A DNA stretch of 34,309 bases from Cyanobacteria bacterium SIG29 (lineage in GTDB: Bacteria > Cyanobacteriota > Vampirovibrionia > Gastranaerophilales > Gastranaerophilaceae), in assembly GCA_015152515.1 (NCBI GenBank), contig SUTV01000010.1, positions 1 to 34,309 of the forward strand, in the 5' to 3' direction. Position 1 is the first letter of the stretch. Each line of letters opens with the position of its first letter. Below the pieces are notes generated by a model. It was not told the origin of the DNA. It ran no database searches and was given only the letters and a program-made list of their open reading frames with translations. This document shows positions 1 through 34,309 of the stretch, one piece after another. Both the position numbers and the translations under genes were made by a program.

Positions 1-1
1 T

Positions 2-661
2 ACAAAAGTAAGAATTATTGGTGATAATAATACTGTTTCTATTTTAAATAAAACAAAGAAAAACCCTAAAATCATTGTTAAAATTGATGGATATAACAAT
101 CAAGTTATAATTGATGATTTAAATCAACAATTCACAGGTAAATTATATATTTACATATGGGGGAATAATTCTAGTGTTAAAATTGGTAAAAATTTTTCAT
201 TGGGTTTGAATTTAAGCATTAACTTAGGTGATAGTTCTGCAAGAGATTTTAAAATAGATAATGTACATTGTAAAATTGGTGAAAATTGTAGGTTTGAAGA
301 TGTTTTTATTCAAACAGATAATTCTAATAATACTATTAGTATTGGTGATAATTGCTTATTTTCTTCGGATGTTAATTTGTATAATACAGATTCTCATCCA
401 ATATTTGATAAAACAACAGGTAAACTTATTAATTGTGTTAATGATATGACAATTGGTGATAATTGTTGGCTTGGAAAAGAGTGTAGCGTATTAAAAGGAG
501 TTACTGTTCCAAATGGTACAATAGTAGGTTGGAGAAGTGTTGTTTCAAAATCTATTGATAAAGAATATTGTGCAGTTGCAGGCGTACCGGCAAAAATTGT
601 AAAAGAAAATGTTTCTTGGCAAAGAATAAAAACAAAGGAATATGTTGAAAATCAAAAATAA
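2..661 (+). CDS. Hexapeptide-repeat (left-handed beta-helix) acyltransferase, 5' end missing
   Basis: The frame is open from base 2 to the TAA at 659-661, so the gene starts before the window; the TTG at 200 is only an internal codon. At least 219 residues remain. The protein is built of hexapeptide repeats with hydrophobic i positions and recurrent IGDN turns (SIGDNCLFS, TIGDNCWLG), the left-handed parallel beta-helix of bacterial O-/N-acetyltransferases. A conserved DSHPI segment supplies the probable catalytic His, and the C-terminal AGVPAKIVK is typical of the family. Such enzymes acetylate surface-polysaccharide sugars from acetyl-CoA in the cytoplasm; the exact acceptor cannot be read from the sequence. 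The usual G-A-G-S-V-V turn reads GWRSVV here. Confident family call, no substrate call. Confidence 0.85.
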   Translation, partial: TKVRIIGDNNTVSILNKTKKNPKIIVKIDGYNNQVIIDDLNQQFTGKLYIYIWGNNSSVKIGKNFSLGLNLSINLGDSSARDFKIDNVHCKIGENCRFEDVFIQTDNSNNTISIGDNCLFSSDVNLYNTDSHPIFDKTTGKLINCVNDMTIGDNCWLGKECSVLKGVTVPNGTIVGWRSVVSKSIDKEYCAVAGVPAKIVKENVSWQRIKTKEYVENQK

Positions 662-680
662 TAAAAAGTGTAAAATAAAA

Positions 681-708
681 AACCACCAGTTTAACTGGTG
701 GTTTTTTT
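681..708. terminator. Bidirectional intrinsic terminator
   Basis: Stem 681-689 pairs with 695-703 (ACCACCAG/CTGGTGGT core) around a five-base loop. It is followed by a run of seven T on the plus strand and preceded by an A-rich run that gives a T tract on the minus strand. It can end both the acyltransferase gene and the groES-groEL transcript coming from the other side. Confidence 0.85.
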
Positions 709-726
709 ATTCGTGTTCGCTGTCTT

Positions 727-829
727 GAAATTGCCTGCTCTCAAACTTAGATTCTACACTTTGCAATTTTTCAAATTGCGTCGTTTCGTTCAGTTTGTTC
801 GCACCTGTGTTTTACACATAGGCAATTTC
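727..829. repeat. Palindromic intergenic element in the groEL 3' region
   Basis: The element is bounded by a perfect 10-bp inverted repeat, GAAATTGCCT (727-736) and AGGCAATTTC (820-829). Inside it lies a second perfect hairpin, GCAATTT (763-769) with AAATTGC (773-779), and an imperfect CCTGTGT/ACACATAGG hairpin near 804-822. The groEL stop codon lies immediately beyond its right edge, so it would sit in the groEL mRNA 3' region before the terminator at 681-708. It shares the 10-mer TCTACACTTT (753-762) with the element at 14235-14324. Confidence 0.6.
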
Positions 830-830
830 G

Positions 831-2492
<1,662 letters not shown>

Positions 2493-2498
2493 TTATAA

Positions 2499-2786
2499 TT
2501 ATTCAATAATGCCTAATACATCAGAAACAGACATGATTTTTAAAGTTTCGTCTGCTACTTTTACATCTGTACCAGCATATTTAGCAAATAAAACGATTTC
2601 GCCAACTTTTACTTCCATTGGGTCTTTTTCGCCTTTGTCATTTGTTTTACCTGTTCCAACAGCGATTACTTCACCTTTTTGTGATTTTTCTTTTGCGCTA
2701 TCTGGAATAAAAATTCCGCCTGATGTTTGTTCTGCGTCTTCGATAACTTTAATAACGATTTTGTCGCCTAAAGGTCTAATTGTCAT
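2499..2786 (-). CDS. groES: Co-chaperonin GroES (Hsp10)
   Basis: Ten-kDa lid of the GroEL chamber. The 95 residues begin with the standard IRPLGDKIVIKV block, carry the mobile-loop region with SGGIFIPDSAKEKSQKGEVIAVG, and end with the GEIVLFAKYAGTDVKV/SDVLGIIE segments of the family. The ATG at 2786 has an excellent Shine-Dalgarno, AAAGGAGG, seven bases upstream. It is the first gene of the groES-groEL pair. The 79-base gap to the upstream hydrolase gene is AT-rich and could hold the promoter; a TATAAA at 2817-2822 (minus strand) is the best -10 candidate, but I see no convincing -35. Confidence 0.98.
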   Translation of the reverse strand: MTIRPLGDKIVIKVIEDAEQTSGGIFIPDSAKEKSQKGEVIAVGTGKTNDKGEKDPMEVKVGEIVLFAKYAGTDVKVADETLKIMSVSDVLGIIE

Positions 2787-2865
2787 GATTTCCTCCTTTT
2801 AATCCTAGTTAATTATTTTATACTATTAATTTTGTCTTTTTCTTTAAATATTAATGAAAAATTAA

Positions 2866-3606
2866 TTATTCGTTATATAGCCAATTGGTGCATAATTGAA
2901 CAAATTTTTCCCTGTCTTGGATAAACAAATCTTCAGCGTGAAAACAATTGGGAAATAGTTCATAATTTTTTTTACAAATAGCTTTTTTAAAAAGTTCTTC
3001 GCTATGCCAATTGTGTACCGTTGGGTCTTTTTCGCCTGCTAAAAACAAAGTTGGGCATTTTATTTTTTCAACAATATCAATTGGTTTTATTTTTTTGCAA
3101 ATTAACAATGATGGTCTTATTGAAAACCATCTTTTTAATTCGCATTTTTGAAGTGTTGGAAGCCACGCTTCTTTTCTCCAAATATTGTTTTCTATTTTTT
3201 CAAAGCAAGATGGAGCGCTAACTGCTATTATTTTATTTATATAATCATATTCAGAACCTGCTATTAAAACTAAAGCTCCACCTAATGAAAACCCTATTAA
3301 ATATATTTGTTTATAATTTTCTTTCGCAAATTCTATTACAGTTGAAATATCATTAATTTCTTTGCTTGTAAAAGTATAAAAACCTTCGCTTTTTCCGTGT
3401 CCTCGAAAATCCATTGCAAGAACATCAGAAGTTTTAGAAAAAACTTCACTCATTTCTACAAAAGATTTACTATCTTTTGTCATAAACCAACCAGGAGCTA
3501 AAATTACAACACTATCAAACCCATTTTTGTAATGATTAACAGCTATTGTTACTTTGTCTTTAGTCTTTAGCTTTATTTCAATCATTGCCTTTTTCCGAAT
3601 CTTCAT
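2866..3606 (-). CDS. Alpha/beta-fold hydrolase (serine hydrolase)
   Basis: The 246-residue protein has an alpha/beta hydrolase core. The oxyanion region is ILAPGWFMTKDSKSF, then MDFRGHGKSEG, the nucleophile elbow GFSLGGA (Ser), the acid AGEKDPTVH (Asp) and the catalytic His in FPNCFHAEDLF. This matches the Hydrolase_4/monoacylglycerol-lipase-like group, probably cytoplasmic because no signal peptide is seen. The substrate is unknown. There are two possible starts. ATG 3606 has no Shine-Dalgarno but a TATGTT hexamer nine bases upstream. ATG 3585 (MIEIKLK...) has GGA eleven bases upstream and is also credible. The gene lies upstream of groES on the same strand. Confidence 0.85.
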   Translation of the reverse strand: MKIRKKAMIEIKLKTKDKVTIAVNHYKNGFDSVVILAPGWFMTKDSKSFVEMSEVFSKTSDVLAMDFRGHGKSEGFYTFTSKEINDISTVIEFAKENYKQIYLIGFSLGGALVLIAGSEYDYINKIIAVSAPSCFEKIENNIWRKEAWLPTLQKCELKRWFSIRPSLLICKKIKPIDIVEKIKCPTLFLAGEKDPTVHNWHSEELFKKAICKKNYELFPNCFHAEDLFIQDREKFVQLCTNWLYNE

Positions 3607-3716
3607 TAAATTTTTAACATAAACATTACAATTTGTTAATAAATTAAAAAGAAAAATTAAAGTTTAGAAAAATAATGCCGTAATTAAAAATATAAGACAA
3701 TTAGGAAAAGTTAAAA

Positions 3717-3872
3717 ATGAATAAAAAAATTATAGTTCCAACTAGTAATATATCAGAAGGCGTAGATTTCTTTTTGAGAGGCGCCAAAAAACGCAGAGCA
3801 ATGGCGATAGCAAGCGTCAGACAAGTAAATACAGAGATTGGTGTTAACTTAAGACTTGTTGCAGTTAAATAG
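3717..3872 (+). CDS. Small basic protein of 51 residues, unknown function
   Basis: ATG 3717 to TAG 3870-3872 encodes 51 residues beginning MNKKIIVPTSNISEGVDF. The ATG is preceded by AGGAAAAG at normal spacing, and the gene is followed after 18 bases by a strong GC hairpin, so it looks like a complete one-gene transcription unit. The product is basic, with a dense GAKKRRAMAIASVRQ segment that probably forms a helix able to bind nucleic acid. Its codons are richer in G and C than those of its neighbours (GGCGCC, CGC, GCG, AGCGTC), which fits a well expressed gene. A weak resemblance to the AKRRR part of cyanobacterial RNA polymerase omega was noticed but is not enough for a call. Confidence 0.6.
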   Translation: MNKKIIVPTSNISEGVDFFLRGAKKRRAMAIASVRQVNTEIGVNLRLVAVK

Positions 3873-3890
3873 TTAGCGATTGAGAGTTTA

Positions 3891-3915
3891 AAGACCGCCT
3901 ATAAGGGCGGTCTTT
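3891..3915. terminator. GC-rich hairpin between convergent genes
   Basis: AAGACCGCC (891-899 of this kilobase) pairs perfectly with GGCGGTCTT (906-914) around a six-base loop. Short T runs lie on both sides. It lies between the 51-codon gene and the converging cell-wall operon, so it probably acts in both directions. Confidence 0.75.
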
Positions 3916-3922
3916 CGTATAT

Positions 3923-4282
3923 TTATTTTTTCCTTTTCTTGTCTTTTTTTTCGGTTTCTATTTCTTCGGTTTTTTCAGGTTTATTTATTATTATCAAAAT
4001 TTCATCTTTGCCTGCCATTTTTAAGTTGTTTCTGGCTATTGATTCTAATGTCGTTGCTGAATTATAATTTTCAATTTCATTTTTTAGTTGTTTGTTTTTT
4101 ATTAGTTCTTCGTTCTTTTTATTTTCTAAACCGTGTATTTGTGCTGAATAATTTATTGTTTTTGATATGTTTTGAACTGCACTAACAACTAATTCTATAA
4201 TACAAATTGCTAGTACAATTGTTATCATAGAATATTTGAATCTTTTTTTTCTTTTTTGGTGTTGTTCTTGTTTTTCGTGCAT
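3923..4282 (-). CDS. Septum formation initiator family protein (DivIC/FtsB-like)
   Basis: A 119-residue bitopic membrane protein. It has a short Lys/Arg-rich cytoplasmic tail (residues 1-18), one transmembrane helix (about 19-38), a coiled coil with many Glu/Lys/Asn (about 50-78), then the family-specific block LESIARNNLKMAGKDEILIII. This is the DivIC/FtsB pattern; such proteins bridge FtsL and FtsQ/DivIB in the divisome. The C-terminal tail is Lys/Glu-rich. It is the last gene of the minus-strand operon behind the ABC ATPase (20-base gap). It also has its own TATAAT seven bases before the ATG and no Shine-Dalgarno, which suggests an internal leaderless promoter. FtsB versus DivIC cannot be decided from length alone. 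Confidence 0.82.
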   Translation of the reverse strand: MHEKQEQHQKRKKRFKYSMITIVLAICIIELVVSAVQNISKTINYSAQIHGLENKKNEELIKNKQLKNEIENYNSATTLESIARNNLKMAGKDEILIIINKPEKTEEIETEKKDKKRKK

Positions 4283-4289
4283 AGTCTAA

Positions 4290-4295
4290 ATTATA
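4290..4295 (-). promoter_or_regulatory. TATAAT -10 element seven bases before the divIC-like ATG
   Basis: A perfect TATAAT on the minus strand ends seven bases before ATG 4282 and there is no Shine-Dalgarno between them. A transcript started at normal distance would begin at or next to the A of the start codon, as a leaderless mRNA. No good -35 was found. Confidence 0.5.
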
Positions 4296-4302
4296 TCTTA
4301 TA

Positions 4303-5241
4303 TTATTTGTAAAGCCAACAACTTATATTGTTTTCAAATACAGGTATTTCATTTGTACAAATTTCTATTTTTTTATTACATCTTGGTGCAAATGCACAAC
4401 CGTTAAAGTGGTCTTTTATAGATGGTGGTTGACCTTGTATCGCTTCTAATTTTGTTGAGTTAAAATCTGGAAGAGTTTTTATTAAAGCTTGTGTATAAGG
4501 ATGTTTTGGGTTTTTGAATAATTCATTTGAATTTGCTTTTTCTATAACTCTTCCTGCGTACATAACCGCTGTTGAATCTGCTATTTCATAAACTAAACCA
4601 AAATCGTGAGAAATAAATATAAAAGATGTTTGATTTTCTTTTTGAATTTCTTTTAATAGTTCCATAATTTGTGCTTGAACAGTTACATCAAGGGCTGTTG
4701 TTGGTTCATCTGCAATAATTATTTTTGAATTGCAAGCTATTGCCATTGCAATAATAACTCTTTGACGCATACCACCTGAAAATTCATGTGGATAAGCTTT
4801 TAATCTTTCTTTTGCATTAGGAATTTTTACCTTATTTAAAACATCTATTGCTATTTTTTCAGCTTCTTTTCCTTTTATCTTTTGATGAGCTTCAATTACT
4901 TCTAGTAATTGTGACCCAATTGTATAAAGCGGATTTAATGAAGTCATTGGGTCTTGAGGAATGAGGGCGATTTCTTTTCCTCTTATATTTTGCATTTCTT
5001 TTTCGTTTAAACAAAGTAAATTTTGATTATTATAAATAATTTCGCCTGACGTTATTTTTGCATTTTGTGATAATAATCTTAAAACAGACATTGCAGTTAT
5101 TGTTTTTCCGCAACCAGATTCACCAACTATTGCAAGCATTTCTCCTTTTTTTAGTGAAAGGTTTATATTATGAAGTGCTTGATAGTCTTTTCCATTTGAT
5201 TGGAAGCATAAATTAAGATTTTTAATTTCTAATATATTCAT
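4303..5241 (-). CDS. Oligo-/dipeptide ABC transporter ATP-binding protein (DppD/OppD family)
   Basis: ATPase that would energise peptide uptake through a Dpp/Opp-type permease. The 312 residues contain Walker A GESGCGKT (40-47), Q-loop IPQDPMTSLNP (Gln96), ABC signature EFSGGMRQR (about 153-161), Walker B IIIADEP (174-180) and the switch His212 in FISHD. They end in the oligo_HPY domain with HPYTQALI and Cys 282, 288, 295 and 308, spaced like the cysteines that bind an Fe-S cluster in some DppD proteins. No permease, binding protein or DppF partner is in the window, so the rest of the transporter must be elsewhere. It sits between dapF and the divIC-like gene, which may hint at murein-peptide uptake (inference). 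No Shine-Dalgarno is obvious before the ATG. Confidence 0.92.
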   Translation of the reverse strand: MNILEIKNLNLCFQSNGKDYQALHNINLSLKKGEMLAIVGESGCGKTITAMSVLRLLSQNAKITSGEIIYNNQNLLCLNEKEMQNIRGKEIALIPQDPMTSLNPLYTIGSQLLEVIEAHQKIKGKEAEKIAIDVLNKVKIPNAKERLKAYPHEFSGGMRQRVIIAMAIACNSKIIIADEPTTALDVTVQAQIMELLKEIQKENQTSFIFISHDFGLVYEIADSTAVMYAGRVIEKANSNELFKNPKHPYTQALIKTLPDFNSTKLEAIQGQPPSIKDHFNGCAFAPRCNKKIEICTNEIPVFENNISCWLYK

Positions 5242-5284
5242 ACAAAAATGTTAGCCTATGTTATTTTTGATTTCAATTAGTAAT

Positions 5285-6130
5285 CTATACTTCAATTTGT
5301 CCAGTAAATGAATATGTTGCTGGTCCAGACATATATATATCGTGGTTTGTGTTTACTTTATTACCTTCCCATTCGATTATTAATTGTCCGCCTGGTAAGT
5401 TTACTTTTACTTCTTTATCACATAATCCATTTAAAATAGCTGCTGTTACACTTGCACAAGCACCTGTTCCACAAGCTAATGTTATAGCACAACCTCTTTC
5501 CCATACATCTAAATTCATTTCGTTTCTAGATAAAATTTTAATGAATTCTACATTTGTTTTCTCTGGGAATAATTTATGAGTTTCTATTTCTCTACCATAT
5601 TTTAGTGCTAATTCTTTTGTATTTTCATCTGTGATAATTACGCAGTGTGGATTTCCCATGCTAACGGCATTCGCCATAAATGTTCTATCCGAAACTTTTA
5701 CTTCAAAATTTAAATTGTTTTCAACATTAACAGGAATTTTTTTAGGCTCTAAAATCGGTTTATTCATATTAACTTTAATTAATCCATTATCTAAAATTTT
5801 TGGAATAATTGTACCTGCTTTTGTTTCAACAGAAAATTCTTTTTTATTTATTAATCCTTTTTCATAAACGTATTTTGCAAAACATCTAATTCCATTACCG
5901 CACATTTGAGCAATAGAACCATCATTGTTGTAAAAGAACCAGCCAATATCTGTTTGAGTTGTATTTGGATTGACAATCATTAACCCATCAGCACCTATTC
6001 CAAAATGTCTATCGCATAATTTTATAGCAAGTTCTTCTGGATTTTTATTTGTTTTTTTGTATTCTTCAAAATCCAATACTATAAAGTCATTACCTAACCC
6101 TTGCATTTTAGTAAAGTTAATTATTGTCAT
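5285..6130 (-). CDS. dapF: Diaminopimelate epimerase
   Basis: Converts LL- to meso-diaminopimelate, the last step before meso-DAP enters lysine synthesis or peptidoglycan. The 281 residues start with the family signature FTKMQGLGNDFIVLD. They carry both catalytic cysteines: Cys77 in QMCGNGIRCFAKY and Cys220 in LACGTGACAS. Residues near 160 (MGNPHCVI) and 211 (ERGCAITLACGTG) complete the substrate pocket. The ATG overlaps the TGA of the upstream gene in an ATGA arrangement (four bases), so translation is coupled. Its presence shows that the organism makes DAP-type peptidoglycan. Confidence 0.97.
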   Translation of the reverse strand: MTIINFTKMQGLGNDFIVLDFEEYKKTNKNPEELAIKLCDRHFGIGADGLMIVNPNTTQTDIGWFFYNNDGSIAQMCGNGIRCFAKYVYEKGLINKKEFSVETKAGTIIPKILDNGLIKVNMNKPILEPKKIPVNVENNLNFEVKVSDRTFMANAVSMGNPHCVIITDENTKELALKYGREIETHKLFPEKTNVEFIKILSRNEMNLDVWERGCAITLACGTGACASVTAAILNGLCDKEVKVNLPGGQLIIEWEGNKVNTNHDIYMSGPATYSFTGQIEV

Positions 6131-8085
6131 TTTTTCTTTCTCCGAGATTTTTTCTTGTTTTCTTTATATGTTACAACAGGTTTGTAATTTTTGTTAGGTT
6201 CTATTTTTATATTTCTTTTGTCATAAGTTTCATTAAAAACCCTTGTTGTAAGTGCTTCTATGTATTCATCACTTAAGTGTGCATAATCAAATAATATTGC
6301 ACCTTTTGTTTTGAATTCTCTAGTTTTATGAATTTGCATTAATAAACTATCAAATGGTCCACCCATAAATGTTACAAATATGCCAGGATAGATATTTGTC
6401 ATTTTATTGGTATTTTTTATAACATCTTTTATTAGTAAATTTGCAGTGTTTTTATCTCCTGTTAAAATTAATGGGGTTAGTCCATCAACATAATTATTCA
6501 TAGACCAACTACGCCAATTTTGCATTTTAGTTGATTTGCTTTTTTCTAAATCAGGAAATACAACGGTTGTAAGTAAAAGTCCTTTTTGTTTAGTTATTTT
6601 TCTAACTTCTTTAATGAATTCAGAAATTTGATTTTGTCTATAGTTTGACCAAAGTTCCCAATCACCTGTGCCATATTTTATATTAATAGGGTCAATTCCA
6701 TAAATAAATTTAAATTCATCTCTAGCAGATTTTGTATATCCCCAATTCATTGTTGTGTAATTTGGAAAAGTTGGGTCAACAGTTTGTGGGTATCTGATGT
6801 AATCTAAATTAATACCATCAGGCTTATAATTATCAGTAATTTCTTTAATAATATTTAGTAAGAAATTTTGAACTTGAATATTAGCAGGGTCTAAAAAGTA
6901 ACCATTATGTTCTGATAATGAAGGCATTGGGTCGATTTCATCTGCGTGCATATGTCTTTTGTTTGCCCAAGATGGATAAATGTTTAATATGTGGTTTTGA
7001 GTTGTTTTTGGATTATCGTTTCCAACATAAAAAGTTTCAAACCAAATATGCACTTTCATATTTCTTTTGTGTGCTTCATCTATCCATATTTTTAATGGGT
7101 CAAAATCTTTAAATTCTTCTCTTTGTGAAATTACTTTGCATTCTTCTAAATATTTGCTTGGATATATTGTTTTTCCGTGAAAATATGTTTCAAGGAAAAT
7201 ATCTGTAATTCCTGTTTTGTGAATTCTTTCTACAGCCTTTTCAATTTTGTCAGCAGATGTTTGTGTTGGTCTAATCCAAATGCCTTTAACTTCGTTTGGA
7301 TAATATGGAATAGCATTCTTAATTGCTTCATTTAGTGATTCCATTGCGTCATGAATATAACTTTGAGCTTTTTCTGGTTTTTTTTCTGCTTTTCTTAAAT
7401 GATTTTTTGATATTTCTAAAAATTCTGTGGCTTTTTTATCGTTATATAAAATATCTATTTTTTTATAGTATTCAACTAATTCATTTACTTCGAATAATTT
7501 TTTCTTTGCAGCATAAATGAGACTATCTGAAGTTAAAAATGTTCGAAGAATGCCAGCGTTGTAGTCAATATATACTTTAGAACCAACTTGTATATTGTCC
7601 ATAATCCATTTTTTTGCGCTACCGTGACCAGATATAACAAATCCATTAGGTGGAATAATAGAATCTGCGCCATTTAGCTCAACAACCATATCATTTTCGA
7701 TGATTGCTTCTGTTCCAAATTCATTTGTTCCAGTTCTAATACCATAATCTCTTGTATAAACTATAAGTTGATTTGGTCCTCTTAACCCTGGATAATATGT
7801 GATTTTATCATTCGCTTTTTGTGGGTTAATTGCGTCAATTATTTTTTGACTTTCTCTATATATTATATTTTCTTGTTCTTGAATTGTTTTAAATGTTGTT
7901 TGAAGAGCATTATTAAGAGTGAAAGTACTTTGTTTATTGTTGATTTCTTTAGTGATTGGTGTTGATACTTTTGTCTGTTGATTAGATTTAATACTATCTT
8001 TTAAATTTATAGTTAAAGTTTGCGCAAATGCCATTTGCACAGAACTTAAAAATATTAAAAAACTTATCCCTAATAATCTCTTCAT
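6127..8085 (-). CDS. Exported family 10-like glycosylhydrolase (GHL10/DUF187)
   Basis: A 652-residue secreted or periplasmic protein. Residues 1-21 form a Sec signal peptide (Lys-Arg, hydrophobic core, cleavage after AFA). An N-terminal domain with GFVISGHGSAKKW and NIQVGSKVYIDY resembles the segment often placed before this hydrolase domain in cyanobacterial homologues. From about residue 265 the GHL10 barrel begins with VKGIWIRPTQTSADKIEKAV. It continues through DIFLETYFHGKTIYPSKY, KVHIWFETFYVG and DGINLDYIRYPQT. The C-terminus is a Lys/Arg tail. Related proteins act on cell-envelope glycans, but the substrate is not established. It heads the operon with dapF, the ABC ATPase and the divIC-like gene. 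No Shine-Dalgarno; a TATCAT hexamer lies seven bases before the ATG. Confidence 0.88.
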   Translation of the reverse strand: MKRLLGISFLIFLSSVQMAFAQTLTINLKDSIKSNQQTKVSTPITKEINNKQSTFTLNNALQTTFKTIQEQENIIYRESQKIIDAINPQKANDKITYYPGLRGPNQLIVYTRDYGIRTGTNEFGTEAIIENDMVVELNGADSIIPPNGFVISGHGSAKKWIMDNIQVGSKVYIDYNAGILRTFLTSDSLIYAAKKKLFEVNELVEYYKKIDILYNDKKATEFLEISKNHLRKAEKKPEKAQSYIHDAMESLNEAIKNAIPYYPNEVKGIWIRPTQTSADKIEKAVERIHKTGITDIFLETYFHGKTIYPSKYLEECKVISQREEFKDFDPLKIWIDEAHKRNMKVHIWFETFYVGNDNPKTTQNHILNIYPSWANKRHMHADEIDPMPSLSEHNGYFLDPANIQVQNFLLNIIKEITDNYKPDGINLDYIRYPQTVDPTFPNYTTMNWGYTKSARDEFKFIYGIDPINIKYGTGDWELWSNYRQNQISEFIKEVRKITKQKGLLLTTVVFPDLEKSKSTKMQNWRSWSMNNYVDGLTPLILTGDKNTANLLIKDVIKNTNKMTNIYPGIFVTFMGGPFDSLLMQIHKTREFKTKGAILFDYAHLSDEYIEALTTRVFNETYDKRNIKIEPNKNYKPVVTYKENKKKSRRKKK

Positions 8086-8092
8086 ATCTAAT

Positions 8093-8098
8093 ATGATA
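8093..8098 (-). promoter_or_regulatory. -10-like TATCAT seven bases before the glycosylhydrolase ATG
   Basis: On the minus strand TATCAT (5/6 match to TATAAT) ends seven bases before ATG 8085, and the intervening ATTAGAT is not a good ribosome binding site. This is the arrangement expected for a leaderless transcript at the head of the cell-wall operon. Confidence 0.4.
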
Positions 8099-8223
8099 GT
8101 AAAAAACGCTTCTTTTGTTAACTACTTAATACAAATATTTTATAAAAATATAATTAAGAAAAAATTAACTAATAATATAATTGTAATTTTTTATATTATT
8201 ATTAAATTAAGGAGATATGTTTA

Positions 8224-9273
8224 ATGGAATATAAAGACTATTATAAAATATTAGGTGTAGATAGAGATGCTAGTGAAGCAAAAATAAAGTCTGCTTATAG
8301 AAAGTTAGCAAGACAATATCATCCGGATGTAAATAAATCGCCTGATGCAGTTAATAAATTTAAAGATATAAATGAAGCTTATGAAGTTTTATCAGATAAA
8401 GAAAAGAAAAACAGATATGATAGTTTAGGTGCAAATTGGCAACAAGGTGCTAATTTTACACCACCACCAGGGTTTGAAGGTTTTAATTTTAATAATGCAG
8501 GTGGTTTTAGCCAATTTGGTGGCGGTGCTGATTTTTCTGATTTCTTTGGCTCTATTTTTGGTGATTTAATGGGTGCTGGTAGATCTCAACGCTCAAGTCG
8601 TTCTAGTCAAGGCTTTAATTATGAAGATTTATTTGGTGGTTCAAGAACTCACTCTGGCGGTTGTTCTAGTGGGGGATGTTGTGGCTCTAATAAACAAGAA
8701 GAATCACTTGATATTACTCAAGATTTAAATATTACAGCCAAAGATTTAATGAGCGAAAAGCCAATTAGTGTAAAGATGAATACTGTTGAAAAGTGTTTGA
8801 AATGCTCAGGTATTGGTTCAAGCTGTTCTGATTGCGGTGGTACAGGAATAGTTTCTAAATCTAGAAATTTAACAGTTAAAATACCAAAAGGTGTAAAAGA
8901 AGGTCAAAAAATTAGATTAAAAGGTGAAGGTAAAATTGATAATTACGGTAGAAAAGGTGACCTTTATTTTGTAATTAAATTTAAAGATAATGAATATGCA
9001 ATTGATGGTGAGGATGTTACTAAAATTGCTGAAATAACACCTGCTGAAGCTGTTTTGGGTACAAAAAAAGATATTTCAACTTTGCACGGTATTATTGGTA
9101 TTAAAATTCCACCTGAAACGAGAAGTGGAAAAACCTTAAGATTAAAAGAATTAGGACTGCCTAAAAAATCTGGTGGATTTGGCAATTTGAATGTAAAAAT
9201 TGCTATTAATATTCCATCAACTGTTTCTGATAAGCAAAAAGAATTATATAAAAAAATATTGGAGTTAGAATAA
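8224..9273 (+). CDS. J-domain co-chaperone (DnaJ/CbpA type) with reduced zinc finger
   Basis: Stimulates DnaK ATPase and presents substrates. The 349 residues open with a complete J domain (about 4-68, HPD at 33-35). A Gly/Phe-rich linker follows (about 80-145) with an unusual [11 protein letters not shown] cluster (Cys147, 152, 153). Then come two CxxCxGxG-type repeats only (Cys191/194 and Cys201/204) and the C-terminal substrate-binding domains ([35 protein letters not shown]). Canonical DnaJ has four such repeats; here those matching the first and fourth, which form zinc site I, remain. So it is intermediate between DnaJ and CbpA. The Shine-Dalgarno AAGGAGAT is strong. The stop codon abuts the next ATG. 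Confidence 0.93.
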
Positions 9274-9900
9274 ATGATTTTAAAAGAATATGTAACTGGA
9301 CCTATAGAAGTTAATACATATGCCCTTTTTGATGAAGACTCAAAAGAAGCTGTATTGATTGATGTTGGTGGCTCTTTTGAAGAAATCAAAGAAGAAATTT
9401 CTCAATTGGGTTATAGTATTAAATTTATTTTAAACACACACGGACACTTCGACCATGTGTTAGGTGAGGTCGAAGTTCAACAAAATTATCCTGAAATTCC
9501 AATATACATACATAAAGATGACACACCTCATTTTTCAAGATTAAAAGAAGAAATGAGCTTTTTTGGTATTCCATCAAATGTAGAATCTCTAAAAATAGAC
9601 ACCTTTATTGATGAAACAACATCTCTATTTATTGGAAAACACAAAATCCAAATTTTCCATACTCCAGGACATTCAAAGGGAAGTCTTTGCTATTATATAG
9701 ACGACATGCTATTTTCTGGTGATGCTTTGTTCTTTCGTTCAATAGGTAGAACAGATTTTTATGATGGTGATTATGATGAATTAATCACATCAATTAAATC
9801 AAAATTAATGAAACTACCAGAGAACACAAAAGTTTATCCAGGACACGGACCATCTACAACAATTGCAGAAGAAAAGAAACACAATCAATATTTGATTTAA
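9274..9900 (+). CDS. MBL-fold metallo-hydrolase (glyoxalase II-like)
   Basis: A 208-residue single-domain metallo-beta-lactamase fold enzyme. The metal ligands are visible: THGHFDH (His56, His58, Asp60, His61), His133 in TPGHSKGS, Asp150 in FSGDALF and His191 in YPGHGP. The GRTDF segment after the bridging Asp and the short C-terminus match the YcbL/hydroxyacylglutathione-hydrolase-like subgroup found in many bacteria. The physiological thioester or other substrate is not known. The ATG follows the dnaJ-like stop codon with no gap, and a GGAG inside the end of that gene serves as ribosome binding site, so the two are translationally coupled. Confidence 0.9.
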   Translation: MILKEYVTGPIEVNTYALFDEDSKEAVLIDVGGSFEEIKEEISQLGYSIKFILNTHGHFDHVLGEVEVQQNYPEIPIYIHKDDTPHFSRLKEEMSFFGIPSNVESLKIDTFIDETTSLFIGKHKIQIFHTPGHSKGSLCYYIDDMLFSGDALFFRSIGRTDFYDGDYDELITSIKSKLMKLPENTKVYPGHGPSTTIAEEKKHNQYLI

Positions 9901-10213
9901 TAGTGAATCTTAAATTCTTTCCAAAGATAAGTTTGAATTTAGACGAAGGTACTCTTCTAAACCTTTTACTACTTCATCTTTGAAATCAAATAAAAATGTG
10001 CCTAAATTTTCGGCTAAGTTTTTGTTTAATTCGTTCATATAAATCCTTCTTTTATTTGTTCTGATTATATTAACGGCATATCTAGAGTATATCTTTAATT
10101 TATTCTTTTAGAAAGTTAATTTTTTGTAACATAAATTAAAAAAATCACTCCTTTATTTAGATGATTTAGTTGATGTTATTCTTTGTATTTTAATCATTAT
10201 TTCAACCATAAGT
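9901..10213. other. Intergenic stretch of about 310 bases
   Basis: Holds the 42-codon minus-strand gene at 9910-10038. The remaining 175 bases are AT-rich and contain the start regions of that gene and of the plus-strand gene at 10292. No RNA gene or strong hairpin is seen. Confidence 0.6.
9910..10038 (-). CDS. Small acidic helical protein of 42 residues, unknown function
   Basis: ATG 10038 to TAA 9910-9912 encodes 42 residues beginning MNELNKNLAENLGTFLF and ending in SLERI. AGAAGGA lies about six bases before the ATG, a good Shine-Dalgarno. The predicted product is one or two amphipathic helices with an acidic middle (DFKDEVVKGLEEYL) and no membrane segment or Cys. It converges on the MBL-fold gene with nine bases between stop codons. 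The ribosome site and the protein-like composition argue that it is real, but it is short and has no recognised family. Confidence 0.5.
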   Translation of the reverse strand: MNELNKNLAENLGTFLFDFKDEVVKGLEEYLRLNSNLSLERI

Positions 10214-10291
10214 ATGATATTAATTGTTTCCAAATATGATAACCTAATTGTACAAACGAGGGAAAGAGAAGAGAAAAGAGAAAGGGCTATT

Positions 10292-10750
10292 ATGCAAATT
10301 GGAAAAATTAGTTTACATACTACTAGAGTAGCGAAGACAGCATCTAATAACGCAACAATTAATCAATTAGCAACCAATCCTTTTGGCGTTAGCTTTAAAG
10401 GAAATGTTATACAAGCAGATGTGTTTGAGGGCGCAAGCAAATCAAACATTGCTGAAAATATCGCAGAAAAGGGTAAATTATTTGCTTCTGCAGTAGTAAG
10501 CGGTATTAATAATTTTAATGAATCATTTAAATCTAGAATGAATTCAGTTGTTTCATTCGGTAAAAAAGTAACTACAAATGTATTTGATACTATTGAAAGA
10601 ATTGGTAATACAGAAATTACATTTGATATGACTGGTTTAAAAAATAAATTATTCCCAGATAGACAATATAGTGTTAAGAACTTGGCAAATAAACCAGTAG
10701 ATGAACTGAAATCTATGTGGACAGATTTGTCAGCAGTTGAAGTAGCTTAA
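10292..10750 (+). CDS. Unknown protein with N-terminal SFKG leader
   Basis: A frame is open from 10214, but the better start is ATG 10292 (MQIGKISLHTTRVAK), which is preceded by AGAAAGGG at normal spacing. The upstream part would be a purine-rich leader. The 152-residue product has an Asn/Thr/Ala-rich N-terminus ending in NPFGVSFKGN (about residues 30-39), then helical segments with Ser, Asn and Lys, then KLFPDRQYSV and a final acidic helix. No signal peptide, membrane helix, Cys or known motif is visible. It is followed closely by the HEAT-like gene and the pair ends at the terminator near 11200. The SFKG segment resembles SFKA in the phosphoesterase encoded at 11262. Function not recognised. 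Confidence 0.75.
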   Translation: MQIGKISLHTTRVAKTASNNATINQLATNPFGVSFKGNVIQADVFEGASKSNIAENIAEKGKLFASAVVSGINNFNESFKSRMNSVVSFGKKVTTNVFDTIERIGNTEITFDMTGLKNKLFPDRQYSVKNLANKPVDELKSMWTDLSAVEVA

Positions 10751-10778
10751 TTACTTGTTAATCAAAGGGAGAAGAAAA

Positions 10779-11147
10779 ATGGAAAATAATCAAAAAATTA
10801 GAAATATTATTCAAGCATTAGGGGAACATAAAGACAGCCAAGCGGCTATTGATTTGCTTACAGAACTTGGTACAAATTCTCCTGATGATGAAATAAGAGA
10901 ATTAACAGCTCAAACTTTAATTAAAAAGAATACGCATGAGTCACTAAGAGTGGTTTTAATCTCTAAAGGAAAAGGAATTAATGATTTAAGTGCTAGAGTT
11001 GCAATGGCTTCAATTAACGAATTATTATCTTTAAAAGATAAATCAGAAGCTATTAAAATTCTTGATGATACTATTAAATTACACTCAGAAGAAGATGTTA
11101 GAAATACAGCTCGTTCAGTAAGAGCATTAATGACATTTTCATCTTAG
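10779..11147 (+). CDS. Small all-helical HEAT-repeat-like protein
   Basis: Start chosen at ATG 10779 (MENNQKIRNII), which has a strong AAAGGGAGAAG ribosome site; the frame is open from 10755 but earlier codons lack one. The 122 residues form a chain of short amphipathic helices of about 15-20 residues with Leu/Ile/Ala cores, such as DSQAAIDLLTELG, DEIRELTAQTLIKK, ARVAMASINELLSL and VRNTARSVRALM. This is the look of HEAT/ARM-type scaffolds that bind other proteins. No catalytic motif is present. The gene lies 28 bases after the SFKG-leader protein and before a strong terminator, so the two are very likely co-transcribed and may work together. Confidence 0.72.
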   Translation: MENNQKIRNIIQALGEHKDSQAAIDLLTELGTNSPDDEIRELTAQTLIKKNTHESLRVVLISKGKGINDLSARVAMASINELLSLKDKSEAIKILDDTIKLHSEEDVRNTARSVRALMTFSS

Positions 11148-11176
11148 TTAAAATAATAAGGGAATTTTATATAAAG

Positions 11177-11203
11177 AAAGAGCCATTAATTTGGCTCTTT
11201 TTT
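11177..11203 (+). terminator. Intrinsic terminator
   Basis: AAAGAGCCA (11177-11185) pairs with TGGCTCTTT (11192-11200) around a six-base loop and runs into a tract of six T. It ends the two-gene unit 10292-11147. Confidence 0.88.
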
Positions 11204-11261
11204 GTTAGCAAAAAAAATATTTACGCGTGTTCTATCAAATATAAATCAAGAGGTTATATTT

Positions 11262-12983
11262 ATGAAAATTTCTGCAGTAAATCAAAATTATGCTTCATTC
11301 AAAGCGGCACAGTTAAATATTCTTGCAACATCAGATAATCATGGGAATGTACATTCATTGCCAAGATTGGTTAGTACAATTGAAACTCATAAACCTGAAA
11401 TTTTTGAAAAGGCAAATGAACCTAGTACTTTAAATGTTTTTGCTATTGCTGGTGATTGGTTTATTAACCCTTCTAAAAAAGGTTTTATAACACATCCTAA
11501 AAAAACTAATGGAGATATTCAACTTAACTTCTTACAAAAAACTATAGAAAGAGTTCGTTTAGCTGCTGGAAATTCTTCTAATTTTGAAACTATATTTACT
11601 ATGGGAAACCATGATTTAGATGGTGGCGATAGCTTCATGTATAAAGTTATGTCTAAAGCTCCTATGAAAACTTTAGTTACAAATGTAAATATGTTGAAAT
11701 CTCCAAGAGTTAAACAAGCAACTGAAAAAACGCCTGAAAAATTAGCAAAATCATTTGAATTTGAAATTCCAGATGATAAAAATCCTAAATTAAAACATAA
11801 AGTTCTATTTGTTGGTGCAACAATTCCAACAATGGGCTTTTATAATCCAGGTTTATTAAAGAATATGGAATTTTTAGATAATGGTAACCAAAAAGATGCA
11901 AATTTAACTGAACAAGATATTCAAGGTACAGTTTTGGCTATCAAAAAAGAAGTTGATGATTTTAAACAAAAAAATCCAAAAGGTGCTGTAATATTGCTAT
12001 CTCATATGGGTAATAGATTATCTAAAATTGTTAGAGCTAGTGTTCCTCAAATAAATGTTATATTGAATGGTCACGATCATAAAGCTTTAACTTCTTTAGT
12101 TGGAAAAACTCATATTGACTCATTAGGAAAAGATAATGAATTAGTTAGATCATTTAATTTGCGTTTTGATGATAATGGTGATTTAGAGCAAACTGACTTA
12201 CATATGTTTGATACTGATTTAACATTAACAGATACTCTTTCTAACCATCCTATCAATTTAGAATTACAAAAAAGCTTTAAAGAAGATATGACACCATTAG
12301 TATCTGTAACATCTGAGCTTGATGGTAATCATGAGTTAGATTATGCTGATGAAATCAGATATTCTAACAGCTATTTGGCAAATTATTTAACAAGTGCTGT
12401 TAAACGAAGTGTTAGAAAAATGGTGCCAGATGTTTACTCTGTAGCAATTCAATCATCTATCATTCGTGGTGGAATTAAAGATGGTGCTAATAATTTAGAT
12501 TTAATGAAAGTATTTGATGGTGTAAGTGAAGATTTGTCAGATTTACAAATTGGCGAAGTTGCTGGTTATGAATTATCTGGTTTGATTACTGAAAATATTT
12601 TAGCTAACTTAAAAGCGCCAACAAGAAATACTATTATTCATTGGTCTGATATTCAAGTAGATAGATCTTTAATTGAAGATATCAAAGCTGGACGCTCTGA
12701 TAAGAAATATGAAGATGCTATTAAAGTGAAAAATGAAAAAACTAGAATGTTTGAACCTATTAATTTACAAAAACAATATAAAATTGTATTACCTGAAAAA
12801 TTCTTAGTTAAAGATGATATCACTTGGCCTAAAAAGATTAGAGGTAATTTTACTTCATTAGGTAAAACTTATGATAATTTATTTAGAGAGTATCTTGAAA
12901 CAATTAAAGATGAAGATGGTAAATTTGATATTAGAATAACAGCAAAAACGGCAGAAAAGCGTATTATTAATAAAGAACAATAA
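11262..12983 (+). CDS. 5'-nucleotidase/UshA-like metallophosphoesterase without signal peptide
   Basis: The start at ATG 11262 (MKISAVNQNYASFKA) has AAGAGG about eight bases upstream; a longer frame from TTG 11202 would begin inside the terminator. The 573 residues contain a calcineurin-like phosphoesterase domain with SDNHGN (Asp25, His27), AGDWF (Asp65), GNHD (Asn116, His117), LLSHMG and LNGHDH. It is followed by a C-terminal 5'-nucleotidase-type substrate domain (SYLANYLTSAV, IIRGGIKDG, EVAGYELSGLI). This is the UshA/5'-nucleotidase architecture, which hydrolyses nucleotides and nucleotide sugars. UshA relatives are normally periplasmic, yet no Sec signal is present. Instead there is a short polar leader ending in SFKA. 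A DALL-like nucleotide specificity motif is not obvious, so the substrate is open. Confidence 0.87.
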   Translation: MKISAVNQNYASFKAAQLNILATSDNHGNVHSLPRLVSTIETHKPEIFEKANEPSTLNVFAIAGDWFINPSKKGFITHPKKTNGDIQLNFLQKTIERVRLAAGNSSNFETIFTMGNHDLDGGDSFMYKVMSKAPMKTLVTNVNMLKSPRVKQATEKTPEKLAKSFEFEIPDDKNPKLKHKVLFVGATIPTMGFYNPGLLKNMEFLDNGNQKDANLTEQDIQGTVLAIKKEVDDFKQKNPKGAVILLSHMGNRLSKIVRASVPQINVILNGHDHKALTSLVGKTHIDSLGKDNELVRSFNLRFDDNGDLEQTDLHMFDTDLTLTDTLSNHPINLELQKSFKEDMTPLVSVTSELDGNHELDYADEIRYSNSYLANYLTSAVKRSVRKMVPDVYSVAIQSSIIRGGIKDGANNLDLMKVFDGVSEDLSDLQIGEVAGYELSGLITENILANLKAPTRNTIIHWSDIQVDRSLIEDIKAGRSDKKYEDAIKVKNEKTRMFEPINLQKQYKIVLPEKFLVKDDITWPKKIRGNFTSLGKTYDNLFREYLETIKDEDGKFDIRITAKTAEKRIINKEQ

Positions 12984-12993
12984 ATAATAAATT

Positions 12994-13024
12994 AATAAGG
13001 AGACTGTTAAGGTCTCCTTATTTT
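12994..13024 (+). terminator. Intrinsic terminator between the phosphoesterase gene and leuB
   Basis: ATAAGGAGAC (12995-13004) pairs perfectly with GTCTCCTTAT (13012-13021) around a seven-base loop, followed by four T. It ends the upstream gene just before the leuB promoter region. Confidence 0.8.
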
Positions 13025-13032
13025 GTGCTAAT

Positions 13033-13055
13033 ATAATCCTCAAATGGAGGATTAT
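13033..13055 (+). promoter_or_regulatory. Hairpin that covers the leuB Shine-Dalgarno
   Basis: ATAATCCTC (13033-13041) is perfectly complementary to GAGGATTAT (13047-13055). The right arm contains the GGAGG ribosome site of leuB and ends one base before its ATG at 13057. A TATAAT at 13032-13037 overlaps the left arm. If transcription starts there, the palindrome would act as DNA. If it starts upstream, it would hide the ribosome site. Confidence 0.5.
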
Positions 13056-13056
13056 C

Positions 13057-14136
13057 ATGACTAAATATAATATCGCATTATTAGCTGGTGACGGCACAGG
13101 TAAAGAAGTTACAGATGAAGCTGTAAAGGTTTTAAATGCTGTTGGTGAAAAATATTCAATCGATTTTGATTTTGAACCAGCTTTGATTGGTGGATGTGCG
13201 TATGATGTTCACAAAACACCACTTCCTCAAGAAACTTTAGATATTGCAAAAAAATCTGATGCTGTTTTATTAGGTGCTGTTGGTGATTGGAAATATGATA
13301 CTTTGCCTCCAGAAGTTCGTCCTGAACGTGCTTTATTAGGAATTAGAAAAGAGTTAAATTTATTTGCAAATTTAAGACCTGCAATTGTTTATCCTGAATT
13401 AACACAGCTTTCTCCATTAAAAGAAGAGTATGTTTCAGGCACTGATATTTTAATTGTTAGAGAATTAACTGGTGATGTTTATTTCGGTACACCAAAAGGT
13501 ATTGAAGAGAAGAATGGTGAAAAATTTGGCTATAATAATATGTGCTATTTTGAAAGTGAAATTAGAAGAATAGCTCATGTTGCTTTTCAAGTTGCTATGC
13601 AACGAAACAAAAAATTATGTTCTGTTGATAAGGCAAATGTACTTGATGTATCAAGACTTTGGAGAGAAATTGTTGCTGATGTTTCAAAAGAATATCCTGA
13701 AGTAGAGTTATCTAATATGTATGTTGATAATGCGGCTATGCAAATTATTAGAAATCCAAAACAGTTTGATGTTGTACTAACAGGTAACATTTTTGGTGAT
13801 ATTTTATCTGATGAAGCATCTATGTTATCAGGTTCACTTGGTTTATTACCTAGTGCTTCATTATCTGATAATAATTTAGCTATGTATGAACCAATACATG
13901 GTAGTGCGCCAGATTTAAAAGGTCAAAATGTTGTTAATCCTATTGCTACAATTTTATCTGCTGCAATGATGTTAAAATATTCATTTAAAATGGATGTTCA
14001 AAGTGATGAAATAACTATGGCAGTCAGAAAAGCATTAAAAGATGGTTATAGAACTGCTGATATTATGCAAAATGGCATGCAAAAAGTTGGAACATCACAA
14101 ATGGGAGATGTAATAAAATCAAATATTTTAGCCTAA
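13057..14136 (+). CDS. leuB: 3-isopropylmalate dehydrogenase
   Basis: NAD-dependent oxidative decarboxylation of 3-isopropylmalate in leucine synthesis. The 359 residues show [11 protein letters not shown] at the N-terminus, the LeuB-type loop [28 protein letters not shown] with FANLRPA, and the metal/substrate motif [27 protein letters not shown]. They also have the NAD-binding [13 protein letters not shown]...[13 protein letters not shown]. Length and loop favour LeuB over isocitrate or tartrate dehydrogenase. No other leu gene is adjacent, so the gene is detached from the usual leuCD cluster. Its Shine-Dalgarno GGAGG is seven bases before the ATG and lies in a nine-pair palindrome. Confidence 0.96.
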
Positions 14137-14234
14137 TTTAATACTATTGAGTTAATTAATTTGTATTATTTTTTGCTGATTAATTTTATACGCAAGAGCA
14201 GTGAAATTGTATTTAAAATAAGTTATATTGAAAA

Positions 14235-14324
14235 TGTAGATTGAAACGACGGACACTTTTATTCGGGGTTGCGAAAAAGTATTATTTTAAAGTTCGTAAA
14301 AACTGTTTCAGTCTACACTTTTTT
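14235..14324 (+). repeat. Palindromic element downstream of leuB, terminator-like
   Basis: TGTAGATTGAAAC (14235-14247) can pair with GTTTCAGTCTACA (14305-14317), 13 pairs with one G-U, enclosing about 57 bases. These include a nested ACTTTT/AAAAGT hairpin (14255-14260 with 14275-14280). It ends in a run of six T. It can fold as a long 3' structure of leuB mRNA, and it shares the words TCTACACTTT and GAAACGACG with the element at 727-829. Confidence 0.55.
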
Positions 14325-14386
14325 ATGCGAATTTTTTTTAAAAATATGGTAATATGTTTTTATAATTAGTGTTTAGAGGGAAAATA

Positions 14387-14845
14387 ATGAGTAAATATAA
14401 AAAATTAGTTGTTTCATTAATAACTTTATTAATGTTGAATTTTAGTGCATATTTTGTTGAAGCGCAAACTGTTGCACCAGCGCAAAAATGCGTTAGTCCT
14501 GTTACTGTTGTAAATAATCCAGCTATGTATTTGAATAAAGACATTACTTTTGAAGCAGAATTTGTTTCTTTTACTCCTTTAGGATTAGATTATAAGCCTG
14601 CTTTTAGAGAAAGTTCTAAATATATTGGTATTTTAATTAAACGTGATGATGTAAAAGACCATGTTATTCCTTTGTCAGAAATGAAAATTTTTATGCCAAG
14701 AGAAATGGTTGAAAAAAATAATGACCTTGATGCTGGTGACAAAATTAAAATTTCGGGCACTGTATTTTCAAACGCACTAGGTGATCCTTGGGTAGATGTT
14801 AAAACATTTACTGTTTTAACTAAAAAACAAAATAATAAGAAATAA
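14387..14845 (+). CDS. Secreted small protein with Sec signal peptide, OB-fold-like
   Basis: The start at ATG 14387 (MSKYKKLVVSLI) is supported by AGAGGG about nine bases upstream; the frame extends to 14369 without a ribosome site. The 152 residues begin with a clear signal peptide (KYKK, a hydrophobic stretch of about 15, likely cleavage after VEA). The mature part is beta-rich, with KDITFEAEFVSF, SKYIGILIKRDD, AGDKIKISGTVFS and DPWVDVKTFTV. This pattern fits an OB-fold-type barrel such as secreted nucleotide- or ligand-binding tOB domains. No catalytic residue is evident. Its TAA shares one base with an ATG leading into the GH57 gene, so the two are co-expressed. Confidence 0.78.
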   Translation: MSKYKKLVVSLITLLMLNFSAYFVEAQTVAPAQKCVSPVTVVNNPAMYLNKDITFEAEFVSFTPLGLDYKPAFRESSKYIGILIKRDDVKDHVIPLSEMKIFMPREMVEKNNDLDAGDKIKISGTVFSNALGDPWVDVKTFTVLTKKQNNKK

Positions 14846-14865
14846 TGTGGCTTCAGGAGATTATT

Positions 14866-17388
14866 GTGAAGGATAATAAGAAAGTATATTTAACAATTCA
14901 TGGACATTTTTATCAACCACCAAGGGAAAATCCTTGGTTAGAAACAATTGAAATACAAGATAGCGCATGTCCTTTTCATGACTGGAATGAAAGAGTTTCT
15001 GCTGAATGTTACACTCCTAATTCAGTTTCTAAAATTGTTACTCAGGATAATAAAATTTTAGATATTGTTAATAACTATTCTTATATTAGTTTTAATTTTG
15101 GTCCAACATTATTATCTTGGATGGAACAGTATTGCCCATATTCATATCATCGAATAATTAAAGCAGATATGGAAAGTGGAGAGAATAATAACGGACACGG
15201 TAATGCCATTGCTCAAGTTTATAATCATATAATTATGCCTTTAGCAAATAGAAATGATAAAATAACTCAAATTTTATGGGGAATAAAAGATTTTCAATAT
15301 CGTTTTGGTCGAAAACCTGAAGGTATGTGGCTTGCAGAAACTGCTTGTGATGATGCAACACTCGAAGCTCTTATTGATTGTGGTATTAAATTTACTATTT
15401 TGTCTCCTCATCAAGCAAAGTCTGTAAGAAAATTAACTACTGAAAATAAAGAGAAATGGTCTGATGTTTCTTGGGGTAATATTGATCCAGCTAGAGCATA
15501 TAGATATTTTGTAAAATCTGATAAAACAAAACATATTGATTTGTTCTTCTATGATGGACCTATATCAAAATCTGTAGCATTTGATGAATTATTAGTTGAT
15601 GGTAATAAATTCATTTCTAAATTAAAAGATGGTATCTCAAAAGATAGAGATTACAATCAATTAGTTCATATCGCAACAGATGGTGAAAGTTATGGTCATC
15701 ATACAAAATTTGGAGATATGGCTCTTTCATATATATTAAAAGCAAGAGCTAAAGATGAAGGTTTTATTTTAACAAATTATGCAAATTATTTAGAACAAGA
15801 AGGTGTTAATTATGAAGTCGATATAAAGCCAGTATCTTCTTGGAGTTGTTCACACGGTGTTGGTCGTTGGTCTGATGATTGCGGTTGTTCGACTGGTGGT
15901 GGATATGGTTGGAACCAAAAATGGAGAAAACCGCTTCGTGAAGCTTTAGATTATGTTCGTGATGAATTAATCAATGTTTTCGAAAAAGAGGCTAGCTTAT
16001 ATTTAAAAGATGTTTGGTCTGCAAGAAATGATTATATTGATGTGATTTTAGATAGATGTAAAAAATCAATTTCTATCTTTATAGAAAAACATCAAAAATA
16101 TAAATTAGAAAAACCAGAAGTTGTAAAAGTATTAAAATTACTTGAAATGCAACGCCAAGCTATGTTAATGTACACAAGTTGTGGTTGGTTCTTCTCAGAA
16201 GTTTCTGGATTAGAAACAACACAAATTATGAAGTATGCTGCTCGTGCTATGCAATTAGCTTCTAAATTTACAAATAAAGATATTGAAGAAGAATTCTTAA
16301 AAATATTATCTAAGGCACAAAGTAATATTCATGGTTTTGGAACTGGTAAAGATGTTTATGAAAAATTTGTTAAACCATCTACTGTTTCAATTAAACAAAT
16401 AGCTGCTCTTTGGGCAATATATTCTATGCATAATGATATAGAAGATAACTCTACTTTATATTGTTATAATGTAAAAAGACATTATTCTAAACAAGTTACA
16501 AATGGAACTAGTGAATTTTCTGTTGGTAGAGTTGAAATTGAGTCTAAAATTACGCTAGAAAAATATGATTTCTTCTATAGTGTTATACAATTTGCAGCAG
16601 GTGATTTCCACTTTGCTGTTAAACGTTATGATGATAGTGAAGATATTCAAGATATTACTAGAAAATTAGTGAATATCTATCAAAATAATCCTATTACAGA
16701 AATTATTAGAGCTTTAGATAATATCTTTGGACACGAATATTACACGCTTAAAGATATCTTGATTGAGGATAGAACAAAAATTATTATGACCTCTTTTAAA
16801 GATAAGCTTGGTAAATTTTCTAATACATATAGAGAAGTTTATAACGAAGGTAAAAGTTCTATTTTGCATTTGATAGCGTTGGGTGTTCCTGTGCCATCAG
16901 AATATAAATTGGCTGCACAATATACGCTTTCAAATGATTTTAATGAAATATTTGCTGATAGTGCTGATATTGTAGAAGATTCTGTTATTCAAAGGGCATT
17001 AGAAATAACTAAAGAAGCAGATGCGTTTAAGATTGAAATTGATAAGTCTGTTACAAATCAAATCTTTTCATATCAAATTCAAAAATTAATTTATAATTTT
17101 ATGAAAAATTTTGAAATACAAAGATTAAATAAAATCTTAAAAATGTTTGAGTGTGCTTCAAATTTAAATTTAAAAATTGATATTGCAGAAGCTCAAAATA
17201 TGTATTTTAATAAAATATACATGAAATTTACTACTTTATTAGATGATGTTTTAGCTAAAAATGATGATGTTGAAGAAGTTAGAGATTTCTTATTCGATTT
17301 ATTGGTATTAGGTGAATATTTAAATATTAATACTGAATTTTATAAATCATCAATTTTAAAATTAACTTCTCGTAGTAAGTTGTTGTAA
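14866..17388 (+). CDS. Glycoside hydrolase family 57 protein with DUF3536 domain
   Basis: GTG 14866 is the preferred start because AGGAGA ends five bases before it; ATG 14845, overlapping the previous stop codon, would add seven residues but has no ribosome site. The 840-residue product begins YLTIHGHFYQPPRENPWLETIE, the hallmark opening of the GH57/DUF3536 family. It has the GH57 nucleophile region GMWLAETACDDATLEALIDCGIKF, the acid region HIATDGESYGHH, and the block SSWSCSHGVGRWSDDCGCSTGGG. The long C-terminal half is the helical DUF3536 part. GH57 enzymes are retaining alpha-glucan hydrolases or branching enzymes; the reaction of this subgroup is not established. It is cytoplasmic, lacking a signal. 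Its 3' end overlaps coaE on the other strand by 27 bases. Confidence 0.93.
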   Translation: MKDNKKVYLTIHGHFYQPPRENPWLETIEIQDSACPFHDWNERVSAECYTPNSVSKIVTQDNKILDIVNNYSYISFNFGPTLLSWMEQYCPYSYHRIIKADMESGENNNGHGNAIAQVYNHIIMPLANRNDKITQILWGIKDFQYRFGRKPEGMWLAETACDDATLEALIDCGIKFTILSPHQAKSVRKLTTENKEKWSDVSWGNIDPARAYRYFVKSDKTKHIDLFFYDGPISKSVAFDELLVDGNKFISKLKDGISKDRDYNQLVHIATDGESYGHHTKFGDMALSYILKARAKDEGFILTNYANYLEQEGVNYEVDIKPVSSWSCSHGVGRWSDDCGCSTGGGYGWNQKWRKPLREALDYVRDELINVFEKEASLYLKDVWSARNDYIDVILDRCKKSISIFIEKHQKYKLEKPEVVKVLKLLEMQRQAMLMYTSCGWFFSEVSGLETTQIMKYAARAMQLASKFTNKDIEEEFLKILSKAQSNIHGFGTGKDVYEKFVKPSTVSIKQIAALWAIYSMHNDIEDNSTLYCYNVKRHYSKQVTNGTSEFSVGRVEIESKITLEKYDFFYSVIQFAAGDFHFAVKRYDDSEDIQDITRKLVNIYQNNPITEIIRALDNIFGHEYYTLKDILIEDRTKIIMTSFKDKLGKFSNTYREVYNEGKSSILHLIALGVPVPSEYKLAAQYTLSNDFNEIFADSADIVEDSVIQRALEITKEADAFKIEIDKSVTNQIFSYQIQKLIYNFMKNFEIQRLNKILKMFECASNLNLKIDIAEAQNMYFNKIYMKFTTLLDDVLAKNDDVEEVRDFLFDLLVLGEYLNINTEFYKSSILKLTSRSKLL

Positions 17389-17952
17389 AATATTTAAAAC
17401 TTGATTTTTCAAATTATCTAAATCCGAGTTGTTTGTAATAACAAAATCGGATTTTTTTATTTTTAAATCTGTTTTATCTTGTGCATTAATTCTTGTTTTG
17501 GCATATTCAAAAGTGTAGTTGTTTCTTTTTATTAGCCTATTTAATCTTATATCTTCATCTGCATCAACAAAAATTATTTTATCAAATTCTTTTTCTTTTT
17601 TTGACTCAAATAATTGTGGTACACTTACAAAAATAAATTCTTCTTTCTCATTTTGTTTGTAAAGAGAATTAAGCTCGTTAAAAATTTTTTCGTGTAAAAT
17701 TTTTTCTAATTTTTCTTTTTCTTCTATATTTGAAAAAATTATTTTTGCTAATTTTTCTTTTGAGATTGAACCATCTTCATTTTCAATATTTTGGAAAGTT
17801 TTTTTTAAAATATTAATAGTTTTTTCATCTTCAGATAGTATTTTGTGATTTATTTTATCTGTGTCAAAAACTTTGTATCCCAAGTCTAATAGAATGTTTT
17901 CTACTTGAGATTTTCCACTTGCTATATTACCTGAAATTGCAACTTTAATCAT
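17362..17952 (-). CDS. coaE: Dephospho-CoA kinase
   Basis: Phosphorylates the 3'-hydroxyl of dephospho-CoA in the last step of CoA synthesis. The 196 residues carry the P-loop GNIASGKS (8-15), the CoaE-type LGYKVFDTDKINHKIL segment with its DxD, the VSVPQLFES lid region and VDADEDIRLNRLIKRNN. The length is normal. It converges with the GH57 gene, and the last 27 bases of the two reading frames overlap tail to tail. No Shine-Dalgarno precedes ATG 17952; a perfect TATAAT lies six bases upstream, so the mRNA is probably leaderless. Confidence 0.95.
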   Translation of the reverse strand: MIKVAISGNIASGKSQVENILLDLGYKVFDTDKINHKILSEDEKTINILKKTFQNIENEDGSISKEKLAKIIFSNIEEKEKLEKILHEKIFNELNSLYKQNEKEEFIFVSVPQLFESKKEKEFDKIIFVDADEDIRLNRLIKRNNYTFEYAKTRINAQDKTDLKIKKSDFVITNNSDLDNLKNQVLNILQQLTTRS

Positions 17953-17958
17953 AAATTT

Positions 17959-17964
17959 ATTATA
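17959..17964 (-). promoter_or_regulatory. TATAAT -10 element six bases before the coaE ATG
   Basis: A perfect minus-strand TATAAT ends six bases before ATG 17952, with AAATTT between and no ribosome site. A start at the standard distance would coincide with the initiation codon. Confidence 0.55.
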
Positions 17965-17980
17965 GCAAAAAATGTTTTTA

Positions 17981-18009
17981 TTGACATTTTGTTAGGCTTG
18001 CCTTACAAT
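17981..18009 (+). promoter_or_regulatory. Promoter with DtxR-like operator in its spacer
   Basis: TTGACA (17981-17986) and TACAAT (18004-18009) are separated by exactly 17 bases, a near-ideal sigma-70 promoter. The spacer and part of the -10 hold GTTAGGCTTGCCTTAC (17991-18006), an imperfect palindrome with AGGC/GCCT half-sites like the TTAGG...CCTAA operators of DtxR/IdeR regulators. Repressor bound here would block RNA polymerase, so the gene just downstream, itself a DtxR-family regulator, is probably autoregulated by metal. Confidence 0.75.
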
Positions 18010-18025
18010 TATTTTTGAGGAAAAC

Positions 18026-18445
18026 ATGAGTAATTTAACAGCCAGTTTAGAAGATTATTTAGAAATTATTTGTAATTTATCAGAATCTAGCCAAAGTGTT
18101 AAAGCCGTAGAAATTGCAAAAAAGTTGAATATATCTAGAGCGTCTGTATCAGAGGCATTGTCTAAACTTGCAGATAAAGAGCTTATTTTATATGAAAGTT
18201 ATAAGGGTATTACAATTACCGAAAAAGGTTTAAAAACTGCTAAAGAAGTTATAGCCAAACATAATATTCTATCCGCTTTTTTTAATAAAACTTTAGGGCT
18301 TAGCGTTGAAGAAGCATCAAATAATGCTTGTAAAATCGAACATGTAATAACAGATGAACTTTTTTCTAAAATAAGAGATTTTCAAAAATATTGTGATGAA
18401 AATAAAGAAATAGTTGAAGGTTTTAGAAAGCAATTAAATGCGTAG
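18026..18445 (+). CDS. DtxR/MntR-family metal-dependent transcriptional repressor
   Basis: A 139-residue protein with an N-terminal winged helix (VKAVEIAKKLNISRASVSEALSKLADKELI, about 25-55, then a YKGITITEKG wing). The C-terminal dimerisation/metal-binding part spans about 70-139; the SH3-like third domain of DtxR is absent, as in MntR. Metal-site residues line up as Asp10, Glu13, His79, Cys102, Glu105 and His106. Asp10 is the MntR-type residue, while Cys102-x-x-Glu-His is the DtxR-type one, so the preference for Fe(II) or Mn(II) is unclear. The gene has a promoter with an operator-like palindrome, a leader of about ten bases and a GAGG ribosome site. Its end overlaps the next ATG by eight bases, forming an operon with a His-rich membrane protein. 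Confidence 0.92.
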   Translation: MSNLTASLEDYLEIICNLSESSQSVKAVEIAKKLNISRASVSEALSKLADKELILYESYKGITITEKGLKTAKEVIAKHNILSAFFNKTLGLSVEEASNNACKIEHVITDELFSKIRDFQKYCDENKEIVEGFRKQLNA

Positions 18446-19490
18446 TATACAAGTTTTAGGTAAATTTTTAGATCAGCCGATGTTAGTATCAAAATTTCAA
18501 AAAGCAGTTCCTGCATTATTGACGGCAGGTGCTTGCGCATATACTATGTATGATGCTAGTAAGGAAAAAGATACTGAAAAAAGAAAACAAAGAGCTTTAA
18601 AAACTGGTATTACTTTAGGCGTTACTGTTGCGTCTGCTCTTGCTGCTCCATATATTGCTTCTGCTGTTACTAAAAGACCTTTAAATCCTTCCTTAAAAAA
18701 TATAAAATTAAGAAATGCAGATTTAGTTGACTCTTTTATAAAATCATCAAATATTGATGAAAAAACTGCTTCTATTCTACAAAAGAGTAAAGAAAAAGTT
18801 TTAAGTTTTAGTGAAATAAAATCGGTATTTAAAAATTTAAAAGATAAAAAAGGTAGTAAACAATTTTTAGAGAAATTAATTCCATCACCAGAAAATATTA
18901 ATGCTAAAGATATTTTTTCTGAAATTGGATTTTTGTCTGTGAATGGTGCAATACCTGTTGTTGGAGGTATTGCTGGTGGTATTTTTGCAGATAGATTAAC
19001 AGATAAAGAATATTGGAAGGATAAAGTGCCAGATAAAATTAAAGAGGGTTCTTACCAATATCTTGCTAATATTTTCTTATGTAATGTTGGTGCTGGTTTA
19101 GCGTTAGCTGGTTTAGAAAAAATGGGTGTTAATTCTAAAATTGGTAGAGCTGTTGGAATGACGGCTGGTATTATTGCTATGGGTGTTGTTGGTGGCAGTA
19201 AAATTGCTAATTTTATTGGTGAAAAAGTTATTGAACCACTTTGTCATAAAAAAGATAAATCACATACTCATTCAACAAATGTTTTAGATATAAAGTTGCA
19301 AGAACATATAAAATATAATCATAAACCACATAAACATCAGAAAAGAAAACCAGAATTATTGGATATTGGTTTACATGTTGATGATGTTGCAACAGTTTCA
19401 CTATTGTCTGGTTTAAAATGGATTGAGCCAGCTTTACCTGTTATGTACACAATTTCTGGTTATAGAGCAGGAATTGGATATAGAAATTAG
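18438..19490 (+). CDS. Polytopic membrane protein with His-rich loop, in a metal-regulator operon
   Basis: A 350-residue protein I do not recognise. Hydrophobic Gly/Ala-rich segments suggest membrane helices near residues 22-38, 55-75, 163-184, 207-226, 237-260 and 317-340. A soluble Lys-rich region at 80-155 lies between the second and third. Between the fifth and sixth segments lies a His-rich stretch (His270, 276, 278, 290, 295, 298, 300, 313; KSHTHS and HKPHKHQKRK) like the metal-binding loops of Zn/Fe/Mn/Ni carriers. ATG 18438 overlaps the end of the DtxR-type repressor gene by eight bases. So it is co-transcribed from the operator-controlled promoter, and a role in metal transport, efflux or storage is a reasonable inference. 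No ABC, NRAMP, ZIP or CDF motif is visible. Confidence 0.8.
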   Translation: MRSIQVLGKFLDQPMLVSKFQKAVPALLTAGACAYTMYDASKEKDTEKRKQRALKTGITLGVTVASALAAPYIASAVTKRPLNPSLKNIKLRNADLVDSFIKSSNIDEKTASILQKSKEKVLSFSEIKSVFKNLKDKKGSKQFLEKLIPSPENINAKDIFSEIGFLSVNGAIPVVGGIAGGIFADRLTDKEYWKDKVPDKIKEGSYQYLANIFLCNVGAGLALAGLEKMGVNSKIGRAVGMTAGIIAMGVVGGSKIANFIGEKVIEPLCHKKDKSHTHSTNVLDIKLQEHIKYNHKPHKHQKRKPELLDIGLHVDDVATVSLLSGLKWIEPALPVMYTISGYRAGIGYRN

Positions 19491-19505
19491 TTTTAAAACT
19501 TAAAG

Positions 19506-19811
19506 TTAATTTAAGAAACTAAGCAAATTATTTAGTAATTCATATTTTGATTTATAACCATAAAAATTACCTATAAGGTTTCCTTCTTTAAATAATAAAA
19601 AAGCTGGATAGCCTGTTATATTGAAGCGTTGTACTAATTTGGGGTTTAAGTCTGCGTTTATTTCTCCAACCCATATGTTTTCATTTGATAATTCTTTTAA
19701 TATTGGTTTTTGATGTTGGCAAAAATTACACCAAGGTGCTGTAAATACAGCGAATTTTATGCCATTTTTTGTTTCTTCATCAAAATTTTTTTCATTCAAT
19801 TCTTTCAACAT
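19506..19811 (-). CDS. Thioredoxin-like protein
   Basis: The start at ATG 19811 (MLKELNEKNF) has AAGGAGA at good spacing; the frame runs on to 19841, where the extra ten residues cover the ribosome site. The 101-residue product is a thioredoxin fold with the redox motif APWCNFC (Cys28, Cys31), a conserved Asp in NADLNPKLVQRF and the cis-Pro turn TGYPAFLLF. CNFC departs from the classical CGPC, so it may have a different redox potential or partner. It has no signal peptide and is cytoplasmic. It is the last gene of a minus-strand group, 58 bases after the YqeG-type phosphatase. Confidence 0.9.
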   Translation of the reverse strand: MLKELNEKNFDEETKNGIKFAVFTAPWCNFCQHQKPILKELSNENIWVGEINADLNPKLVQRFNITGYPAFLLFKEGNLIGNFYGYKSKYELLNNLLSFLN

Positions 19812-19869
19812 AAAATCTCCTTTTTTATAAGGATAATTCATATATGTCTATAATAAATTCGCTAGTTTT

Positions 19870-20349
19870 CTATTTTTTTATGGTTAAACGTTCAAGTTTT
19901 CTAACAAATCTTGTAAGTTTATTTTCACTATCTTTAGTAATTGAATCAACCAAAATAGTTTTTGCGCCAAGTAGTTTACCTGCTAATATATCAGTAAGTG
20001 GTCTATCTCCAATTACAACAGTTTGTTCTGGTAAGATATTAACTGATTTTAAGAAATCTTCCATAATCTTTGGTGATGGTTTATTTGCGTGACCAATTAC
20101 TTTGAAGTTGGAAATTGCTTGAACTTTATCAATATAATTTTTATTTTTATTGTTGCTTATAATTGCTACAACAAAGTTTTGATTAAGTCCTTGTAATAGT
20201 TCTGAAACTTTTATTGGGTATTCACCAGATTTTGAAGGCATAACTGTACTATCTAAATCAAATAAAACAGCATTTATACCTTGTGCTTTAAGCTCTTTAA
20301 AATCTATATCAAATAAAGATACTACGTTATAATCGGGTTTTAATATCAT
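19870..20349 (-). CDS. YqeG-family HAD phosphatase (HAD-IIIA)
   Basis: A 159-residue haloacid dehalogenase-type phosphatase. Motif I is LFDLDSTVMPSKSGEYP (nucleophile Asp), motif II is IISNNKN, motif III is the Lys of GHANKPSPKIMEDFL, and motif IV is VIGDRPLTDILAGKLLGAKTILV. The arrangement and the N-terminal LKPDYNVVSLFDID match YqeG, a family similar to mitochondrial phosphatidylglycerophosphate phosphatase GEP4; substrate not proven here. Its ATG overlaps the TGA of the U32 gene by four bases (ATGA), so translation is coupled. Confidence 0.9.
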   Translation of the reverse strand: MILKPDYNVVSLFDIDFKELKAQGINAVLFDLDSTVMPSKSGEYPIKVSELLQGLNQNFVVAIISNNKNKNYIDKVQAISNFKVIGHANKPSPKIMEDFLKSVNILPEQTVVIGDRPLTDILAGKLLGAKTILVDSITKDSENKLTRFVRKLERLTIKK

Positions 20350-21581
20350 CTTACGTTTTTAACTCCAATAGTTCTAGCTAGTGCGTATTTATGATTTTTA
20401 GGGCGTTGAGAAAGTTCAATCCAAAATTCATCATTTGTATTAAGAACTTCTTTTTCTTGTCCTTTTTCATCAATAATTCGTTTTACAATTGCTTTGAAAC
20501 ATTCATCAGGTGTTATGATTTCTATTTCATCATTTAATAGGAATTTATTTTTTGTAAGAACTTTGTATAAGTTATCTTTTTTATCCATAAATACACAAAG
20601 ACAATCAGCTCCAGCCAAACCTTTTGATATGTCATAGCTGTATCCTTCAGAATCTGGTTTGTGTAAGTAAAAACCAGTTGTATAGCCTCTGTTTCCTATT
20701 TTTCTGATTTCTTCGTAATTAGCTTCTTCGTTAATTTTGCCTGTTGTCATATATTCATCAATTGCTCTTCTATATGCTTTTGCAACAGCGGAAACATAAT
20801 ATAAACTTTTTGTTCTTCCTTCAATTTTAAATGAGTCTATACCTACATTGATAAGGTCAGGTAAATAATTTATTAAAGCTAAATCTTTTGGGCTTAAAAT
20901 ATGTGTGCCACGTTCATTTTCTTGTATGTCAAAAAGTTCGCCTTCTCTTGATTCTTCAACAAGTTTATAACTCCATCTGCAAGATTGAGAGCAATTTCCG
21001 TGGTTTGCTTTTCTTTCTCCTTTTGTCATATAGTCGCTTATTAAACATCTGCCTGAAAAAGAAACGCATTGAGCACCGTGAACAAATACTTCTAATTCCA
21101 TATCAGGAACTTTATTTTTAATTTCTTCAATTTGTTTTAAAGATAAGTCGCGAGATAAAACAACTCTTTCTGCCCCCATATCTTGCCAGAAACGAACTGC
21201 TTCATAGTTTAGAATATTAGTTTGGGTGCTAACATGAATTGGAATTTTGCTCATATATTTTTTGATTACGTTATATACACCAAAATCTGAAAATAGTATT
21301 GCGTCTGGTTTTGCTTCATTTATTTTTTCTGCACATTCAATCATTTGATTAATATCATTGCTATATGCAAAAATGTTCAATGTTAAATAAACTTTTTTTC
21401 CAAATGAATGTGCTAAATCAATACAATCTTTTAAGTTATTTAGGGTGATTAATTCCCCTTTTCTCATTGCACGCAAACTAAAATCAACCATTCCTAAGTA
21501 AACAGCATCTGCTCCATATTGAATGGCATATTCTAATTTTTCTTTACTTCCTGCAGGTAATAATAATTCTGGTCTTTTCAT
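20346..21581 (-). CDS. Peptidase U32 family protein (tRNA/rRNA hydroxylation type)
   Basis: The 411 residues begin PELLLPAGSKEKLEYAIQYGADAVYLG, the invariant start of the U32 family. They carry the signature EVFVHGAQCVSFSGRCLISDYM and then HGNCSQSCRWSY, whose cysteines fit the Fe-S/substrate site. DSFKIEGRTKSLYYVSAVAKAYRRAID is also present. Although named peptidase, members such as RlhA and TrhP hydroxylate C2501 of 23S rRNA or U34 of tRNA using prephenate-derived chemistry. Length and single-domain layout favour the TrhP (YegQ) group for tRNA 5-hydroxyuridine, which I cannot prove by eye. It lies seven bases after the membrane-protein gene and overlaps the phosphatase gene. Confidence 0.9.
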   Translation of the reverse strand: MKRPELLLPAGSKEKLEYAIQYGADAVYLGMVDFSLRAMRKGELITLNNLKDCIDLAHSFGKKVYLTLNIFAYSNDINQMIECAEKINEAKPDAILFSDFGVYNVIKKYMSKIPIHVSTQTNILNYEAVRFWQDMGAERVVLSRDLSLKQIEEIKNKVPDMELEVFVHGAQCVSFSGRCLISDYMTKGERKANHGNCSQSCRWSYKLVEESREGELFDIQENERGTHILSPKDLALINYLPDLINVGIDSFKIEGRTKSLYYVSAVAKAYRRAIDEYMTTGKINEEANYEEIRKIGNRGYTTGFYLHKPDSEGYSYDISKGLAGADCLCVFMDKKDNLYKVLTKNKFLLNDEIEIITPDECFKAIVKRIIDEKGQEKEVLNTNDEFWIELSQRPKNHKYALARTIGVKNVR

Positions 21582-21588
21582 AATAATG

Positions 21589-23076
21589 TTATTTTACTAC
21601 AAACAAAATATCTGTTGAAAGTGCGTTTTGTAAATAATAATTATAGTCTTGTGATGGTCTATAATATTTTGATTTTAGCTTTTCATTCCTTATGAATAAG
21701 CAGTTATCTTCATCTGCATATATATATGCATAATCTTTTCTTTTTCCTAAATAGTCGTTAATTAGTCCATTTCTTGGTGTGATTATATAGTCGTGAGTTA
21801 AGCCAATGTCAAGGATTTTGTCCCAGTCTTTTGTTACATTATAGAAGTTATCAAGTAAATCTTTTGTGTTTTTAAAATAAACTTCTTCATATCTTCCATC
21901 CATATATATAAGGTTATTAGGATAAAGCTTGTAGGTTATATAGCTACCCATATCAAAAGGAGCTAAAATATTGCCTTTTAGTTCGTTTATTTTTATGAAT
22001 TCAACAACTTTATATGGTTGTAAGCTAATATTAGGAATTGGTTTATTGTATACGATTATATTTAGAGCGTGTATTAAAACAAAGAAATAAGCAACATAAT
22101 ATATTGCTTTTGTATCTACTTTAAATTTTTTGAAAAAGCTTAAAATATCACCATATAAGAATATTATTGATGTAATTATAAAAAATGGTGTGTTTTTAAT
22201 GTATTTAAAAGATAAGTATGCACATATAATTAAGATGATATATTTAACTGCATCTTGTTTGAATTTTTTTAAATTAAATAAAAGTATTATTAAATTTATT
22301 ATATAGAAAATTTTAAATTCAATAAAAAATAGCCAATTGTTGTGTGCAAATGGACTAATCCATTCTGTTACGAAAGGTCGAGGCATTGTAGTTGCCATAA
22401 AGATAAATTTGACATATTCAAATCCATATGGATTTATAAACATAACAAGTGTGCAAGCTAGCATTGTATATATATAAGGTAAAAATTTTCTTTTATTGAT
22501 GAATTCACCTAGTGCATACATAAATAAAAGCCCTAGACCAGAAACGCAACCACCGTGTATGTTTACCCATAAAATCATTATTAGTGGTAATGCTATTAAT
22601 AGTCTGTATTTTTCGTGTTTTCTAATATATTCAAGTAAGAAAATAAATAAACTAAAGAAAAAGAATGTAAAAAAGTGACATCTGAGAGCAGACATTGTTA
22701 TTGTAGGAATAGCATATGCCCCTATAATGAAAAGTGATAGACACAAGAGTGTATTTGTTTTTTCTTCTCTTAATCTTATAGTTTCAAATAATAATATAAA
22801 TATAGATGTTACTAGTAGTGTTCTAAATATATGTATTCCTATATATCCAAAATGGTTTTGTATGAAGGAAAAAATAATGCTTGAACCCCATTCGTGGTCT
22901 AGCCAAAGATGGGTTTGTGTATAGGAAAAAGGGTCTTGTTTTAAGATTGTACCTAATTGCCAGAATGCATTACCTTGTAAAATTCTTGCCCAATAATCCA
23001 TATCAATAGCATTATTAATCAGTGCTAATGAATATATAAATATAAATATAAGTATGTAAAATAAGATTCTTTTCAT
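21589..23076 (-). CDS. Polytopic membrane protein, possibly GT-C glycosyltransferase-like
   Basis: A 495-residue protein with about ten hydrophobic segments from residue 4 to about 360 and a soluble C-terminal region. The first loop contains DMDYWARILQG and KQDPFSYTQTHLWLDHEWGSS. The acidic residues and DPFSYT...HEW pattern recall the first periplasmic loop of GT-C membrane glycosyltransferases (ArnT/PMT-like). The C-terminal region has NLIYMDGRYEEVYF, seen in uncharacterised relatives. No family can be named with certainty. It opens a minus-strand operon, with the U32 gene seven bases downstream. No Shine-Dalgarno is present before the ATG; TATATT lies eight bases upstream. Confidence 0.75.
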   Translation of the reverse strand: MKRILFYILIFIFIYSLALINNAIDMDYWARILQGNAFWQLGTILKQDPFSYTQTHLWLDHEWGSSIIFSFIQNHFGYIGIHIFRTLLVTSIFILLFETIRLREEKTNTLLCLSLFIIGAYAIPTITMSALRCHFFTFFFFSLFIFLLEYIRKHEKYRLLIALPLIMILWVNIHGGCVSGLGLLFMYALGEFINKRKFLPYIYTMLACTLVMFINPYGFEYVKFIFMATTMPRPFVTEWISPFAHNNWLFFIEFKIFYIINLIILLFNLKKFKQDAVKYIILIICAYLSFKYIKNTPFFIITSIIFLYGDILSFFKKFKVDTKAIYYVAYFFVLIHALNIIVYNKPIPNISLQPYKVVEFIKINELKGNILAPFDMGSYITYKLYPNNLIYMDGRYEEVYFKNTKDLLDNFYNVTKDWDKILDIGLTHDYIITPRNGLINDYLGKRKDYAYIYADEDNCLFIRNEKLKSKYYRPSQDYNYYLQNALSTDILFVVK

Positions 23077-23127
23077 AGGAATATAATATAATCATTTGTT
23101 CTTTTAGTCTTATTATTAAGAAATGTG

Positions 23128-23160
23128 AAGCCGAAAAACCTTGATTTTACGGCTTTTTTT
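23128..23160 (+). terminator. Plus-strand intrinsic terminator in front of a minus-strand gene
   Basis: AAGCCG (23128-23133) pairs with CGGCTT (23150-23155), extended by an A/T stem with one bulge, and is followed by seven T. The T tract is on the plus strand, although the nearest gene (23076) is on the minus strand. So it must end a short plus-strand transcript or antisense RNA. Confidence 0.65.
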
Positions 23161-23216
23161 ACTTTTTTAAAAAAATAGTTAAATAAATAATTAAAGTTTG
23201 AATCTAGAATGTCGAT

Positions 23217-23297
23217 AACAATATTGTCAAGGGCAACAGCCCCATAAAACCTCCCTCCCCAAAGTCTAGTAGCCGCCTTAGTGACGGCTTTTTTTTT
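23217..23297 (+). ncRNA. Candidate small RNA with C-rich, anti-Shine-Dalgarno-like unpaired tract
   Basis: About 80 bases can be read as a small RNA. A TAGAAT -10-like hexamer lies at 23205-23210. Downstream come a GGGC-AACA-GCCC tetraloop hairpin (23231-23242) and about 28 unpaired bases containing ACCTCCCTCCCC (23249-23260). A terminator hairpin AGCCG/CGGCT (23271-23275 with 23285-23289) and nine T complete it. The C-rich tract stands out in an AT-rich region, and ACCUCC is the anti-Shine-Dalgarno core of 16S rRNA. Two hairpins flanking a pyrimidine-rich single strand is also the plan of cyanobacterial Yfr1, whose conserved word (ACUCCUCACAC) is different. The terminator is strong; the RNA itself is inferred. 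Confidence 0.55.
23271..23297 (+). terminator. Intrinsic terminator of the candidate small RNA
   Basis: AGCCG pairs with CGGCT around a nine-base inner region that allows one more C-G pair. Nine T follow at 23289-23297. Confidence 0.8.
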
Positions 23298-23605
23298 GCT
23301 TGTTTTTGAGTGATGTGAATATATATATGTTTTAAATGTTCTTTAATAAACATATATTATATTGTTATTTATATACAAAATTAGTATAAATCAGCCAGAT
23401 TTTTGATATTTTTATCAAGAAATACCAATTTTAAACCTATATATTAAGTTTTGTAAAGATGAGTATATACCGATGTATATATTGATTTTATTGAGTTTTT
23501 AGTCATTTTGAAAAAATAGTATATACTTTATACATACTTTTTATGCAATTTTCATTTTTGAAATGTTTTTATATAAGTACGGATACGAAATGAGGATTTA
23601 CAAAA

Positions 23606-24160
23606 ATGGGTTACGCTTTATTTGCACAAAGAAAGATTGTTTTAACTGGACAAATTAACACAGTTAGTTTACAACAAACACAACGTTCTAACGAACAATA
23701 TATGTTAGCAACACAAACATTATCATTACAACAACAAATGACATCAATGCAATCATCTCAAGCATTTGAATTATCATTAAAATATGAAGAATTAGCTAGA
23801 GTTGGTCAAGTATATAACGAACAAAGTGAAAGCTGGGAAAGTGCATACGAGAAAAAAGGTGACAAATGGTATGATGCTAACGGCAAAGAAATTTCTTCAG
23901 ATGAAATGCAAGATGCAATTGATAACGAAAGAAATAGAATCAACGCTGATATTAAAAAAATTGAACAAGAAAACCAAGCTGAATTAGACGAAATTAACAG
24001 ACAAATTTATTTAGTAGGCGTTAAAGAAAATGCAATTGAATTAGAAGTTAAAAGATTAGATACAGCAATCTCTGCATTACAAAAACAACTTGAAGCAGTT
24101 GAAGAAGCAGAAGGCAGCGCTATCGACAGAGCTACACCAAAATTCAACGGTGTTGGTTAA
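23606..24160 (+). CDS. Coiled-coil protein of unknown function, probably well expressed
   Basis: A 184-residue soluble protein starting MGYALFAQRKIVLTGQIN. Gln/Ser/Thr-rich helices follow (about 18-60, with repeated LQQ and SLQQQM), then a small SWESAYEKKGDKWYDANGKE turn. Long acidic coiled coils run at about 104-172 (ADIKKIEQENQAELDEINRQ, LDTAISALQKQLEAVEEAE), and the tail ends in ATPKFNGVG. No Cys, signal peptide or membrane segment. Codon choice is richer in C-ending codons (AAC, GAC, ATC) than in neighbouring genes, as expected of high expression. TGAGGA precedes the ATG by nine bases, with TATAAG at 23572-23577 as a possible -10. The Gln-rich helical build recalls filament or secreted structural proteins, but I assign no function. 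Confidence 0.78.
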   Translation: MGYALFAQRKIVLTGQINTVSLQQTQRSNEQYMLATQTLSLQQQMTSMQSSQAFELSLKYEELARVGQVYNEQSESWESAYEKKGDKWYDANGKEISSDEMQDAIDNERNRINADIKKIEQENQAELDEINRQIYLVGVKENAIELEVKRLDTAISALQKQLEAVEEAEGSAIDRATPKFNGVG

Positions 24161-24195
24161 TAAAAAAAGATTTAAAAATCCGTATTTCGTATTTA

Positions 24196-24223
24196 AAAAG
24201 AGGAACATTTGTTCCTCTTTTTT
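24196..24223 (+). terminator. Intrinsic terminator after the coiled-coil gene
   Basis: AAAAGAGGAAC (24196-24206) pairs perfectly with GTTCCTCTTTT (24211-24221) around a four-base loop and ends in T residues. The same GAGGAAC/GTTCCTC stem is used at 34153-34181. Confidence 0.88.
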
Positions 24224-24287
24224 ATTTGCAATATTTACATTAAAAAATTATAAGATACAATTATTTTAAATACTTTGGGGATATGAC

Positions 24288-24542
24288 ATGAGAGACCAAA
24301 AATACTTTGGAAATTTGACATTAAAAGAAAAGAAACTATATAACATCAATCAAATTTTAAAAAAAGACAATAAAGAATTAGACGCACTATTTAATGGCAT
24401 TTCAGGAAAACTAGAAATGCTTACAGTTATTGAAGCAGAAAGAGAAGAAGCACTTCAAAACCTAAGATTGCTAACTTCCTTACTACAAACTAAAAGATTA
24501 AGAAATAAAGTAAAATCTAAAGTTAAATATTTTACTTTATAA
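24288..24542 (+). CDS. Small coiled-coil protein of 84 residues, unknown
   Basis: ATG 24288 (MRDQKYFGNLTLKEKK) is preceded by GGGGATAT at usable spacing. The 84 residues are almost wholly helical and charged. An N-terminal KEKKLYNINQILKKDNKELDALF heptad region is followed by LEMLTVIEAEREEALQNLRLLTSLLQ and a very basic end (KRLRNKVKSKVKYF). It looks like a small coiled-coil or adaptor protein. It follows the terminator of the coiled-coil gene at 23606 and converges with a 52-codon gene whose stop lies directly next to it. No family recognised. Confidence 0.68.
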   Translation: MRDQKYFGNLTLKEKKLYNINQILKKDNKELDALFNGISGKLEMLTVIEAEREEALQNLRLLTSLLQTKRLRNKVKSKVKYFTL

Positions 24543-24701
24543 TTAATCAATATTATTAATAACAACAGTTACTTTTGCTGGTTTTAATAAATTGAAAAAT
24601 CTAGGATTTGAACCACCTTTTAAATTAATGTTTTCAACTTCTTTTTCAACTTTTTCTGCGTTTTGTAATTCAACAGCAAATTTAATTAATCTTGGATTCA
24701 T
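24543..24701 (-). CDS. Small protein of 52 residues, unknown function
   Basis: ATG 24701 to TAA 24543-24545 encodes 52 residues starting MNPRLIKFAVELQNAEKV and ending VTVVINNID. GGGGTGG four bases before the ATG is a plausible strong ribosome site. The layout is an amphipathic helix (about 3-24), a KGGSNPRFF turn and a short beta-rich end. Codons resemble those of neighbouring genes. Its stop codon abuts the stop of the converging 84-residue gene with no bases between. Probably a real small gene; function unknown. Confidence 0.58.
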   Translation of the reverse strand: MNPRLIKFAVELQNAEKVEKEVENINLKGGSNPRFFNLLKPAKVTVVINNID

Positions 24702-24800
24702 AACCACCCCAAAAATTTAAAACTAACCCACATATATATAAAGTATTTTCATAAAAAAAAATTGCGCGAAATTTAACAATTTTTATGATAATATATTATT

Positions 24801-25727
24801 ATGTTTGCGATTAAATTAATTAAAAATAAACAATACCCTTTAGAAATACCAGAAAATATTACCGTTAAACACGGAGATATGGTTATTGTTTTAACAGAAA
24901 AAGGGGAAGAGGTTTCTCAAGCATTTTTAGTTCCACCACAAGTGGAAAGTATTTTAGTAAGAAAAAGAATTCCTAGCATTCAACTTATAAGAGTTATGAC
25001 TAGTGAAGATATGCAAATCTACGAAGAAATAAAACAAATGGAAATTCAAGGATATAAAGATTGCCTTGAATTAATAAAACAGCACAATTTACAAATGAAT
25101 TTAATTCAATGTAAATATACTTTTGATAGAAGAAAAGTTACTTTCTACTATACTGCACCTGAAAGAGTAGATTTTAGAAATTTATTAAAAGATTTAACGA
25201 AAGTTCTTAAAAGAGTTAGAATAGATTTAAAACATATTGGCGTTAGAGATGAAACCTCATTATGTGGCGGAAATGGACTTTGCGGAAGACCTTTTTGTTG
25301 TTGCACATTTAAACGACAATTTGATTCTGTAAACATAAAATTAGCACACGATCAAAGTATGCCAATAACTCCTAGCAAAATTTCAGGAACTTGCGGAAGA
25401 TTATTATGCTGTTTAAATTATGAATATAAAAATTACATTGAAACAGCAAAAGAAATGGTTCCTATTGGTTCTGGGGTTATGACTATTGAAGGCGTTGGTA
25501 AAGTTTGCGCTCTAAATATATTAACAAATCACGTTTCTGTAAAACTTGCAGATGGAAAAATTAAAGATTTTCCTTCAGATAAAGTTGAAATGATAAATAC
25601 TGAAGTTAATATTGAAATTGATACAAACAATTCAAGATACAAATATGCATCAATGCAACAAACTGATGAACATATTGATATTAAACAATTTGAAGACGAT
25701 AGAAACAGTTCTACAGGTAATATTTAA
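24801..25727 (+). CDS. ricT: PSP1-domain protein, RicT (YaaT) family
   Basis: A 308-residue PSP1 protein. The family's Cys pattern is intact: Cys155, 161, 166, 167 and 168 in LCGGNGLCGRPFCCC and Cys198, 203 and 204 in TCGRLLCCLNYEY. In Bacillus RicT with RicA and RicF forms an Fe-S-containing complex that helps RNase Y mature mRNAs. The Cys residues here would provide that cluster. The C-terminal tail is polar. No Shine-Dalgarno lies before ATG 24801. GATAAT sits eight bases upstream and TTGCGC at 24762-24767 could be a -35, so the message may be leaderless. Its TAA overlaps the stop codon of the converging kinase gene. Confidence 0.92.
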   Translation: MFAIKLIKNKQYPLEIPENITVKHGDMVIVLTEKGEEVSQAFLVPPQVESILVRKRIPSIQLIRVMTSEDMQIYEEIKQMEIQGYKDCLELIKQHNLQMNLIQCKYTFDRRKVTFYYTAPERVDFRNLLKDLTKVLKRVRIDLKHIGVRDETSLCGGNGLCGRPFCCCTFKRQFDSVNIKLAHDQSMPITPSKISGTCGRLLCCLNYEYKNYIETAKEMVPIGSGVMTIEGVGKVCALNILTNHVSVKLADGKIKDFPSDKVEMINTEVNIEIDTNNSRYKYASMQQTDEHIDIKQFEDDRNSSTGNI

Positions 25728-26725
25728 ACAGGAAGTGTTAGTATAAAAGTTGTAAAACCTTCTTTTGAACAATCAACATCAATTGTTCCATTATGTGCTA
25801 ACACTATTTGTTGAGACAAATACAAACCAAGACCTGTACCGGCTTTTCTAAATTTTGATTGTCCAGAGTAATATTTATGGAAAATCAAATCTAAATCCTC
25901 AGGAGAAATACCAACACCTTTATTAGTAACTAAAATTTTAACTTTGTCTTTAAATCGTCTTGTTTCGACTTTAACTTCACTTGAATTTTGACTAAATGAA
26001 AAAGCATTTTGCATTAAATTTTTTATTACTCGTTTTAATTGAAATAAATCAAAATCAAAAACCAAGTCATTTGTTTCATTTAAATCAGACACAATCACCT
26101 GCTGAGAATTTAAACAAATTGGCTCTAATTCTTTGATTGTAGAATTCAAAAATTCATTAAAATTATTATTTGTAAGATTTAACTCTAACTTTTTCTGTTC
26201 TAACCTATATGTTTCAAGCATATTTTCAATTAAATCTTTCAATTCCAAATTAGAAGACTTCATCAAATTCAAAATTTCAATTTGATTTGGATTTAAGTTT
26301 CCAAAACGACCTTCTAAAAGATAATTTAGAGAATTTAATTCTGCAATAACAGGAACTTTCATATCATGAGTTAAAGTTGCGGCAAATTCTTCTTTAAACA
26401 TTTGAAGTTGTTTTTCTTGTTTTAAAATTTCTTCTAAAGAAACATTCTTTTTAGCTAGAATTGATTGATATTCTTTAATCATCATTTCACGGTCACACAT
26501 AGTTTCAATTAATCTATTAATTGCAACTTCAATCTTTTGATTATCTAAATTTTCAACACGAACATTAATATCACCATAACGAACACGCTTTACAGCAAGA
26601 GAAATTTTTAACATATCCAAAGTAATACTTTTGTATTTTTTATACAAAACATAGTATTTTCTTGCCAAAACGCAGATAGAAACAATTAAAATAAATAAAA
26701 TAATTAAAGAAAAGATTTTAAACAT
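25724..26725 (-). CDS. Membrane-bound sensor histidine kinase without adjacent regulator
   Basis: The start is set at ATG 26725 (MFKIFSLIILFILIV); the frame extends to a GTG at 26776 that lies inside the tsf terminator. The 333 residues comprise one N-terminal membrane helix (about 4-21), a HAMP-like linker (VKRVRYGDINVRV, about 45-57), and a coiled region. The HisKA H-box is FAATLTHDMKVP (His120). The HATPase domain has N-box VIKNLMQNAFSF, G1 GVGISPEDLDLIF and G2 GTGLGLYLSQQIV. There is almost no extracytoplasmic sensor domain, so it senses in the membrane or cytoplasm. No response regulator is next to it. TATAAT ends six bases before the ATG and no Shine-Dalgarno is visible. Confidence 0.9.
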   Translation of the reverse strand: MFKIFSLIILFILIVSICVLARKYYVLYKKYKSITLDMLKISLAVKRVRYGDINVRVENLDNQKIEVAINRLIETMCDREMMIKEYQSILAKKNVSLEEILKQEKQLQMFKEEFAATLTHDMKVPVIAELNSLNYLLEGRFGNLNPNQIEILNLMKSSNLELKDLIENMLETYRLEQKKLELNLTNNNFNEFLNSTIKELEPICLNSQQVIVSDLNETNDLVFDFDLFQLKRVIKNLMQNAFSFSQNSSEVKVETRRFKDKVKILVTNKGVGISPEDLDLIFHKYYSGQSKFRKAGTGLGLYLSQQIVLAHNGTIDVDCSKEGFTTFILTLPV

Positions 26726-26731
26726 AAAAGA

Positions 26732-26737
26732 ATTATA
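26732..26737 (-). promoter_or_regulatory. TATAAT -10 element six bases before the kinase ATG
   Basis: A perfect TATAAT on the minus strand ends six bases before ATG 26725, just after the tsf terminator. This fits a separate leaderless transcript for the kinase. The -35 region overlaps the terminator stem and is poor. Confidence 0.5.
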
Positions 26738-26741
26738 ACAT

Positions 26742-26770
26742 AAAAAAAGAGAGCATTTCTGCTCCCTTTT
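26742..26770 (-). terminator. Intrinsic terminator of the rpsB-tsf operon
   Basis: On the minus strand GGGAGCA pairs with TGCTCTC (one mismatch) around a GAAA loop and is followed by seven T. It lies 18 bases after the tsf stop codon. Confidence 0.85.
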
Positions 26771-26787
26771 TAACACTTTAAAAGTTA

Positions 26788-27651
26788 CTATTTTGCCATT
26801 TGACTCATAACTTCTTCTGCGAAGTTATCTTGTCTTTTTTCAAGACCTTCACCTAATGTCCAACGAACAAAAGATTTAACTTCTAATTTTCCAGCTAATA
26901 AAGCTTCTACTGTTTGGTCTGGATTTTTAACAAATGGTTGTTCTAATAAACATTTTTGAGCCATAAGTTTATTTACACGACCTTCAACAATTTTAGCTCT
27001 AATATTTTCAGGTTTATTAGCCAAATCTTCTTTACCCATTTCAATTCTTGTTTCTTCTTCAATAACTGAAGCTGGGATTTGAGCTCTAGAAACAAATTCT
27101 GGAGCAGAAGATGCGATATGTAAAGCAACATCTTTTAATAATACTTCATCTTGCGCTGTTGCAGAGATTAAAACACCAATTTTGCCATTGTGTACATATG
27201 TAGCTAAATCACCTTCTAATATTTCAAATCTTCTGATGCTGATTTTTTCACCGATTGTAGCAGTTTTTTCTTTTACAGCATCTTCGATTTTCATATTACA
27301 ACAAGAACATACTGAAGCATTTAATGCATCTAAATCAGCAGGTTTATTAGTTACGATATGTTTTGCTAAACCATTAACAAATGTTTTGAAATCTTCGTTT
27401 TTAGCAACGAAGTCTGTTTCACAGTTTACTTCAACAATTGCACCAACGCCATTTTCGATATATGTAGCAACTAAACCTTCTGCAGCAATACGATTTTGCT
27501 TTTTATCAGCACTAGCAATACCTTTTTGTCTTAAAAATTCCATTGCTTTTTCAATATCGCCTTCACATTGTTCAAGAGCTTTTTTAGAGTCCATAAAACC
27601 TGCGCCTGTTTTATCTCTAAGTTCTTTAACCATTGCAGCTGTTATTGTCAT
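26788..27651 (-). CDS. tsf: Translation elongation factor Ts
   Basis: Nucleotide-exchange factor for EF-Tu. The 287 residues start with ITAAMVKELRDKTGAGFMDSKKALEQCEGDIEKAMEFLR, the UBA-like domain. The core signature NCETDFVAKNEDF, which contacts the EF-Tu nucleotide site, follows, and then the coiled-coil and dimerisation parts, ending in WTLGEGLEKR. An unusual CSCC cluster lies near residue 115 in a normally variable loop. AAAGGA precedes the ATG. It follows rpsB by 21 bases, the standard order, and ends at a terminator. Confidence 0.98.
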   Translation of the reverse strand: MTITAAMVKELRDKTGAGFMDSKKALEQCEGDIEKAMEFLRQKGIASADKKQNRIAAEGLVATYIENGVGAIVEVNCETDFVAKNEDFKTFVNGLAKHIVTNKPADLDALNASVCSCCNMKIEDAVKEKTATIGEKISIRRFEILEGDLATYVHNGKIGVLISATAQDEVLLKDVALHIASSAPEFVSRAQIPASVIEEETRIEMGKEDLANKPENIRAKIVEGRVNKLMAQKCLLEQPFVKNPDQTVEALLAGKLEVKSFVRWTLGEGLEKRQDNFAEEVMSQMAK

Positions 27652-27672
27652 ATTATTTTATCCTTTCAATAT

Positions 27673-28464
27673 TTATTCTTCTGTAGAAGCAGCAACTTCT
27701 TCTGCTTTTACTTCTTCTGCAACACCAGCATCTTCAGCTTTAATAGCTTGAACTTTTGATACTTGGTTTGCTTTATTTTCTCTTAATTGTTTACCTTCTA
27801 AAACAGCATCAGCTAATTTAGCACAAACTAATTTGATTGATCTGATAGCATCATCATTACCTGGAACGATGTAATCAATACCATCTGGATCAGCGTTTGT
27901 ATCAGCTAAACAAACAACAGGAATGTTTAATTTGTTTGCTTCAGCAATAGCAATAGCTTCTTTCTTTTGGTCGATAACAACTAATAAATCTGGCATACCT
28001 CTCATTTCTTTGATACCGCCTAAAGATTTTGTTAATTTAGAAAGTTTTCTCATCATTTGAGCGATTTCTTTTTTAGGTAATTTTTCGATTTGACCAGAAC
28101 TAGAGAATTCTTCGATTTCTCTTAATTTATTAACTCTGCCTCTGATTGTTTCATAGTTAGTTAGCATGCCGCCTAACCATCTTCTGTTTACATAGTATGC
28201 ACCTGCTCTTGTTGCTTCTTCTGCAACAACATCTACAGCTTGTTTTTTAGTACCAACGAATACTACATTTTTACCTTTTGCAGCACAATCTCTAACTGCA
28301 GCATATGCTTCATCTAATTTTTCAGATGTTTTTCTTAAATCTAATACATAGATACCGTTTCTTGCACCATAAATATATGGTTTCATTTTTGGGTTCCATC
28401 TTTGTGTTTGGTGACCGAAGTGTACACCTGCGTCTAGTAATTCAATCATTGATGCTACTGGCAT
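27673..28464 (-). CDS. rpsB: Small-subunit ribosomal protein S2 (uS2)
   Basis: Start at ATG 28464 ([19 protein letters not shown]), preceded by AAAAGGAGAA; the frame runs on to 28491 through that ribosome site. The 263 residues show the S2 hallmarks [49 protein letters not shown] and [33 protein letters not shown]. The extra C-terminal Ala/Glu-rich tail (about 240-263) is typical of long S2 proteins. It heads the rpsB-tsf operon, with a structured leader of about 110 bases upstream. Confidence 0.98.
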
Positions 28465-28575
28465 CTTTCTTTCTCCTTTTTCTTGTAACACTATCGAATT
28501 GCGCTCCCATCTTCTAATTGAAGACTAAGTTGTTATTACCGTTTCGTAATCTAACCTATCGGATCTTACAATTCA
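28465..28575 (-). promoter_or_regulatory. Candidate structured leader of rpsB mRNA
   Basis: On the minus strand the leader would start near 28575 (TAGAAT -10 at 28582-28587, TTTACT -35 sixteen bases further up). It can close with a long-range pairing of TTGTAA (28571-28566) and TTACAA (28488-28483), ten bases before the ribosome site. Two hairpins lie inside: ATTAC/GTAAT around GAAACG, and TCTTC/GAAGA around AATTA. The region is clearly richer in GC than nearby intergenic DNA. Ribosomal protein S2 is known to autoregulate rpsB-tsf through leaders of its own mRNA in other bacteria. Confidence 0.5.
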
Positions 28576-28665
28576 ATAAACATTCTAATACAAACATATT
28601 AAAAGTAAAATAAATCAATCTTTTTCACTATTAAATTTTTGTAACATTAAATTTTAAAATTAGTC

Positions 28666-28693
28666 TTTACAAATATTCAAGAACAATTATATA
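28666..28693 (+). promoter_or_regulatory. Possible promoter of the AsmA-like gene
   Basis: TTTACA (28666-28671) and TATATA (28688-28693) are separated by 16 bases. A second TATAAT at 28709-28714, closer to the gene, is an alternative. The two cannot be told apart by eye. Confidence 0.4.
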
Positions 28694-28745
28694 AAAATAC
28701 CTTTAAGTTATAATTTTAGTGATATTTAGACTAGGAGATATTTTA

Positions 28746-31700
28746 ATGAAAAAATTTTTCAGAATATTAGGAATTACAGTCATTTCTATTTTAGCAATTT
28801 TATACATCGCATTTTTATTTGTTCTTCCAAATGCGGTAGATTTAAATAAATTCAAACCAGATATACAAAAAATAGTAAAAGAACAAGCTAATTTAATTCT
28901 TGATTTTAAAAATGCTAAAATTTCAACAACACCATTACTTTCTGCAGGTATTATAATTGATGGAATTAAAGTTACTCTACCTGATAATTCTGAATTAATT
29001 ACTGCTGATAAATTTAAAGGCAGAATTGCACTTCCTAGCCTATTATTATTAACAGTAAAGGTATCAACAGCCGAAATTATAAATCCAACAATTAATATTG
29101 ATATAGTTGATGGTAAAGCATTTAAAGCAGTAAAAGCTTTTGAAGAAGTTTTAAATAAAAATGAAGAACAAATTGAAGAAAAACTTCAAACAGCTCAAAA
29201 ACCGATAATTGACCCTGCTTCAATTAAAATCCTAGTTCCTAAATTCAAAATAGAAAATTACAAAGCTATTATCACAGACTTAAAAACATCTGATTTCCTT
29301 AAATTACAAGGTGATGAAATAATTTTAGGCTACAATAATGGCAATTCAATTTCGTTTAAAGCAGATTCTGAATTATATCTAAATGAAAACAAAAACATTA
29401 CTGCAAATGTTGATATTGATACTATAATTCCAAAACAAAGTAAACTTGATGATGAAGATGATAAAGCTCAAAGAGTTGAAATCCCATTCATCAACCCTGT
29501 TGAAATGTACAAAGAATACGACTTAAAAACAAATATTGATTCTAAAATAAGAATTAGAACAAAAAATAAATTAATAGCATCTAATGGTTACATTAATATA
29601 GATAACTTCACTTTAAAATTAGCTGATTTGCAACTTCCTGAGAGCAAAATACACCTAATTGCAAAAGGTACAAAATTAATTTTAGATACAGACCTATTCA
29701 TTACTGAAGATGAAAAAATTTCACTTTTAGGTATGCTAAATTATGGAAAAAATCCAGCTTCAGATATTAAAATTACATCTACACAAATTAATTTAGATAA
29801 TGTTATCACATTAATAAAAGCAACTTTAGATTCTCTACATATTAAACACGAACTATCTCCAATAAAAGGTGAAGGTTATTTTATTACAGATACATATATC
29901 AAAACAAACTTTAAAAAATTAATTTCAAACGGAACAATTACTATAAAAGATTGTATTGTAAAAAATCCATCTAAAAACCAACAGTTAGCTAAAGTTAATT
30001 CTATTATCTCTTTAGATAACAATATGCTTAAATTTGTTGATACTTCACTTGAAGTTGCAAAAACACTATTTAAGATTGATGGTCAAATTGATGAAAAATC
30101 TGTGGCTGATATAAACATATTTATGGAAAAAATGCCTGTTGTAACAATGTTCGATATGTTTTTACCAGAAGAAATAAACAATATCTACGCTGTAAATTCA
30201 GGTGATATTAATGTAATTGCATCAATTAAAGGTGAACTTAAAAAAGCTATTGCAGATATGAAAGTTAGCGTTGAAAACCTTTCTTTAACAGATAAAATCA
30301 ACAAAATAAATTATTTGAATAACTTGTTTACAGCAGATTTTACAAGCAATTTCAAAACACTAACAGGTAAATTTAAAAATAAAGATTTTAAACTTAAGAT
30401 GAACGGTGCTTCTATTGATTGTAATGATTTTACTTTAGATTTAAAAGAAAAAGATATAATAATTAGCCCATCTACTATTACAATCAATAATTCTAGCGCT
30501 ATTGATTTATCTGGCGATATTAAAAATTACATAAAAAATCCAATCTTTAATTTTGATATAAATGGAAAACTTATTACTAATGATTTAAAACAATTATTAG
30601 GAAAAGATTTAGAAATTTTTGTAGATAACAAAGGTACAATTCCATTATCTATCAACTTTAATGGTGACTTTAAAAAACAAACATTAACTGCATCAATTGA
30701 AGCAGATAAAAATAATTACATCACCCCAATAACAATCAAAAATATTGAAAATCTGGATACTATTTTAAAAACAGTTGTAGATTTCAAAGGTGATAGATTA
30801 AAAATAAAAGAAACTGGACTTTATACAAAAACTATTACACAAGACCCTAAAAATCCAGAAAAAGAAATTATTACTCTAAACGAAATAATTGATGTAGAAG
30901 GAACAATTACAAAATTAAATACACAGAATCCAAATATCAATTTAATAAAAATAAAAACACCAAAAGAATTAAATGCGATAATTTGTGGGTTCCCTCAATC
31001 AAAATTAAAAGCAAATGCTAATATGTTCATTTTTGGTGATTTAACAGCACCAAGAATGCGTGGTTCATTTGATGTTAAAGATATTTCTATTCCTGAACTA
31101 TTTTTATCAATAGAAAAAGCAAATGCAAACTTTGAAGGAAAAGACTTAGATGTAAACGTTAGTAATGTACTAGCAAATGGTTCAGACTTTAATGTTTTAA
31201 TGAAAGCTGACCTTAATCCATCTAAAAACTTTGTAATTAAAAATTTAAATGTTATTTCAAATTTAACAGATGCTGACAAATTAATGGAAGTATCAAACGC
31301 TTCTATGAAATATATGCCAGCACCTAATCCAAACGCAAAACCAGCAGATATACCAGTTGTTATAAATTCTGGAACAATAGATATGAAGCATATCAAAACA
31401 GGCGCTATGAATTTATACAATACAACTGGCATAATCTCAATGTTTAATAATGTTTTCTACATAAATGATTTACTATCATCAGCATTTGATGGAAAAATCA
31501 AAGGTGATGTGTCAATGAACCTAGTTACATCAGAAATAAAAGCAAATGTAAAAGGAAACAATCTTGATGTAGAAAAAACACTTCTTGAAGCAGCTGCAAT
31601 GAAAGATACATTAACAGGTAAAATGGATTTCTCTGCAAACTTAGGTTTAAGAGGTGCAACATATGAAGAACAAATGAAAACATTAAAAGGTAAAGTAAAC

Positions 31701-32597
31701 TTTGAAATGAGAAATGGTTCACTAGGACCTTTTGGTAAAATTGAAAATTTAATTTTAGCTGAAAACATCAGAGAATCAGCATTTTTTAAAACAACAATAG
31801 GAACAATTTTAAATTCATTAATTTCTTTTGATACAACACACTTTAATACATTAAATGGTGATTTATCATTTGAAAATGGAATTACAAAAATAAACTCAAT
31901 ACAATCAAGTGGAGATGTTATGGCCACTTACATATTTGGTAATTTTGATTTACTAAAAAATGAAATAGATATCAAATTAAGAGGAAGACTTGGTTCACAA
32001 GTATCTAATGCAATGGGACCATTAGCTTTAATCAATCCAGTAAACCTTATTAAAGCAACTCCAGGTATGAGTTTAGTATTTGGCAAAATATTTTTCTTAT
32101 TTACTGAAGTTGTTAACGAAACAGAAATGAATCAAATTCCTTCATTAGGAAAAGATATTTCTAACAATAGCACAACAAATTTTCAAGTAGTTGTAAGAGG
32201 TGATGTAGCAAAACCTTTAACATTGGTTAAATCATTTAAATGGTTATCTCTTCAATCAGATATTGATAAAGCTCAATCACACGTTGGTTCTTTACCTACA
32301 AATACAAAAATTCCAGAAGAATATTTGAATTTAACAACATTAGATAAAGAACAAATTAAAACTCAAGCTACTGAAAAAATAAAAGAGAATATAAATAATT
32401 CAATCTCAGAAGATACAAAAAAACAAATAGAGCAAGGAAAAGAAGCAGTAACTAATATAAAAAATATTTTTTCAAATAAAGAGTCTATTAAAAACACACT
32501 AAAAGAAAAAGCAGAGCAGGCGAAAACAAATACAAAAAATCAAATATATAACGATTTAAATAGTTTATTTTCACCAAGCACAAATAATGAACAATAA
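28746..32597 (+). CDS. AsmA-like envelope protein (AsmA/TamB/YhdP superfamily)
   Basis: The start is ATG 28746 (MKKFFRILGITVIS), behind an AGGAGAT ribosome site; the frame is open from 28719. The 1283-residue product has an N-terminal membrane anchor (about 6-28), then the AsmA opening FKPDIQKIVKEQANLILDFKNAKISTTPLLSAGIIIDGI. It continues as a long beta-rich chain of repeating 20-25 residue units. The C-terminal AsmA-type domain includes LKGKVNFEMRNGSLGPFGKIENLI, INSIQSSGDVMATYIFGNFDLLKNEIDIKLRGRLG and FQVVVRGDVAKPL. A helical Lys/Gln-rich tail follows. Such proteins span the periplasm as lipid-conducting grooves between inner and outer membranes, so the organism is diderm. It stands alone before a terminator. 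Confidence 0.88.
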   Translation: MKKFFRILGITVISILAILYIAFLFVLPNAVDLNKFKPDIQKIVKEQANLILDFKNAKISTTPLLSAGIIIDGIKVTLPDNSELITADKFKGRIALPSLLLLTVKVSTAEIINPTINIDIVDGKAFKAVKAFEEVLNKNEEQIEEKLQTAQKPIIDPASIKILVPKFKIENYKAIITDLKTSDFLKLQGDEIILGYNNGNSISFKADSELYLNENKNITANVDIDTIIPKQSKLDDEDDKAQRVEIPFINPVEMYKEYDLKTNIDSKIRIRTKNKLIASNGYINIDNFTLKLADLQLPESKIHLIAKGTKLILDTDLFITEDEKISLLGMLNYGKNPASDIKITSTQINLDNVITLIKATLDSLHIKHELSPIKGEGYFITDTYIKTNFKKLISNGTITIKDCIVKNPSKNQQLAKVNSIISLDNNMLKFVDTSLEVAKTLFKIDGQIDEKSVADINIFMEKMPVVTMFDMFLPEEINNIYAVNSGDINVIASIKGELKKAIADMKVSVENLSLTDKINKINYLNNLFTADFTSNFKTLTGKFKNKDFKLKMNGASIDCNDFTLDLKEKDIIISPSTITINNSSAIDLSGDIKNYIKNPIFNFDINGKLITNDLKQLLGKDLEIFVDNKGTIPLSINFNGDFKKQTLTASIEADKNNYITPITIKNIENLDTILKTVVDFKGDRLKIKETGLYTKTITQDPKNPEKEIITLNEIIDVEGTITKLNTQNPNINLIKIKTPKELNAIICGFPQSKLKANANMFIFGDLTAPRMRGSFDVKDISIPELFLSIEKANANFEGKDLDVNVSNVLANGSDFNVLMKADLNPSKNFVIKNLNVISNLTDADKLMEVSNASMKYMPAPNPNAKPADIPVVINSGTIDMKHIKTGAMNLYNTTGIISMFNNVFYINDLLSSAFDGKIKGDVSMNLVTSEIKANVKGNNLDVEKTLLEAAAMKDTLTGKMDFSANLGLRGATYEEQMKTLKGKVNFEMRNGSLGPFGKIENLILAENIRESAFFKTTIGTILNSLISFDTTHFNTLNGDLSFENGITKINSIQSSGDVMATYIFGNFDLLKNEIDIKLRGRLGSQVSNAMGPLALINPVNLIKATPGMSLVFGKIFFLFTEVVNETEMNQIPSLGKDISNNSTTNFQVVVRGDVAKPLTLVKSFKWLSLQSDIDKAQSHVGSLPTNTKIPEEYLNLTTLDKEQIKTQATEKIKENINNSISEDTKKQIEQGKEAVTNIKNIFSNKESIKNTLKEKAEQAKTNTKNQIYNDLNSLFSPSTNNEQ

Positions 32598-32603
32598 AAA
32601 AAT

Positions 32604-32636
32604 AAAAAGAAAAGGGCAAAAGCCCTTTTTCTTTTT
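32604..32636 (+). terminator. Intrinsic terminator after the AsmA-like gene
   Basis: AAAGGGC (32611-32617) pairs with GCCCTTT (32622-32628) around an AAAA loop, followed by a T-rich tract. Confidence 0.85.
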
Positions 32637-32690
32637 ACAAATTCAAAAAAAATGTTATACTATCTTTATGATTTTAAGAAAGGAAACATT

Positions 32691-33116
32691 ATGGATTTAT
32701 GGATGATTTATGTTAGTTTAGCCGTAATAGCAATCATTATAGAAATTATTGCTCCATCCTTATTTTGTATAAACTTTGCCTTTGCAGGCATAATAACAGC
32801 AATTACATCAATATTTTGGGGTTCCACAGCAGCACTAATATGGCTATTTTTTGGTTTATCATTATTCTCTATAATTTTTATAAAACCAATTTTAGAAAAA
32901 TTAATTAAAAAAGATTCAAAAGCTGACTTTAATTCTCAATATATTGGAAAAATTGTAAAAGTTATAGAACCAATAAATATGATAAAAGGTGCTGTAACAA
33001 TATATGATGAAAGATGGGAAGCAAGAACAGCATTAGACTGCGAAGAAATTCCAGTTGACGCTGATGTAAAAATAGTAAAACACGATAGTTTAATTTTATA
33101 TGTAGAAAAAGTATAA
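32691..33116 (+). CDS. NfeD-family membrane protein
   Basis: Start at ATG 32691 (MDLWMIYVSLAV), with AAAGGAAAC upstream; the frame extends to 32652 without a ribosome site. The 141 residues have three hydrophobic helices (about 3-20, 24-43, 46-67) and a C-terminal OB-fold domain (QYIGKIVKVIEPINMIKGAVTIYDERWEARTALDCEEIPVDADVKIVKHDSLILYVEKV), the NfeD_C pattern of the short NfeD1b type. NfeD proteins partner with stomatin/SPFH proteins in the membrane. The SPFH partner is encoded 11 bases downstream, which confirms the call. The complex organises membrane domains or controls membrane proteolysis; the exact role here is unknown. Confidence 0.92.
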   Translation: MDLWMIYVSLAVIAIIIEIIAPSLFCINFAFAGIITAITSIFWGSTAALIWLFFGLSLFSIIFIKPILEKLIKKDSKADFNSQYIGKIVKVIEPINMIKGAVTIYDERWEARTALDCEEIPVDADVKIVKHDSLILYVEKV

Positions 33117-33127
33117 TAGGAGGCGAC

Positions 33128-34132
33128 ATGGGCATTTTAGTTATTTTAGCTCTAATTTTAGCAGTAATATTCATTGGCAAAGGTATAATTATCGTACAAC
33201 AACAAGAAGCAGTGATTATTCAAAGACTTGGTGAATACAAAGAAACTTTAGGTGCTGGTTTGCACTTTATTTTTCCAATATTTGAAGCACCAAGACCAAT
33301 GCTAAAAATAGTAAAACAAAGAACTTTAGATGGTTCAATATATTCAACTCAAAGCTATTCAACTCGTATTGACTTAAGAGAAACTGTATATGATTTCCCA
33401 AGACAAAACGTAATTACAAAAGACAACGTAACAATCAGTATTAACGCTCTATTATATTTCCAAATTATTGATGCAAAAAGAGCAATTTATTCTATTGAAA
33501 ATTTACCAGAAGCTATTGAAAAACTAACACAAACAAACTTAAGAAACTTAGTTGGACAATTAGCACTTGATGAAACTTTAGTTTCTCGTGATATTATCAA
33601 CGACAAATTAAGAGAAATATTAGACAAAGCTACTGATAAATGGGGCGTTAAAGTAAACCGTGTAGAACTTCAAGATATCGTTCCACCTGCATCAATTCAA
33701 AATGCGATGGAAAAAGAAAAGAAAGCAGAACAAGATAGAAGAGCTACTATTCTTGAAGCTGAAGGTATTAAAAAATCTGCGGTATTAACAGCAGAAGGTG
33801 AAAAATTAGCAGCAATCAATAAAGCAGAAGGTGAAAAACAAGCTGAAATTTTAAAAGCTGAAGCTGAAAAACAAGCTGAGATTTTAAAAGCAGAAGGTAT
33901 TGCTCAAGCTAGAATTATTCAAGCAGATGCTGAAAAAGAAGCAATCAACAGAATCATTGGAGCTTTAGCTGATAAAGGAAAACCAGACCAATACTTAATC
34001 GCTATGAAATACTTAGAAACTCTTTCTAACATTACATCTGGCGAAAATAATAAAGTAGTTTATATGCCATATGAAGCAACTGGTATTTTAAGCAGTGTTG
34101 ATGGTATTAAACAAATGTTTGATAAGCAGTAA
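33128..34132 (+). CDS. SPFH/Band 7 (stomatin-like) membrane protein, QmcA type
   Basis: A 334-residue protein. It has one N-terminal membrane helix (about 2-18) and the SPFH domain (about 18-190) with VQQQEAVIIQRLGEYKETLGAGLHFIFP, VYDFPRQNVITKDNVTISINALLYFQI and NLRNLVGQLALDETLVSRDIIN. A long helical region follows with repeated AEGEKQAEILKAEAEKQAEILKAEG-like units (about 220-275) and the C-terminal LETLSNITSGENNKVVYMPYEA. Stomatins form large ring-like oligomers in the inner membrane. AGGAGG precedes the ATG by five bases. It forms a two-gene unit with NfeD and ends at a terminator. Confidence 0.95.
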   Translation: MGILVILALILAVIFIGKGIIIVQQQEAVIIQRLGEYKETLGAGLHFIFPIFEAPRPMLKIVKQRTLDGSIYSTQSYSTRIDLRETVYDFPRQNVITKDNVTISINALLYFQIIDAKRAIYSIENLPEAIEKLTQTNLRNLVGQLALDETLVSRDIINDKLREILDKATDKWGVKVNRVELQDIVPPASIQNAMEKEKKAEQDRRATILEAEGIKKSAVLTAEGEKLAAINKAEGEKQAEILKAEAEKQAEILKAEGIAQARIIQADAEKEAINRIIGALADKGKPDQYLIAMKYLETLSNITSGENNKVVYMPYEATGILSSVDGIKQMFDKQ

Positions 34133-34152
34133 ACAAATACAATTTTTTTAAA

Positions 34153-34181
34153 AAAAGAGGAACTATCTAGTTCCTCTTTTT
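34153..34181 (+). terminator. Intrinsic terminator after the stomatin gene
   Basis: AAAAGAGGAACTA (34153-34165) pairs perfectly with TAGTTCCTCTTTT (34168-34180), then T. An upstream A tract also gives T residues on the minus strand, so it may work both ways. Confidence 0.88.
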
Positions 34182-34224
34182 GCATAATGATTATTATTTA
34201 TAATTAAAGTTCGCAACCATATAT

Positions 34225-34309
34225 GGAGTTTCGTAAGTTCACTTACTGAAACAACATCAAGCAAGCTCTGTTTGAGCGAAGCGAGTTTGCGCAGCTTTGG
34301 TTGAAGTTA
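34225..34309. repeat. Palindromic intergenic element at the window end
   Basis: GTTTCGTAAGT (34228-34238) pairs with ACTTACTGAAAC (34241-34252) with one bulged T. Further right, GCTCTGTTTGAGC and GCGAAGCGAGTTTGCGC form more self-complementary words of unusually high GC for the region. GTTTCGT and GTTTGAG also occur in the element at 727-829 (the second on its minus strand). The element may continue beyond the window. Confidence 0.5.

Follow-up and report, generated by a model that had tools for sequence, protein, structure and literature searches.

The locus considered here raises the question of whether a short, C-rich segment encodes a small RNA that holds an anti-Shine-Dalgarno (anti-SD) strand open between two hairpins, and, if it does, how such an RNA would be transcribed and on what it would act. 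The segment lies in the window, that is, the whole stretch of 34,309 nucleotides that was analysed (contig SUTV01000010.1 of Cyanobacteria bacterium SIG29). The host order, Gastranaerophilales, consists of non-photosynthetic gut relatives of cyanobacteria. A preliminary description of this DNA had proposed a small RNA gene of this kind, and both the predicted fold and the conservation support it. The hairpin GGGC-AACA-GCCC, the C-rich tract, the terminator stem and the nine T are confirmed in sequence and fold. The C-rich run, which had been called exceptional, deserves the word: ACCTCCCTCCCC (23249-23260) is the sole match in the window even when one mismatch is allowed, with 0.03 expected from shuffles. 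Judged at the level of sequence, the observation is real and above chance expectation, and the evidence for it is conservation.

The predicted RNA is approximately 73 nt long. Along the plus strand, it runs from a short 5' lead through the hairpin, CAU, ACCUCCCUCCCC, AAAGUCUAGU and the terminator stem to the U run, with an open stretch of approximately 28 nt (Table 1). Taken alone, the sequence folds with an unremarkable energy, only mildly below that of shuffles (z -1.4 to -1.5), and the case for an RNA therefore rests on comparison and conservation. A terminator pattern scan of positions 22900-23700 listed none. A second terminator-like stem (GCCG...CGGC, then a T run) is visible at 23130-23160 on the plus strand, just upstream of the promoter, and no plus-strand gene was seen before it.

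Table 1. Features of the locus and the grounds on which each was placed.
Feature	Position in window	Strand	Basis
Small RNA gene	23225..23297	+	R1 model match in own genome; 5' end predicted from distance to promoter, to within a few bases; 3' end taken as the T run
-35 element TAAAGTTT, sigma-28 (FliA/WhiG) type	23192..23199	+	exact match
-10 element GTCGATAA, preceded by 11-base spacer	23211..23218	+	match to FliA consensus
5' hairpin GGGC-AACA-GCCC	23231..23242	+	predicted fold
CAU, possible anti-start-codon	23243..23245	+	CAT enrichment just upstream of tract
Exposed C-rich tract ACCUCCCUCCCC, anti-Shine-Dalgarno	23249..23260	+	sequence uniqueness, alignment, unpaired probability
Conserved GUCUAGUAGCCG, single strand and terminator 5' arm	23264..23275	+	7 of 12 bases invariant in 75 sequences (alignment A1)
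Intrinsic terminator: stem AGCCG/CGGCT (23271-23275/23285-23289) and nine T (23289-23297)	23271..23297	+	fold, RNAalifold

A blastn search with the 93-mer spanning the segment gave matches in 66 of 98 relatives. The query held the -10 element and not the -35 element, and copies were selected by the RNA core. Removal of 7 chance matches from 86 pattern matches left 79 copies, of which 75 form alignment A1; promoter counts refer to 78 copies, and fold and transcript counts to the 76 copies with a promoter match (72 distinct transcripts). Across the 79 copies, the C-rich tract and the T run are kept, as is GTCTRGTAGCCG apart from some differences; the 5' hairpin varies. Conservation extends beyond the tract into GTCTAGTAGCCG (23264-23275).

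A covariance model, R1, was built from 75 copies, and matches with E <= 1e-8 were counted as strong. Such matches are present in 73 of the 81 Gastranaerophilales genomes (genus of the present genome 34/41, other genera of its family 17/18, other families 22/22); the remaining eight are G004, G010, G018, G024, G031, G038, G039 and G043. A wider draw covered 292 genomes of the phylum and included 131 order members, of which 129 match strongly and two, G282 and G349, weakly. Conservation of the C-rich tract in relatives, which had been set beforehand as a test of the proposal, is thus borne out by both searches. Outside the order, strong matches were found neither in the 17 genomes from other orders of the class (best, a partial match at 4.6e-4) nor in 161 genomes of the phylum, where the best value, 6.4e-5, is similar to those reached by secondary matches inside the order. 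The figure of 161 counts 116 unlisted no-match genomes as outside the order, because the list was sorted by kinship.

The present genome carries one copy of the RNA. Several others carry more, such as three copies at 362-base steps in G073 (G073:C16:5958-6758) and pairs in G029 and G070. The exact core pattern was found in at least 116 stretches of named genomes; among the matches listed, most are labelled Candidatus Gastranaerophilales, uncultured or unnamed bacteria, or cyanobacterial or Melainabacteria bins, and two bear other labels, uncultured Clostridia and uncultured Brachyspira, perhaps mislabelled bins. A phage origin was considered and rejected, two core patterns giving 0 matches in viral contigs. 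As a separate observation, the RNA sits no more than 200 bases from the end of its contig in 9 of the 29 relatives' loci obtained from the blastn search (L007, L008, L010, L011, L013, L015, L019, L020 and L023), perhaps with a repeat alongside.

The predicted structure is retained while its letters change. A 5' hairpin of at least three pairs is predicted in 75 of the 76 copies, and the tract is mostly open, with a mean unpaired probability of 0.86 (above 0.7 in 79% of copies, lowest 0.58); in copies with CCCCGAGUCU, a weak CUC/GAG stem is predicted across it. Compared with its own shuffles, the 5' segment has a mean z of -2.8 over the 72 distinct transcripts. These transcripts show 31 apical stems, two of which are single pairs; examples include GGGC/GCCC, GACC/GGUC, GGUC/GACC and GGAC/GUCC. 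This variation indicates that the pairing of the 5' hairpin is maintained despite sequence change. RNAalifold, applied to the 75-row alignment, recovers the terminator stem only, because the 5' hairpins are not alignable by sequence. Start-to-stop frames of at least 10 codons occur in 13 of the 72 distinct transcripts; since most transcripts are without one, the RNA is read as non-coding.

The next question is what would transcribe this gene. The arrangement TAAAGTTT-N11-GTCGATAA (23192-23218) is the consensus of FliA (sigma-28), GCCGATAA. Of the 78 copies with sufficient flanking sequence, 76 have the core of this arrangement, TAAAG-N16/17-CG[AT], upstream; in shuffles, the mean is 0.53 and the maximum 2/78. 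The TAGAAT at 23205-23210, previously read as a -10 element, sits in the spacer of this conserved promoter, and a sigma-70 promoter at that point is rejected. Transcription would then begin at approximately 23225, somewhat downstream of the start implied by the older reading. A suitable sigma factor is available: FliA_WhiG scores above its curated cut-off in 90 of 98 genomes, including 77/81 in the order and 41/41 in the genus, and the present genome's own protein reaches 244 bits vs. a cut-off of 189.6 for FliA_WhiG and 225.5 vs. 201 for FliA. The two hallmarks of a sigma-28-dependent small RNA, a promoter of the consensus type and a sigma factor of the FliA family in the same genome, are therefore present. 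Very probably, the locus is a real RNA gene driven by sigma-28.

Flagellar genes are distributed differently from the sigma factor. Around the present genome's sigma gene, none were recognised by eye. FliG is found in 0/41 genomes of the genus, 6/18 of other genera of the family and 20/22 of other families of the order, and Flagellin_N in 2/41, 6/18 and 21/22, respectively; the present genome is 82.5% complete, and its absences count only jointly with those of the other 40 genus genomes.

The possible action of the RNA is suggested by its open strand. The 16S anti-SD sequence has CCUCC as its core. In 60 of the 79 copies, CAT occurs 2-8 bases ahead of CC(T)CC (CAT.{2,8}CC(T)CC), so that an unpaired anti-SD and an anti-AUG lie together between two stem-loops, as in streptococcal csRNAs. 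Among the genus copies, 32 of 37 have CAT just upstream of the tract, as do 28 of the 42 remaining copies, compared with approximately 0.17-0.18 expected from base shuffles, with kinship uncorrected. With CAU beside the CCUCC tract, the strand can therefore cover the SD and the start codon together. In the proposed mechanism, RNA polymerase with a FliA/WhiG-type sigma factor would transcribe a trans-acting RNA of approximately 73 nt in Gastranaerophilales. The two hairpins would protect the RNA ends and hold the strand open. This strand, CAU followed by CCUCC(C/U)CCCC, would base-pair, in selected mRNAs, with the SD and the start codon, and would thereby block translation of a limited mRNA set while the sigma factor is active. 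As in the preliminary description, we infer binding to GGGAGG or GGAGG ribosome sites in trans. Repression by pairing is the likeliest mechanism, and the reading as a whole, a trans-acting RNA made by sigma-28 that represses selected mRNAs by SD and start-codon pairing, is considered probable.

Neither start-site patterns in the present genome nor a pairing sample of 400 kb of it (366 script-predicted ORFs) identified a target. In this sample, the median pairing of the tract was -6.2 kcal/mol at first-ATG starts vs. -5.25 inside genes, and pairing at starts was no better than that of 20 shuffled tracts (medians -5.8 to -7.65). A larger difference between starts and genes is obtained with SD-chosen starts, which is selection bias and nearly vanishes with first-ATG starts. 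With SD-chosen starts, GGAGG lies ahead of 15 of the 366 ORFs and GGGAGG ahead of 2. Across the genome, GGGAGGN{2,12}ATG has 5 sites, one of which is the RNA's own complement, vs. 7 in the reversed control, and hence no enrichment; GGGGAGGN{2,10}ATG has 2 matches, again including the RNA's complement, vs. 1 in the control. One GGGAGGN{2,12}ATG site, with 61 open codons upstream, looks internal and was discarded, and another opens a 12-codon frame. Two weak candidate targets are a 244-aa membrane protein that by eye is Bax-inhibitor-1-like (L153) and a 400-aa protein of no assigned family (L156).

These results bear on the best-placed competing explanation, in which the sigma-28-driven RNA is real, but the principal partner of its strand, CCUCC(C)UCCCC-AA-GUCURGUAG, would be a protein or another RNA, such as a second small RNA. 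Conservation runs past any SD complement into GUCUAGUAGCCG, which SD pairing does not account for, and starts show neither an excess of matching sites nor better pairing than shuffled tracts give. A precedent for such a partner comes from cyanobacteria, where Yfr1 has a known partner RNA, Yfr2 (PMC6778093). The position of CAT before CC(T)CC in most copies, on the other hand, fits an SD-AUG complement, and the explanation is regarded as rather unlikely.

Highly improbable is a cis-acting element, either a plus-strand leader or attenuator for an adjacent gene or a minus-strand leader peptide for which GGGGAGGGAGGTTTTATG would supply the SD and start. Genes of one membrane-protein cluster are the nearest upstream neighbours in 27 of 37 genus copies, and in two copies from another family this cluster sits on the opposite side of the RNA. 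Both observations would suit a cis role, but otherwise the neighbouring genes, their strands and their distances mostly differ between families. The gene therefore looks free-standing, consistent with a trans-acting RNA. A sigma-70-like site is present on the minus strand (23230-23201), but the conserved promoter and the T run are both on the plus strand. The minus-strand frames span 1 to 28 codons, 9 of them open, and none exists in 19 of the 79 copies; with neither lengths nor sequences conserved, the leader peptide was rejected. As a side observation, a 184-aa protein that fits no clear family (its one Pfam match is below cut-off) is encoded at 23606-24160 on the plus strand, and several genus members have relatives of it downstream of the RNA.

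The least credible explanation is a distant Yfr1 orthologue with a drifted motif: the layout is the same, the size is similar (Yfr1 54-69 nt; PMC2190773) and the CUCCUC of ACUCCUCACAC recurs in the ACCUCCUCCCC form of other families, though not in the window's form, but the undecamer occurs in 0 of 72 distinct transcripts and R1 has no strong match in the 161 phylum genomes outside the order. Of the suggestion that this is an analogue or relative of Yfr1, the likeness of layout stands and the kinship is not supported; the remark that the conserved Yfr1 word is absent holds for all 72 distinct transcripts, and membership of Yfr1 is rejected on this motif. An Rfam scan of the region gave no Yfr1 match at E <= 10, the presence of the Yfr1 model in the scanned library being uncertain. 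Its five matches were at chance level (E 0.53-2.3) and far below the gathering score (e.g., RyhB 15.9 vs. 55 and suhB 13 vs. 41), and no family fitted. The RNA appears to be a new family, distinct from Yfr1.

Several known systems resemble this RNA in some respects. The csRNAs of Streptococcus, which belong to the CiaRH regulon, likewise have two stem-loops flanking an unpaired complement of SD and AUG; as described in PMC3091779, CAU is present in 53 of 61, with several related RNAs per genome. They are controlled by CiaR, whereas the promoter of the Gastranaerophilales RNA is of sigma-28 type; this RNA also has a longer C tract and the additional GUCUAGUAGCCG. Yfr1, as presented in PMC2190773, shares the two stem-loops, the unpaired middle and the 3' terminator, and the retained 5' hairpin and mostly open tract reported above reproduce this layout. 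Its unpaired stretch of 16-20 nt is shorter than that of the window RNA, its ultraconserved ACUCCUCACAC is lacking here, and the promoter here is of sigma-28 type. The streptococcal csRNAs appear to be at least as close an analogue as Yfr1. Cuckoo RNAs of Alphaproteobacteria, including alpha-r14 and CcsR, share an anti-SD motif, CCUCCUCCC (PMC3927594, PMC10746234). According to these accounts, they carry it in the loops of three or four hairpins, in contrast to one motif between two hairpins here, and CcsR is co-transcribed with a DUF1127 gene, whereas the present gene is stand-alone. Small RNAs under the flagellar sigma factor are described for E. coli (UhpU, MotR, FliX and FlgO; PMC10578931) and Campylobacter (CjNC1 and CjNC4; PMC4626219). 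The four from E. coli derive from the UTRs of protein-coding genes, and their host is flagellated, whereas the RNA described here is stand-alone and persists where FliG was not found. The nearest systems are thus csRNAs in mode, Yfr1 in layout, cuckoo RNAs in motif and the E. coli sigma-28 small RNAs in control, and none fits throughout.

The significance of the RNA lies in its link between an anti-ribosome-site strand and a sigma-28-type promoter in an order where part of the species lost the flagellum; it is kept even in species without flagella. For an uncultured gut lineage, it offers a handle on the role that a flagellar sigma factor plays when the flagellum is missing, and species with and without FliG inside one order provide a natural comparison. 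Loss of flagella within Gastranaerophilales has already been published (PMC4040986), in a paper whose main text contains neither "sigma" nor "fliA". In the open-access literature, no small RNA described for Gastranaerophilales was found, and nothing on point concerning sigma factors there.

It seems that both the RNA and the sigma factor persisted after the flagellum was lost. In 39 genus genomes, the promoter pattern has 124 sites vs. 13 in the reversed control, and the sigma factor therefore seems to have working promoters; the 124 include no fewer than 7 promoters of the RNA itself. In the present genome alone, a looser pattern shows no enrichment (21 vs. 19); ten of its sites lie 20-35 bases ahead of an ORF with an SD. 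As a positive control, the motif was found in only 4 of 20 flagellin upstream regions of flagellated relatives. Tentatively, and with some doubt, the flagellar sigma factor may have been kept after flagellum loss and may now run a different programme, of which the order-wide RNA would be a constant signature member, silencing other mRNAs when the programme is on. Part of the same guarded reading is that this programme might comprise small helical proteins together with EF-hand-like and other large proteins.

At five loci, no secretion-system neighbours of the small sigma-28-linked proteins were recognised by eye. Among the ORFs that follow sigma-28-type sites in the 39 genus genomes, inspection by eye distinguished two families of helical-looking proteins of 41-48 aa, as well as EF-hand-like paralogues of 180-490 aa and unknowns of approximately 480 aa. 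The loci of this sigma-28-type regulon in the genus without FliG are L350-L378, L102, L104, L107, L108, L114, L116, L117, L119, L121 and L122.
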